Translations under genes and position numbers: made by a program
Assembly: GCA_913045315.1 (NCBI GenBank)
Contig: CAJWQJ010000005.1
Coordinates: 34,019-98,018, forward strand
Reading direction: 5' to 3'
DNA: 64,000 nucleotides
Source of the DNA: an uncultured Chloroflexota bacterium
GTDB taxonomy: Bacteria; Chloroflexota; Dehalococcoidia; Lucifugimonadales; UBA1127
Notes under the pieces: generated by a model
What the model saw: the letters and a program-made list of their open reading frames with translations, nothing else
What the model was told of the DNA's origin: nothing
Databases searched by the model: none
Shown: positions 1 through 64,000 of the stretch, piece after piece
Position numbering within the stretch: the first letter of the stretch is position 1
Layout of the letters: each line of letters begins with the position of its first letter

Positions 1-501
1 GTAGAAAAATCAATCTATCCGTTAGTAATTGCATCACAAACTATTCCAATCATAGCAATAACTCCACTTTTGTTGGTTTGGATAGGGTACGGAATATTTA
101 CCAAAATTATCATCGTGGCATTAATTTCGTTTTTTCCAATAGTTGTTAACATGGTTGATGGTCTTCGATCTACTGATATTTCTATAGAAAAAATGGCAAT
201 AACTCTCGGAGCAAATAAATTTCAATTATTAACCTTAATAAGGATTCCCTCTTCGCTACCATACCTTTTTTCTGGCATGAAAATTGGGATCTCAATATCA
301 GTAATTGGTGCAGTGATAGGCGAATGGGTCGGAGCGAGTTCAGGACTTGGATACTTAATGCTTCAATCTGCTCCACGATTTCAAACTTCATTAGTTTTTG
401 CTTCGATATTCTTTTTATCTATTATTGGAATTAGTCTTTTTACATTTATACAGGTTTTAGAATACAAACTTGTTAGGTGGAATCGTTTTTCAAATTATTA
501 A
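1..501 (+). CDS. ABC transporter permease, ThiX/SsuC-like (5' truncated by window edge)
   Basis: Reading frame open from base 1 (VEKSIYPLVIASQTIPIIAITPLLLVWIGYG...); multi-TM permease with EKMAITLGANKFQLLTLIRIPSSLPYLFSGMKIGIS motif; adjacent to an NMT1/THI5-like binding protein. Confidence 0.85.
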   Translation, partial: VEKSIYPLVIASQTIPIIAITPLLLVWIGYGIFTKIIIVALISFFPIVVNMVDGLRSTDISIEKMAITLGANKFQLLTLIRIPSSLPYLFSGMKIGISISVIGAVIGEWVGASSGLGYLMLQSAPRFQTSLVFASIFFLSIIGISLFTFIQVLEYKLVRWNRFSNY

Positions 502-516
502 TTGGAGAAATAAATT

Positions 517-1533
517 ATGCTATCAAAAATATATGCTTTACTATTATCCTCTTTAATGGCATTAACCTTTGTAATTGGATGTGAATCTGCAAATTCCTCA
601 AATGACACAAGGGAAAATTTCAACAATATTAGCTTAGCTTTAGATTGGTATCCATGGTCTAACCATGTTGGATTGTTTGTTGCAAAAGAAAAAGGTTACT
701 ACAAAGATAACAATCTTGATATTTCAATCTATACACCTTCTGACCCTTCAAACATTTTACAAACTGTTGGGTCTGGAAAGGACGACTTCGGAATTAGTTA
801 TCAAACAGATGTTATATTAGCTCAGGCCGAAGGAATACCAGTAACATCTGTATTTGCAATCGTCCAACATCCATTAAATTCAATTATTACCTTAAAAAGC
901 TCAGGAATAAACAGGCCAAAAGATTTAGAGGGAAAAAAAGTAGGATATCCAGGTATTCCCACAGAGGAATTATTACTCAACACAGTAGTTGAATACGACG
1001 GTGGGAACATTCAAAAAGTAGAATTAATTAATGTTGGGTATGATTTGGTTAAAGCACTAATAAGTAAAAAAGTTGACGCAATCATTGGAGCTTATTGGGT
1101 TCATGAATCTTTTATTATAGAAAAACAAGGATTACAAGTTAACGTATTAAAAATTGAAGATTGGGGTGTGCCAGATTTTTATGAACTAGTAATAGTCACT
1201 AACGAAAATACAGTAAAAAATAACCCTGAACTTATTCGGAAATTTCTTGATTCAACCGTGAAAGGCTACCAATACTCCATAGAAAATCCAGAAACAGGAA
1301 TAAACATTATGAAAAATTCGAATCCAGAAATCGATACGAAATTAGAAACTGCAGGAATTAAGTTATTACTTCCTCTTTGGAACGAAAAAGATATCTTATT
1401 TGGATGGCAGGATAAAACAAGATGGAAAAATTTAGCTTCTTGGATGTTGGATAAAAAATTAATTAATAATCCTGTTGATTTAGATAAAACATTCACCAAT
1501 CAGTTTGTAGAAACTAGCAATGGAGGTAGATGA
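517..1533 (+). CDS. ABC transporter substrate-binding lipoprotein, NMT1/THI5-like (ThiY-like)
   Basis: Lipobox-like FVIGC signal; LDWYPWSNHVGLFVAKEKGYYKDNNLDISI typical of the THI5/NMT1 family. Confidence 0.85.
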   Translation: MLSKIYALLLSSLMALTFVIGCESANSSNDTRENFNNISLALDWYPWSNHVGLFVAKEKGYYKDNNLDISIYTPSDPSNILQTVGSGKDDFGISYQTDVILAQAEGIPVTSVFAIVQHPLNSIITLKSSGINRPKDLEGKKVGYPGIPTEELLLNTVVEYDGGNIQKVELINVGYDLVKALISKKVDAIIGAYWVHESFIIEKQGLQVNVLKIEDWGVPDFYELVIVTNENTVKNNPELIRKFLDSTVKGYQYSIENPETGINIMKNSNPEIDTKLETAGIKLLLPLWNEKDILFGWQDKTRWKNLASWMLDKKLINNPVDLDKTFTNQFVETSNGGR

Positions 1534-1564
1534 TTTTTATAATAAATATCGTCTACCTCCATTG
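1518..1564. terminator. Bidirectional hairpin between convergent genes
   Basis: CAATGGAGGTAGATGAT (1518-1534) / ATCGTCTACCTCCATTG (1548-1564), 17-bp arms with one mismatch or wobble; the binding-protein stop codon lies in the left arm. Confidence 0.7.
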
Positions 1565-1579
1565 AGTTATGTTTTATAT

Positions 1580-1975
1580 TTAACTCACTTGTGCTTGAGC
1601 ACCTGCAGCTTCAAGTTTAGTCTTTATTTCTTCAGCTTCTTCTTTAGAAACACCTTCTTTAACATCCGCAGGAGCTGATTCAACCAAATCTTTAGCTTCC
1701 TTAAGTCCAAGAGTAGTAACTTCTCTAACTGCCTTAATTACATTTACCTTATTAGGGCCTATTTCTTGAAGATTAACTTTAAAATCACTTTGTTCTTCTC
1801 CACCAGCAGCAGGAGCAGCATCACCACCAGCAGCAGGAGCAGCAGCAGGAGCAGCAGCCATCACAGGAGCTGCAGCACTAACCCCAAAAGTTTCCTCAAG
1901 TTCCTTTACCAACCAAGAAACATCCAGGACTGAAAGTTGTTTAATTCCTTCTAAAATTTCTTCCTTTGTAGCCAT
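1580..1975 (-). CDS. rplL: 50S ribosomal protein L7/L12
   Basis: Ala/Gly/Pro hinge plus EKTEFKV-like C-terminal domain ([40 protein letters not shown]). Confidence 0.97.
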
Positions 1976-2016
1976 TGTATACCCCCAATTCAGTAAATAT
2001 TTAAACTATAATACTT

Positions 2017-2565
2017 CTAATTTTGTTCGGAAATTCTTTGCAAAGCTGTCACCAAGTTTTGATGAGGACGGTTAATAACACTGACCATATTAGTTGCTGG
2101 TGTATTTAAAGTCCTTACAAAACCAGTTAGCGTTCCAATAAGTTGACCCATTATATCTGCAATCATAACTGGTTTAGGTTTTGTTTTTGATAGCGACTCA
2201 ATATCCGATTGTGATAGTACAATGCCATCGAGAACTCCCCCGTTAACAATCATAGGTAACCGATTAGCATCTAGAAAATTTAGCAATGATTTTGCCGCTT
2301 CTACCGGATCACCTTCACACAAAACTAAACCTGTTTGTTCTGTAAGTATTTCTTTTATTTCTGATCTTCCCAATTCATCTGCAGCAATTGCTGCAAGAGT
2401 ATTTTTAACCACCTTGTATGAAGCCCCATTAGTTCTAAGTGCTTTCCTAAGAGATGTCATGTCTTTAACGGTAATTCCTGAAAACCCAGTACTTATAACA
2501 AAATTGGAACTGGCCATTTCAGCTTTTATTACTTCAACCTGATTAATATTTCTGTCAGAAGGCAT
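2017..2565 (-). CDS. rplJ: 50S ribosomal protein L10
   Basis: L10 family sequence; between rplA and rplL. Confidence 0.95.
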   Translation of the reverse strand: MPSDRNINQVEVIKAEMASSNFVISTGFSGITVKDMTSLRKALRTNGASYKVVKNTLAAIAADELGRSEIKEILTEQTGLVLCEGDPVEAAKSLLNFLDANRLPMIVNGGVLDGIVLSQSDIESLSKTKPKPVMIADIMGQLIGTLTGFVRTLNTPATNMVSVINRPHQNLVTALQRISEQN

Positions 2566-2576
2566 TCTTCATCCTC

Positions 2577-2690
2577 AAAAAAAAACCTAGTCATTAAAAC
2601 TAGGCCAAAAGAAAATTTATTAACTTGAACCTACGTAGGAAAAAATTAAGGCCTATTAAGCCACCTAACGATCTGAGGCCTAATAGTATA
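2577..2690 (-). promoter_or_regulatory. Candidate L10 (rplJL) leader with terminator hairpin
   Basis: Minus strand: CCTAGTTTTAATGACTAGG hairpin followed by U9 directly before the rplJ RBS/ATG; upstream CTATTAGGCCT...AGGCCTTAA pairing potential. Confidence 0.55.
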
Positions 2691-2747
2691 TTACACAATA
2701 AAACAAATACAGTAAAGTCAAACCTAAAGAAAATTGTTTAATTTGGT

Positions 2748-3479
2748 TCAAATACTCGCATTTTGAACTGAACCAATATCCAAAGAGATACTTGGACCCA
2801 TCGTTGTAGTAAGGTGGATTGATTTGAAAAGAGATCCTTTAATTCCGTCAGGTTTCGCTCTTGTAATTGCTCCTACTACCGTAAATAAATTTTCAGCAAC
2901 CTGAGAATTCTGAAAACTAACTTTTCCAATTGCAACATGGATATTTCCAGACCGGTCCATCCTGAACTCTACCCTACCCTGTTTAACCTCATTAATAGCT
3001 GCACCAATATCTTCAGGTTGAACCACAGTACCAGTTCGTGGATTTGGCATAAGACCTTTTCGCCCAAGTACTCTGCCAAGTTTTCCTATTTGCCCCATAA
3101 CATCTGGAGTAGCTATAGCAACATCGAAATCTACCCAACCTTCTGTTTCAATTCGCTTGATAGTCTCTTCATCTCCAATAAAATCAGCACCAGATTCACG
3201 TGCCAATGCAACTGCAGAGCCCTGAACAAAGGCGATAACTGTTTTGGCTTTACCTGTACCATGAGGCAGCACTGAAACACTTCGTATTTGTTGATCAGCA
3301 TGCCTAGGATCAGCATTAGTTCTTAGATGAAGCTCAAATGTTTCATCAAACTTAACACTACTAGCTAATTTTAAAAGTTCTATTGCTTCATCCACATTAT
3401 AGTGTCGACCATGTTCAATATCTTTCACAGATTGTTTATATCTTTTGCCTCTACCACGAAGTGATGGTTCAGTCGTCAA
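2748..3479 (-). CDS. rplA: 50S ribosomal protein L1 (TTG start)
   Basis: L1 family sequence; TTG at 3477-3479 preceded by GGAGGG; the longer track ORF to 3548 would overlap rplK. Confidence 0.93.
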   Translation of the reverse strand: MTTEPSLRGRGKRYKQSVKDIEHGRHYNVDEAIELLKLASSVKFDETFELHLRTNADPRHADQQIRSVSVLPHGTGKAKTVIAFVQGSAVALARESGADFIGDEETIKRIETEGWVDFDVAIATPDVMGQIGKLGRVLGRKGLMPNPRTGTVVQPEDIGAAINEVKQGRVEFRMDRSGNIHVAIGKVSFQNSQVAENLFTVVGAITRAKPDGIKGSLFKSIHLTTTMGPSISLDIGSVQNASI

Positions 3480-3483
3480 TTTC

Positions 3484-3912
3484 TTATCCCTCCAAAACTC
3501 GTAAACCCATACTTTTTGCTGTACCCACCAAGGTATTAACTGCAGCATCCAAATCTCCAGCTGTTAAATCTGGTTCTTTAACTTTTGCGATATCCTCAAT
3601 TTGTTTTCTTGTTAACTGACCTATGATATGCCTTCTGGGTTCAGAACTGGCCTTTGAAATACCTGCAGCCTTTTTTATCAAATCCGAAGCGGGTGGAGAT
3701 TTGGTAATAAAGGTAAAACTTCTGTCCTCATATACCGTAAGTTGGACAGGAATTATATTACCACGCTGATTGGCTGTTTTAGCATTGTATTCTTTTACAA
3801 ATTCCATGATATTAACACCATGTTGACCCAATGCTGGACCAATAGGAGGAGCAGGAGTTGCTTCACCTGCTGGTATTTGTATTTTAATTTCTGCTAATAC
3901 TCTCTTTGCCAT
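3484..3912 (-). CDS. rplK: 50S ribosomal protein L11
   Basis: [31 protein letters not shown]. Confidence 0.97.
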
Positions 3913-3939
3913 TAGTAATCCTTATAAACCTATTCTCAA

Positions 3940-4572
3940 TTACGCATCAAGTCTTTCTGCCTGTAAAAAGTCAAGTTCAACAGGGGTTTCTCTGCCAAAA
4001 AATGAAACAAGAACACGGACTTTCCCTTTTTCAGTCAATACTTCTTCAACTACTCCAATAAACTCTTGGAATGGGCCATCAGTAATCTTCACATTCTGTC
4101 CTTTTACAAATCCGATCTTTGCTCGAGGTTGGGAAGCTTCCATTCGACGGAAAATTCCACTCACTTCTGCATCAGTTAATGGAAGGGGGCGTACTCTTTT
4201 CTCTCCTTCCTCATCGGCAGATATAAAACCAGTAACACCAGGAGTATTTCGAACTACAAACCAGCTTTCATCATCAATAATCATCCTGACCATAACATAT
4301 CCAGGTAACAAACGTTCTTGTTTAGGTGTGCGACGACCATCTTTTATTTCAACAACTTCCTCAGTCGGCACTACAACTTGGTAAACTTTGTGACGTACAT
4401 CCATAGTGTCAATTCGTTGTTCAAGATTTTTTCTGACACGTTCCTCTAGACCAGAATAGCAATGGATAATATACCATAGCCCTTGATCGATATTTAAATC
4501 TTCTGAATCTTCATTACTAGCTAGATCAGTCTGATTGTCTTCATTTTCTACTGTTGTCTCTTCTAGATCCAT
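3940..4572 (-). CDS. nusG: Transcription termination/antitermination protein NusG
   Basis: WYIIHCYSGLEERV..., KOW region FVKGQNVKITDGPFQEFIGVVEEV; acidic N-terminal extension; likely start Met at 4572 rather than 4629. Confidence 0.94.
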   Translation of the reverse strand: MDLEETTVENEDNQTDLASNEDSEDLNIDQGLWYIIHCYSGLEERVRKNLEQRIDTMDVRHKVYQVVVPTEEVVEIKDGRRTPKQERLLPGYVMVRMIIDDESWFVVRNTPGVTGFISADEEGEKRVRPLPLTDAEVSGIFRRMEASQPRAKIGFVKGQNVKITDGPFQEFIGVVEEVLTEKGKVRVLVSFFGRETPVELDFLQAERLDA

Positions 4573-4582
4573 TGTCTCCACA

Positions 4583-4822
4583 CTAAACACCAAGAATAAA
4601 TTTTGAAACAAAATCAAAGATAAAATCAACTATTGTTAGAAACAGCCCAACCGCTGCCGAAAGAGCAATAACTATCCCGGTCAACCTAATTGCTTCATTT
4701 CTTGGCGGCCATTCAGATTTTCTTAATTCAGCCCAGACTTCACCAAAAAACTTTACTATCGATTGCCCAGGCAAACCAACTGACCTTTTAGCTGAAGTGC
4801 GACTTTGATTTTGTCGAACCAA
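4583..4822 (-). CDS. secE: Preprotein translocase subunit SecE
   Basis: FFGEVWAELRKSEWPPRNEAIRLTGIVI plus one TM helix; upstream of nusG. Confidence 0.9.
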   Translation of the reverse strand: MVRQNQSRTSAKRSVGLPGQSIVKFFGEVWAELRKSEWPPRNEAIRLTGIVIALSAAVGLFLTIVDFIFDFVSKFILGV

Positions 4823-4828
4823 CTTAAC

Positions 4829-4993
4829 CTACCTCACTTCACGATAAAGTTGTCGACCATAACACCTATTACAATACTTATTGAGCTCAAGTCTTTGAGG
4901 ATCACTTCTTCTGTTCTTAGATGTTCTGTAATTTCGCTCTCCACACTCGGTACATTGCATTGTAACAAGAACTCTATCGCCTTTTTTTGCCAT
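4829..4993 (-). CDS. rpmG: 50S ribosomal protein L33 (54 aa, below the ORF-track cutoff)
   Basis: Manual translation MAKKGDRVLVTMQCTECGERNYRTSKNRRSDPQRLELNKYCNRCYGRQLYREVR*; two CxxC pairs; between tuf and secE. Confidence 0.95.
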   Translation of the reverse strand: MAKKGDRVLVTMQCTECGERNYRTSKNRRSDPQRLELNKYCNRCYGRQLYREVR

Positions 4994-5000
4994 TGTAATC

Positions 5001-6191
5001 TTAGCCTTTCACAGTAGTTATTACGCCAGCTCCAACAGTTCGTCCGCCTTCTCTGATTGCAAATCGTAATCCTTCTTCTAATGCTACTGAAGCTTGAAGA
5101 TTTATATCCATCGTAATGTTGTCACCTGGCATAACCATTTCAACACCCGCTGGCAAAACTATTTCTCCTGTAACATCGGTAGTTCGAATATAAAACTGAG
5201 GTCGGTATCCAGGAAAAAATGGAGTATGTCTTCCACCCTCATCTTTGCTTAAAACATATACTTCAGCAGACGCCGTAGTCGCAGGCTTAATAGAACCTGG
5301 AAATGCAAGAACCTGACCTCTCTCAATTTGTTCTCTATCAACTCCACGAAGCAAGCATCCAACCGCATCACCAGCTTCACCCTCGTCAAGGGTTTTTTGA
5401 AACATTTCAACGCCTGTAACAGTTGTTGTTGTCGTATCACCAAATCCTACTCTTTCTACTTCCTGACCAACTGTTATTTTCCCACGTTCTATTCGACCAG
5501 TAACAACAGTACCGCGACCTTTGATTCCAAAAACGTCTTCAATAGGCATTAAAAATGGCTGGTCTATTGGCCGTTCAGGAACTGGAATGTAGTCATCAAC
5601 AGCTTGCATTAAGTCAAGAATCCCTTGTTGTGCTTCTGTATCTCCTTCTAAAGCTTTAAGAGCTGATACTCTTACAATAGGAATATCATCTCCAGGAAAT
5701 TCATAACGAGATAATAATTCACGAATTTCTAATTCGACAAGCTCTAATAATTCAGGATCATCCATTTGATCAACTTTATTTAGAGCCACAACTATCGAAG
5801 GAACATTTACTTGTCGAGCCAAAAGAATATGCTCGCGTGTTTGAGGCATCGGACCATCAGGAGCACTAACCACTAATATAGTTCCATCCATCTGAGCAGC
5901 ACCTGTAATCATGTTTTTGATGTAGTCCGCGTGACCTGGACAATCTACATGCGCATAGTGTCTACCCTCAGTTTCATATTCAACGTGAGTAATAGAAATA
6001 GTAACTCCACGTGCTTTCTCTTCAGGAGCTTTATCAATCTGATCGAAAGCAACAAATTTAGTTGCGTTATTAGATTGCTCACTTAAAGTTTTACTTATAG
6101 CCGCAGTTAGCGTAGTTTTACCATGGTCAACATGACCGATAGTACCAACATTAAGATGCGGTTTATCTCTAACAAATTTTTCCTTAGCCAC
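5001..6191 (-). CDS. tuf: Translation elongation factor Tu
   Basis: [23 protein letters not shown] motifs; full length 396 aa. Confidence 0.98.
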
Positions 6192-6229
6192 TTAATGAAC
6201 CTCCGTTTTACTTATTACCAAACATTATC

Positions 6230-6304
6230 TGGAGCCCACAGCCGGAATTGAACCGGCGACCCCGTTCTTACCAAGAACGTGCTCTGCCGCTGAGCTATGT
6301 GGGC
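6230..6304 (-). tRNA. tRNA-Thr(GGT), CCA encoded
   Basis: GCCCACATAGCTCAGCGGCAGAGCACGTTCTTGGTAAGAACGGGGTCGCCGGTTCAATTCCGGCTGTGGGCTCCA; cloverleaf folds by hand. Confidence 0.93.
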
Positions 6305-6369
6305 AAACATATTAATTTCATAATATAAATATACTATAAAATAATATAAAAGCCCAATCCAAATCCGAG

Positions 6370-6454
6370 TGGAGGGAGTAGGATTCGAACCTACGTAGCC
6401 CTTCCGGGCGCCAGATTTACAGTCTGGTGCGTTTGGCCGCTCCGCCACCCCTCC
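6370..6454 (-). tRNA. tRNA-Tyr(GTA)
   Basis: Class II tRNA with long variable arm; anticodon loop CTGTAAA. Confidence 0.93.
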
Positions 6455-6513
6455 GGGCAAATAGGAATTGTACCACAGTTATTATTTTGAGCCAAGCAAG
6501 CCATTTATTTAAA

Positions 6514-6585
6514 AGCCCCAGACCGGACTTGAACCGATAACCTGGCGATTACAAATCGCCTGCGCTTCCCTTGCGCCACTGGGGC
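6514..6585 (-). tRNA. tRNA-Thr(TGT)
   Basis: GCCCCAG...GGCGATTTGTAATCGCC...CTGGGGC; anticodon TGT. Confidence 0.92.
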
Positions 6586-6626
6586 ATGTTAAAAATTATC
6601 ACCAAATCATACTCTCATTTTAATAT

Positions 6627-6655
6627 ATCGTATCAGTTAGGAATAAAAAGTCCAA
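6627..6655 (-). promoter_or_regulatory. Candidate promoter of the tRNA-tuf operon
   Basis: Minus strand TTGGAC - 17 bp - TACGAT, about 42 bp upstream of tRNA-Thr(TGT). Confidence 0.45.
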
Positions 6656-6756
6656 GAACAAAGTTGTAAAAAATATTATAAAAATATCTTGTACATCTTG
6701 AAAATTTTATGTATAACTGATTTGTTGCAATTATTTCTATTGATGGGAAAGGTTAT

Positions 6757-7605
6757 ATGCATATGGGAACTTTGGAAAATAAAGTAGCGATAGTAACAGG
6801 AGCAAGCAGAGGATTAGGAAAGAATATCGCTATGAGTTTAGCAAAAGAAGGTGCTATTGTTATAGCTACAGCACGCACAGAAAATGAAAATGATTCTAAA
6901 ATCCCTGGGTCACTTAACCAAACGGTAAAATTAATTACTGAATCTGGAGGAAACTCAATAGCTATTCGTTGCGATGTAAGTAGGGAAGAAGATGTAGCTG
7001 AATGTGTATCCAAAGTATTAAAACAATACAAGAAAATTGATATACTAGTTAATAATGCTGGGATATTAGCACCAGGAAGCTTGCAAGAAATGCAAACACG
7101 GCATTTCGATTTACAATATCGCATAAATGTACGTGGTCCTTTTATATTCAGTCGCGAAGTTTTGCCTTCAATGATTGAAAACAAATGGGGCCACATAATT
7201 AATATTTCAAGTACAGGAGCTATAGGGCCTGGAGAAGGTCCTTATGAAGGACAATATTCAGGCGGACATAGTTATGGTTCCACAAAAGCTGCACTCGAAA
7301 GAATGACCCAAGGGTTAGCAGCAGAAAACTTTCAACATAATATTGCTGTAAATGCTCTTTCCCCCGAAATCGGTGAATGGTCAGAGGGAGGGCACTATTT
7401 CAGAGGCCCTGATAGTAACTATGATGGGTGGCGTCTTTCTGGTGAAATCATTGGAGATGCCTCAGCTTTAATTTGCTCAAAATCCCCCAAAGAATACACA
7501 GGAAAAATTCTATATGACGAATCTGTTTTCCTTTCTGAAGGATGGACCCTCGAAGAGGTTCGTACTAGATATCCGGTTGAGCCAGGAGATAGATCACGCA
7601 GATAA
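6757..7605 (+). CDS. SDR family oxidoreductase
   Basis: TGASRGLGKNIA cofactor motif, NNAG, YGSTK catalytic motif. Confidence 0.9.
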   Translation: MHMGTLENKVAIVTGASRGLGKNIAMSLAKEGAIVIATARTENENDSKIPGSLNQTVKLITESGGNSIAIRCDVSREEDVAECVSKVLKQYKKIDILVNNAGILAPGSLQEMQTRHFDLQYRINVRGPFIFSREVLPSMIENKWGHIINISSTGAIGPGEGPYEGQYSGGHSYGSTKAALERMTQGLAAENFQHNIAVNALSPEIGEWSEGGHYFRGPDSNYDGWRLSGEIIGDASALICSKSPKEYTGKILYDESVFLSEGWTLEEVRTRYPVEPGDRSRR

Positions 7606-9561
7606 AATTGTTTTCCTCTGCCATAAGTTAACTTCAATTAATTTAGCTTCTATAATCTCACCCAGGTTAACTTGATTTTTTGTTTTAACTATCCCTTTAA
7701 TTGGGAAGTCTTTGAATTCGACAAGTAAATCACTATCTCTCCATTCAAGAGCTATACAAGAAAATATTTCATGGATTCTTCTTGATAAAACATAGCATGC
7801 CCAATGCAATTTACGATCAGATTCTGCCCTTGCGATATCTCTTATCTTTCCTAAGGAATCATTGATAAATCCATCCAAAAATGCTTTATCATAAAGGGGC
7901 ACTCCATTTTCCAGAAAGTGTGATATCTGTCTCTGCAACAGAAGGTCGCCATATCTCCTTAAAGGGGAAGTAACCTGAATATATTTATCAACACCTAGCA
8001 AAAAATGTGGGGAACAATTTGTAGATGGTGCAACTGATCGAACTTTGCTCAATAATAAATAATTTCTTAATGCATCCACGCTAGTATCAACTAATGTTTC
8101 ATTTTTTAATTCAACGCTCGACCTGTAAATTACTGGAATATTGTTATTACTACACATCTCTGCAAGTAAAGTATTAAAAAGAACCATTAATTCGCTGACC
8201 ATTCTACGACTAGGAGTTAATTTTGGAATGGTTTTCATATATACTTGGTCCTTATTAAATTCGAATTTAATTTCTGGCCTATTAAATTCAATACCTCCAG
8301 ATTTCATTCTATCCATATGTAAATTCTTAGATATTTTATAAAGGATTTTCAATTTATCTGAATCGCCATTAACTATTTTATGATCAAGAATATTGTCTAC
8401 TTCCTGATAATTTAACTTTTTGTGACTTTTTATATTAGAAAGCACAATTTCCCAATTTTTAATTATAAAATCTTTCTGGAAATTAATTAACAAGCTCATT
8501 GCTGGCCTAATAACTCCTGGAATCAGACTCCCTATATTTTGTGAAATCCTGTCAGGAAGCATAGGAATCGTAATTTCTGGTGCATAAAAACTCGAAAGGC
8601 GATTTTGGGCTTCATTATCTATACTACTTTTCTCAGAAAAAATTGAGGCAACATCAGTTATGTGGATTCCAACCATATAACCATCTTCAGTACTTTGAAT
8701 TGAAAGACCATCATCTATATCCATTGTTGATGATTCGTCTATGGTAATTACATCTATATTTGTAAGATCTTTGCGGTTATTTAAGTGAATAAATTCAGGA
8801 ATATTTTCAACAACATGAATTATTTCTTCAGGAAAGACTTTCTCGATTAACGATTTCGCCTTGCCCATAGGTTCACGAGATGAAATGATTTTTCTATCTA
8901 CCAAACAATCGTAGATTTCTTCTCTGATCAATGTCAATCCACCTTCAAATTTCAGCGAGGTTAAAAACTTTCTAATTTTTTTTGACTCAACAAATTCAAC
9001 CCCAAAAATTACAAATTCTTTAAGGGTCTCTAACCATTCAATTTGGCGGTCTGTCCATAATTCAATTTTTGAACCTTTTAAAATCCATAAACGGAAATCA
9101 TTTAGTTCATCATTAAGTTTCTTTAGATTTTCCTGTCTATTATGTTGCTGACTAATATCCATTTCCCTTTCGGGATAAACAATATCATCGTTTAATCGAA
9201 AATAAGATATTGAACTAGAATAAAGGCTGAGAAGAAGTCCGCAAAATTCTTTTGGATTATATTTATCACCATAATAAATAACAGCAAGTTCTTCTATGCT
9301 TAGATTATTATTACTTTTGGACATTTCCCACAGTAACGGAAGATCAATTTTCGAGGAAATGCATTCACATTCTAAAAGCCAATTAAATTGATCTGTGTTT
9401 ATTGATATCAAAGATTGAAATATCAATTGGCGATTATTGATTTTAGCTCTATTACCCCAACTATCTATAGCCCATGATTTACCATTTGCGTCAATATATA
9501 CAATAACTAAGAAGCAACCATCTTTCCTTCGAACAAGTGATACAAGACCAGTATTCAACAT
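7594..9561 (-). CDS. RNase II/RNB-family exoribonuclease
   Basis: TIDESSTMDIDDGLSI catalytic RNB motif; YIQVTSPLRRYGDLLLQRQI. Confidence 0.88.
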   Translation of the reverse strand: MLNTGLVSLVRRKDGCFLVIVYIDANGKSWAIDSWGNRAKINNRQLIFQSLISINTDQFNWLLECECISSKIDLPLLWEMSKSNNNLSIEELAVIYYGDKYNPKEFCGLLLSLYSSSISYFRLNDDIVYPEREMDISQQHNRQENLKKLNDELNDFRLWILKGSKIELWTDRQIEWLETLKEFVIFGVEFVESKKIRKFLTSLKFEGGLTLIREEIYDCLVDRKIISSREPMGKAKSLIEKVFPEEIIHVVENIPEFIHLNNRKDLTNIDVITIDESSTMDIDDGLSIQSTEDGYMVGIHITDVASIFSEKSSIDNEAQNRLSSFYAPEITIPMLPDRISQNIGSLIPGVIRPAMSLLINFQKDFIIKNWEIVLSNIKSHKKLNYQEVDNILDHKIVNGDSDKLKILYKISKNLHMDRMKSGGIEFNRPEIKFEFNKDQVYMKTIPKLTPSRRMVSELMVLFNTLLAEMCSNNNIPVIYRSSVELKNETLVDTSVDALRNYLLLSKVRSVAPSTNCSPHFLLGVDKYIQVTSPLRRYGDLLLQRQISHFLENGVPLYDKAFLDGFINDSLGKIRDIARAESDRKLHWACYVLSRRIHEIFSCIALEWRDSDLLVEFKDFPIKGIVKTKNQVNLGEIIEAKLIEVNLWQRKTILSA

Positions 9562-9617
9562 TCCCTCACTAAAAATTTTTAATAAATTAAAATCACTTAA
9601 TAATTATTAATGTTTTA

Positions 9618-10871
9618 TCAACACTTAAGGGCATTAGAGCTTTTAGAAAGAAGATTAGCAGATTGCCATTGTAAAAGTAGCAACATTAATTTTGGCCACA
9701 ACCTTAATGGCAAGTTGCGAAGACCTCCCCACACAATTTTAGGGGTAAAAAGATTAGAAAAAAGAATCGTAGGAAAATCAATATCACCATATTCAGATGC
9801 TACATTTCGAATTTCATCATTAGTAAATAAATTTAAAAAGCTTTCTATTTCATGATTAGAAAACTTCATAAGAATTTCCCTTAACGCAGCACCTAGTAAT
9901 AGTTGTTGTCCTATTTTCCTTTTCCAAATTTTTTCATATTCCAATAGTTTTTTGCGTGAAATATCTTCTTTTTTAAGCGCATCATTTGCAACATTACCAG
10001 CAATCTCACCTGCCAATAAGCTTGTATAGATTCCTCCACCCGAAGTAGATTTAACTTGACCAGCAACATCACCAGCAAGCATTGATTTTGATGACGTGAA
10101 ATTCCTTCGAACTTTTATTGGAATCACTCCTCCTTGCAATTTAAGGAATTGTGCCGCCCTAAGATGTTTATGTCTATCAATCAGTTTTCCTAATAAATGT
10201 TTTGGTGAGATTCTTGAATTTGACGATCCAATTCCTAATCGTGAAATTCCTTCTTGGGCTGGAATCAGCCATCCAAACCATCCAGGAGCCAAATCTGAAT
10301 CAACAAATACTTCTACCATATCTCGTCTTAAGGATGTATTTGCAATTTCTCCACCTGTAGCAAGGATAACGTCTTCCATAGAACCAAAATCTACGTTATG
10401 CGAAATCATTGATTTTGAACCATCTGCCCTTATAACGATTGAAGAGTATATTGTCATTTCTTTATTTTTACGTCTAACCGCTATTTTTACCCCTTTATCA
10501 TTCTCTTCAATTGATAAAACTCTAGTCTCAAGCATTAAATCAGCACCTAAGTCTTGAGCACTATCGGATAATAATAAATCAAATTTTTGACGATCAATAA
10601 CTAAAGCGTATTCTTTATCTCCACCTAATACTATTTGTCTGTCAAATGGAGTATGTACTATAGCACCAGAAATTTGATTTAATACTATTTTCTTTTTGTC
10701 AATTCCAGCATGATCTAGGGTCCTTGTAGTTACCAATCCAGCACAATGGACTGGATTGCCAATCGTCTTATGTTCTTCAATTAACGCAACTTTAAAACCC
10801 GATTTTGCTACTTGTTGAGCCGTCATAGAACCTGCTGGTCCAGATCCAACAACTACCACGTCATATTTCAT
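9618..10871 (-). CDS. Geranylgeranyl reductase family FAD-dependent oxidoreductase
   Basis: YDVVVVGSGPAGSMTAQQVAKSG; GNPVHCAGLVTTRTL; GDVAGQVKSTSGGGIYTSLLAG. Confidence 0.88.
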   Translation of the reverse strand: MKYDVVVVGSGPAGSMTAQQVAKSGFKVALIEEHKTIGNPVHCAGLVTTRTLDHAGIDKKKIVLNQISGAIVHTPFDRQIVLGGDKEYALVIDRQKFDLLLSDSAQDLGADLMLETRVLSIEENDKGVKIAVRRKNKEMTIYSSIVIRADGSKSMISHNVDFGSMEDVILATGGEIANTSLRRDMVEVFVDSDLAPGWFGWLIPAQEGISRLGIGSSNSRISPKHLLGKLIDRHKHLRAAQFLKLQGGVIPIKVRRNFTSSKSMLAGDVAGQVKSTSGGGIYTSLLAGEIAGNVANDALKKEDISRKKLLEYEKIWKRKIGQQLLLGAALREILMKFSNHEIESFLNLFTNDEIRNVASEYGDIDFPTILFSNLFTPKIVWGGLRNLPLRLWPKLMLLLLQWQSANLLSKSSNALKC

Positions 10872-10903
10872 CTTTTCTATCCGTATAAAGAATTAACGAT
10901 GCC

Positions 10904-10953
10904 GATAATGTTTGTATTGTTAATTAAGATGATGACCAATCCAAACATTATCA
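10904..10953. repeat. Inverted repeat between divergent genes
   Basis: GATAATGTTTG (10904-10914) / CAAACATTATC (10943-10953), perfect 11-bp arms. Confidence 0.6.
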
Positions 10954-10996
10954 TTATAATTTTTCAGTGAGAACAAAGAAAGTCTGGTATATGAAG

Positions 10997-11737
10997 ATTT
11001 TAAATCCAACTTTATCGATAATTATTCCTGCATACAATGAAGAAAATAGAATTCTTCCAACTTTAGAATCATATTATAATTATTTTACCAAAATAAACCC
11101 TAAAGATAATTTAGAAATTATAGTTGTTCTGAATGGTTGTACTGACGCAACACTCGAAGTTGTAAAAAAATTCGCATATACAAATAAGGGAGTACGCTGG
11201 CTTGAGTATCACGAAATACTTGGAAAAGGGGGTGCAATAATCGAAGGATTGAAAAATTCTTTTGGTGAACATATAGCTATTGTTGACGCTGATAACATGA
11301 TAGTAGCAGAAGAAACATCAAAATTAATTGATCAATTAAGCAACAATAATGATATCTGCATAGGATGGAGAAAATTCCACTCTAAAAAACAACCAGTAGT
11401 GAGAAAAATTGCAAGTTTCTTAGTCCGAAAATGGACTAAGTGGATAATAAGGGTGCCATTTCATGATACTCAATGTGGAGCGAAAGCCATCACAAAAGAA
11501 TCTAATTCCCATATACTTCCTCATTTAACTGAAACTGGATGGACATTGGATATTCAAATGTTGGTTATAGGAATAAATTTAAACAAGAAAATTACAGAAG
11601 TAGAATTAAAATGGGAACACAAAATCGAAAATTCTAAATTAAGTTTATTTAGAGGTGCTTTTGAGTTATTGGCAACAACAATTAGACTGGGATTAAAGAG
11701 ATCCAAATATAAAAAATTAATTCATAAAGATCCTTGA
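10997..11737 (+). CDS. Glycosyltransferase family 2, dolichyl-phosphate glucosyltransferase-like
   Basis: LSIIIPAYNEENRILPTL, DADN, HDTQCGAKAI motifs; internal ATG at 10991 or the upstream ATG at 10967 are alternative starts, so start approximate. Confidence 0.78.
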   Translation: MLNPTLSIIIPAYNEENRILPTLESYYNYFTKINPKDNLEIIVVLNGCTDATLEVVKKFAYTNKGVRWLEYHEILGKGGAIIEGLKNSFGEHIAIVDADNMIVAEETSKLIDQLSNNNDICIGWRKFHSKKQPVVRKIASFLVRKWTKWIIRVPFHDTQCGAKAITKESNSHILPHLTETGWTLDIQMLVIGINLNKKITEVELKWEHKIENSKLSLFRGAFELLATTIRLGLKRSKYKKLIHKDP

Positions 11738-12453
11738 ATGAATTTTTTGAACCTTAAGAAAACCATTAACTTCATAGCTTCCAAAATTATAGAAAAATTA
11801 AATTTTGAAACTCCGCGAACCCTATCATTAAACAATATTGGATACTCAATTACATCTAAGTTTAAATATTGGCAATGATATGCCATCTCAATCTGAAAAG
11901 AAAATCCCTTTGAATAAAATTTTTGCATTGGTATTTTTTTTAAAACCTCAGATTTATAGGCTTTAAATCCAGAAGTAATATCAATAGGTTTAAGTCCCAA
12001 AAATCGCTTGGTAATAAAATTTCCACAAGAACTTATTATTTTTCTTGTCAAATTCCAATCAGAATCTACTTTACCATCTTGAACGTATCTAGAACCAACT
12101 ACAACATCACACTCTGACAAGATTTTTAACATTTTAGGAATTGCTTCTGGTGGATGGGAAAGATCAGCATCCATTTGAATAATATAATCTACTGCTTGAT
12201 TACAAGCATACCCTAATCCACATATATAAGCTGATCCCATCCCTAATTTCTTTTCACGTTTTATCACATTGATTTCAAGGCCTATTGAATCACCTGTTTC
12301 CTTGGCAACATATGCTGTGCCATCAGGTGATAAATCATCAACAATTACCACTTTCAATTCATATAAATCAAGATCGGCTAATCTTCTAAGTAGCTCAGGA
12401 ATATTTCCGACTTCGTTATACGTAGGAACAACAATAACAACTTTGTTACACAT
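11722..12453 (-). CDS. Polyprenol-phosphate mannosyltransferase-like GT2 (DPM1-type)
   Basis: VVIVVPTYNEVGNIPELL, VDDLSPDGTA, QMDADLSHPPE, DITSGFKAY, FQIEMAYH. Confidence 0.88.
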   Translation of the reverse strand: MCNKVVIVVPTYNEVGNIPELLRRLADLDLYELKVVIVDDLSPDGTAYVAKETGDSIGLEINVIKREKKLGMGSAYICGLGYACNQAVDYIIQMDADLSHPPEAIPKMLKILSECDVVVGSRYVQDGKVDSDWNLTRKIISSCGNFITKRFLGLKPIDITSGFKAYKSEVLKKIPMQKFYSKGFSFQIEMAYHCQYLNLDVIEYPILFNDRVRGVSKFNFSIILEAMKLMVFLRFKKFIQGSL

Positions 12454-12542
12454 TATCAGTTTGCCCGTTTTTTGTGAAAGAATGAACTGCAGTATACAAT
12501 AAACTCGTATATATTTAGATTAATTAATCAGTTGAGGAAATA

Positions 12543-13448
12543 ATGGACTTAGGTCAATTAGAGGCATTTCTTGAGGTTGCAAGACATGGTAGATTCCACA
12601 AAGCTGCTGAAGAGCTTTATTTGACACAACCTTCTTTGAGTGCTCGAATTCAAAAACTTGAAATAGATTTAAATGTAGTCTTGTTTCATAGAACTGCAAG
12701 AGGGGTACGATTAACAGAACCTGGACGCCTTCTGTTACCTTACGCACAACGCGTACTTACTGCAGTTTCTCAAGCAAGAGAAACTCTTCATGCCGCAGAA
12801 CAATTAAAGGGTGGCAGTCTTAGGATTGGAACTGCAAGAACCGTCGGAGCATACGTGCTTCCATCAATTCTAGAAGAATTCCATAAAAATCATCCTATGG
12901 TCGATGCAAATATTCGTACTGGCAGATCATCAGAGGTCTTACAGATGGTCGTAAACGAAGAAGTGGCAATCGGGTTGGCTAGAAATCTAAGACATCCAGA
13001 TATTCTCACTTTGCCACTATATGAAGAAGAAGTAGTTCTAGTAACTCATCCAGATCATATGTACGCAAATAATGAGCACGTAAGCATTTTTGACATTGCT
13101 CGCGAACCATTAATTTTATATGATCGAGAATCTTCTTTCTTTCAATTAATTGATTCAGTATGTAGGGAAGCAAGCATCGTTCCAAACGTATCGATGGAAT
13201 TAGATAGTGTTGAAGCAACTAAAAGAATGATAGAAAGAGGCTTGGGAATTTCACTTTTGCCAATACACAGCATATCACTTGAAGTAAATGAAAATAGACT
13301 TGCAAAAGTAAAAATCAAACACGATCAAGAAGTAACCGTACCAACTGCAATCTTAATAAGAGATTCAGCCCCTTATAGCCCGGCAGTACTTGCTTTCATC
13401 GATATACTACGCGATATATATAATACCAATATCAAGTTAAATGGATAG
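12543..13448 (+). CDS. LysR family transcriptional regulator
   Basis: N-terminal HTH LEAFLEVARHGRFHKAAEELYLTQPSLSARIQKLE. Confidence 0.93.
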   Translation: MDLGQLEAFLEVARHGRFHKAAEELYLTQPSLSARIQKLEIDLNVVLFHRTARGVRLTEPGRLLLPYAQRVLTAVSQARETLHAAEQLKGGSLRIGTARTVGAYVLPSILEEFHKNHPMVDANIRTGRSSEVLQMVVNEEVAIGLARNLRHPDILTLPLYEEEVVLVTHPDHMYANNEHVSIFDIAREPLILYDRESSFFQLIDSVCREASIVPNVSMELDSVEATKRMIERGLGISLLPIHSISLEVNENRLAKVKIKHDQEVTVPTAILIRDSAPYSPAVLAFIDILRDIYNTNIKLNG

Positions 13449-13561
13449 CTAACAGATTTCATAGGAAATCTTAAACAACATGCATCGAATTAACACGAAA
13501 AGCTATATGTTTAAAATTAAATCTTCTTTAAGTATTAAGAAAATTAATATTCTTTATTGGT

Positions 13562-14545
13562 TCAAGAAAGTTCTTTAACCATATTCAGAAAAGCTGTGGT
13601 AACTTTTTCCCAATCTCCTACTACTCCAAAATTGGCAGCTTTGAATATATTTGCCTCTTCATCACGATTTATCGCTATAACATTTTTTACGGCTGACATG
13701 CCAGCTAAATGTTGACTTGCTCCAGAAATAGCTATCGCAAAATAAGTATCTGCAGAAACGGTTTTTCCTGTAAGTCCTACCTGATGTGCATATGGAATCC
13801 AGCCAGCATCGCAAGCAGCCCTTGAAGCTCCTAATGCTCCACCTAATTGTGTTGCAAGTTCCTGTAGTATATCAAACGGTTCAGGTCCCCCTAAACCTCT
13901 TCCACCACTCACAACAATTCCAGCATCTTCTAGACGAATCCCTTCAGATTCAACCTTCTGTCGATCAACTAAATTTATTCTACTAGTTAAATCTCCAGCA
14001 CTATCAGTAAGATCAATTACTTCCCCAGAACGAGAACTATCTTCAATAGCAGCATCATAAGACTTAGCTTTAATCACTGCTACTCCAAAATCACCAGTAA
14101 ATGTTACTCGTGCAACTGAGGCACCTCCATAAACAGGGCGCTCTAACACTACTGAGTCTCCATCAATTTCAACACTCGTGCAATCTTGAGCAAACCCAGA
14201 ATTGACTCGAAAAGCTAGTCGAGGAGCAGTATCTCTAGCAATAAGAGTTCGTCCAAAAAGAACTACTTTTGGTGAAGTGTTACCAATTACAGCTTCATAA
14301 GCTTTAACTAGGGAGTCTGAATTTATTTCATTAAACACTGGAGAGGTAATGGTATATACCTTGGAAGCTCCCAAAGATATAATTTTTTGAGGAAGTGAAC
14401 CAGAATCAGAAGAACACAATGCAGCTAAAACTTCTCCTCCGGATTGCTTCGCTAATCCATTTGCAGCAGTGAGAATTTCAGCAGCAGTGGAATCTAGTGA
14501 ACCCTCAGCATGATCAATCATTACTAATATATCATTATTTGCCAT
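13562..14545 (-). CDS. etfA: Electron transfer flavoprotein alpha subunit
   Basis: GGRGLGGPEPFDILQELATQLGGALGASRAACDAGWIPYAHQVGLTGKTVSADTYFAIAISGASQHLAGM. Confidence 0.95.
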   Translation of the reverse strand: MANNDILVMIDHAEGSLDSTAAEILTAANGLAKQSGGEVLAALCSSDSGSLPQKIISLGASKVYTITSPVFNEINSDSLVKAYEAVIGNTSPKVVLFGRTLIARDTAPRLAFRVNSGFAQDCTSVEIDGDSVVLERPVYGGASVARVTFTGDFGVAVIKAKSYDAAIEDSSRSGEVIDLTDSAGDLTSRINLVDRQKVESEGIRLEDAGIVVSGGRGLGGPEPFDILQELATQLGGALGASRAACDAGWIPYAHQVGLTGKTVSADTYFAIAISGASQHLAGMSAVKNVIAINRDEEANIFKAANFGVVGDWEKVTTAFLNMVKELS

Positions 14546-14600
14546 ATAGTTTACTCCTAGAATTATTTAAGGATTTAGATTTATTTTTTAAGTTTAAATT

Positions 14601-15398
14601 TTATATTATCTTTGCTTCTCTAAGTTTTAAGGCAAGATTTCTACCTTTTTCTTCATCATCATCACCGTCAATATATTCACATTCGGTTTCAGTTACTGGA
14701 ACAAAAATTTCTTTTATCTCAACTTTTGCCTGAACAGCATTTTCATCCAGCCCTAAGTCAGAAAGGCTCCAAACAGTTGGTTGCTTCTTAGAAGCAGCCA
14801 TAATTCCTCTGAGATTTGGGTATCTAGGTTGACCAATTTCATTACTTACTGTAACCAAAGCTGGTAGAGATACCTCAACTGTTTCATTACCATCATCCAT
14901 TACACGAGCAACAGAAGCACTCGAATCATTTACAGTCAAACCCATTGCCATAGTAACCGGAGGAATATCAAGTATTTCCGCAACACCTAGAGGAACCGTA
15001 GCTTGATCATAGTCACTTGCTTGTCTACCACAAAGAATAAGATCAAAGTCTCCTGCCTTTTTTATTGCGGCCGAAAGAACCTGAGCTGTTCCATATGCAT
15101 CAAGTCCAATTATTGAAGGATCGTCTACAAGAATTAATTCATCCGACCCCATTGATAATGTTTTCTTAATAACATCCATTACGAAACCACTACCTGCAGA
15201 AAGAACAGTAACAGTCCCACCTACAGCTTCCTTAATCTTTAACGCTGCTTCAACAGCATTTTCATCATAACCATTTACGACAGGTGGAACATTCCCTGGT
15301 GCTTCCATTCGCTTTGCATCATTGTCAATCTTCAATGCTCCAGCAGGAGTTTCAGGATCAAGGACTTGCTTCGCGGTTACAAGTATATTAATAGGCAT
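14601..15398 (-). CDS. etfB: Electron transfer flavoprotein beta subunit
   Basis: MPINILVTAKQVLDPETP..., DLILCGRQASDYDQATVP; start likely at the second Met. Confidence 0.93.
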   Translation of the reverse strand: MPINILVTAKQVLDPETPAGALKIDNDAKRMEAPGNVPPVVNGYDENAVEAALKIKEAVGGTVTVLSAGSGFVMDVIKKTLSMGSDELILVDDPSIIGLDAYGTAQVLSAAIKKAGDFDLILCGRQASDYDQATVPLGVAEILDIPPVTMAMGLTVNDSSASVARVMDDGNETVEVSLPALVTVSNEIGQPRYPNLRGIMAASKKQPTVWSLSDLGLDENAVQAKVEIKEIFVPVTETECEYIDGDDDEEKGRNLALKLREAKII

Positions 15399-15516
15399 CA
15401 AACCCTCCAATTATTGGTAATCTAAAATTATACACATCAGGAATATTATTATCCGCATCTCTATACCCTGATCATGCTATTCTATAATTTTATTTGCTAA
15501 TTGATCAACATGCCAC

Positions 15517-16650
15517 ATGAAAAGAGGCAATATGAGGATACAAAAAAAATTATTATTATTTCGAATGTTTATAGTTCTTTGTCTTTTTCTTAGTGTAAAT
15601 ACTCACGAAAAATTTATTCAAACAGCTGTTAATAGAATTTTAGGAAATCATTCATTCTCATTGTTTAATTATCATGTTAAATACTTACCAAATAAAGCTT
15701 GGAATCTCATCACTAGGATAAATTCTGACACCAATTATGAAACTTTTGTAATTACAAATTATTTCAGTTCTAGGGCAAGTTTGAATAACAACATTAAAAA
15801 ACAACGTCTTGCTGCAGAAATTAAACTCAAATCCATTATTGAATATGAATTGGTTAATCAAAATCTAGGAATTGGGGATTCAGAAACACTTTTCCCACCA
15901 TTATTTGTAAACTTAAAATCTCCACCACAATTATTGGTTGTTTCTCCAAGGGATAACATTAAAATCATTGCTAAGAAATTAATTAATCCAATATATGATA
16001 TATCTGAAATTGAATCACTCGAACGTTTGATTGAAAAGGAAACAAGTGCTTCAGTTTTAATTGTAAATTTAGGGGGTATAGCAACTTACCCTCCACTAAT
16101 AGCAGACAATGAATCATTAATTTTTACAATGGAAACTATAGCCCATGAATGGTTTCATCATTATTGGTTTTTTAAACCGCTAGGCTTCAATTACTTCAAA
16201 TCATCCGAAATGACAATTTTAAATGAAACGGCAGCAGAAATCGTTGGTTCTGAAATTGCCAAGCTTGCATATGATAAATTAGAAATTAAACAAGATTCAA
16301 ATATTATAAAAGCATCGGAAAAAACAAAATTTAATTTTAATGATGAGATGAGAGCAACTCGAACAGAACTAGACAAATTACTAAGACAAAATGAAATCAA
16401 TAAAGCTGAATTATACTTAGAAAATCGAACATTGGCATTCCAAGAATCAGGGTTTAATATTAGAAAACTAAATCAAGCATATTTTGCATTTTATGGAACA
16501 TATGGGCAAAATCCAGCATCATCTACAACAATAACAGATGAGTTACAGTTACTAAGAAAAAAATCAAAGAATTTAGCAGATTTTATTAATACAGTATCTC
16601 GTTTTGGGAATTATAATGATTTCCTTTCCCATATCACAACAATAAGGTAA
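15517..16650 (+). CDS. Putative membrane-anchored zinc metalloprotease (HExxH)
   Basis: ETIAHEWFHHYWFFKPLG with downstream NETAAEIVG; N-terminal hydrophobic segment. Confidence 0.6.
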   Translation: MKRGNMRIQKKLLLFRMFIVLCLFLSVNTHEKFIQTAVNRILGNHSFSLFNYHVKYLPNKAWNLITRINSDTNYETFVITNYFSSRASLNNNIKKQRLAAEIKLKSIIEYELVNQNLGIGDSETLFPPLFVNLKSPPQLLVVSPRDNIKIIAKKLINPIYDISEIESLERLIEKETSASVLIVNLGGIATYPPLIADNESLIFTMETIAHEWFHHYWFFKPLGFNYFKSSEMTILNETAAEIVGSEIAKLAYDKLEIKQDSNIIKASEKTKFNFNDEMRATRTELDKLLRQNEINKAELYLENRTLAFQESGFNIRKLNQAYFAFYGTYGQNPASSTTITDELQLLRKKSKNLADFINTVSRFGNYNDFLSHITTIR

Positions 16651-16676
16651 AAGATAGAAACAACTATTTTAAAAAT

Positions 16677-17288
16677 ATGAATAAAAACATTAAAAATTTA
16701 CAATTATATATATTATTCCCATCGTTAATAATCTTTTTTTTACTAGCTTTCATAAATAGCGAAGATGGAACAATGTATTTTGATCAAAATATAAGAAATT
16801 TTGCACTAGGTATTTCTAATACAAACATCAAAGATTTAATGCAAATTATTTCCCTTCCAGGTACACTCTACGGAATATTGATAACATCATTAACTTTATC
16901 AATATTCGCTTATTTCCGATTAAACCTAAAATCTTCTCTATTACCCCTTTTGATAGTTCCATTAGTGGCAATGAACGAAACTATCAAACCACTGATAGGA
17001 CGACCACGTCCGGGTGATGCTTCAAGTTTTGGTTTTCCTAGCAGTCATGCATTCGAAACTATTTTAGTTATGGGATTAATTTGGTTTATTTTTGTCAACA
17101 ATAATTCCAAGGAAAGCTCAAAACGAATTCTTCTAGGCATTATGCTTTTATGGAGCACAGCAGTGGGGATTTCAAGAATATATCTAGACAGGCATTGGTT
17201 TACAGACATTATTGGAGGATACGCATTAGGAATTATAATTTTATGCTTAACATTCTTCTTAGTAAACAGGATAAAAAGTAATAATTAA
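16677..17288 (+). CDS. PAP2 superfamily phosphatase
   Basis: KPLIGRPRPGD, PSSHAFE, SRIYLDRHWFTDIIGGYALG. Confidence 0.88.
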   Translation: MNKNIKNLQLYILFPSLIIFFLLAFINSEDGTMYFDQNIRNFALGISNTNIKDLMQIISLPGTLYGILITSLTLSIFAYFRLNLKSSLLPLLIVPLVAMNETIKPLIGRPRPGDASSFGFPSSHAFETILVMGLIWFIFVNNNSKESSKRILLGIMLLWSTAVGISRIYLDRHWFTDIIGGYALGIIILCLTFFLVNRIKSNN

Positions 17289-17776
17289 TCAGGATCCTCG
17301 TTTAAAGATAGATAATCCCCTTCATGGTACAACAAAGGCCAACCATCCTGCCCTTCAGCATATACAACTGTCCCAAGAAACAATGTATGGTCACCAACCT
17401 CATAAGCCTCTGTAACTTCACAATCCATAAAGGTTAAAGCTCCATCCAGTATGCCAATACCATTATCTGACTTCCGAATCTCACCTGGTAAAGCATCTCC
17501 TCTATTTTCTGGCTTCATAGCATAGAATTCAGCCCAATCCGTCTGGTCATCAGAAAGTATGTTTACTCCAAATCTCTTGTTAGTGGTAATGAAAGAATTA
17601 GACTGACGATCAATACCTACAGAAATTATTACCATGGGAGGGTCATTTGAAACTGACAAAACAGCATTTGCAGTCATCCCATGAACATTATTCTCATGAT
17701 CATTAGATGTAATAACTGTTACTCCAGTAGGAAATTTACTCCATGCTGATCGAAAGAGTTCTGAATTGACTTCCAC
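17285..17776 (-). CDS. Flavin reductase family protein
   Basis: SKFPTGVTVITS...GMTANAVLSVSNDPPMVIISV. Confidence 0.88.
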   Translation of the reverse strand: MEVNSELFRSAWSKFPTGVTVITSNDHENNVHGMTANAVLSVSNDPPMVIISVGIDRQSNSFITTNKRFGVNILSDDQTDWAEFYAMKPENRGDALPGEIRKSDNGIGILDGALTFMDCEVTEAYEVGDHTLFLGTVVYAEGQDGWPLLYHEGDYLSLNEDPD

Positions 17777-17902
17777 AGTAAACCTCCAATAATCTCTAAC
17801 TTAAGCTTATGGTTAATTATAACTTTCAATAATTAATTGACAATAAGCCAGAAGTAAGAATTATAAATCAATCAATGCTTACCCTGAACAGGTGCACTAT
17901 AA

Positions 17903-18643
17903 ATGGTAAAGCCTAAAAAATTAGCATTTTCATCTAATCACTCAAAACAAGCCGAAGCAATGGAAACTGCCACAATAGAGCGTGTCGAACTTTTTAATCA
18001 AGGTTCTAATTACACATTTTTGGCAACATTATCTAATTCAGATACAAAAATACATGCGATTTACAAGCCAAGAAATGGAGAAATTCCTTTGTATGACTTT
18101 CCTGAAGGTACTTTGTATAAAAGAGAACGAGCAGCGTATCTTCTTTCGCAAATGCTTGGATGGAAATTTATTCCAGCAACAATAATCAAAGAAGGTCCGT
18201 ATGGGATAGGATCTCTTCAGTATTATATTAATCATGATCCTTCAGAACATTATTTAAGCATGATGGAAACTCACGAGATTGAATTTGCAATTATATGTAT
18301 CTTCGATTGGATTTGTAACAATGCTGATAGAAAATCTGGACACATTATCTTTGGTAACGATGGAAATATATGGGGAATAGACCAAGGATTAACATTCAAT
18401 AAAGATTATAAACTGCGCACAGTAATATGGTATGAATCTGAAGAAAAAATTCCTGAATTTATTATTGCGAAATTATCAAAATTACAAAATCAACTCTCAG
18501 GAAAAGGCATCATGGCTAAAGAAATTCAAGAATTATTGACAAAGGATGAATTAATTGCAACGATTCAACGAATACATGAAATAATTAGACAAGGAACTTT
18601 CCCAGATATAAGGTTCGGACGAGCTCCTTGGCCTATAATATGA
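17903..18643 (+). CDS. SCO1664 family protein (PI3/4-kinase-like)
   Basis: IYKPRNGEIPLYDFPEGTLYKRERAAYLLSQMLGWKFIPATII; FDWICNNADRKSGHII; WGIDQGLTF. Confidence 0.78.
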   Translation: MVKPKKLAFSSNHSKQAEAMETATIERVELFNQGSNYTFLATLSNSDTKIHAIYKPRNGEIPLYDFPEGTLYKRERAAYLLSQMLGWKFIPATIIKEGPYGIGSLQYYINHDPSEHYLSMMETHEIEFAIICIFDWICNNADRKSGHIIFGNDGNIWGIDQGLTFNKDYKLRTVIWYESEEKIPEFIIAKLSKLQNQLSGKGIMAKEIQELLTKDELIATIQRIHEIIRQGTFPDIRFGRAPWPII

Positions 18644-18667
18644 GCTAAAATTCAATGGAGATAAATA

Positions 18668-19549
18668 ATGGAAATTGGATCATATTCAATACATGAACCC
18701 ATTACTCAGCTACATAAACCGCACCTTATATCCGTTCTTTATCCTTGGATTGATGCTGGATCGTCTGCAACACTTGCTCTTAATAGGATGAGATCTCGTT
18801 TTACTTCAAGCCCAATTGCAGAATTAGAAAATCCTAGTCGCTTTTTCGACATGACCAGATACAGACCCAGCACAGAATGGAAAGGCAAAGAACGCAAAAT
18901 AGTTCTTTCCAATACCAAGTTTTGGTATGGAAAATTAGAGGGTCAACCCGACATGCTTTTCTGCCAGTTACTTGAACCTCATATGATGTCCGAAGAATAT
19001 GCCACTTCTTTTATAGAAGTCTTAAAATATTTTGATGTACAACGACATATTCGAATCGGTGCGATGTTAGACACTGTTCCCCATACAAGACCTTTAAGAC
19101 TTACTGGGAATATCGACCCTAAATACAATGAATTGCTCGGCAATATTCTTTCTCCTCAAAGAAGTGTCTATGAGGGACCAACAAGTATTACTATGGCATT
19201 ACTTACCGAAGAACAAAAAAAACTAGGTGTTGAAACAATGAGCTTCATGCTACATCTTCCACAATATCTTGACCTAGAAAAAGACTTTAGCGGGGCATCA
19301 AAACTCATAGAAGCTTTAAGTGTTCTTTACGGAATGCCAACTGAATGTCCTGAAACATCAAGAGGCAGACATCAATATGATCAAATAACAAAACAACTTT
19401 CCTTAGAAACAAACACAGACTTAAAAAAAATTGTTCTGCGATTGGAAGAAATGTTTGATGAAAATCAGGAAAATAATTCAGAAACAGATGAATCACTTCC
19501 GCTTTCTCCTGAAATTGAGCAATTTATAAAAGATCTTGAAGCAGATTAA
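18668..19549 (+). CDS. PAC2 family protein
   Basis: PWIDAGSSATLALNRM; FFDMTRYRPSTEWKGKERKI; recognised by family resemblance. Confidence 0.75.
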   Translation: MEIGSYSIHEPITQLHKPHLISVLYPWIDAGSSATLALNRMRSRFTSSPIAELENPSRFFDMTRYRPSTEWKGKERKIVLSNTKFWYGKLEGQPDMLFCQLLEPHMMSEEYATSFIEVLKYFDVQRHIRIGAMLDTVPHTRPLRLTGNIDPKYNELLGNILSPQRSVYEGPTSITMALLTEEQKKLGVETMSFMLHLPQYLDLEKDFSGASKLIEALSVLYGMPTECPETSRGRHQYDQITKQLSLETNTDLKKIVLRLEEMFDENQENNSETDESLPLSPEIEQFIKDLEAD

Positions 19550-19568
19550 TATAAGGATAATTTAAATT

Positions 19569-20444
19569 TTAAATTTCACTTTTGAGAGTTCCCTGAATCC
19601 ATTCTCGAATTTCTTTTTTATACTTTTCATCTGACATGCCATAGTGTATAGATGCTTTAAGTAAACCAACAGGGTTGCCAGCATCAAATCTTATTCCTGA
19701 AAATTCGCAAGCATGAATTTTTTGTATTTCTAACAAAGACAACAAACCATCAGTCAATTGGATTTCACCATTGACTCCAGGCTTAACCGTTTCAAGAACT
19801 TCAAAAATTTCAGGAGTCAAGATGTATCGACCCACTATTCCCAGGTTAGAAGGTGCAAATCCAATTTTTGGCTTTTCTATCATGTCATATACTTCATATA
19901 TACTTTTTTGAATTTGATAAGGTTTAATAACACCATAATCTGAAAGTTTCTCATTTGGAACATTTTCTACCGCCAACACACTAGTCTGAAAAAGATTGTA
20001 TATACTAACTAATTCATTTAGTGCAGATTGTTTTCCAAGAATAACATCATCAGGTAATATCACTGCAAATGCTTCAGAATTTATATGTTCCTTCGCTAAC
20101 AAAACAGCATGCCCCAATCCTAATTGAACAGGCTGATATACATACTTGAATGATATTTCGCTGCGAAGCTTTTTAAAGTAGGATGCATAAACTTCCATGT
20201 TTTTTTCATGCATTAGTTTTTCATATTCTAAAGAATTTTCAAAATACTGAATTATTGAATCTTTACCATGAGAAATAATGAATATTATTTCTTTTATGTC
20301 AGAATTCACACATTCCTCTACTGCTTTATGAATTAATGGAACATCAAAAACAGGTAACAATTCTTTTGGAATTGCCTTAGAAGCAGGAAGAAACCGTGTA
20401 CCCATACCTGCAGCAGGTATAACTGCTTTATTAATTTCACCCAT
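19569..20444 (-). CDS. galU: UTP--glucose-1-phosphate uridylyltransferase
   Basis: INKAVIPAAGMGTRFLPASKAIPKELLPVFDVPLIHKAVEE; the track ORF's 5' extension runs into the SRP RNA. Confidence 0.93.
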   Translation of the reverse strand: MGEINKAVIPAAGMGTRFLPASKAIPKELLPVFDVPLIHKAVEECVNSDIKEIIFIISHGKDSIIQYFENSLEYEKLMHEKNMEVYASYFKKLRSEISFKYVYQPVQLGLGHAVLLAKEHINSEAFAVILPDDVILGKQSALNELVSIYNLFQTSVLAVENVPNEKLSDYGVIKPYQIQKSIYEVYDMIEKPKIGFAPSNLGIVGRYILTPEIFEVLETVKPGVNGEIQLTDGLLSLLEIQKIHACEFSGIRFDAGNPVGLLKASIHYGMSDEKYKKEIREWIQGTLKSEI

Positions 20445-20521
20445 ACGTTGGTCTCCAGTTACATCAAATAGTAACATACAAGACATTGACACCCTATAGC
20501 AACAAAAATTACTATAGTTTT

Positions 20522-20786
<265 letters not shown>

Positions 20787-20844
20787 GTAAAACTCCATTG
20801 ATTTCATCTAGGTTATATCAAGATAGTTCAAATATGAAAGCGAA

Positions 20845-21675
20845 ATGGAAACAATTAATTATTATCATCCCAAAAAAAAGTTTGGTCAGCATTTCTTAAA
20901 AGAACATACTGTTATTGAAACTATAGTTAACAGTGCTAGAATAAATGCTACTCAAGAAGTTATTGAGATTGGTCCAGGATTAGGCATATTAACCGATGCA
21001 TTATATAAAACTGCAAAACATGTAACTGCTATAGAAATAGATGCTGAACTGTCAAAAAAGCTGAGGAATAGATATAATTCAATAAGCAATGTATCTATCA
21101 TTTGCTCAGACATCCTTACATTTAAACTTGATGCTTTCACTAAAGAAATAGGTGAGTACATAGTAGTAGCAAATCTTCCTTATTACATTGGCACTACAAT
21201 AATACAGAAATTCCTTGAACTTACTCACAAACCAAAAAGATTAATTATTATGTTGCAAAAAGAAGTAGCAGAAAGCATAACTACATCTAAAAAAAACAAG
21301 AACAATACCTTTTTGAGTAACTATGTTCAATATTTTGGAAACGCACAAATTATAGCAATAATTCCTCCAGAATCATTTCAACCTGTCCCCAAAGTAGATT
21401 CAGCAATAGTAAAAATTGATATCTCTCAAGATCGTAACGTTCAAATTTTAGAAGATAGTGAAAATAATTTTTTTTCATTTATTAGGATGGGATTTTCAGC
21501 CCCACGAAAGCAACTTAGAAATGTCTTTTCTAAGGCTACAAATATTCCAGCGTTTGAAATTGAAACGCTATTAAATAATGGTGGGTTCAATTCAAAAAAT
21601 CGAGCAGGCAATTTAAGTTTAAAGGAATGGGTTGAATTGTATGAGTTTGCTAAGGTGCACAAATGGACACTCTAA
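20845..21675 (+). CDS. rsmA: 16S rRNA (adenine(1518)-N(6)/adenine(1519)-N(6))-dimethyltransferase
   Basis: KKKFGQHFLKE, EIGPGLGILTDAL, NLPYYIGT. Confidence 0.95.
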   Translation: METINYYHPKKKFGQHFLKEHTVIETIVNSARINATQEVIEIGPGLGILTDALYKTAKHVTAIEIDAELSKKLRNRYNSISNVSIICSDILTFKLDAFTKEIGEYIVVANLPYYIGTTIIQKFLELTHKPKRLIIMLQKEVAESITTSKKNKNNTFLSNYVQYFGNAQIIAIIPPESFQPVPKVDSAIVKIDISQDRNVQILEDSENNFFSFIRMGFSAPRKQLRNVFSKATNIPAFEIETLLNNGGFNSKNRAGNLSLKEWVELYEFAKVHKWTL

Positions 21676-22532
21676 CTTTTAAATCATATGGAAAAATAAA
21701 TCTAGCTTTAGAAGTTACAAATAAACGTTCCGACGGGTACCATAACTTATTCTCAGTAATGCAAACAATTGAATTACATGACAAAATTACATTCATTGAA
21801 TCATCCGAAATATTAGTAGAATCTGATAATGAATCAATTAACAAATCAGGAAACATTATCACAAAAACAATAAACTTACTTAAAGATTACTCTAAGACTA
21901 AAAAAGGTATCAGTGTTTATCTAGAAAAAAAAATCCCTGTTTCTTCTGGTCTAGGTGGAGGTAGTAGTAACTCTGCAGTAGTATTAAATGTATTAAATAA
22001 ACTTTGGGATTTAAAAATTAATCCTTCTGCTCTTCAGGAACTTTCAGCGTCCATAGGTTCGGATGTTCCATTTTTCATGAAAGGAGGCACCGCTTTAATT
22101 CAAGATCGAGGAAACAATGTATTACAGTTACACAAGATAAGAAAATTATGGATTTTATTGGTCCCAGAAAAAAATCTCATGAGTAACAAAACACAAAATG
22201 TTTATAATAATTTAAAGGCTTCTAATTTTTCTGATGGTTCAAATACTTTGAAATTGAAAAACACAATTGAAGCAAATCAAAAAATATCTAATTCATCAAT
22301 GCTGAATTCACTTAAAGAAGCAGCCATGGATCTTTTCCCAAATCTTGTAAAAACAGAGGCAACAATGATTCAATCTGGAGCGAAGTCGGTTCACCTTTCA
22401 GGAAGTGGGCCCACTCTTTTTGCAACATTTCAAACAAAAAAGTCTGCTGAGAAAGTACAACACTTTCTTGCAATGAATAATATCAATTCACTATTAACAT
22501 CTACAGTGAATGACAATAGGTGGAATAAATAA
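21663..22532 (+). CDS. ispE: 4-diphosphocytidyl-2-C-methyl-D-erythritol kinase
   Basis: YGKINLALEVTNKRSDGYHNLFSVMQTI; PVSSGLGGGSSNSAVVL; GSGPTLFA. Confidence 0.94.
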   Translation: MDTLTFKSYGKINLALEVTNKRSDGYHNLFSVMQTIELHDKITFIESSEILVESDNESINKSGNIITKTINLLKDYSKTKKGISVYLEKKIPVSSGLGGGSSNSAVVLNVLNKLWDLKINPSALQELSASIGSDVPFFMKGGTALIQDRGNNVLQLHKIRKLWILLVPEKNLMSNKTQNVYNNLKASNFSDGSNTLKLKNTIEANQKISNSSMLNSLKEAAMDLFPNLVKTEATMIQSGAKSVHLSGSGPTLFATFQTKKSAEKVQHFLAMNNINSLLTSTVNDNRWNK

Positions 22533-22921
22533 TGCATGGAATAATATCAGGAGTGACGTGTGGAGCACTATTCGGATTAATTATTATTATCAACATTTAC
22601 AAACAATCAGATGTTTCACAGGGTAAATTCTTTGGTCAAATAAATAGTAATATTTCAAGCAATAAAATTCTATTAGGTCCAGTATTATTTCTTCACTCCT
22701 CATGCACTCTTTTTGGACTAATCATTGGGACTCTTTATCATGCATATATCCAGAAATTTGAATATGGAATGTTTGTTATACTGATATTTGCCATTTTACT
22801 TTCGATATTTATTGGTTTATTAATCAACAAATACTCTCAAAGTGTTTATTCTCAACTAAGATTATCCTTAGGATCTTTTATAGTTATATTTGGACTACTA
22901 TTTCCAATAATAACAAAATAA
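22532..22921 (+). CDS. Hypothetical membrane protein
   Basis: Four hydrophobic segments; ATG overlaps ispE stop (TAATG). Confidence 0.6.
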   Translation: MHGIISGVTCGALFGLIIIINIYKQSDVSQGKFFGQINSNISSNKILLGPVLFLHSSCTLFGLIIGTLYHAYIQKFEYGMFVILIFAILLSIFIGLLINKYSQSVYSQLRLSLGSFIVIFGLLFPIITK

Positions 22922-23024
22922 TAAAATTGCGAGATTGCGATCAAATGATCATTCAAATTATAATTGCCTAAACGCACAAGTATTAAAGATAAAATATCTG
23001 AGAATATAGAATGAGAGTATAACG

Positions 23025-24824
23025 TTGTTTAAAAACATTAAATGTAATTCACTGTCTGCCTCAAATGTTGACAGCAGTGTACTATTAGCTGGCTGGGTAC
23101 ATAGAAGACGTGACCATGGTCAATTAATTTTTATCGATCTAAGAGATGATAGTGGACTTGTTCAAATTGTAGTTGACCCTGACAAATCTCCAGAAAGTTA
23201 TAAGCTAGCATCTGATATTAGGAACGAATGGGTAATTCAAATATCCGGTATAGTAAAAATCAGACCAGAAGGAACAAGAAATACACAATTACAAACCGGC
23301 GATATTGAAATAGAAACCACTGAGCTCAAAATTCTTAATGAAGCAACAACACCACCTTTCCCAGTAAATGACAATTCTGAAATTGATGATTATTTAAAAT
23401 TAAGATTTCGACCAATATATTTACGCAGACAAAAAATGGCAAGCAATCTAAAATTAAGGCATAAAATTGTTAAATTTATACGGGATTTTTTATCAGCAAA
23501 AGAATTTTTAGAAATAGAAACACCCTTACTTATTAAAAGTACCCCAGAAGGTGCTAGGGATTATTTAGTTCCGAGCAGGGTTTACCCAGGATCTTTTTTT
23601 GCCTTGCCTCAATCACCACAGCAATTAAAGCAAATACTTATGGTTGCAGGAATAGAAAAATACTTTCAGATAGCACGTTGTTTTAGGGATGAGGACTTAA
23701 GAGCAGATCGACAACCTGAATTCACTCAACTTGATTTAGAAATGAGCTTTGTAGAGCAAGAAGACATATTAAATCTTACAGAAGAACTTATAACTGAATT
23801 AGTAAATTCGATAGATCCATCAAAAAAATTGATTACCCCATTCCCAAGATTTACGTATGAAGATGCAATGGAAAAATATGGAACAGATAAGCCAGATTTG
23901 AGATATGGAATTGAATTAATAAATGTAACGGAAATTCTTGAGAATGTTGAATTCGACATAATAACCAAAACAATTAAAGATAATGGTGTAATTAAAGGTA
24001 TAGTTGCACCTAAATGTGGCACCTATACAAGAAGACAACTTGATAACTTGCAAGATATTGCCAGAACTCAGGGAGCAGTTGCTGGTGTTATGACAATAGT
24101 ATTAGGTTCAGATGAGTGTGAATTAGAAAAATTAAAACCAGAAGATATAAAATCACCATTATCAAAACATCTCTCTTTTGAAATAATAAAAAAACTTGCT
24201 AAAGAAATGAATGCTAAAGGCGGCGACCTTATATTATTAATAGCTGATAACAATGAAAAAACAAATAATGCACTTGGAATATTACGTCAACATATAGCAT
24301 CCGCAAATAACCTAGCAGACGGAAATTTATTAGCAATGGCATTTATTACAGATTTCCCATTGCTTGACTGGGATGAAACAAACAAAAGATGGACATCTTC
24401 TCATCACCCTTTTACCGCTCCAAAATATCAAGACCTTGAATTATTAGATTCCAATCCTGGGAAAGTAATGTCAGAAGCATATGATCTTGTATGTAATAAC
24501 TATGAACTTGGGAGCGGTAGTATTAGAATTCATCAACGAAAACTACAAGAAAAAATTCTGAGTATATTGGGATACAACCAAGACGAGATTGTTGACCGTT
24601 TCGGTCATTTGCTCGAAAGCTTGGAATCTGGTGCTCCACCCCATGGTGGTATTGCTCCCGGTATCGATAGAATTGTGATGGTATTAGCTGGAGAAGATAA
24701 TTTACGAGAAGTTATAGCCTTTCCCAAAACTCAAAATTCTTCCGATCCTTTATTTGGATCTCCATCTGAAATTGATCCTGTTCAATTAGAGGAATTAGGC
24801 TTAACAATAAAAAATCAAAAATGA
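23025..24824 (+). CDS. aspS: Aspartyl-tRNA synthetase (TTG start)
   Basis: AGWVHRRRDHGQLIFIDLRD; class II motifs; GIAPGIDRIVMVLAGEDNLREVIAFPK. Confidence 0.96.
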   Translation: MFKNIKCNSLSASNVDSSVLLAGWVHRRRDHGQLIFIDLRDDSGLVQIVVDPDKSPESYKLASDIRNEWVIQISGIVKIRPEGTRNTQLQTGDIEIETTELKILNEATTPPFPVNDNSEIDDYLKLRFRPIYLRRQKMASNLKLRHKIVKFIRDFLSAKEFLEIETPLLIKSTPEGARDYLVPSRVYPGSFFALPQSPQQLKQILMVAGIEKYFQIARCFRDEDLRADRQPEFTQLDLEMSFVEQEDILNLTEELITELVNSIDPSKKLITPFPRFTYEDAMEKYGTDKPDLRYGIELINVTEILENVEFDIITKTIKDNGVIKGIVAPKCGTYTRRQLDNLQDIARTQGAVAGVMTIVLGSDECELEKLKPEDIKSPLSKHLSFEIIKKLAKEMNAKGGDLILLIADNNEKTNNALGILRQHIASANNLADGNLLAMAFITDFPLLDWDETNKRWTSSHHPFTAPKYQDLELLDSNPGKVMSEAYDLVCNNYELGSGSIRIHQRKLQEKILSILGYNQDEIVDRFGHLLESLESGAPPHGGIAPGIDRIVMVLAGEDNLREVIAFPKTQNSSDPLFGSPSEIDPVQLEELGLTIKNQK

Positions 24825-24901
24825 TTATATAAAACTAAATTAAGTTGGTCGCAACCAGATACAAGCTCTGTTATACTTTAACCACGGGAGGTCATCCTAC
24901 A

Positions 24902-26236
24902 TTGAAAGTAACAAAAGAGGAAAATGAACAATGCGAGATCAATCTTACTATAGAACTTGACGACGATGATCTTGCAATATATATAAAAAGAGCATACCAA
25001 AAAGTTGTTCAGAACATAAAAATACCAGGATTTCGAAAAGGAAAAGCTCCCCAGAATGTTGTTGAACGTGAAGTTGGAAGAAGTACTTTAATTAGGGAAT
25101 CTTTGGACTTTTTAATTCCTGAAGTAACAACTAAGGCAATAGAAGATAATAATATTACTCCCTATGCCAGACCTGAAGTATCTATAGATGAAGTGGAACC
25201 TTTCATAATTTCTGCTATTGTACCTTTAAAACCCACAGTTACCTTAGGTGATTATCATTCAATTCGATTGGAAGAAGAACGTAAAGAAATAACAAATACC
25301 GATATCGACGAAGTTATCCAAGGATATCAAACAGATAGTGCCCCATGGGAACCTGTTTCTCGTTCTATTCAAGAAGGTGACTTAGTAGTGATGGATCTTA
25401 AAGGGATAGTTGAAACGACTTCAGAAGATAATCCAGACTCTTCAATACCTTTTATTGATCAAAACGACTATGAAGTTATTGTAGACAAAGCTAATCTGGT
25501 CATTCCAGAATTTGCTGATTCGATAATTGGAATGAATCAAGGTGAAGACAAAGAATTCACTTTAACCTTTTCAGATGAAGTGCCAGAACCAGAATTTGCT
25601 GGAAAACCAGCAAATTTTTCAGTTTCTGTAAAAGAGATCAAGGAACGAATTCTTCCTGAAGTAAATGATGAATTTGCAAAAGGAATTGGTGAAGGATATG
25701 AATCCTTAGCAGATCTAAGAGAAGATATAAAAAAACAAAGAACCGAAGCCTTGGAGCAAGAATCAATAAGAAACTACAATGAACAAATGATTGATGAGAT
25801 ACTAAAAACCACTACGATTATTACTCCTCCGCTACTTGTCGAAAGAGAAATAAATGCTTCAATTGAAAACATGACTAGTTCTGTTTCTCGTCAGCTAGGA
25901 AGAGAAATCTCCCTTGAAGAGTACCTATCTGTAATGAATAAATCCGAAGACGATTTGAAGGAAGAAATCCGTCCTCAATCAATCGAGAGATTGGAAAAAT
26001 CATTACTTCTTGATCAATTGATCGAAGAAGAGAAAATTGAAATAACAGATAATGAAATCGATGAGGAAATTAATAGACTAGCTGGAGATTCTCCTCAAGC
26101 AGAACAAATCAAGGAACTTTTTTCATCTGAAGAAACTAAAGTTTCATTGACAAATTCGTTACAAATTCAAAAATTAATGGAACTTTTAACAAGTATCGGT
26201 AAGGGAAACATTAAAGAAGAAAATGAAAGTAATTAA
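24902..26236 (+). CDS. tig: Trigger factor (likely TTG start)
   Basis: KIPGFRKGKAPQNVVEREVG; TTG with GGGAGG upstream; followed by clpP-clpX. Confidence 0.92.
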   Translation: MKVTKEENEQCEINLTIELDDDDLAIYIKRAYQKVVQNIKIPGFRKGKAPQNVVEREVGRSTLIRESLDFLIPEVTTKAIEDNNITPYARPEVSIDEVEPFIISAIVPLKPTVTLGDYHSIRLEEERKEITNTDIDEVIQGYQTDSAPWEPVSRSIQEGDLVVMDLKGIVETTSEDNPDSSIPFIDQNDYEVIVDKANLVIPEFADSIIGMNQGEDKEFTLTFSDEVPEPEFAGKPANFSVSVKEIKERILPEVNDEFAKGIGEGYESLADLREDIKKQRTEALEQESIRNYNEQMIDEILKTTTIITPPLLVEREINASIENMTSSVSRQLGREISLEEYLSVMNKSEDDLKEEIRPQSIERLEKSLLLDQLIEEEKIEITDNEIDEEINRLAGDSPQAEQIKELFSSEETKVSLTNSLQIQKLMELLTSIGKGNIKEENESN

Positions 26237-26274
26237 GACAATAATTAAACTAACAAACTAATAGGAGAATCTTT

Positions 26275-26958
26275 ATGATTGATACAAACAACATTGACCC
26301 ATCGAATAGCGGTATTATTGTTCCCAACTATTCTAGCTCAAAGATCCAACAACCTGAAAATGTTATCCCTATGGTTATAGAAACTGGATCAAGAGGAGAA
26401 CGTGCTTTTGATATCTATTCATTATTATTACGGGAACGGATTATCTTTTTAGGAACACCAGTTACTGACCAGTTAGCAAATCTGATTATTGCCCAACTTC
26501 TTTATCTTGACAGAGAAGATCCCGAAAAGGATATAAATCTATATATAAATTCTCCTGGGGGTGTTATAACTTCGGGTTTAGCAATATACGATACCATGAA
26601 CCTCATAACTGCTGATGTATCTACAATTTGCGTGGGAATGGCTGCTAGCATGGCTACTGTATTACTTTGCTCAGGAACTAAAGGAAAGAGATTTGCCTTA
26701 CCTAACTCAACTATTCACATGCATCAACCACTTGGTGGAGCACAAGGACAAGCTGCTGACATTGAAATTGCTGCAAGGGAAATTCTAAGAATGCAAGATA
26801 AAATTCGTGAAATCATTTCAGAAAAGACTGAGCAGTCTTATGAACAAGTAGCTCGGGATCTAGATAGAGACTATTATCTCACACCTCCTCAGGCTGTAGA
26901 ATATGGTTTAGTTGATGAGGTGCTTTCTAAACCCTCAGCCCAAACAAAAGACAGCTAA
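26275..26958 (+). CDS. clpP: ATP-dependent Clp protease proteolytic subunit
   Basis: [32 protein letters not shown]. Confidence 0.97.
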
Positions 26959-26969
26959 GGACAATTATC

Positions 26970-28268
26970 ATGAGTATCGATGATCAAGAATATAGTTGCT
27001 CATTTTGTGGCAAACTTCAAAGCCAAACATATCACTTACTAGCTGGACTAAACAAAGTTTTTATTTGTGACACTTGCGTAACATTATGTCAACAAATGAT
27101 ATCTGACGGCAATGACATTCAACAAGACGATGAACCTTCAGAACCAGAAGATATATACTTGATACCCCCCAAAAAACTGCATGAAAAATTAGATGAGTAC
27201 GTTATTGGACAAAACGACGCAAAAAAAACACTTAGTGTAGCTGTATACAATCATTACAAAAGAATACTTTCAATAGGGAATTCAGATTTAAAAGATGTTG
27301 ATCTTCAAAAAAGTAACGTATTATTACTTGGGCCTACTGGTTCAGGGAAGACGCTTCTTGCTCAAACATTAGCTAAAATATTAAATGTACCATTCGCAAT
27401 TACTGATGCAACTTCTCTGACTGAAGCTGGCTATGTTGGGGAAGATGTTGAACACATTTTATTAAGATTGGTTCAAGCAGCTGATTGGAATATACCTAAA
27501 GCAGAAAGAGGAATTATATACATTGATGAGATAGATAAAATAACTCGTAAGTCGTTTAACCCCTCTATAACCCGTGATGTTTCTGGAGAAGGTGTCCAAC
27601 AAGCTTTACTTAAAATAATCGAAGGAACAATAGCAAACATCCCTCCATCTGGAGGAAGAAAACACCCACATCAAGAATTTCTTCAGTTCGACACTCAAAA
27701 TGTTCTATTCATATGCGGAGGAACTTTTGACGGTCTAAATGAAGTTATAGAAAAACGTTTAACTAAGGATTCGAACTCCATTGGATTTAAATCAGGCAAG
27801 CCAATTACGAATGAATTGAACCAAGCAAATTTATTAAAGAGTTCCTCTCCGGAAGATCTTCTTGCATATGGATTTATTCCAGAATTTATTGGAAGAATTC
27901 CAGTGGTAGTTGGATTTGATCAGCTTGATCAAAAAGACCTAATTTCTATACTCTCAGAACCAAAAAATTCTGTTGTCAAACAATATAAGAGGTTGTTTGA
28001 ATTTGATAATATAGAAATTTTCTTCTCCGATGAAGCGTTAATAAGTGTTGCTGATGAAGCTCTTAAACAAAAAACTGGGGCGAGAGGACTGCGAGCAATA
28101 ATAGAAGGTTCCCTAATCAATATAATGTATGAGTTGCCATCTCATCCTGAAATTCGAAAGTGCTTCATTGATGCAAACGTAATCTCTGGTAGCTCAAAAC
28201 CCAGATTGATTGATAAAGATGAAAACGAAGTTGATTTATCCGTGGAAAAAACACAAAAAACTGCATAG
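26970..28268 (+). CDS. clpX: ATP-dependent Clp protease ATP-binding subunit ClpX
   Basis: N-terminal C4 zinc domain; [23 protein letters not shown]. Confidence 0.96.
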
Positions 28269-28273
28269 CACAT

Positions 28274-30064
28274 CTATAAATTATTAATTTCCCTATATGC
28301 ATTAGTAATAGGCATCCGCCTATCTCTTCCAAATGCACGAGATGTTATCTTAATTCCGATTGGAGACTGCCTTCTTTTGTATTCATTACGATCCACAGAT
28401 TCAATAATCTTTTTTATCGTTTCTGAATCAGTAATCCCTAAATTTTCAATCTCTTCTTTGACTAAATCTTCCTCAACATAAGCTTCTAAAACTGCGTCTA
28501 GAATTTCGTATGGAGGCAAATCATCCTCATCTTTATGATCAAATCGCAATTCTGCACTAGGAGGTTTAGATATAATACTTTGGGGAATTACCATTGAATG
28601 AATAGAAATAAATTCAGAGAGGAATATCCCACCTCTATCCGAGAGTGAATTTCTCCAATTTGCTAATTGATAGACAAGGGTTTTAGAAACATCTTTCAAA
28701 ACTGCAAATCCACCTGACATATCTCCATACAATGTAGTGTACCCCATAGCAATTTCGCTCTTATTCCCTGTTTGCAATACTAACCATCCATATTTATTTG
28801 ACAAAGCCATAATTAATGTTCCTCTTATCCGAGGTTGTATATTTTGCTCAGCCACTCCAATATTTTCCAAATCAAGATATTCTTCAAGTGTTTCTTCAAA
28901 TGAAGAATGTACTAATTCTAAGGGTAGTTCAATAATTCTTATACCTAAGAGTTTAGATAGTTCCTGACAGTCTGTAATACTACCTTCGGAAGAAAAACGA
29001 GATGGCATAGAAACTCCTACAACATTAGATGATCCTAAAGCATCAACTGCTAAGCATGCTGTCAACGCTGAATCGATACCTCCCGAAATGCCAATAACAA
29101 CTTTCGAAAATCCATTTTTATTCACATAATCCCGAATTCCAAGTACTAACGCACTATAAATTTCTGACAACGAATCTAATTTCTCCTCTAAGATGCCAGT
29201 AAAATCATCAGATTTTTCCACAGGGTGATAACCTGAAATCCAAACACGTTTCGCTTCTTCAGTGCGAACATTATCAAGCAACTCTTGCTTTCTTAGCCTT
29301 GGTTCTTTAAGTCTTTTATTAAAAACACCATCTGCATCAATATCAACTGTTAACATTTTTTCCGAAAATTGAGGTGCTCTAGAAATAATATTTCCTTCGG
29401 GATCTACAACCATAGATCCTCCATCAAATATCAATTCATCCTGCCCGCCTACCATATTTACATAAGCAATAAATAATCCATTATCACTTGAACGTGAACC
29501 AAGCATCTGTTCTCTATAATCGATTTTTCCCTTTTGATATGGCGAACCATTTATATTAAGGATAACTTCTGCTCCAGCTTGACGCTGTGAAGCAACAGGC
29601 CCCAAGGGGTACCATATGTCCTCGCAAATATTAACACCAACACCAACACCATTTACAACAAAAACAAAATTATTTTTGCCAACACTAAAGTAACGATCTT
29701 CATCAAATACACCATAATTAGGTAGAAAATGCTTCTGGTACGTACCAATTAACCTACTGTCCCAAGCTATGGCTGCCGAATTATAAACTTCATTGTTATT
29801 AGACTCTATAAAGCCAGTTACTACAGTGATGTCTTTAGCAGCCTGAACAACTTTCCCTAAAGCAATACGATTATCTCTTATAAAAGAAGGTTTTAATAAT
29901 AAATCTTCAGGAGGATAACCAGGAATTGTCAACTCAGGAAAAGCAATGACATTTGCCTTAGATTCTCTTGCATAATCAATATTTTCTAAAATCTTACGAG
30001 TATTTCCATCAATATCTCCTACTGTAAGATCAATCTGAGCTAAAGCAACGCGAAGATTACGCAT
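28274..30064 (-). CDS. nadE: NAD+ synthase (glutamine-hydrolysing)
   Basis: N-terminal nitrilase domain (VNICEDIWYP); C-terminal GISGGIDSALTA, TGNKSEIAMGYTTLYGD. Confidence 0.94.
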   Translation of the reverse strand: MRNLRVALAQIDLTVGDIDGNTRKILENIDYARESKANVIAFPELTIPGYPPEDLLLKPSFIRDNRIALGKVVQAAKDITVVTGFIESNNNEVYNSAAIAWDSRLIGTYQKHFLPNYGVFDEDRYFSVGKNNFVFVVNGVGVGVNICEDIWYPLGPVASQRQAGAEVILNINGSPYQKGKIDYREQMLGSRSSDNGLFIAYVNMVGGQDELIFDGGSMVVDPEGNIISRAPQFSEKMLTVDIDADGVFNKRLKEPRLRKQELLDNVRTEEAKRVWISGYHPVEKSDDFTGILEEKLDSLSEIYSALVLGIRDYVNKNGFSKVVIGISGGIDSALTACLAVDALGSSNVVGVSMPSRFSSEGSITDCQELSKLLGIRIIELPLELVHSSFEETLEEYLDLENIGVAEQNIQPRIRGTLIMALSNKYGWLVLQTGNKSEIAMGYTTLYGDMSGGFAVLKDVSKTLVYQLANWRNSLSDRGGIFLSEFISIHSMVIPQSIISKPPSAELRFDHKDEDDLPPYEILDAVLEAYVEEDLVKEEIENLGITDSETIKKIIESVDRNEYKRRQSPIGIKITSRAFGRDRRMPITNAYREINNL

Positions 30065-30173
30065 TCTGAAGCCTCCGGGGTTTCTATTATATTATCAAAC
30101 ATAGTAAGCATAACTTAAAAAACTCTAGGAATAAATAAAATTAACTATATGAATTCGAAAATCTATAAAATGT

Positions 30174-31628
30174 TTATCGAAGTACCTTTGGTAAAGAAGT
30201 TGAACCCATTAGATATTGATCAATGCACGAAGCGACATGTCTTCCTTCAGCAATAGCCCAGACTACAAGTGATTGCCCTCGAGACATATCTCCCGCTGCA
30301 AAAACTCCCGAGACGTTTGTCATGTTAGTTTGCTTATCTGTTTGCACATTTCCTCTTTCATCAAGTTCAATACCAAATTTAGCAAGTATTCCATCAGGTT
30401 CAGGTCCAGTGAAACCCATAGCCAGCAACACGATATCTACATCAACTTCAAATTCACTACCTTCCACTTCTTTCATGACTGGTCGACCATTCTCGTCTGG
30501 TGGTCCCCAATCTACCCTTACTGCATGAAGTTTTTCAAGTTTATTATTTGATCCGGAAAAACTCTTAGTTAAAATATTGTAATCTCGAATCCCACCTTCT
30601 TGATGAGCAGATGATGTTCGAAGAATAATAGGCCATTCTGGCCAAGGATTATTTTCTCTTCGATCGGCAGGGGGTTCAGGAAGTAATTCATATTGCATAA
30701 TTAGCTCTGCTCCTTGGCGATGAGCGGTTCCAAGACAATCTGCACCAGTATCACCTCCACCTAGAATAACTACACGTTTCCCTTCTGCAGTAATACGATC
30801 AGATTCTTTAAAATTTTGTCCTTCAAAAATTTTATTCTGTTGAGAAAGATATTCCATTGCGAAATATACACCCTCTATATCCCTACCTGGAACTGGTAAA
30901 TCTCTTGGTTTTGTAGAACCACCGGTAAGACAAATTGCATCGTACTCATTTTTTAATTCACTTACTGAAATATCAACTCCAACATTAACACCTGTTCTGA
31001 ATTCAATTCCTTCTTTTTCCATGAGTTCTATTCTACGTTTAACAATTTTCTTCTCTAATTTAAATTCAGGTATCCCTATTCTAAGTAATCCGCCAATGTA
31101 GTCTTCTCTTTCAAAAACAACAACTGCATGACCTGCACGATTCAGTTGTTGTGCAGCAGCAAGACCAGCAGGACCAGATCCAATAACTGCAACCTTTTTA
31201 CCTGTTCGAAGTGAAGGTAAAGAAGGTTGAATCCAACCTTCTGAAAATCCACGATCAGATATTGCCCATTCTATATGTTCAATAGTTACGGGATCCTCAT
31301 TAATACTTAAAACACATGACGCTTCGCATGGAGCAGGGCATATTCTACCCGTAAACTCAGGAAAATTATTAGTACTTAGAAGTGCATCTAAAGCTTCTTG
31401 CCATTTACCTTTATAAATTAAATCATTCCAATCGGGAATTAGATTTCCGAGAGGACAACCATTGTGACAAAAAGGAATCGCACAATTCATACATCGAGCA
31501 CCCTGATCTTGAGCATCCTGTTCACTCCAAGGCTTATACACTTCAAAATAGTCATTAATTCTTTCCATGCGATCCCTACGTTCAGGAGGAATCCTACCAA
31601 ACTCAAAAAACCCAGTTGGTTTTCCCAT
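30174..31628 (-). CDS. gltD: Glutamate synthase small subunit
   Basis: CMNCAIPFCHNGCPLGNLIPDWNDL; GSGPAGLAAAQQL; adjacent to gltB. Confidence 0.96.
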   Translation of the reverse strand: MGKPTGFFEFGRIPPERRDRMERINDYFEVYKPWSEQDAQDQGARCMNCAIPFCHNGCPLGNLIPDWNDLIYKGKWQEALDALLSTNNFPEFTGRICPAPCEASCVLSINEDPVTIEHIEWAISDRGFSEGWIQPSLPSLRTGKKVAVIGSGPAGLAAAQQLNRAGHAVVVFEREDYIGGLLRIGIPEFKLEKKIVKRRIELMEKEGIEFRTGVNVGVDISVSELKNEYDAICLTGGSTKPRDLPVPGRDIEGVYFAMEYLSQQNKIFEGQNFKESDRITAEGKRVVILGGGDTGADCLGTAHRQGAELIMQYELLPEPPADRRENNPWPEWPIILRTSSAHQEGGIRDYNILTKSFSGSNNKLEKLHAVRVDWGPPDENGRPVMKEVEGSEFEVDVDIVLLAMGFTGPEPDGILAKFGIELDERGNVQTDKQTNMTNVSGVFAAGDMSRGQSLVVWAIAEGRHVASCIDQYLMGSTSLPKVLR

Positions 31629-34600
31629 TTATACCCCGCTATTTTCTTGAGTACCACTACGCTCTTCATGCAAAATTTGCTTGTAAGCAATTGGTAAAAC
31701 TCTTACGAAATTCTTTAATTTTTCATCCCAATTCTCTATTATTTCTTTACCCAATTTACTATCAGTTAAAGTAATGTGTTCCTCAATTAAACTTCTTAAG
31801 GTTTTAACATCTTCTTTTTCATTAACTGGACCTAATTCTATCATACCCATATTACATCTCGATTGAAATTCACCGTCAACGTCATACACATAAGCAATTC
31901 CGCCACTCATCCCGGCTGCAAAATTCCTACCGGTTTTACCCAATATAACTACTCTGCCACCTGTCATGTATTCACAGCCATGATCTCCAATACCTTCAAC
32001 TACTGCATGAGCTCCACTATTTCTGACACAAAAACGCTCACCTACGAGACCACGAATAAACCCCTTGCCATCTGTAGCTCCATAAAATATTACGTTACCA
32101 GCAATAATGTTTTCTTCTGATTCAAATATTGATTTTTTATCCGGATAGAGAGCAATTTGACCACCACATATCCCTTTGCCTAGGTAATCATTTGCATCAC
32201 CTTCAATTTCCATTGAAATACCCTTAGCCAAAAACGCACCTAAACTTTGACCACCAGATCCTGTAAATTTAATGTTTATTGTCCCCTTAGGTAATCCTTC
32301 TTCTCCGAACTCTTTAACAAGCCTACCGCTTAACATAGCTCCAACAGTTCTATTCCCATTATTAATAGGCATTTCAATAGTCACTGGTTCCTTTGAAATT
32401 CCACTTAAAACTGAATCGGCACACTCAATCAATTTATGATCTAACGCATTTTCCAGCCCATGATCTTGTGAAACGCAACAGAAAGTTGCAACAGATCTTT
32501 CAACAACTGGCATCTTTAATAGTGGAGACAAGTCTAAATTTTTAGCCTTCCAATGCTCGACAACCCTAATAGGTTCAAGCATGTCCATGCGTCCTATCAT
32601 ATCTTCGACCTTCCGAAATCCAATTTCAGCCATTATTTCTCTAAGTTCTTCAGCAACAAAGAAAAAATAATTAATCACATGTTCGGGTTGGCCGGAAAAT
32701 TTCTTTCTCAATTCAGGGTCTTGAGTAGCTATACCTACAGAACATGTATTCAAATGGCATTTTCGAAGCATGATGCAACCCATTACAACTAGTGGAGCAG
32801 TTGCCATTCCAAATTCTTCAGCACCAAGCAAACAAGCAATTGCAACATCTCGACCAGTTTTAATTTGGCCATCTGTCTGAACAACAATTCTCCCACGTAA
32901 ATCATTTTGTACTAAAACTTGATGAGTTTCAGCTAATCCAAGTTCCCACGGTAAGCCAGCATGCTTAATTGAAGATTCGGGTGATGCACCTGTTCCACCA
33001 CTATCACCACTTATGAGAACAACATCTCCATGTCCTTTGGATACTCCTGCAGCAATTGTTCCCACGCCTACTTCTGAAACTAACTTCACATGTATGCGGG
33101 CTTCAGGATTAACATTTTTGAGGTCATGGATAAGTTGTGCCAGATCTTCAATCGAATATATATCGTGGTGAGGAGGTGGCGAAATTAATTCTATCCCAGG
33201 TGTCGTATGACGTATCCATCCAATATAATCATCTACTTTATGACCAGGCAATTGCCCACCTTCACCAGGTTTTGCTCCCTGAGCCATCTTGATTTGCAAA
33301 TCAGTAGAATTCACCAAATAATTTGCTGTAACACCAAATCTTCCAGAAGCAACTTGTTTAACTGCACTATTTCTCATATCACCATTTTGATCAGGAGTGA
33401 ATCTCCTAAAGTCTTCCCCACCTTCTCCAGTATTGCTTCGTGCATTAATTCTATTCATGGCTATTGCCATAGTTTCATGAGCTTCTCTACTTATAGAACC
33501 AAGAGAAATTGCTCCAGTTGCAAATCTTTTAACAATTTCACTAGCTGGTTCAACTTCACTTATATCAATGGGAGTAACAAGTTTTTTAAAATCTAACAAT
33601 CCTCTAATAGTGCACAATTCTTCACTTTCAAGATTTGCTAAAGAAGAGAATTCTTTAAAAGTTTCATAACTTCCTGTTTTAGTAGAGTATTGTAATTTAG
33701 CAATCGTATCTGGATTAAACATATGATATTCACCATCTCGTCGCCATTGATAAAAACCACCATCCGGCAAATCTACATATGGTAATGTTCTTTCTGGATA
33801 CGCAAGTTTATGCCGTCTTGATATTTCTTCTTCAATTTCTTCAATTCCTACACCACCAATACGTGAAGGGGTCCAAGTAAAATATTTATCTATAACACTC
33901 TCATTAATTCCAATAGCTTCAAATATCTGTGCCCCTCTATAACTTTGAACTGTTGAAATTCCCATCTTCGACATAGTTTTCACTACGCCTTTTGTAATTG
34001 CTTTTACAAAATTATCCATAGCCTTTTGAGAAATATCCAAACTTTCATATTCAGCATCTTGATTCATAAATGAAATTGTTTCAAAAGCTAGATATGGATT
34101 AACAGCTGCAGCCCCAAATCCAATAAGTAATGCAAAATGGTGCACTTCCCTTGGTTCACCTGATTCTATAACAAGACCTACTTTAGTTCTCGAACCTTGT
34201 CTAATTAAATGATGATGTACAGCTGATGTAGCAAGTAGACTTGGAATAGCCATAAATTTTGACCCTACACCACGATCAGAAAGCACTAATATGTTCGCAC
34301 CACGATTTATTGCCTCAACTGCCTGATCGCAAAGATTATCTAATGCCAGACTTAAACTCCCTGGACCAGAATCAGAACTATATAAAATTGATATAACTTC
34401 AGACTTAATAGACCCATTCAAACTTTTAATCTTATTTACATCATCATTAGTAAGAATAGGGTTCTCAAGTCTTAACTGGTGGCAATGTTCAGGTGTTTCC
34501 TCAAACAAATTTTGTTCCGAACCTACAAATGTTTCGACAGAAGTAACTAATTCTTCTCTTATCGCATCAAGTGGGGGATTTGTTACTTGAGCAAAAAGTT

Positions 34601-36158
34601 GTTTAAAATAATTGAATACCAATTGCGGTTTGTCAGACAATACTGCCAGAGGAGTATCATTCCCCATTGAACCCGTAGGTTCAGTACCCGTTTCCATAAT
34701 TGGTGATAAAATCATCCTTAAGTCTTCTTGTGTGTAACCGAATGCAATTTGACGTTCAATTACAGACTCAAAATCATCTTCTATTGCTTTAGATTCAGCA
34801 ATAACATCTTTTAACTCTAAAACATTATTAGAAAGCCACTCGCCATATGGCATTCTTTCAGACAATTCCTTCTTAATTTCGTCATCTCCAACAATTCTAC
34901 CCTCAGAAAAATCCACATAGAACATTCGACCGGGCTGTAATCTTGAACGATAAAGAACATCTTCTGGTGGCACATCCAGAACTCCCGTTTCTGAACCCAT
35001 AACAAGCAAGTCATCTTTAGTAACAAGATATCTGAACGGTCGAAGTCCATTACGGTCTAATATTGCTACTAAACTATTTCCATCAGTGCAAACTATCATT
35101 GCTGGACCATCCCATGGTTCCATTAAGCATGAATGATATTGGTAAAAATCTCTTTTGTAATCAGGCATCGAAATATGATCACCCCATGCTTCTGGAATCA
35201 ACATCAAAGCAGAATGAGGCAATGATCTTCCAGTATGCAACAAAAGTTCTATGGCATTATCAAAAGCAGCAGTATCACTTTGCCCAGGTTTTATTATTGG
35301 AGTTAATTTATTCATATCATCTCCAAATAGAGAAGAAGAGAACATCGATTGCCTTGCGTGCATCCAGTTTTCGTTTCCCCTCACTGTGTTAATTTCCCCA
35401 TTATGAACAACCATTCTATATGGGTGAGCTAACTTCCATGAACCCAAAGTATTGGTACTAAAACGCGAATGGACTATTGCAAATCCTGAAACTAAATTCT
35501 CGTTAGAAAGATCATTGTAAAAAGATTGTATTTGATATGCCAAAAGTAAACCCTTATAAACAATTCGATTACCAGAAAGACTTGCAATATAAAAATCATC
35601 TTTAAAATCTATATCTGATGCGGCAATTTCATTTTCAATTACTCTTCTAATCACATAAAGTTTTCGTTCAAAAACATCATCTTCTTTAATTGATCCATTT
35701 TTCATGATAAAAACTTGAGAAATACTTGGTTGGCAATCACGTGCAGCATATCCAATAGAACTGGAATCAACTGGGACATCTCTCCATCCAATTACAGTCT
35801 GTCCTTCATCTGCAATGATTCTCTCAAATACATTCTTGATATATTCTCTAGTCGAAGAGTCTTGGGGAAAAAAAACCATTCCAACTCCATAGCCCCCTGG
35901 ATTTGGCAATGAGAAACCTAGCTTTTGACATTCATTAACAAAAAAATCATGAGGGATTTGAATCAGAATACCTGCACCATCTCCAGTTTCAGGATCAGCA
36001 CCTGGAGCTCCACGATGTCCGAGATTAGCTAGTACTTCAACAGCTTTCTCAACTATATCGTGAGATGCGATACCTTTAATATTTGCAACTACACCAACAC
36101 CACAAGCATCATGTTCAAATTCTGGCCGATATAATCCACCAGTTTTACTGAGAGCCAT
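31629..36158 (-). CDS. gltB: Glutamate synthase large subunit
   Basis: HDACGVGVVANIKG amidotransferase N-terminus; GEGGQLPGHKVDDYI FMN region; 1509 aa. Confidence 0.97.
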   Translation of the reverse strand: MALSKTGGLYRPEFEHDACGVGVVANIKGIASHDIVEKAVEVLANLGHRGAPGADPETGDGAGILIQIPHDFFVNECQKLGFSLPNPGGYGVGMVFFPQDSSTREYIKNVFERIIADEGQTVIGWRDVPVDSSSIGYAARDCQPSISQVFIMKNGSIKEDDVFERKLYVIRRVIENEIAASDIDFKDDFYIASLSGNRIVYKGLLLAYQIQSFYNDLSNENLVSGFAIVHSRFSTNTLGSWKLAHPYRMVVHNGEINTVRGNENWMHARQSMFSSSLFGDDMNKLTPIIKPGQSDTAAFDNAIELLLHTGRSLPHSALMLIPEAWGDHISMPDYKRDFYQYHSCLMEPWDGPAMIVCTDGNSLVAILDRNGLRPFRYLVTKDDLLVMGSETGVLDVPPEDVLYRSRLQPGRMFYVDFSEGRIVGDDEIKKELSERMPYGEWLSNNVLELKDVIAESKAIEDDFESVIERQIAFGYTQEDLRMILSPIMETGTEPTGSMGNDTPLAVLSDKPQLVFNYFKQLFAQVTNPPLDAIREELVTSVETFVGSEQNLFEETPEHCHQLRLENPILTNDDVNKIKSLNGSIKSEVISILYSSDSGPGSLSLALDNLCDQAVEAINRGANILVLSDRGVGSKFMAIPSLLATSAVHHHLIRQGSRTKVGLVIESGEPREVHHFALLIGFGAAAVNPYLAFETISFMNQDAEYESLDISQKAMDNFVKAITKGVVKTMSKMGISTVQSYRGAQIFEAIGINESVIDKYFTWTPSRIGGVGIEEIEEEISRRHKLAYPERTLPYVDLPDGGFYQWRRDGEYHMFNPDTIAKLQYSTKTGSYETFKEFSSLANLESEELCTIRGLLDFKKLVTPIDISEVEPASEIVKRFATGAISLGSISREAHETMAIAMNRINARSNTGEGGEDFRRFTPDQNGDMRNSAVKQVASGRFGVTANYLVNSTDLQIKMAQGAKPGEGGQLPGHKVDDYIGWIRHTTPGIELISPPPHHDIYSIEDLAQLIHDLKNVNPEARIHVKLVSEVGVGTIAAGVSKGHGDVVLISGDSGGTGASPESSIKHAGLPWELGLAETHQVLVQNDLRGRIVVQTDGQIKTGRDVAIACLLGAEEFGMATAPLVVMGCIMLRKCHLNTCSVGIATQDPELRKKFSGQPEHVINYFFFVAEELREIMAEIGFRKVEDMIGRMDMLEPIRVVEHWKAKNLDLSPLLKMPVVERSVATFCCVSQDHGLENALDHKLIECADSVLSGISKEPVTIEMPINNGNRTVGAMLSGRLVKEFGEEGLPKGTINIKFTGSGGQSLGAFLAKGISMEIEGDANDYLGKGICGGQIALYPDKKSIFESEENIIAGNVIFYGATDGKGFIRGLVGERFCVRNSGAHAVVEGIGDHGCEYMTGGRVVILGKTGRNFAAGMSGGIAYVYDVDGEFQSRCNMGMIELGPVNEKEDVKTLRSLIEEHITLTDSKLGKEIIENWDEKLKNFVRVLPIAYKQILHEERSGTQENSGV

Positions 36159-36238
36159 TATTCAATCTCCACTATTTATGTTCTAAACAAAGTTAATTCA
36201 AACTAGAATTGTAAATTATAACTTTATAAGTTGCCAAC

Positions 36239-36266
36239 TTGTTTAGTGATTCAAATCACTAAACAA
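36239..36266. promoter_or_regulatory. Perfect palindrome upstream of gltB (candidate operator)
   Basis: TTGTTTAGTGATTCAAATCACTAAACAA; half-site CTAAACAA recurs at 36183-36190. Confidence 0.5.
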
Positions 36267-36369
36267 TATAATTACGTATTGAATATCATTAAAATAATCA
36301 GTGCAACTTCATCAAGCAGAACTTAATAAAGTAAATAAAATAACGCAATTTGATTGATCATGTCTATAT

Positions 36370-37686
36370 CTACAATAAATGAAAATATCGTTTTATTTCA
36401 TAGTCTGAAACTTGACTACGGTATTCAAAACACTCTCTTTTCTTATTAGCCAATAGAATTTCTAAGGCTTCCTTCCCAAGGCATTCATATAAAAATTCAC
36501 TTTCTTCAGCTGCTTGAATTGCCTCCTCTAGTGTTGTCGGCAAACTGGAAATATCATTAGCATCTACTAAGGAATCAACCGGATCAGGAAGGTCATAATC
36601 ATTTTCAATACCCTTTAATCCTGCAGCTAATAATACTGAAAATCCTAAATAAGGATTTAAAGCAGAATCAGCCCCACGATATTCAATTCTAACTGAATCT
36701 TCTCTTCCAACTTTATATGCAGGAATCCGAATTAAATCACCACGGTTAACACGTGCCCAAGATATTCTTACAGGTGCTTCAAATCCAGGAATAAGTCTCT
36801 TATAGGAATTAACCCACTGATTAGTAATTACAGTCATCTCTCTTGCATGATATATAAGCCCTGCCAAAAATTTTTTTGCCAATTCAGATAGCTTATATGA
36901 ATCATTTTCATCATAAAAAAGATTACTTTCTCCCTTAAATAATGACATATTTACATGTAAGCCAGAACCATTTTGTCCCGCTATTGGTTTAGGCATAAAC
37001 GTTGCATAAACATCATTGTTATTGGCAATTTCTTTAACAACCAATCTAGCCGTCATCAATGAATCAGCCATGGTTAGAGCATCTGTATACTGAAGGTCAA
37101 TTTCATGTTGACTAGGAGCAACTTCATGGTGTGAATGTTTTACGGGAATTCCCATTTCTGCCAGACTAAGAACTGTTTGCCTACGTAGTTCAGTTGCAAG
37201 GTCTGCAGGTGACTGTTCAAAATAGGATCCATCGTCAAGAGGACGAACAGAATGATTATCATGAAAATAAAAAAACTCTAATTCTGGGCCAACATAGAAT
37301 TGAAACCCTAAATCCCTTACTTTCTCAATCATTCTTCGAAGTATAAATCTTGAATCTCCTGGAAAGGGTTCCATGTTTGGAGTAAGTATGTCACAAAACA
37401 ATCTAGCTACAGCATTTTCTCTTGGGCGCCAAGGAACTATCCTAAAAGTATTTCTATCCGGGAAAGCCACCATGTCTGATTCTTCTGAGCGGGCAAACCC
37501 TTGAATTGAAGAACCATCGAAACTTACACCACGCTTTAGAGCTTCTTCGAGTTCTTCAACAGTAATTGCAAGTCCTTTTAAGGTACCTTCAATATCTGCA
37601 AACCAAAGACGAATAAACTTAACATCTGAATTATACGCAGAATTAAGAACATACCCTACTTCATCAGTTTCATATAAATCTTGCAT
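36370..37686 (-). CDS. Glutamine synthetase paralogue (438 aa)
   Basis: RLWFADIEGTLKG; FDGSSIQGFARSEESDM; GSGLHVNMSL; NPYLGFSVLLAAGLKGI. Confidence 0.92.
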   Translation of the reverse strand: MQDLYETDEVGYVLNSAYNSDVKFIRLWFADIEGTLKGLAITVEELEEALKRGVSFDGSSIQGFARSEESDMVAFPDRNTFRIVPWRPRENAVARLFCDILTPNMEPFPGDSRFILRRMIEKVRDLGFQFYVGPELEFFYFHDNHSVRPLDDGSYFEQSPADLATELRRQTVLSLAEMGIPVKHSHHEVAPSQHEIDLQYTDALTMADSLMTARLVVKEIANNNDVYATFMPKPIAGQNGSGLHVNMSLFKGESNLFYDENDSYKLSELAKKFLAGLIYHAREMTVITNQWVNSYKRLIPGFEAPVRISWARVNRGDLIRIPAYKVGREDSVRIEYRGADSALNPYLGFSVLLAAGLKGIENDYDLPDPVDSLVDANDISSLPTTLEEAIQAAEESEFLYECLGKEALEILLANKKRECFEYRSQVSDYEIKRYFHLL

Positions 37687-37772
37687 TCAGATTTTCTCCC
37701 GCACATCGCATAATTATCCATTGCAAAGTGGTTTCTTTAGTAAAATTTTATTGGAATAAATACAGGAATTTT

Positions 37773-37814
37773 CATCGAGTGGTTCAGGGTGAATTCACCC
37801 TGAACCACTCGATG
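37773..37814. terminator. 42-bp perfect palindrome directly downstream of glnA
   Basis: CATCGAGTGGTTCAGGGTGAATTCACCCTGAACCACTCGATG; 1 nt from the glnA stop; no clear U tract on either side. Confidence 0.65.
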
Positions 37815-37815
37815 A

Positions 37816-39261
37816 TTAAGAATCAAATGATAAGTAATATTCATATGGGTGAGGTCTCAATCGGACTGGGTCGACATCATTTTCACGTTTGAAATCAATC
37901 CATGCTCTTATTGCACTCTCGGTAAAAACTCCGCCTTTCAACAAGAATTCATGATCAGCTTCTAGTGCATTCAATGCTTCCTCTAAGCTACTTGGGACCT
38001 GAGGTAGTTTAGCAACTTCACTTGCAGGTAATTCAAATAAGTCTGCCTCAAGTGGTTCACCTGGATCATATCCATTATCAATTCCATCTAGCCCAGCCAT
38101 TAACATAGCTGCAAAAGTCAAGTAAGGATTACATGTAGGATCAGCAGACCTGAATTCGACTCTTTTAGCTTTTGGATTTTGGAAATACATTGGAATCCTG
38201 CATGCAGCTGATCTATTTCTAGCTGATAACGCCAAAATTGTTGGTGCCTCGAATCCAGGAGTGAGTCTTTTATAAGAATTAGTTGTCGGAGCAGCTAAAG
38301 CCATAAGGGCTTTACCATGCTTAATGAGACCACCAATGTAGTTTAAAGCCATCTTAGACATTCCTGCATACTCACTACCAGCAAAAAGAGGAACTCCATC
38401 TTTCCATATTGATTGATGAGTATGCATTCCAGTTCCGTTATCATTAAATAACGGTTTCGGCATAAATGTTGCAACCTTGCCATATTTCCTTGCAACATTT
38501 TTTACAACATACTTATACAACATCACTCGATCAGCAGTGGTTAAAAGAGTATCAAACACTATATCTATCTCAGCTTGTCCACCAGTAGCAACTTCATGGT
38601 GATGCTTTTCAACGGGAATTCCGAAAACATCAACTAGTGTTCTAACCATCTCAGAACGAATTTCTTGCTGGGTATCAACAGGAGGAACAGGGAAATATCC
38701 TTCTTTATGCCGTGGTCTCATGCCTTTATTTAGGGTAATCCCATCAAGCATTGTTTCATCTCCAGAGTTCCAGATACCCTCATCGGAATCAACTGAATGA
38801 AAGCTATGATTGGCACCGTAAGAAAATCTTACAGAATCAAAAATAAAAAACTCAACTTCTGGGCCCCAAAATGAATTGTCTCCTAATCCAGTTGACTTGA
38901 GATATGCTTCAGCTTTTTTGGCAATATTTCTTGGGTCTTTTTCATAGTTCTCACCACTTAATGGATCCCGAATATCAGCAATGACGGTGAGTTGACCAGA
39001 TTCAAAAGGATCTACATTCACTGTGGTTATATCTGGAACCAAAAGCATATCCGATTCCTCAATACTCTGAAATCCACGTATTGAAGAACCATCAAAACCT
39101 GTACCTTTATCAAACAAGTCATCATTGACCTCACTTGTAGGAACTGAAACATGTTGCCATGTTCCTGGTAGGTCAGTGAACTTAATATCTAGGATGTCAC
39201 ATGAATTTGATTCCATATACTTAACGACATCGGATGCATTTTTAAACTGAGGCTGAGTCAT
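37816..39261 (-). CDS. glnA: Glutamine synthetase type I (481 aa)
   Basis: DIKFTDLPGTWQHVSVP; GTGFDGSSIRGFQSIEESDM; FMPKPLFNDNGTGMHTHQSI. Confidence 0.95.
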   Translation of the reverse strand: MTQPQFKNASDVVKYMESNSCDILDIKFTDLPGTWQHVSVPTSEVNDDLFDKGTGFDGSSIRGFQSIEESDMLLVPDITTVNVDPFESGQLTVIADIRDPLSGENYEKDPRNIAKKAEAYLKSTGLGDNSFWGPEVEFFIFDSVRFSYGANHSFHSVDSDEGIWNSGDETMLDGITLNKGMRPRHKEGYFPVPPVDTQQEIRSEMVRTLVDVFGIPVEKHHHEVATGGQAEIDIVFDTLLTTADRVMLYKYVVKNVARKYGKVATFMPKPLFNDNGTGMHTHQSIWKDGVPLFAGSEYAGMSKMALNYIGGLIKHGKALMALAAPTTNSYKRLTPGFEAPTILALSARNRSAACRIPMYFQNPKAKRVEFRSADPTCNPYLTFAAMLMAGLDGIDNGYDPGEPLEADLFELPASEVAKLPQVPSSLEEALNALEADHEFLLKGGVFTESAIRAWIDFKRENDVDPVRLRPHPYEYYLSFDS

Positions 39262-39424
39262 AACTATCTCCTATTAATAATATATTGGACAATTGTTGAT
39301 TAATTGTATTACCAGTTCGTTACTAGGTTGTTACAATTTTGTTAAGATTAGATGATTTTTACCCTAAAAGATATAATGCCATTAAAATTATGACCAAAAG
39401 TATTAGATTAATAAGGAGAATTCA

Positions 39425-40276
39425 ATGGTTACAGGTAATCCAATAACATTAATTGAAAATCTTGTATTCCCAGAAGACCCAAGATGGGCATTTGATCGAC
39501 TGTGGTTCTCAGACATCCATGGGTTCAAAGTGATAGCAGTAGATGTAGATGGCAATTCAGAAATTATAGCTCATGTAGAGTCTAGACCGTCAGGGTTAGG
39601 GTGGACTACCGAAAATGAATTACTAATTGTATCAATGGAAGACTCAAAACTTCTTAAAAAAACAAATACTAACTTAGAAACTGTAGCTGAACTTGCTACG
39701 CATGGTGCTTTCTATTCTAACGATATGGTTGTTGACAAACATGGTCGTGCCTACATTGGTCATTTTGGATTCGATTTATATGGAAATGGAGAACGATCAA
39801 CCTCTACATTATTATGTGTAGAGTCAAATGGTGAAGTTTCAATTGCTGCAACTGATCTAGGATTTCCAAATGGTGTTGTTATTACACCCAATGATAAAAA
39901 TCTCATAATTGCTGAAACCCATAATCAAAGGATTACTATATTCGACAAATTAGATAACGGAACTCTGACGAATAGAAAGATTTGGGCTCAACTTGAAGGT
40001 ATTTTCCCTGATGGAATATGTCTTGATATTGAGGGGTGTATCTGGATAGCATCCCCTAGAGAACCCAGTGGTTGTTATAGGGTTTCCCAATCTGGCGAAG
40101 TATTAGAATTCATTAGTTCATTGGATATGTCAGCATTTGCATGTATGCTCGGAGGAAAGGATAGGAAAACTCTCTTTATGTGCGAAGCTAGTGGTTCCAG
40201 GCCTGGAACAATATCTGAGGGTAATGGACGCATACGGATGATAGATGTCAACGTTCCAGGGACTGGACTTCCTTGA
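39425..40276 (+). CDS. SMP-30/gluconolactonase family protein
   Basis: NLVFPEDPRWAFDRLWFSDIHG; FPNGVVITPNDKNLIIAETHNQRITIF; PDGICLDIEGCIWIASP. Confidence 0.85.
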   Translation: MVTGNPITLIENLVFPEDPRWAFDRLWFSDIHGFKVIAVDVDGNSEIIAHVESRPSGLGWTTENELLIVSMEDSKLLKKTNTNLETVAELATHGAFYSNDMVVDKHGRAYIGHFGFDLYGNGERSTSTLLCVESNGEVSIAATDLGFPNGVVITPNDKNLIIAETHNQRITIFDKLDNGTLTNRKIWAQLEGIFPDGICLDIEGCIWIASPREPSGCYRVSQSGEVLEFISSLDMSAFACMLGGKDRKTLFMCEASGSRPGTISEGNGRIRMIDVNVPGTGLP

Positions 40277-40387
40277 CTAAGACCCTTACAGATGTCTATG
40301 CTTTTAATATAAATAATTAAGTTAAATTAACCTGTTGGATTTTTTTAATTGGTATGAATTACACATTACTATCAGAAAGGTAAAACG

Positions 40388-41575
40388 ATGCCAAATGGCC
40401 CTGTAGGAGAATTAATTCCACCCAGACGAGTATTGCTCGGACCTGGTCCTAGTGATGTAAATCCAAGAGTGTTAAGAGCAATGGCAACTCCGGTACTGGG
40501 ATATCTTGATCCTGATTTTATTGAGTTAATGGATGGAGTAGCTAATATGCTCAGGGATATCTTTGGAACAGAAAATGGATTTACTTTGCCAGTTTCTGGA
40601 ACTGGTTCAGCAGGAATGGAAGCGGGATTAGCCAATCTCCTCGAGCCTGGTGATGTTGCTGTAATAGGAGAAAACGGTTTCTTTGGTGCTCGTCTAGTTG
40701 AAATTGCAAAAAGACAAGGGGCTACAGTAGATGTAGTAAGTGCTGATTGGGGCAAACCGATTGATCCAAATGAAATTGAAAATGCACTTAAAAGAAATGA
40801 AAAAGTAAAACTAGTAGCAGTTGTCCATGCTGAAACTTCTACTGGTGTATTGCAACCTCTTGAAGAAATAGCAGCAATTACGAAACAATACAACGCTCTA
40901 TTGCTCGTTGATGCAGTAACTTCCTTAGGTGGAACACCAGTAAATATGGATAAGATCGGTATCGATTTTTGTTACAGTGGAACACAAAAATGTTTAGGTG
41001 CTCCACCTGGACTGTCTCCAGTTGCAATAAGCGAAAAAGCCCTTGAGGTAATTGAAAATAGAACTACGACTCCTCGAACATGGTACCTCGATCTGGGATT
41101 ATTAAGAAAATATTGGGCTGGAGGAACAAGGGTATATCACCATACACCTCCAATGAGTATGATATATGCACTTCGAGAAGCACTAAGAGTCGTACTTGAA
41201 GATGGATTAGAGAATAGATACGCACGACATGAGAAAAATGCATTAGCTTTACGTGCAGGCCTTAGAAACATGGGACTCAATTTACTAGTGCCAGATGAAT
41301 ATTGCTTGTATCAACTTACTACTATTGAAATTCCCGAAGGAATCAATGATCAAACTCTTAGAACAAGTTTACGTGAAGATTATGGAATTGAAATCGGAGG
41401 GGGATTAGGACAATTTGCCGGTAAAGCATGGCGGATAGGGTTAATGGGAGAGTCATCTACTCAATCGAATGTTTTAATGGTTCTTTCTTCCTTGGAAAAA
41501 CTACTTACAAATTCAGGCTTCGAAGTAGGTTCAGGTTCAGGGGTAAAAGCTGCTACAGAAATTTTCAACACTTGA
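40388..41575 (+). CDS. Class V aminotransferase (alanine-glyoxylate/serine-pyruvate type)
   Basis: LLGPGPSDVNPRVLRAMATPVLGYLDPDF; SGTQKCLGAPPGLSPVA PLP-lysine region. Confidence 0.9.
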   Translation: MPNGPVGELIPPRRVLLGPGPSDVNPRVLRAMATPVLGYLDPDFIELMDGVANMLRDIFGTENGFTLPVSGTGSAGMEAGLANLLEPGDVAVIGENGFFGARLVEIAKRQGATVDVVSADWGKPIDPNEIENALKRNEKVKLVAVVHAETSTGVLQPLEEIAAITKQYNALLLVDAVTSLGGTPVNMDKIGIDFCYSGTQKCLGAPPGLSPVAISEKALEVIENRTTTPRTWYLDLGLLRKYWAGGTRVYHHTPPMSMIYALREALRVVLEDGLENRYARHEKNALALRAGLRNMGLNLLVPDEYCLYQLTTIEIPEGINDQTLRTSLREDYGIEIGGGLGQFAGKAWRIGLMGESSTQSNVLMVLSSLEKLLTNSGFEVGSGSGVKAATEIFNT

Positions 41576-41932
41576 TTAGGTAAATCTTTTAAAAAACTTT
41601 TTCCACCAAGAAAGATTGAGTTCATTGAATTTCGTAATACCTTCTTGTGATATAAAAACCCTATAGGCCCCAACAGGGGGTTTCTCATACATAGTGATCC
41701 ATCCACGCTCTTGAATTTCTGATAATAATTTAATTATCCTTCCTCTTTTTTGAGTTGCATATGTAGATAGTTCCATTTCGGATGGTTCAATTAATCCTGC
41801 TTCAAAAGCCAAGTCTCTTTCATCAAGGCCCTCCATATCAATATTTCTTCGAAATCCATCGGAAAAAGCATTCCCCAATGCTAGAAGTAATGCTCGAATT
41901 TGCTCATCAGTTCGTTTATCTAAATCAACCAA
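41576..41932 (-). CDS. Hypothetical protein, possible winged-helix fold
   Basis: 118 aa; KRGRIIKLLSEIQERGWITMYEKPPVGAYRVFISQEGITKFNEL. Confidence 0.6.
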   Translation of the reverse strand: MVDLDKRTDEQIRALLLALGNAFSDGFRRNIDMEGLDERDLAFEAGLIEPSEMELSTYATQKRGRIIKLLSEIQERGWITMYEKPPVGAYRVFISQEGITKFNELNLSWWKKFFKRFT

Positions 41933-41962
41933 AATCCACCAACTAATTTATTGAAATAATTT

Positions 41963-43219
41963 TTATACAAATTTAAGGAAAACTTCATTACCCAACAATC
42001 GACCTTTTTCAGTTAAGCGAAGAATCGAATCTTCATTTAATTTATATACTTCAAGTAAATCAAGTTCTTTTAAATTTGAAATTTCATTACCATATATTTC
42101 ATCTAAATTTAAACCAAACCTTTGACGAAACTCACTATAATAAATTCCTTCGGTGAGACGAAGACCAAGAATCATTGTATCGCTCATTTGCATCTGTTTG
42201 TCATTCAATTCAAAATCTTTAATTACTCCTAAAATTTGATCTCGGAAATTAGTTAAATCATCAGCATCTGAATAATTATTATCTTCAATATTTTTTATCG
42301 AATTAATATATTTGACTGGTGAACTAACATTTTCATATCGTAACCCAGGCAAATGAGAATGTGCTCCAGCTCCAAATCCCAAATATATATTATTTTTCCA
42401 ATAACATAAATTATGAAGGCTTTGCTTGCCTTTCTTCGCCCAATTGGAAATTTCATAATTCAAATATCCTGCAGAATTCAATTTCTCACACAATAAACGA
42501 TACATATCTGCTGCAAGATCATCGTCTGGTTTTTTCCGAACACCTATCTCAACCTGATGCCTTAAAAAAGTTCCGGGTTCAAGTGTTAGGCAATATCCAG
42601 AAACATGCTCAGGATTTAAATCTATTATTTTATTAACTGTATTCTCCCAAATGTTAATTTTCTGATAAGGCAATCCATAGATAAGATCCAGATTAATGTT
42701 GTTAAGCCCTGCATTACGAATTACTTCATAAGCAGTTATTACATCCTTAGAGTTGTGTCTTCTTCCTAGTAATTTGAGAAATCTATCATCTAAACTTTGA
42801 ACACCCATACTTACACGATTAATCCCGGAATCCATTAATTCATAAATCTTATTGAAGGTAACATCATCAGGGTTTATTTCAGCGGTTATCTCGGCACTTT
42901 CATCTAGCATAAACGATTGCGAAATAGTTTTTAATAACAATGATATATCATTTGCTTTTATATATGATGGGGTTCCGCCACCAAAAAATACCGTTTTGAC
43001 CTTTGGATTTTTAACAATTTTTGACCAGACATAAATTTCTTTCTGTAAAGATTCAACATATTCATCAATCATTGATTCGATTCCTGAATATGTGTTGAAA
43101 TCACAGTAATAACATTTGCTTTTACAAAATGGAATGTGCAAATAAATGCTAAATTCTTTATCGATAGTTTCAGTATTAATTAAGTCAAAACTTGGGAATT
43201 TTTTAATCACAGACACCAC
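41963..43219 (-). CDS. hemW: HemW-like radical SAM protein
   Basis: YLHIPFCKSKCYYCDFNTY; FFGGGTPS; MGVQSLDDRFLKLLGRRH. Confidence 0.93.
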   Translation of the reverse strand: MVSVIKKFPSFDLINTETIDKEFSIYLHIPFCKSKCYYCDFNTYSGIESMIDEYVESLQKEIYVWSKIVKNPKVKTVFFGGGTPSYIKANDISLLLKTISQSFMLDESAEITAEINPDDVTFNKIYELMDSGINRVSMGVQSLDDRFLKLLGRRHNSKDVITAYEVIRNAGLNNINLDLIYGLPYQKINIWENTVNKIIDLNPEHVSGYCLTLEPGTFLRHQVEIGVRKKPDDDLAADMYRLLCEKLNSAGYLNYEISNWAKKGKQSLHNLCYWKNNIYLGFGAGAHSHLPGLRYENVSSPVKYINSIKNIEDNNYSDADDLTNFRDQILGVIKDFELNDKQMQMSDTMILGLRLTEGIYYSEFRQRFGLNLDEIYGNEISNLKELDLLEVYKLNEDSILRLTEKGRLLGNEVFLKFV

Positions 43220-43227
43220 CGTATTTC

Positions 43228-44292
43228 CTAGACATTAAAAAGAAAATTGATTATGTCTCCATCCTTAACAAGATAATCTTTCCCTTCCATGCGAAAAGTT
43301 CCATTTTTCTTTGCTTGATTCATAGTGCCTGCATCAAGAAAATCATCATATGAAATAACTTCCGCACGAATAAAGCCTCGTTCAATATCAGAATGAATTT
43401 TTCCCGCAGCTTTAGTTGAAAGTGAATTATATTCAACTGTCCAAGCTCGAACTTCATCTTCTCCTACAGTAAAAAAAGATATTAATCCCAATAAGTTAAA
43501 CGAAGCTTTGGCTACTCTGTCACTTCCAGTCTCATATATACCATATTCTTCCCTGAACATTTCTTCATCCTCACCTTCAAGCTGCGCCAATTCCATTTCA
43601 ATTTGCCCAGCTAAAGCTACAACTTCACGTTTATCTTGGGAAAAACGGTTTTTGAGATTTGTTTCAAGATCATCCATTTTTTGAGCCTGATCTTCTGAAA
43701 TATTGAAAACTAATAACATAGGTTTTGCAGTAAGTAAATTATAATTCGATACCAATAATTTCTCAGATTCAGAAAGTGCAACATCTCGAATCGGAATTTC
43801 TTGTTCCAAATAGTTTCTAATCACCTTTAAACTTTCTTCTTCCTGATTAAGTCGCAATCGTTCTTCACTTCGGGCACCTTTTAACATATCTGTTACACGT
43901 GTAGCCCGCCGATCTAATATTCCAATATCAATAGTCATCAATTCCAGATCTAAAGTGGCAACATCTGACTCGGAAGAGGAAATAGCTTCTTCATCAAAAT
44001 AGCGAACAACATGAAGTAAAGCATCTGCTCCTTGAATAGCATTGATAACTTCACCCGCAACACCAGAGCCTTGCTTGGTAATATCACCAATAGAAGGAGT
44101 ATCGACATACTTTACCTCAGCAGGAATAGTTTTACGTGGATTATAAATAGTAGTTAATTTTTCAATCCTAATATCAGGAACTTTTGCCATGCCAACTGAA
44201 AGGCCACGATTGCCTAGATTAAAAACTCTTGTAAGAGCACTAAAAATAGTGCTTTTTCCTGATTGAGCAAGTCCTATGATCAAAGTATCCAT
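43228..44292 (-). CDS. ychF: YchF/Obg-family GTPase
   Basis: IGLAQSGKSTIFSALT; VDTPSIGDITKQGSGVAGE; C-terminal TGS-like AWTV...KGFIRAEVI...GKDYLVKDGDI. Confidence 0.88.
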   Translation of the reverse strand: MDTLIIGLAQSGKSTIFSALTRVFNLGNRGLSVGMAKVPDIRIEKLTTIYNPRKTIPAEVKYVDTPSIGDITKQGSGVAGEVINAIQGADALLHVVRYFDEEAISSSESDVATLDLELMTIDIGILDRRATRVTDMLKGARSEERLRLNQEEESLKVIRNYLEQEIPIRDVALSESEKLLVSNYNLLTAKPMLLVFNISEDQAQKMDDLETNLKNRFSQDKREVVALAGQIEMELAQLEGEDEEMFREEYGIYETGSDRVAKASFNLLGLISFFTVGEDEVRAWTVEYNSLSTKAAGKIHSDIERGFIRAEVISYDDFLDAGTMNQAKKNGTFRMEGKDYLVKDGDIINFLFNV

Positions 44293-44304
44293 AATTATCT
44301 TGTC

Positions 44305-46638
44305 TCAGCGAATTGCATATAATTTACCATCAGTAGAACTAACATATAGGAATCCGTTTGCCCATGTAGGTTTTGCTTTAATTCCTGCCTCGGTTTTAAC
44401 AGTCCATTCAATCTCACCACTGGTACGGTCCAAAGAATGCACTAAACCATCATTTGTTCCAATAAAAATCTGATCACCGACTGCAATTGGTGATGCAGAT
44501 ACACCAATACCCACTTCTGTTTGCCAAAGAGTTTTATCAGCCATCAAATCATGAGCATATGCATAACCGTTACTAGTTCCAAAATATACTTTATCTTCTT
44601 GTACTGAAAGGTCTGTCAGTCCAGTATCTGATCTCGCTACTCTTGATGACCAAGAAAATCCTTTTTGTACTGGGGGTTTATCTTCAAATCCCCACAAGTA
44701 AAATTGAAGTCTCCAAAATCTAGCTTTACGTTCAAAACGATATTCTTTCATACGTGTATTGATTGCAAGTAATTTACCATTTCCTAATCCAAGAAGAACA
44801 TTGTCATCTATCAATACAGGACCACTTATATTTTTCCCATAAGTGTTGTATGTAAGTCTTGCAGTTCCTGTCTTTGTATCAATAACATATACCCAAGCTC
44901 TACTGTTACTGAAAACTACGGTATCATTATTTACTACTGGGGTATTAGTAATCCAACCGTCAGATTCAAAATGCCATAGATAATCACCATTAACGGCATC
45001 AAGCGAAAACATCGATCCATTTCCAGTTCCAAAAAATACTGCTCCTTTAAATACCAAAGGTGAAGACATGATTGGATCTTCAGAATCAAATTCCCATATT
45101 AACTCACCGTTGCTAGTATTAATTGCTAGCATTCGACCATCACGCAATCCAACATAAGTAGTTTTATCAGTTATCGTTGGGGAAGAATCAATTGGTCCTG
45201 ATGTTTCAAATTCCCATATTTTATCACCTGTATATGGATCTAATGCTAATATTTTATCAGCACTAGTAGGAATTATAAGAATTCCATCCTTTATGGAACT
45301 AGAAGCTATTATGGGTTTACCAGTATCTTTAATCCATTCAATCTCTCCTTTAACCCTTGAAGAGCTTAATGAAGCAAATTGATCAGTATCAACTGAAGAC
45401 CAGTTTTCTAGATTTCTACCATGTAATGCCCAATCACCATATTGGGATACAGCTGTTAATACGCTGGTTGAGGCTATGGGAACTAGCGGAGGAGGTTTAA
45501 AAAATTCGGAGTAAGTACCCCATGATATTAATACTATAAATCCAAAGATCAAACTCCAACGTGTAAAACGATTCAGCTTTACGCTTCGAATAATACCTTT
45601 TTCTTTTCTCTCAGCACTTTCTACAGTAGTAAATCTTTCTTTCGTAAGTGGTGACCAGCAACCTCTACATAAAGTATCCATTGGAGTATTCTGTTGACCA
45701 CAATAGACACAAACATATTCAGAGAAATATTCTGCACTAATGTCACTCTCTTCTTTTTCAGCATTAGTATTCGAGGCAGAAGGGATTACGATATCTTTCA
45801 AGGATTCGATAAAAGCATTTGTAAAATCCCTACATGAAAAGAATCTTTCAGTTGGGCGTTTATTTAAAGCTTTCAAAAATACTGAATCCACTTCCGGGGT
45901 AAATTCTTTCCTGATTTCGCTAGGTAATTTAGGAAGGCTAATGCTCTTGTAGTACACAACACTTTCACGAGTTCCCAAAAATGGTAAAACTCCAAAAAGA
46001 AGTTGATAGGCTATTGAAGCTAATGCATACACATCACTACTTTTATCCAAAGATATTCTTTTACAGTGTTCAGAGGACGAATAATAAGGGTGGGGAACAT
46101 TAAGAGATGATTGCGTTAGTTCGTTAACATTTTGCGATAGCTCATACATGTAAAATCCTTCAATTTTCACAGTCTGAAAATCCTCAGAAACAAGGATATT
46201 TGATGGTTTTAAATTCCCATGCACTATATCTATTTCATGGATTGACTCTAACGCTTCTGTAGTTTTATTAACTATAGAAATAACATTTTCGATATTCAAG
46301 GGTAATTGCTTCCCTCTAATAATTTCGTCCAAACTTTTGAAATTCATATATGGATAAACTACCCATATCGAATTCTTGTCAGAACTGTAATCTATAGGAG
46401 CAAGTATTACATTTGAATTTGATTTTTTTATCGATTCTAGAAAGTTAAAGTAGTTTGAAATTAGTTCTGCATTATCTTCATTTATAAAATAGGGCCGCAA
46501 AAACTTGATAGCAACTTCACTTAAAGTCTGTTTATCATATGCCTTGTGAACATATGCGATTGCAGTGCCACCCAATAAATCGCCTACAATATATCTTTCA
46601 GAAATGATTCGATTATTGATGTTTAATTCATCTGTCAA
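44305..46638 (-). CDS. Protein-kinase-like domain (predicted pseudokinase) + zinc ribbon + TM + PQQ beta-propeller repeats
   Basis: Kinase-like N-terminus (VAIKF, HGNLKPSNIL, KIEGFYMY); CVYCGQQNTPMDTLCRGCW; WSLIFGFIVLISWGTY; repeated LAIDP/YTGDKIWEFET...DGRMLAINTSNGELIWEF. Confidence 0.88.
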   Translation of the reverse strand: MTDELNINNRIISERYIVGDLLGGTAIAYVHKAYDKQTLSEVAIKFLRPYFINEDNAELISNYFNFLESIKKSNSNVILAPIDYSSDKNSIWVVYPYMNFKSLDEIIRGKQLPLNIENVISIVNKTTEALESIHEIDIVHGNLKPSNILVSEDFQTVKIEGFYMYELSQNVNELTQSSLNVPHPYYSSSEHCKRISLDKSSDVYALASIAYQLLFGVLPFLGTRESVVYYKSISLPKLPSEIRKEFTPEVDSVFLKALNKRPTERFFSCRDFTNAFIESLKDIVIPSASNTNAEKEESDISAEYFSEYVCVYCGQQNTPMDTLCRGCWSPLTKERFTTVESAERKEKGIIRSVKLNRFTRWSLIFGFIVLISWGTYSEFFKPPPLVPIASTSVLTAVSQYGDWALHGRNLENWSSVDTDQFASLSSSRVKGEIEWIKDTGKPIIASSSIKDGILIIPTSADKILALDPYTGDKIWEFETSGPIDSSPTITDKTTYVGLRDGRMLAINTSNGELIWEFDSEDPIMSSPLVFKGAVFFGTGNGSMFSLDAVNGDYLWHFESDGWITNTPVVNNDTVVFSNSRAWVYVIDTKTGTARLTYNTYGKNISGPVLIDDNVLLGLGNGKLLAINTRMKEYRFERKARFWRLQFYLWGFEDKPPVQKGFSWSSRVARSDTGLTDLSVQEDKVYFGTSNGYAYAHDLMADKTLWQTEVGIGVSASPIAVGDQIFIGTNDGLVHSLDRTSGEIEWTVKTEAGIKAKPTWANGFLYVSSTDGKLYAIR

Positions 46639-46660
46639 TTATTATTCCTAAAAGTTAATT

Positions 46661-46696
46661 GATATAAGAACATATTAGAAATTATGTTCTTATATC
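46661..46696. promoter_or_regulatory. 14-bp-arm inverted repeat in divergent promoter region
   Basis: GATATAAGAACATA-TTAGAAAT-TATGTTCTTATATC between the kinase/PQQ gene and holA. Confidence 0.55.
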
Positions 46697-46721
46697 TATA
46701 ACATTGTACTATACTATAAAA

Positions 46722-47726
46722 ATGATTTATCTGTACTATGGTGAAGATTCTTTCTCCCAAATTCAAGCTATTAAAAACCTCGAGGAACAAGTTGGCATGA
46801 TGGAAATTAGAGATGCCAACATAAGTAGATACGTAGCAAGAGAAACTTCGAAAGAAGGTCTTATAGCCGCCTGTATGACCATGCCATTCCTTGCAGAAAA
46901 AAGATTGATCATTATTTTAGGCTTATGGGAATACTCCTTAAGTAAACAATCTAATAAAAAGAAACAAAGCAATAAAAAGAATGATGGATATGAGAAATCT
47001 GAATGGACCGATTTTTGGGATGTCATTGAACAAATTCCTGATACAACAGACATAGTATTTAGTGAATATAATTTTTCTCCATCACAAAAAATATTATCCA
47101 ACCTTTCAGAAAATTGGACTGTACAAGAATTCCCAAGAATGCAGGAGTATGCTTTAGTTAATTGGATTCGTAAAAAAACCATTGATCAACAAATACAAAT
47201 ACAGCCTAATGCAATATCATTACTCATTGAACTAATAGGTTCGGATTTATGGGAATTAGATAATGAACTAGAAAAATTAATTCTATATTCAAGCGGTCAA
47301 CCAATTACTACTAATCACGTTAACACATTAGTAAGTGCCTCAAAAACTGTTAATGTTTTTGAGGCAATAAATGCTCTTCTGAATGGCAATATTCGGCAAT
47401 CATTTCAATTAATAAATGCTCTTCTAAGTGGTGAGTACGAAGCAAGGAATTTTCGTTTTCTTATGGCAAGACAAACACGACAACTTATATTAACAAAAGC
47501 TCTAATCGAAAAAAAAATTTCTTCGCAAGAAATAGGAAAATCACTGAATATTTCCTCTTCATATTCAGTAAAAAAAACTATGGAAAGAGCCAATAATACG
47601 TCTTGGGACAGATTAAATCGGCTTCACAAGCAATTAATTGAGACTGACAGAGCTATTAAGACTAGCGAATTAGAGGAAAGAATTGCTCTGGAAACTTTTG
47701 TAGCAGAAATGTGTATAACAAGTTAG
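46722..47726 (+). CDS. holA: DNA polymerase III subunit delta
   Basis: MIYLYYGEDSFSQIQAIKNL; ALVNWIRKKTIDQQIQIQPNAISLLIELIGSDLWELDNELEKLILYS. Confidence 0.88.
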   Translation: MIYLYYGEDSFSQIQAIKNLEEQVGMMEIRDANISRYVARETSKEGLIAACMTMPFLAEKRLIIILGLWEYSLSKQSNKKKQSNKKNDGYEKSEWTDFWDVIEQIPDTTDIVFSEYNFSPSQKILSNLSENWTVQEFPRMQEYALVNWIRKKTIDQQIQIQPNAISLLIELIGSDLWELDNELEKLILYSSGQPITTNHVNTLVSASKTVNVFEAINALLNGNIRQSFQLINALLSGEYEARNFRFLMARQTRQLILTKALIEKKISSQEIGKSLNISSSYSVKKTMERANNTSWDRLNRLHKQLIETDRAIKTSELEERIALETFVAEMCITS

Positions 47727-47813
47727 TTTTTCTTGTTAAAATCCTACCGAATAAATTCTTTACTTGAAATAGTATCTCTTCTATAATTTAAGTTCATTTC
47801 TTAGGGAGAATGA

Positions 47814-48380
47814 GTGATGTCGATACGCCCAGTACTCTATTTACCGGACCCAGTTTTACGTAAGAAGGCAAGAAAAGTAACTCGATTTAACAATCAGCTC
47901 GAAACACTTATTACTGATATGATTGATACTATGCGTATGTCTAATGGGGTTGGTTTAGCAGCGAATCAAGTGGGTATAGAACAAAAAGTCTGTGTGATTG
48001 AAGTTCCTATTGCAATTGAAGAATCTAGTTCTGAAACTGAAGATGCTACACCTACTGATTTATACGTATTAGTTAACCCACAAATAGTTACCAAAAAGGG
48101 TCTCCGTGAAGTTGAAGAAGGATGCCTGAGTATACCTGGATATCGTGGGAAAGTTAATCGTTCTGTAGAGGTAAGGGTTAGAGCCCAAGATAGTACTGGA
48201 AAAGAATTCAAAATAAAAGCCGTAGACAATCTTTTAGCTCAAGCGTTAGAGCATGAAATCGATCACCTCAATGGCATACTATATATCGATCACTTGGTAA
48301 GTCATGAATCTTTATGGAAAATCAATGATCCCAACCACGCTGATACTGAACATCTATCATTGTTCGAATACCGAGCTTAA
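47814..48380 (+). CDS. def: Peptide deformylase
   Basis: GVGLAANQVG; EEGCLSIPG; QALEHEIDHLNGILYID. Confidence 0.96.
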   Translation: MMSIRPVLYLPDPVLRKKARKVTRFNNQLETLITDMIDTMRMSNGVGLAANQVGIEQKVCVIEVPIAIEESSSETEDATPTDLYVLVNPQIVTKKGLREVEEGCLSIPGYRGKVNRSVEVRVRAQDSTGKEFKIKAVDNLLAQALEHEIDHLNGILYIDHLVSHESLWKINDPNHADTEHLSLFEYRA

Positions 48381-48388
48381 ATTTTTCT

Positions 48389-49906
48389 ATGGTCATTTCT
48401 GATCCAATAAATCTACTTAAAGACATTCAAAGAACAGCTGAAATAGTGCATGGAAATATTTATCTAGTAGGAGGATGCTTACGAGATTTCCTTCTGGACA
48501 GACCTGTTAATGACATTGATCTTGCCATATCTGGGGATGCTGAGTTGTTGAGCCAAAAACTTGCATCACAAACACAAGGACAAGCCTTCCCTCTAGATGC
48601 TTACAGAGGAATCTATAGAGTATTAGCACATCAAACTGACAATAATACAAGCCAAATAGATATCACAACTTTTGAGTCAAATATAGAAGCTGACTTGAGT
48701 TATCGTGATTTAACTATTGACTCTCTTGCAATACCTCTTAATGAAATTAATCATGCAAAGCATCCATCCGAATGGTCAATAATAGATCCCTTTAATGGAA
48801 AAAATGATCTATTAAACAAAATAATTCGTGCTATTAAACCCGAAATCTATTCTGACGATCCAGTTCGTTTATTGAGAACTATACGGATAGCTTCAGAACT
48901 GAATTTTTCTATTGAACCAGACACGATTAAATTTATGGAATGGCATTACAATAAAATACAAAATTCACCTGGTGAACGAATTCGAGATGAATTTTTAAAA
49001 ATTCTATCAGGTAACTTTTTAGAAGAATCCATCTATCGACTTTCTGATATCGGGATACTGGGTATTATTTTCCCTGAATTACAAGAAGGCAGAGATGTAG
49101 TTCAACCAAAAGAACATTATTGGAACGTTTATGATCATAATTTGCAATGTGCCTTTAAAGTTGACTTGTTACTAGATGATTCCAGAAATATTGATATTAA
49201 TAAACACCCTGAACTTAAATATGTACCATCTAACGATATTACTAAAAAATACTTTCAATCCGAATGCAGTGATTCACATACTCGAACAACAATATTAAAA
49301 TTAGCAGCTTTACTTCATGATGTAGGGAAACCTAAAACCAAACAAATTGATTCAAATGGAAAAATGCGATTCTTAGGCCATTCTGAAATTGGAATGGAGT
49401 TAGCTAGAAATGCATTAGAAAGGTTGCGTATAAGCAATCGGGGAATAGAAACAGTTTGCACCATGATTAAAGAACATTTACGACCGTCTCAAATTGCCCC
49501 CACAGGTGAAATGCCTAGTAAAAGAGCACTTTACAGATATTTCCGTGACCTTGAAGATGTTGCTATAGATACTTTATTTTTAAACCTTGCTGATTACTTA
49601 GCAGCGAGAGGTCCTCTAATCGATATTTATGATTGGAGTGTGCACTGTGATCGAATTCGTTATATATTGGAAGAGGGATCAGAAACTAATAACACAATTA
49701 CAAACAGTAATCTTATTAGTGGACACGACCTAATCAACACTTTAGGTCTTAAACCTGGTCCGTATTTTAAAATAATTCTGGAAAATATTTCAGAAGCACA
49801 AGCAGAGGGATTCGTCAAAACTAAAGAAGATGCTCTCTCTCTTGCCAAAAAAAAGTACATTGAATACTCATCAGTAGGAGATACCGATGCTGAAACAAAG
49901 TCTTAG
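48389..49906 (+). CDS. CCA tRNA nucleotidyltransferase/poly(A) polymerase-like with HD domain
   Basis: VGGCLRDFLLDRPVNDIDLAI; DDPVRLLRTIRIASEL; LLHDVGKPKT. Confidence 0.92.
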   Translation: MVISDPINLLKDIQRTAEIVHGNIYLVGGCLRDFLLDRPVNDIDLAISGDAELLSQKLASQTQGQAFPLDAYRGIYRVLAHQTDNNTSQIDITTFESNIEADLSYRDLTIDSLAIPLNEINHAKHPSEWSIIDPFNGKNDLLNKIIRAIKPEIYSDDPVRLLRTIRIASELNFSIEPDTIKFMEWHYNKIQNSPGERIRDEFLKILSGNFLEESIYRLSDIGILGIIFPELQEGRDVVQPKEHYWNVYDHNLQCAFKVDLLLDDSRNIDINKHPELKYVPSNDITKKYFQSECSDSHTRTTILKLAALLHDVGKPKTKQIDSNGKMRFLGHSEIGMELARNALERLRISNRGIETVCTMIKEHLRPSQIAPTGEMPSKRALYRYFRDLEDVAIDTLFLNLADYLAARGPLIDIYDWSVHCDRIRYILEEGSETNNTITNSNLISGHDLINTLGLKPGPYFKIILENISEAQAEGFVKTKEDALSLAKKKYIEYSSVGDTDAETKS

Positions 49907-51227
49907 ACGGCTTGGGATAATACTAGGAATAATTGTTGTCTCAACTTTTATTCTAATATCTCAGCCATTAGATTTCTTACAGATTAAAAGAGATGGTACC
50001 GGCCCTCTGGGCTTACAACTGGGGTTAGATTTGCAGGGTGGTGCTCAATTAGTTTATCAAGCTGATCTAGAAGATGTTACTTCAGATCAAATGGAAGGAC
50101 TTATACAAACCATTGAACGAAGAACCAATGCATTCGGAGTAACTGAACCTTCCATACAAATTCTAGGGAAAAATAGACTTATAATCCAATTACCAGGAGT
50201 CGAAGATATTGAAGAAGCGAAACTTTTAATTGGACAGACAGCTAAACTTGAATTCAAGGAAAGGGTTTGCAGCGACGCTACTTGTGATACCTATGCGGAT
50301 AAAGATATAGGTTTAACTGGAGATCTACTTGATAGAGCTTACGCTGGAAGACATGCAGCAACTAACAAACCAATTGTTAATATAAACTTTAATTCTGAAG
50401 GCACCAAAATATTTGCTGAAACTACCAAGAGAATATCTGGAACTAACGATCGCTTAGCAATATTAATTGATGACGAAGAAATACTCGCTCCCATGGCTGA
50501 ACAAGCAATATTGGGAGGAACTGCCTTTATTCAAGGACCAGAATTTACAATCGAAAAAGTTCGAACTGTAGCAATTCAACTTGAATCCGGTCGACTACCT
50601 GTACCTATTTCAGTCATAAAAGAAGAAGACGTAGATGCCACTTTAGGTGCAGATGCATTAGAAAAAAGCCTAATCGCAGGATATATAGGTTTAATACTTG
50701 TAGCATTTTATATGCTTGCATATTACCGAATCCCCGGTTTGATGGCTTCATTAGCATTGATAAGTTATACGCTAATAACCCTTGCAATTTTCAAACTTAT
50801 ACCTGTAACTTTAACCTTAGCTGGTGTTGCAGGATTCATCCTTTCAGTTGGTATGGCTGTGGATGCTAATGTGTTGATATTCGAGCGAACAAAAGAAGAA
50901 CTACGTACAGGAAGAGGTTTGGCAAATGCTATAGAGATCGGTTTCTCCAGAGCCTGGTCATCCATCCGAGACAGTAACGTTGCCACATTCATAACTTGCA
51001 TCATCCTATTCTGGTTTGGCACCAGATTCGGTGCATCCATGGTTGCTGGATTTGCGGTAACTTTATTTATCGGAGTCGCTGTAAGCATGTTCAGCGCAAT
51101 AGTGATAAGTCAAACTTTACTGAGACTATGTGCTTCCACTCCACTTAGGAAGATTCCAAACTTATTTACACCTGTTCCTGGCCGCTCCACAAATTCTAAT
51201 CCAAAAAATCAAACAGCTAGGAGTTAA
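49887..51227 (+). CDS. secD: Protein translocase subunit SecD
   Basis: GLQLGLDLQGGAQLVYQ; GMAVDANVLIFERTKEELR. Confidence 0.95.
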   Translation: MLKQSLRRLGIILGIIVVSTFILISQPLDFLQIKRDGTGPLGLQLGLDLQGGAQLVYQADLEDVTSDQMEGLIQTIERRTNAFGVTEPSIQILGKNRLIIQLPGVEDIEEAKLLIGQTAKLEFKERVCSDATCDTYADKDIGLTGDLLDRAYAGRHAATNKPIVNINFNSEGTKIFAETTKRISGTNDRLAILIDDEEILAPMAEQAILGGTAFIQGPEFTIEKVRTVAIQLESGRLPVPISVIKEEDVDATLGADALEKSLIAGYIGLILVAFYMLAYYRIPGLMASLALISYTLITLAIFKLIPVTLTLAGVAGFILSVGMAVDANVLIFERTKEELRTGRGLANAIEIGFSRAWSSIRDSNVATFITCIILFWFGTRFGASMVAGFAVTLFIGVAVSMFSAIVISQTLLRLCASTPLRKIPNLFTPVPGRSTNSNPKNQTARS

Positions 51228-51228
51228 T

Positions 51229-52143
51229 ATGGATTTCGTTGGTAAAAGACGATGGTTTTTTCTATTATCCCTCGCACTGATAATAACAGGGCTGGTATCA
51301 ATAGCTACTCCTCCATCATTTAGAATTGGAATAGAATTTGCAAGTGGTTCAGCAATCAGTATGACCTATGAAAATCCAGTCGACCAATCAGATGTAAGAA
51401 TAATTCTCACTGAAAATGGTCATGACGAAGCAATAATTCAAAAAACTTCTGGAAATGGCTTTTTTATTAGAACTCGAACTTTAGATTCGACTGATATCGC
51501 TTCATCCGAAAGAAAAAAATTGGAGGAAAAGCTATCCGCATTAGGAAGCATAGAAGCCTTTGACGTAGCAACAGTTTCTCCAATTGTCGCTCAGGAAACC
51601 GTACGGAATGCAGGTGTCGCTGTTTTTGTTGCATCCATTGCTATTTTGATATACATATCATGGGCTTTCCGCCTAGTTCCTAACCCATTCCGAATGGGAA
51701 CTGTAGCCATAATTGCTGCCATACATGATGTTCTAATTGTGGTTGGATTTTTTTCATTAGCTGGTCGATTTATCAATCTAGAAATTAATGCCATGTTTAT
51801 AACTGGAATTCTTACTGTGGTTGGATATAGTGTTCACGACACCATCGTTGTATTTGATAGGATCAGAGAAAACTTTATAAAAAATACATCCAGAAATCTC
51901 GAAGTCATAATTAATACAAGTATTGCAGAAACTTTGGGACGATCATTGACTACCAGTTTTACTACTTTAATAGTTATATCATCAATGCTTTTAATGGGTG
52001 GGCAAACCATACAAAGTTTATTATATGCACTTCTTATAGGACTTATAACCGGAACATATAGTTCACTCTGGATAGCAAGTCAGATGCTAGTCGTATGGGA
52101 AAATAAAGAGTGGTTCCATCTTTTTAAACGAGGAAGAAAATAA
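51229..52143 (+). CDS. secF: Protein translocase subunit SecF
   Basis: FRIGIEFASGSAIS; GYSVHDTIVVFDRIREN; start at MDFVGKRRWF. Confidence 0.94.
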   Translation: MDFVGKRRWFFLLSLALIITGLVSIATPPSFRIGIEFASGSAISMTYENPVDQSDVRIILTENGHDEAIIQKTSGNGFFIRTRTLDSTDIASSERKKLEEKLSALGSIEAFDVATVSPIVAQETVRNAGVAVFVASIAILIYISWAFRLVPNPFRMGTVAIIAAIHDVLIVVGFFSLAGRFINLEINAMFITGILTVVGYSVHDTIVVFDRIRENFIKNTSRNLEVIINTSIAETLGRSLTTSFTTLIVISSMLLMGGQTIQSLLYALLIGLITGTYSSLWIASQMLVVWENKEWFHLFKRGRK

Positions 52144-52146
52144 CAT

Positions 52147-52710
52147 TTATTTCTCTGAAATTAGCTCCATTAAAATATTCTCTAGCTGATCCTCATTGAC
52201 AGGCCCTATAAATTTCTTCCTTAGCAAACCATCTTTATCAATCAAATATTTTTCCGGAATTCCAGTTAACCCATAATTAATTGCAATCGTACCCTTTGCA
52301 TCTATCCCTATCGGATAATTTATATTTTTTTTATCTATAAACTCTGAAACGTTCGATTCAGCGTCCCAAATGGCAATCCCAATAAATTCAACATCCATGT
52401 TTTTGTATTTATCATATGTATTAGAAAGTATTTCTGCTTCCATTATGCAAGGTGCACACCACGAAGACCAAAAATCGAGCACTACGACTTTACCTTTAAG
52501 ATTAGATAACTGAACCTCTTCCATATCTAAGGTGTTCATCGAAAAATCTGAAGCTAATTTTGTCTCAATATCAACAACTCCAAATTGGTTATTAACGGCT
52601 ATCCCTGCTGGAGTTCCTTTATTCTCAATCAAATTAAGGACCAGAATAATAAACAAAAACCCCAAAGGAATAATGACAATTATAGATATTATGTTCTTCA
52701 TTGACTTCAT
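52147..52710 (-). CDS. TlpA/ResA-like thioredoxin-fold protein
   Basis: VLDFWSSWCAPCIMEAEIL; N-terminal TM. Confidence 0.88.
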   Translation of the reverse strand: MKSMKNIISIIVIIPLGFLFIILVLNLIENKGTPAGIAVNNQFGVVDIETKLASDFSMNTLDMEEVQLSNLKGKVVVLDFWSSWCAPCIMEAEILSNTYDKYKNMDVEFIGIAIWDAESNVSEFIDKKNINYPIGIDAKGTIAINYGLTGIPEKYLIDKDGLLRKKFIGPVNEDQLENILMELISEK

Positions 52711-52883
52711 TTACTCATTAGTATCCATCAATATCGAGTTATTTTTCAATGCCTATTTTCATCAAACAGTATTTATTGTAAATAACAAATAGAATTTAAC
52801 AAACCACACAATAAATGATAGATTGAAGAAAACTCCAGCAACATATTTTATAAAGTTACAACTTGTCTAAATGGATAAACCGC

Positions 52884-53582
52884 ATGAATGAAACGAAAAC
52901 ATTTGAAGCCTACAAACTAGGCATTATCCCATATGAAAAAGCCTTGATTATTCAAGAGGAATTAATTCTTAAACTTAGAGAATCACCCGAAACAGGTTAT
53001 CTTCTTTTTTTAAGACATCCACACGTTTATACTTTAGGCAAACGTGGAAAACATGATGACATTTTGGAAACTGTAGATCCGATTACCGGAAATGAGATAT
53101 CTATTATTCAATCAGATAGAGGAGGATTAGTAACTTATCACGGTCCAAATCAACTGATTTGCTATCCAATTTTTAACTTGAAAAACTGGGGTGGAGTAAA
53201 AAAATACGTTAAAACTTTGGAAAAAACTATACTGACAAGCTTAGAAAAAATTGGAGTAGGAAATCTTACAACATCAAATAAAATAGGTGTCTGGGTAAAA
53301 ACCTCAGATTCACATTCTGAGCGAAAAATTGCTTTTATAGGAATAAAAGTAAGTAAAGGAATTACAAGTCATGGATTCTCCATCAATGTGAAATCTTGCG
53401 ATGAATATTTTCAAAAAATTATCCCTTGCGGAATTCCAAACCTTGCTATTACAAGTATTGATGAAGAGAATGTCGATATAACGGATTTATCTAAATTGGA
53501 AAATATAATTGCTGATTCAGTGTCAGAAAATTTTCATGTCCCAATAATTTGGAAAAACACCCTAACACTTTCATCTATATAA
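52884..53582 (+). CDS. lipB: Octanoyltransferase
   Basis: LGIIPYEKALIIQEE; RGGLVTYHGPNQLICYPIFNL; SHGFSINV. Confidence 0.9.
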   Translation: MNETKTFEAYKLGIIPYEKALIIQEELILKLRESPETGYLLFLRHPHVYTLGKRGKHDDILETVDPITGNEISIIQSDRGGLVTYHGPNQLICYPIFNLKNWGGVKKYVKTLEKTILTSLEKIGVGNLTTSNKIGVWVKTSDSHSERKIAFIGIKVSKGITSHGFSINVKSCDEYFQKIIPCGIPNLAITSIDEENVDITDLSKLENIIADSVSENFHVPIIWKNTLTLSSI

Positions 53583-53597
53583 TTAGAGGAGCATTAA

Positions 53598-54110
53598 ATG
53601 GATCTTTCACAATTTATTCGAGAAATTCCTGATTTTCCTGAAAGTGGAATCTTATTCAAAGATATAACCCCGCTTATCGGTAACGCACAAGCATTCAAAA
53701 CTTCAATAGAAATGATGGCTGATCTATGTAGCGACATCAAAATAGATCACGTATTAGCTATCGAAGCAAGAGGGTACATCTTCGGATCTCCGTTAGCAAC
53801 AAAATTAAATGCGGGTTTTATACCAGTAAGGAAATCTGGAAAACTTCCATATTCAACTATCAAAATGGAATACGGATTAGAATATGGTAAGGATGTGATG
53901 GAAATGCATGCTGATGCACTCAAGCCTGGTGAAAATGTACTGATTGTTGATGATGTTTTAGCCACAGGCGGAACTCTAGAAGCAGCAGCAAAACTCGTAG
54001 AACAAACAAATGCAATAGTTGCAGGAATGTTGCTCTTGCTGGAAATTGAATTCTTAAATGGCAGATCAAAACTTGAAGGGTACCGAATCAATACTCTAAT
54101 GAAATGTTAA
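53598..54110 (+). CDS. apt: Adenine phosphoribosyltransferase
   Basis: IREIPDFPESGILFKDITPLI; ARGYIFGSPLA; VLIVDDVLATGGTLEAA. Confidence 0.95.
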   Translation: MDLSQFIREIPDFPESGILFKDITPLIGNAQAFKTSIEMMADLCSDIKIDHVLAIEARGYIFGSPLATKLNAGFIPVRKSGKLPYSTIKMEYGLEYGKDVMEMHADALKPGENVLIVDDVLATGGTLEAAAKLVEQTNAIVAGMLLLLEIEFLNGRSKLEGYRINTLMKC

Positions 54111-54193
54111 ATGCCCTCTTCCTTTAAACAAATTGGTTCTATACAATCACTGGGCTGACAAAAAGTATCACGATAAAATTAAAAGGAATAAAT

Positions 54194-54952
54194 ATGTTGG
54201 ATTTATCAGGAAGAAAAGCATTTATAACTGGGGGATCAAGAGGAGCCGGCAGAGCAATTGCTCAATCATTTGCTAGATATGGAGCAGAGGTAGTCATTGG
54301 GTATAATCGCGATCAAGACGCAGCAGAAGAAACTATAAATTCAATAAAGGAAATAGGTCAAAATGCCTATTCAATTAAAGTTAATATTAGTGACTATGAC
54401 GAAGTTAAGACTGCTATAGATTTTGCCGAAAGCAAAATGGGGTCAATAGACATACTTGTTAACAATGCTGGTATCGCTTCTAGAGGAAAATCAGTAGCTG
54501 ATACAGAAGTCCAAGAACTCCACAATGTTATGGGCGTTCACTTTTTTGGTTCATTCCATTGTTGCCAATTAGCCTTGCCAATATTACGAAAGTCCGAACG
54601 TGCGGATATTTTATTTATTTCTTCCGCTGCAACAAAAACTTTTGCAGCCAGAGGGGTCCCGTATGGAGCTGCCAAGGCAGCAATGGAAGCTTTAGCAAAA
54701 GGATTAGCAAAAGAAGAACGATCAAACGGAATTAGAGTAAACGTAATTGCTCCCACTCTATTCGAGTCCGAGATGGGAAAACGTTTGGTTAAAGCCACCC
54801 AAGGTGTTGAAAATATTAGAGAATTAGATGAAAAATCACCATTTGGCGTGGTTTTACAACCAGAAGAAATTGGTGAAATTGCGTCATTCCTTTGCTCAGA
54901 ACAAAACTTCAGGATTTCCGGACAAGTCCTGTATGTTGATGGGGCATCATAG
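54194..54952 (+). CDS. SDR family oxidoreductase
   Basis: ITGGSRGAGRAIAQSFA; NNAG; YGAAK. Confidence 0.92.
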   Translation: MLDLSGRKAFITGGSRGAGRAIAQSFARYGAEVVIGYNRDQDAAEETINSIKEIGQNAYSIKVNISDYDEVKTAIDFAESKMGSIDILVNNAGIASRGKSVADTEVQELHNVMGVHFFGSFHCCQLALPILRKSERADILFISSAATKTFAARGVPYGAAKAAMEALAKGLAKEERSNGIRVNVIAPTLFESEMGKRLVKATQGVENIRELDEKSPFGVVLQPEEIGEIASFLCSEQNFRISGQVLYVDGAS

Positions 54953-54963
54953 TCCCTAGTAAA

Positions 54964-55410
54964 TTATTCGTGTCCGTATTTAACTTCAACAGTAGTATGT
55001 ATACCGCCACGGGTTTTGTAATCTAAATAAATAGTCATCCAAACAGGATCACAAGCACGCACTAAATCTTTTAGAATTCGATTAGCTGCGTGTTCCTGCA
55101 CTATACCAACATCCCTATAGGACAATAAATAATATTTTAGTGATTTTAGTTCCAAACAATGGCGTGAAGGATTATATTCAATTTTTAGGTTTCCAAAATC
55201 TGGAAGTCCGGTCCACGGGCAAACAGCTGTGAATTCATCAGTATCGATGGCAACTATTGAATCTGAACCCTGATACTCATATGGAAAGGAAATTAACCAT
55301 TCGGATCTTATAGACTCTTCTGTTTCTACAGCAACGTCCCATTCTAGTCCTTCATACTGATCTTTTAATTCATCCAATGAATGGATTTCATTTGTGCCGA
55401 ATTCTTCCAT
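54964..55410 (-). CDS. queF: preQ1 synthase (NADPH-dependent 7-cyano-7-deazaguanine reductase)
   Basis: EFTAVCPWTGLPDFGNLKIEY; LELKSLKYYLLSYRDVGIVQEHAANRIL. Confidence 0.95.
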   Translation of the reverse strand: MEEFGTNEIHSLDELKDQYEGLEWDVAVETEESIRSEWLISFPYEYQGSDSIVAIDTDEFTAVCPWTGLPDFGNLKIEYNPSRHCLELKSLKYYLLSYRDVGIVQEHAANRILKDLVRACDPVWMTIYLDYKTRGGIHTTVEVKYGHE

Positions 55411-55416
55411 AATTCC

Positions 55417-55683
55417 TCATCGCCTGTTCTTTTTTTTATTAAGACTTACTTGCTTTCGTTCTTGTTTTGATTCATCAATTCTATTTAACGTTCTATTTAT
55501 AGAAGAAATTCTTGAATTATCATCAGGATTTTCATTGGAATGACCAATATGCCAACAAGAATGTTTTTTGCAATAATATGAATTTAAACCTTCTGAATCT
55601 TCATAGCGGAGTAAACGTTCTTGTCTTATTTTTTCATCAGCTTCGTCTTTCCGATTAAATTTTAACTTATCCGCACAGTCCAC
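55417..55683 (-). CDS. Small basic protein with YxCxxxxCWHxGH motif
   Basis: 88 aa; LNSYYCKKHSCWHIGHSN; directly upstream of queF on the same strand. Confidence 0.6.
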   Translation of the reverse strand: MDCADKLKFNRKDEADEKIRQERLLRYEDSEGLNSYYCKKHSCWHIGHSNENPDDNSRISSINRTLNRIDESKQERKQVSLNKKKNRR

Positions 55684-55821
55684 GAGTCTTTCCCATAAAA
55701 ATTCGATTAGTTCATTTATTTAAATTTCTGGGTCTTTGAATAGTATTGATTATACTTTTCAATCAGCGTTATTATATCAAATCAATAGAATAACCTAAAC
55801 ACATACAAGGGGATATATAAA

Positions 55822-57072
55822 TCAATAGCCAATTGACTTTAATTCAGTTAGTCTTTCAATTTCAGAATCAGATATTCCTAAAACGTCTCTACATACATCA
55901 TACGTATGTTCCCCTATCAAAGGAGCACGGTCAATAATAGCTTTGGATCGAGAAAATCGAATTGGATTCCCAGGATATGTATGAACACCAGCTACAGGAT
56001 GATCTAGTTCTATATATCCTCCTCGTTCCTTCAGATGGGGATCAGCTAAATGATCTAATGAATTCTGCACATATCCGCTTGGAATCCTATAGGATTGTAA
56101 TATTTCCATAACTCGTTCTGGTTCTAATTCAATTGTCCATTTAGTAATTTCTTGATTTAATTCATCTCTGCGGTTTAATCTTCCACTTAATTCGTTAAGT
56201 TCTGAATCTTTTTTCCAATCTTCCCTGTCCATAGCTTCACACAATGAAACCCAATGCTGGTCAGTCATTACACTGATAACGCACCAACGATCCTCACCTT
56301 TGCAAGGATATACCCCGTTAGGTGAAGCATATGGGGCATCATTTCCTCGAGGTTTAGGATCATGCCCATTTACAGTGTACTCCAAAAATCGCTCACCTAG
56401 CATGCTTGCACCTGCCTCAGCCTGAGACATATCTATAAATTGTCCTTCTCCAGTTCTATTTCGATGATCCAATGCCGCAAGAACTGCCATAAGTCCAACC
56501 TTACCAGCAATATGATCAGGGTGATTAATAGTAGCCCCCATAGGTTCAACATCGTCAGGATGTCCCCAAAGGTAATTTAATCCTAGGTAAGGAGCTAAAT
56601 TTGGACCAAATGCAGCAAATTCCCCAGCTGGTCCTCCACGACCAAATCCATTTGAACTTATATAAACAATATCGGATTTAAATTCTTTCACTGAATCATA
56701 ATCCAATCCCCAGCTCCTAGTAACATACGCTCTGTTGTTTTCTGCAACAACATCGCTGACTTTGACTAAATCTCTAACCAACGACAACCCTTCTTCACTT
56801 CGAAGATTGACTGCAAAACTCTTCACATTACGATTTGCCTCATTATAACCAGCACTGTTATTCAGATTAGGCTCCCCATCGAGACGACCACCACGGCGCA
56901 TGAAATCTGGATATACCTGAGATTCAACTTTTATAACTTCTGCACCAAATTCAGCCATGACTCTGCATAATTCGGGAATTACCGCTCCTTGACCTAAGTG
57001 AGCAACACGTATCCCTTCAAGTGGTAAACTCATATCTACACCCCTTACTACAACTAGACAATTAAATAACAC
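55822..57072 (-). CDS. CoA-transferase family III (CaiB/BaiF)
   Basis: GIRVAHLGQGAVIPELCRVMAEFGAEVIKVES; Asp-containing GQFIDMSQAEAG. Confidence 0.92.
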   Translation of the reverse strand: MLFNCLVVVRGVDMSLPLEGIRVAHLGQGAVIPELCRVMAEFGAEVIKVESQVYPDFMRRGGRLDGEPNLNNSAGYNEANRNVKSFAVNLRSEEGLSLVRDLVKVSDVVAENNRAYVTRSWGLDYDSVKEFKSDIVYISSNGFGRGGPAGEFAAFGPNLAPYLGLNYLWGHPDDVEPMGATINHPDHIAGKVGLMAVLAALDHRNRTGEGQFIDMSQAEAGASMLGERFLEYTVNGHDPKPRGNDAPYASPNGVYPCKGEDRWCVISVMTDQHWVSLCEAMDREDWKKDSELNELSGRLNRRDELNQEITKWTIELEPERVMEILQSYRIPSGYVQNSLDHLADPHLKERGGYIELDHPVAGVHTYPGNPIRFSRSKAIIDRAPLIGEHTYDVCRDVLGISDSEIERLTELKSIGY

Positions 57073-58273
57073 CCTTAGATTTCAAATTGTTTAGCTCATC
57101 GTCATTAATTTCTAACTCGACTGAATAAATTTCATAATTATCTTCTCCTAACAGAGGCGCTGATTTCCTCAAGCTTAATGGAGTGCCCATCATCCTTAAG
57201 GGAGGACCAGGATAATCGTATTCTCCAACCAATTGATGATTAACAGGCTGAAAAAATTCTCTACTTTTGGTTTGTGGAGATTCAGCAAAGGAACCTAGTG
57301 ATTGAAGTGGGGTAATTGGTAATCCAAGTTCTTGACCCGCATCAAAAAGCTCTTGCATTGTTCTATCTTGAATATATTCTTCGTACGCAATTCTCATAAC
57401 ATCAGCATTATCTCTTCGAAACACATTATCATCCCAAGCTTCATCTTCAAAAATATCCGGTTTGCCAATTAACTCTTTCTGAGCTTCCCAGTGGCGAGGA
57501 ACATTTCCTGCTATTTTCACATATCCATCCTTGCATTGATAAATCAACATAGATGCTCCTCTAACGGGAAAATCACCACCACCCGGAACTGTTCCATAAG
57601 TTGTCATCGGTACTGACCAAGGAAATAATCCTGCTATGCCTGCTTCCTGTACAGATATGTCAAGCCATTCACCTTCACCATCATCTCCTCGACCGTATAA
57701 AGCAATCATTATTCCAGTACCAGCATAAACAGCAGCCATATCATATGCCATTGCATTCGGTGCGTCGGAAGGTGCTTTATCTTGAAATCCAGCAACTTGC
57801 ATAGCACCACTCATTGCCATTGCAACTATAGGAGATCCCTCAAAATTACGTCTTGGTCCACTCTGTCCCCAATCAGTTACAGATGCCATAATGATTTTTG
57901 GATTAATTTGCTTTAAATTTGAATAACCTAACCCCAAGCTGTTCAAATAACCCGGTTGAAAACATTCAACTATTACATCAGAGGTCTTAACTAATCGTTT
58001 TAGTATTTCTTGCCCTTCTGAGGTTTCTATATCTAAAGTAATCCCTCGTTTATTAACATTTCTATATAAATAATATAAACTCCGTTCAACATTCGGGATG
58101 TTGCCTGCAAATGGAGGAATCCAACGAGTAGAATGTCCTTCTGGTGGTTCAATTCTTATAACATCAGCACCCAAATGAGCTAAATAAAGGGTGCCCAAAT
58201 CAGCTTTCATATCTGATAAGTCAAGCACACGATATCGCGATAAAGGTCCATTCGTAGTCATATCTCCCTCCAA
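57062..58273 (-). CDS. CoA-transferase family III (CaiB/BaiF)
   Basis: YRVLDLSDMKADLGTLYLAHLGADVIRIEPPEGHSTR; GEWLDISVQEAG. Confidence 0.92.
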   Translation of the reverse strand: MEGDMTTNGPLSRYRVLDLSDMKADLGTLYLAHLGADVIRIEPPEGHSTRWIPPFAGNIPNVERSLYYLYRNVNKRGITLDIETSEGQEILKRLVKTSDVIVECFQPGYLNSLGLGYSNLKQINPKIIMASVTDWGQSGPRRNFEGSPIVAMAMSGAMQVAGFQDKAPSDAPNAMAYDMAAVYAGTGIMIALYGRGDDGEGEWLDISVQEAGIAGLFPWSVPMTTYGTVPGGGDFPVRGASMLIYQCKDGYVKIAGNVPRHWEAQKELIGKPDIFEDEAWDDNVFRRDNADVMRIAYEEYIQDRTMQELFDAGQELGLPITPLQSLGSFAESPQTKSREFFQPVNHQLVGEYDYPGPPLRMMGTPLSLRKSAPLLGEDNYEIYSVELEINDDELNNLKSKGVI

Positions 58274-58394
58274 ATATTTACGATTCGAAATCCCATCAAA
58301 TGCCTACAGGCCTTACAATCGGCAAATTAGTTCAGTAGTCATTAAAAGTCAATATAGTAAGTTTCTAAAAAACAAATCTAAGTACAAATATTAC

Positions 58395-58422
58395 TTGACA
58401 GCTACTAGGTTTCGTGTAAAGT
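58395..58422 (+). promoter_or_regulatory. Candidate promoter for the dppBC-like operon
   Basis: TTGACA - 16 bp - TAAAGT. Confidence 0.4.
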
Positions 58423-58493
58423 ACAAAAAACTGCAACTTATATATGTGTAATAGTTTTTTAGAATATTTCTTCCTTAAAATTTAGGAGATCAC

Positions 58494-59453
58494 ATGCAAC
58501 GATATATCATTAGAAGATTACTCCTTGGAATAGTGACAATGTTCGTTGTTTCGGTGCTTATCTTCCTTATGATAAGAGTTGCCCCCGGAGACGTTGCCTA
58601 CCAAATAGCCTCACAAGGAGATGACGGTGAGGAAATAGAAGAAGAACTTCTGATCGAAATACGTGAACGTTTAGGTCTTAATGAACCATTACCTATACAA
58701 TACAAAAATTATATCGTATCTGCAGTCACGTTAGACTGGGGCGAATCCTATTTTTCAGGTCTCCCAATAAATGAAGAATTCGGAAGACGTTTCCCTGTTA
58801 CATTCGAACTCATGGTTCTCTCTGTAGTGATAGCTATGTCTGTGGGACTACCTTTAGGTGCTTTGATGGCTCTACGGCAAGATACGTGGATTGACTATGC
58901 TGCAAGAGTTTTCTCGCTTGCAGGACTTTCAGTACCAAATTTCTGGTCAGCAACACTTATAATAACAGTTGGAATGCTTTATTTTAATTGGGCCCCCAGA
59001 GTTGAATACGTAAGCATCTGGAAGGATCCAATAGGCAATTTAAGCCTTTATTCATGGCCAGCGTTAACTTTAGGATGGGCTGTAATGGCTACACAAGCAA
59101 GAATGTTAAGGTCTTCCATGCTTGAAGTGCTCCGTCAGGACTATGTACGAACCGCACATTCCAAAGGACTAAACGAAAGAACTGTGACAGTAAGACATGT
59201 CGTAAGAAATGCAATGCTTCCGGTTGTTACTGTTATATCGTTCACTATTATATTAGCAATGGGTGGATCAGTTATTACTGAACAAATATTTAATCTCCCA
59301 GGTATGGGGAATTACTTAATTCAAGCAATGAGTAGACGAGATTATCCTGTAGTTCAAATCGTAATATTACTGTTTACCTTTTGGATTATCATCATAAATC
59401 TTCTAACGGATCTTCTCTATGCAGTTCTTGATCCGAGAATTCGATATAGTTAA
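58494..59453 (+). CDS. ABC transporter permease, DppB/OppB type
   Basis: RYIIRRLLLGIVTMFVVSVLIFLMIRVAPGD; ITEQIFNLPGMG. Confidence 0.93.
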   Translation: MQRYIIRRLLLGIVTMFVVSVLIFLMIRVAPGDVAYQIASQGDDGEEIEEELLIEIRERLGLNEPLPIQYKNYIVSAVTLDWGESYFSGLPINEEFGRRFPVTFELMVLSVVIAMSVGLPLGALMALRQDTWIDYAARVFSLAGLSVPNFWSATLIITVGMLYFNWAPRVEYVSIWKDPIGNLSLYSWPALTLGWAVMATQARMLRSSMLEVLRQDYVRTAHSKGLNERTVTVRHVVRNAMLPVVTVISFTIILAMGGSVITEQIFNLPGMGNYLIQAMSRRDYPVVQIVILLFTFWIIIINLLTDLLYAVLDPRIRYS

Positions 59454-59480
59454 ACCAATTATCATAACAGGAGTCTGTTA

Positions 59481-60392
59481 GTGGCAACTCAAAGTACTAT
59501 AAATAGCTCAGATCCTCTTCTCAGACGAGAGCAGGAAAAGATATATATTCGAGCCCCTAAAGGAGTATTGAAATTCGTCAAGAAAAAACCCTTAGGTGGT
59601 GTAGGGTTATTGATACTCTTAATAATGTGTTTCATGGCCATATTTGCTCCTGTAATTGCAGATGATCCACTGCAAACTGATTATAATCAGATGATAGCTG
59701 CACCTTCTGCAGATCACTTGTTCGGGACTGATGACCTTGGAAGGGATTTATGGTCAAGAATTATTTACGGAGCAAGAATTTCATTATATGTTGGATTCTT
59801 ATCAGTACTTTTTGGATCTGGTACTGGATGCATCATAGGTTTAGTGGGAGCTTTTTACGGCGGTAGCATAGATACATTCTTACAAAGAATTATTGATGCA
59901 ATGATGGCTTTCCCGAGTCTTATATTAGCCCTAACGATTGTCGCAACATTAGGAGCTGGACTTGATAAGGTAATTCTTGCAATAGCAATTGTGCAAGTGC
60001 CAAGAGCCTCACGGGTAGTTCGTTCCCAAGCCTTGGCAATACGAGAAATGGACTACGTTACAGCAGCAAAAGCTATAGGTTGCAAAGATACTCGAATTAT
60101 GATGCGTCATATTTTGCCACAAGTTGTTGCACCATGGCTGATAATTGCATCCGCAGCACTAGGCACTGCGATCCTAACAGAAGCTTCATTAAGCTTCTTG
60201 GGATTAGGTGTTCCTGCACCTGAGCCAGCTTGGGGTGGAATGCTTTCTGGAAGAGCCCGAGATTACTACGCAGTCGCTCCATGGATGGCTATATGGCCAG
60301 GTTTATTCATTGCCTTAGCTGTTTATGGATTTAACCTTTTCGGTGATGCCCTTAGAGACATTCTCGATCCTAGATTACGGGGAACCCAGTAA
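59481..60392 (+). CDS. ABC transporter permease, DppC/OppC type (GTG start)
   Basis: HLFGTDDLGRDLWSRIIYGARISL; EASLSFLGLGVPAPEPAWGGML. Confidence 0.93.
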   Translation: MATQSTINSSDPLLRREQEKIYIRAPKGVLKFVKKKPLGGVGLLILLIMCFMAIFAPVIADDPLQTDYNQMIAAPSADHLFGTDDLGRDLWSRIIYGARISLYVGFLSVLFGSGTGCIIGLVGAFYGGSIDTFLQRIIDAMMAFPSLILALTIVATLGAGLDKVILAIAIVQVPRASRVVRSQALAIREMDYVTAAKAIGCKDTRIMMRHILPQVVAPWLIIASAALGTAILTEASLSFLGLGVPAPEPAWGGMLSGRARDYYAVAPWMAIWPGLFIALAVYGFNLFGDALRDILDPRLRGTQ

Positions 60393-60444
60393 AAAAGACT
60401 TAAGTTTAGAATTTCGTTCGATTTTCACGTTGGGTTAAAAAGGG

Positions 60445-61181
60445 ATGGATAAACAGCGACGCTCAATAATTCTTGATAAAATTGAACGAGCTACTGAACT
60501 TCCCCTTTTAATATTGTCCCTTATATTCATTCCAATATTAATCCTTCCATGGATGTTAGACTTAAATTCGGACATTCATTCTACTCTAGATATTCTAGAC
60601 AAACTTATATGGACTATCTTTGCATTTGATTTGATGATAAAAACGTATTTTTCTCCTAATCGAATACAATATCTTCGCACTCATCCTTTTGACATACTTA
60701 TCGTGGCCTTACCATTCCTTAGACCATTAAGAATTATTCGAGCAGCGAAAACATTACGGTTAATAAGATTTATCAGAGTATTCGTGACTCTAGGTTATAT
60801 TGGTGGGACATTAAAAAAAAAAGAAAAGGAATTCAACTTAGTTTAGGATTTGCCTTGATTATTTTTGTAGTTACTTCACTATTGTTATATTCTGCAGAAA
60901 AAAATAGTGGTAGCGAAATTAATAGTTAAGGTTCTGCATTATGGTGGGCAATTGCTACTCTTACAAACGTTGGAGCTGGAAATATTTCACCTGAAACTGC
61001 TTTAGGGAAAGGCATGGGAGTTTTCCTCATGATATGTGGAGTAGGTATATTTACTTCACTCGCGGCAAATGTAGCAGCAATTCTGCTTGAAGACCCTCAA
61101 GAAGAAAAGAATGATCGAGAGATTAAAGAAGAACTTGCTGATATAAAAAGAATATTAGAAAAAATTGATTTGAATAGATAA
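60445..61181 (+). pseudogene. Degenerate voltage-gated-type K+ channel
   Basis: Frame 1 (60445-60846) has S1-S4-like helices; the frame shifts at A10 (60813-60822) and homology continues as LSLGFALIIFVVTSLLLYSAE...INS*GSALWWAIATLTNVGAGNISPETALGKGMGVFLMICGVGIFTSLAANVA, with in-frame TAA at 60927-60929. Confidence 0.75.
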
Positions 61182-61188
61182 GAAGAAT

Positions 61189-62601
61189 TCAAAAAGGTTT
61201 GTTTTCTGAGAGCTTCCAAACTGAATCAAGAAATAACGAAAAATCTATTAAAGTTTTCTCTTCCCCATTGCGTGCAGCTGCCTGGAGACCAAATGGCAGA
61301 ACCGGGACACCTTCTGTTTGCCCACAAGGTATACTCATAGCTGGATTTCCAGTCATATTAAAGATATAGCAATATGTGTTAAACGACCAACCGGAATCAA
61401 CAGGAATTCCATCAATTTCTTGTGGCGGGGAATTAATCTCAAAGGATGGTATTGGTGTTGTTGGAGTCAATATAAGATCATAATCATCGAAAATAGATTG
61501 AATTTTTTTTCGAGATACCTCCATTATTTGTATCGCGTCACTATATTCCGAATTCGTTATTTCTCTCCCAAACTCAATACACTCAATAAGTGAGTGGGTC
61601 ATATCATTTCTGAATCTATCAAGTAATGAACCATATTCATCTGCAAATCCACGAAGGAATAAAGTTGCAAAAGCATGTCTGCATTCTATTTCATCAAATA
61701 CATAATCAATTTGATCAATACAAGCTCCAAGTTTCTGCAATTCTACTATTCTACTGCCTAAACTTAGTCGAATTTGAGGATCAAGAGGAGAACTACCCCA
61801 ATCAGATATCCATGCTATTTTCAAACCATTTAAATTTTCAAATCTTGAGTCAAACAAAAAGAATTCATCAATACTATGATTATCGCCAAGTGAACCATCA
61901 CTTAAAACTTTTTCAAAAAGGATTTTTAAATCTCTAGGGTCATTAGCAAAAAATCCATACTGTGAAAAATCTTTCAACTTTATTTTCTTATTTGATTCAA
62001 GATTAATCCAATTTGTAGGTTTAATCCCATATACGCCACAAAAACTTGCAGGAATACGAATTGAGCCTCCTCCATCACTTCCTTCAGAAATTGGGACAAT
62101 TCCAGCTGCCACGGAAACTGCTGAACCTCCACTTGACCCTCCTGAACCAAAAAAAGAATTCCATGGGTTTCTACATGGATCTAATAGTCGATTTTCTGTA
62201 ATTGCACTATGTCCAAATTCTGAAGTATTTGTTTTGCCAATCACAATCATTCCAGCTTTTTTTAATTTTGATATATGCAACAAATCCTCAAATGGAATGA
62301 AATCATTATTAATCAAACTTCCGTAAGTGGTTCGAATATCAGTTGTTGGTGTAAGGTCTTTCACGGGTAATGGAATCCCGCATAAATATCCTGAATATTC
62401 ATTCCTCAATATTTTTTCTTCTAATGCTTTTGCTCTACTTATAGCATCATCTTTATTTATAAGAGAAATAAAGATATTAAATTGGGGATCAAGTTCTTCA
62501 ATTTTAGCAAAACAACTAGTCATCACTTCTACAGGTGAAATTTCTTTGCTCATGATCATTTGATTTAGCTTCCAAGCAGGAAAAAAACTAAAATCTTCCA
62601 T
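61189..62601 (-). CDS. Amidase (amidase signature family)
   Basis: GKTNTSEFG; FFGSGGSSGGSAVSVAAGIVPISEGSDGGGSIRIPASFCGVYGIKPT. Confidence 0.95.
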   Translation of the reverse strand: MEDFSFFPAWKLNQMIMSKEISPVEVMTSCFAKIEELDPQFNIFISLINKDDAISRAKALEEKILRNEYSGYLCGIPLPVKDLTPTTDIRTTYGSLINNDFIPFEDLLHISKLKKAGMIVIGKTNTSEFGHSAITENRLLDPCRNPWNSFFGSGGSSGGSAVSVAAGIVPISEGSDGGGSIRIPASFCGVYGIKPTNWINLESNKKIKLKDFSQYGFFANDPRDLKILFEKVLSDGSLGDNHSIDEFFLFDSRFENLNGLKIAWISDWGSSPLDPQIRLSLGSRIVELQKLGACIDQIDYVFDEIECRHAFATLFLRGFADEYGSLLDRFRNDMTHSLIECIEFGREITNSEYSDAIQIMEVSRKKIQSIFDDYDLILTPTTPIPSFEINSPPQEIDGIPVDSGWSFNTYCYIFNMTGNPAMSIPCGQTEGVPVLPFGLQAAARNGEEKTLIDFSLFLDSVWKLSENKPF

Positions 62602-62689
62602 CTTTGGTTGCTCCTATCAAAAATTAGTATAAAATAAAATCAGTACGACCTTACTGAGTCATTATAGCGAAGAATAATCCTAATCGCTC

Positions 62690-62765
62690 CCGCCCATAGC
62701 TCAGTGGACAGAGCACCGGGCTTCGAACCCGGGTGTCGGGGGTTCGAGTCCCTCTGGGCGGGCCA
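62690..62765 (+). tRNA. tRNA-Arg(TCG), CCA encoded
   Basis: CCGCCCATAGCTCAGTGGACAGAGCACCGGGCTTCGAACCCGGGTGTCGGGGGTTCGAGTCCCTCTGGGCGGGCCA; hand-folded cloverleaf. Confidence 0.92.
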
Positions 62766-62786
62766 CTTTCATAAAGATATGAATCC

Positions 62787-62945
62787 TTACATTTCTTCAG
62801 GTGCTGACATGCCCATCAATTCTAGTGCTTTAGCTATGACTATTCGACTTGAATCAACTAGCTTTAATCTAGCCTTAGTTAATTCATCATCATCACTTAC
62901 TACTCTGCAGTTATCATAAAAATGATGACAAAATGTTGCCATCAT
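62787..62945 (-). CDS. argS: Arginyl-tRNA synthetase, C-terminal fragment (5' end replaced by unrelated sequence)
   Basis: ...FYDNCRVVSDDDELTKARLKLVDSSRIVIAKALELMGMSAPEEM*; matches the DALR C-terminus only; boundary approximate. Confidence 0.75.
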   Translation of the reverse strand: MMATFCHHFYDNCRVVSDDDELTKARLKLVDSSRIVIAKALELMGMSAPEEM

Positions 62946-63230
62946 TTCGGTATTCACATCCCAATGTGATGCCATCACGCTGGATGCGTTACAAAGACGT
63001 AGTGTCATTTCCAAGCCCAGCACGTCGCCGCCTTGTCCTTCTAAACCTTGACCAGAAACACAGGCACCAAGTGTCACATGACTGTTTGAAAGGTTTGGAC
63101 TTTCTTTGTTGATCATACTCGGCGTAAGTAGTCTTGTTACATCACCATCACGTATGGGGACACCTCGTCCGTCTGACACCACCAAACCCGAATTTTCATA
63201 GGGATTCGACATTGGCCTGAAAAATCCGTG
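62945..63230 (-). other. CHAT-domain (caspase-like) fragment fused in frame to the argS tail
   Basis: HGFFRPMSNPYENSGLVVSDGRG...LLTPSMI...HVTLGACVSGQGLEGQGGDVLGLEMTLRLCNASSVMASHWDVNTEMM; His at ~63230, Cys at ~63062. Confidence 0.65.
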
Positions 63231-63246
63231 AGCTTGGATAGGCTCA

Positions 63247-64000
63247 ATGATCCAAGTTTTTGTCACCAAAGAGAGAATGCAAAAATCCATGGGAAAAACT
63301 GGACCCAAAAGTGTCGCATTGGGCACTTTCTTTGGCTTTATTTCCAGTTCCTGTTCCTTCGCAGCTTTATCTACAACGCGTGCTCTATTTGTAAAAGGTG
63401 CAGGCTTAATCCCTTCGCTTGCTTTCATGTTGGCGTCCACCAATTTGGTGGTGGAATTAGGCATAATCATTTCTATTTTTCTTGGGTGGCAGTTTGTTGT
63501 AGGAGAATATGTCGGTGGTATTCTACTTATCCTAGCCGTTTGGCTGTTGGTCAAACTGACGTGTAAAAAAGAGTTTGAGGAAAAATCGCGAGAGCATGCA
63601 AAAAAAGCAGAAGGTGGCGATAACCAAGCGAGTAGCAAGGAAAAAAGCTGGAAAGATAAAATAGCGAGTAAAGCGGGATGGCACCAAGTTGCTAGCCGCT
63701 ACACGATGGAATGGAAGATGGTATGGAAAGATGTGACCATTGGGTTTACGGTCGCCGGTATCATCGCGGTATTTGTCCCCACTGAATTTTTTCAATCACT
63801 TTTCATCGGAGCCGGGCAAGAATCGAACTCCTTTTTGCAGATTCTTGCACAAACCATCGTTGGCCCCGTTGCGGCCTTTTTTACTTTTATCGGCTCCATG
63901 GGTAACATTCCGCTAGCGGCCGTGTTATTCGGGCAGGGGGTAAGTTTCGCTGGAGTAATGGCGTTTATCTTTAGTGATCTGGTGGTATTTCCAGTGTTGC
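63247..64000 (+). CDS. Integral membrane permease (DUF318/YraQ-like), truncated at window end and apparently at its 5' end
   Basis: Open frame to base 64000: MIQVFVTKERMQKSMGKTGPKSVALGTFFGFISSSCSFAALSTTRALFVKGAGLIPSLAFMLASTNLVVELGIIISIFLGWQFVVGEYVGG...FFTFIGSMGNIPLAAVLFGQGVSFAGVMAFIFSDLVVFPVL; absent from the ORF track because no stop codon falls in the window. Confidence 0.8.
   Translation, partial: MIQVFVTKERMQKSMGKTGPKSVALGTFFGFISSSCSFAALSTTRALFVKGAGLIPSLAFMLASTNLVVELGIIISIFLGWQFVVGEYVGGILLILAVWLLVKLTCKKEFEEKSREHAKKAEGGDNQASSKEKSWKDKIASKAGWHQVASRYTMEWKMVWKDVTIGFTVAGIIAVFVPTEFFQSLFIGAGQESNSFLQILAQTIVGPVAAFFTFIGSMGNIPLAAVLFGQGVSFAGVMAFIFSDLVVFPVL

Follow-up and report, generated by a model that had tools for sequence, protein, structure and literature searches.

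What does a kinase domain do in a membrane receptor once the residues that make it a kinase have been replaced? The question is raised by a gene in a 64,000-nucleotide stretch of DNA from an uncultured Chloroflexota bacterium (the whole analysed stretch is called the window below). A preliminary description of this gene proposed a pseudokinase fused to a zinc ribbon, a transmembrane helix and a PQQ propeller, and suggested an allosteric or scaffold receptor. Our analysis leads us to the reading, at a probability of roughly 0.6, that the product is a single-pass membrane receptor whose kinase fold does not phosphorylate and instead serves as a binding or allosteric part.

Architecture of the window protein

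The gene starts with TTG directly downstream of an AGGA-like motif and runs for 777 codons with zero internal stops; on re-reading the codons, the frame, strand, start and every codon cited in the preliminary description proved right. Its parts are as follows.

44305..46638, minus strand, coding sequence for pseudokinase, zinc ribbon, transmembrane helix and propeller, 777 amino acids (full-length homologues)
45793..46608, minus strand, kinase-fold domain, residues 11-282 (Pfam, AF2, Foldseek)
45643..45717, minus strand, zinc ribbon CxxC...CxxC, residues 308-332 (all four Cys conserved throughout the 10-row and family alignments)
45499..45561, minus strand, predicted transmembrane helix, about residues 360-380 (hydropathy)
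44308..45441, minus strand, BamB/PQQ-like beta-propeller, residues 400-777 (Pfam PQQ_2, Beta-prop_ACSF4)
44650..44742, minus strand, family-specific aromatic/Pro propeller insert, residues 633-663 (family comparison)

The four-part architecture is backed by homologues with the same plan. Membership of the first domain in the Hanks/PknB superfamily fold is indicated by a Pfam profile, by AF2 and by Foldseek: Pkinase (PF00069) matches residues 18-266 above its cut-off (E 2.6e-27), the AF2 model of residues 1-285, built with 71 generic kinases of 22-29% identity from a contig scan, reaches a pLDDT of 90.8 and a pTM of 0.89, with confidence low only for the N-terminal tail and the activation segment, and among PDB structures it resembles PknB and S. 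aureus Stk1 most (TM up to 0.82). The model places a helix where alphaG is expected (residues 225-231). The zinc-ribbon cysteines are C310, C313, C324 and C327, and a Lys/Arg-rich stretch precedes the predicted transmembrane helix, which by the positive-inside rule would place the N-terminus inside.

PQQ-type propeller models match from residue 434 on (PF13360, 434-627), and the propeller resembles the non-cofactor BamB. No PqqE above the cut-off was found in the 89%-complete window genome, nor in the control genomes (0/14). The propeller insert follows the pattern F..K..W...LYVWG....PP..G..W and is present in kinase-bearing and kinase-less zinc ribbon–transmembrane–propeller proteins of the order; it is a possible membrane or partner contact.

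Catalytic residues

The positions that bear on catalysis can be assigned as follows.

46504..46506, minus strand, Lys45 of VAIK, kept (codon AAG, family alignment)
46441..46443, minus strand, Phe66 at the alphaC Glu position, Glu lost (codon TTT)
46213..46215, minus strand, Asn142 at the HRD catalytic Asp, Asp lost (codon AAT)
46198..46200, minus strand, Asn147, metal-binding Asn of the catalytic loop, kept (codon AAT)
46150..46158, minus strand, Gly161-Phe162-Tyr163 replacing Asp-Phe-Gly (codons, family alignment)

Measured against the triad of an active Ser/Thr kinase, K45 is present and both the HRD Asp and the DFG Asp are absent; these replacements (N142, G161) and the retention of the VAIK Lys had been reported before, and their residue numbering and codons hold. 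Loss of at least one of Lys, HRD Asp and DFG Asp defines a pseudokinase by sequence (PMC12599244), and here two of the three are lost. The DFG segment reads G161 (GGA, 46156-46158), F162 (TTT, 46153-46155) and Y163 (TAC, 46150-46152). Two losses extend the earlier list: the DFG Gly has become Tyr163, and Phe66 stands in for the alphaC Glu, the partner of Lys45. The column of E66 is nearly invariant in the 71 other kinases, although Glu is absent from 15 of 23 members of the protein's own family, some of which keep HRD and DFG.

Two further signs of degradation had been proposed. The glycine loop, described as weak, is rejected as evidence for a pseudokinase: T25 and A28 are found throughout the family, including members that have HRD and DFG, and thus say nothing of degradation in the window protein. 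In the APE region, the Pro is indeed replaced by Ser, but the Glu (E190) is kept. Also retained are His140 (CAT), Lys144, the alphaF Asp D202, the alphaI Arg R265 and the spine residues V30, A43, H140 and F162. From the replaced catalytic residues we infer that the protein is inactive as a kinase, and the domain is very probably catalytically dead.

Could the domain be a cryptically active or repurposed kinase, in which Lys45, Asn147 and a shifted acid, Glu160, support residual phosphotransfer or other nucleotide chemistry? CASK, titin EFG, SelO and SidJ are examples of such proteins. Lys45, Lys144 and Asn147 are retained, and E160 (GAA, 46159-46161), which may be such an acid, lies beside the lost Asp at DFG-1, where nearly all relatives carry a small residue (S/G/A/T); unusual active kinases provide precedent (PMC2639636; PMC12599244). 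We nevertheless regard this as improbable, given that the two acids are missing together with the alphaC Glu, that the DFG Gly is Tyr, that loss of the HRD Asp is seldom compatible with activity, and that titin's acid occupies the DFG Asp position itself, whereas E160 sits at DFG-1.

Still less probable is an origin of the substitutions in an error of assembly or sequencing. The sequence comes from a single multi-contig assembly, and by eye the +1 frame over the motif reads K-D-F (GAT TTT); yet an error would require two compensating indels within some 15 codons, the protein needs no indels to match the family exactly in alignment length, HGN recurs in three independent assemblies from its clade, and F66 lies elsewhere.

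The family across the order and class

A protein search of 60 relatives and a 10-row profile run over 250 genomes of the order and 393 of the class yielded 22 other homologues with the kinase–zinc ribbon–transmembrane–propeller plan, hence 23 with the window protein (two of them, in G084 and G017, each split across contigs); the profile also found many kinase-less zinc ribbon–transmembrane–propeller proteins in the order. In the alignment, Lys, HxD and DFG are all kept in 14 of the 23 and not in the other 9. The HRD Asp is lost in the window protein and in G009, G046 and G168 (all HGN), G251 (HRN), G052 (HLG) and G327 (HGS), so that a pseudokinase unique to the window protein is rejected. The DFG Asp is lost in the window protein, the only one of the 23 with Gly there, and in G327, G255 and G313, all with Asn. 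Replacement of the beta3 Lys by Arg is confined to G255 and G313 (L175, L176), which read VEIREP for VAIK and NAG for DFG and have Asp for Asn147.

Parsimony requires at least three catalytic losses over the family. One of them is a clean separate loss: G052 (HLG) groups with G017 (HQD/DFG) with support of 100/99. In G052 (L018/L154) the receptor and hemW lie in one open frame of 1243 amino acids that contains masked bases; a stop may have been missed here, rather than the two genes being fused.

In most families of the order outside the window's clade, HxD and DFG are retained. Intact members (among them G023, G042, G029 and G033) share all four domains and the neighbourhood with the window protein and, unlike it, keep HxD and DFG. 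Even such members are atypical and their activity is putative, since only 8 of the 23 have Glu at the alphaC position. H140, E190, D202 and R265 are present in all nine members that miss a catalytic residue, and all four are nearly invariant across the family (E190 is Gln in one intact member); it is thus the fold that the family retains, its dead members included.

The locus and its history

In the window the receptor gene has these neighbours.

41963..43219, minus strand, hemW, radical SAM heme chaperone (TIGR00539 above cut-off)
43228..44292, minus strand, ychF, redox-regulated ATPase YchF type (TIGR00092, E 2.9e-76, below equivalog cut-off; PF06071)
46661..46696, no strand assigned, palindrome with 14-bp arms in the divergent holA/receptor intergenic region
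46704..47726, plus strand, holA, DNA polymerase III delta, divergent neighbour (TIGR01128 above cut-off; synteny)

Because the gaps are 12 nt between receptor and ychF and 8 nt between ychF and hemW, the three genes are likely to share one transcript. Most families with a receptor gene share the order divergent holA, receptor, ychF and hemW, and members of the same architecture mostly sit between holA and ychF-hemW. The arms of the palindrome read GATATAAGAACATA...TATGTTCTTATATC; its core pattern occurs once in the genome, with 0 expected in window shuffles, and it is a candidate operator or terminator. A 118-amino-acid frame (41576-41932, minus strand) adjoins hemW; it has zero Pfam or NCBIfam matches and is conserved beside hemW also in the f5 genomes and G024, at 31-50% identity. 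A role in phage defence was considered and rejected, because the PADLOC hits are generic kinase matches that cover the kinase part only, and the neighbours are housekeeping genes.

A tree of ychF, hemW and holA unites the window, its sister genus, the f5 family (HGN/DFG, three genera) and G024 in one clade (91/94), and among the loci compared only this clade has the aminotransferase gene (40388-41575) as a neighbour. An intact catalytic loop is absent throughout the clade, and every surviving kinase in it reads HGN. Whether the substitutions are fixed in orthologues has a divided answer: HGN is fixed in the three other kinase-bearing genera of the clade, and the DFG loss belongs to the window protein alone. 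The kinase and propeller trees place the window protein weakly, and a grouping with f5 is not rejected by either (AU p 0.37 and 0.19, respectively). The simplest account is a single loss of the catalytic Asp in the ancestor of the clade, followed by loss of the DFG acid in the window lineage, of the domain in G024 and, in the sister genus, of the whole gene; HGN may alternatively have arisen independently in the window protein.

Kinase-less and gene-less states occur at the same locus. G024 and G036 carry a kinase-less version at the same position, about 100 bp from holA, which leaves no room for a kinase remnant. In the sister genus the receptor gene is absent from 5/5 genomes (G001, G002, G003, G004, G005), and in four of them (G001, G003, G004, G005) holA and ychF directly adjoin at a distance of 56-118 bp; the role of the receptor is consequently not essential.

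Retention or decay of the kinase domain

The mixed answer from the orthologues and the loss of kinase or gene within the window's own clade make relaxed constraint toward loss a serious rival to a retained module. The kinase domain would have become dispensable after the ancestral Asp loss, the window protein would represent a late stage before deletion, and only the zinc ribbon, transmembrane helix and propeller would still matter. The deletions in G024 and G036, the empty locus of the sister genus and the frequency of kinase-less forms in the order all fit such decay, as do some of the rates. On a fixed topology, the ratio of kinase to propeller terminal branches is 1.55 for the window protein, 1.86 for G052 and 1.30 for G327, whereas intact-triad members range from 0.49 to 1.48 with a median of about 0.8-0.9; the difference between triad-lost and intact members is weak (one-sided Mann-Whitney p 0.034, 7 vs 12, the G255 and G313 tips left out). 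Constraint on the kinase domain appears to be lowered in the window's clade, where the domain was dispensable enough for one relative to lose it.

Against decay, the active-looking G029 also stands at 1.48, and the HGN domains of f5 evolve no faster than their own propellers (ratios 0.9-1.1; omega 0.27 for the kinase vs 0.29 for the propeller, with dS near saturation). The window frame is open over all 777 codons, fold and spine residues are kept, and the AF2 fold is confident. G255 and G313, of another lineage, show strong purifying selection on a dead kinase domain, with a dN/dS of 0.070 vs 0.141 for their own propellers (dS 0.63 and 1.04); their kinase domains are 92% identical where the propellers are 77% identical, and no other dead kinase of the set is as strongly conserved. 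This family is therefore able to retain a dead kinase domain firmly. In the genomes searched, there was no close relative of the window protein for dN/dS in its genus, and the sister-genus genomes are without the gene. We consider decay unlikely, though well short of negligible, and hold that the window's kinase domain is probably kept as a working non-catalytic module.

Discussion

The pseudokinase part of the preliminary description is borne out by the homologues, by the confidently modelled fold and by the replacement of three polar catalytic residues; the allosteric or scaffold role that it attached to the receptor is plausible. We propose the following model for such a receptor. The propeller would lie outside the membrane and bind a ligand or partner, and the signal would run via the transmembrane helix and the zinc ribbon to the pseudokinase, which may act as a dimerisation, partner-docking or allosteric module in the manner of JAK JH2 or EssB/YukC. 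It could act on a partner in trans, candidates being either intact kinase of the genome or the YchF ATPase, which is probably co-transcribed with the receptor. The genome holds three kinase domains, that of the window protein, L201 (HRD/DFG) and L202 (278 amino acids, HFD/DFG); L201 (G000:C2:57934-58683) lies in a 1297-residue frame with zinc ribbons, a kinase with intact motifs and a large AAA-type ATPase. A search of the window genome for FHA domains as candidate partners found none.

How does the window protein relate to known systems? AfsK is an active kinase. The window protein shares with AfsK-type PQQ-propeller receptor kinases an N-terminal PknB-like kinase and a C-terminal PQQ-like propeller, but it lacks the catalytic residues and scores 131.4 on the AfsK model NF053615, far below the cut-off of 1300. 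Proteins that combine a pseudokinase with a PQQ domain are already known: many of the actinobacterial ActPs1 pseudokinases have a C-terminal PQQ_2 propeller, with all three catalytic residues substituted and about 60% without the G-helix (O'Boyle et al. 2025, PMC12599244). The window protein, likewise a pseudokinase with a C-terminal PQQ_2 domain, differs from ActPs1 in keeping Lys45, so that not all three residues are substituted, in its modelled alphaG-position helix and in the zinc ribbon before the transmembrane helix. ActPs2 has HRN, Arg for the beta3 Lys and a mostly deleted DFG (PMC12599244); the window protein shares the Asp-to-Asn replacement, but keeps the beta3 Lys and has GFY at DFG. 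Human VRK3, which is inactive and unable to bind ATP, combines HGN with GFG, and HGN is found in 4/4 JAK JH2 domains (PMC2639636). Like VRK3, the window protein pairs HGN with G-F at DFG, and like both it keeps the spine His and the loop Asn; VRK3 differs in keeping the alphaC Glu and JH2 in keeping the DFG Asp, and both are eukaryotic proteins of other architecture. The searched open-access literature contained neither the window lineage, its zinc ribbon and its graded one-locus series, nor YchF with Ser/Thr protein kinases, nor zinc-ribbon or propeller kinases in Chloroflexi.

Little is known of bacterial pseudokinases, whose families are mostly met in their final form. At the single orthologous position described here, putative active kinases, HxN/DFG and HGN/GFY forms, other dead kinases, kinase-less receptors and gene loss all occur, so that natural variants make it possible to follow, and to test, in which order catalysis was lost and what the loss led to. 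We tentatively suggest, at somewhat less than even odds, that the family sheds catalysis repeatedly between holA and ychF-hemW, becoming a pseudokinase several times independently, once with strong purifying selection, and then kinase-less. If so, its essential output would be non-catalytic docking through the zinc ribbon and kinase fold, and not phosphorylation. A receptor without catalysis raises the question of its output, for which the linked YchF ATPase and HemW are testable candidates, and the locus provides a natural record of an enzyme turning into a non-enzyme part.
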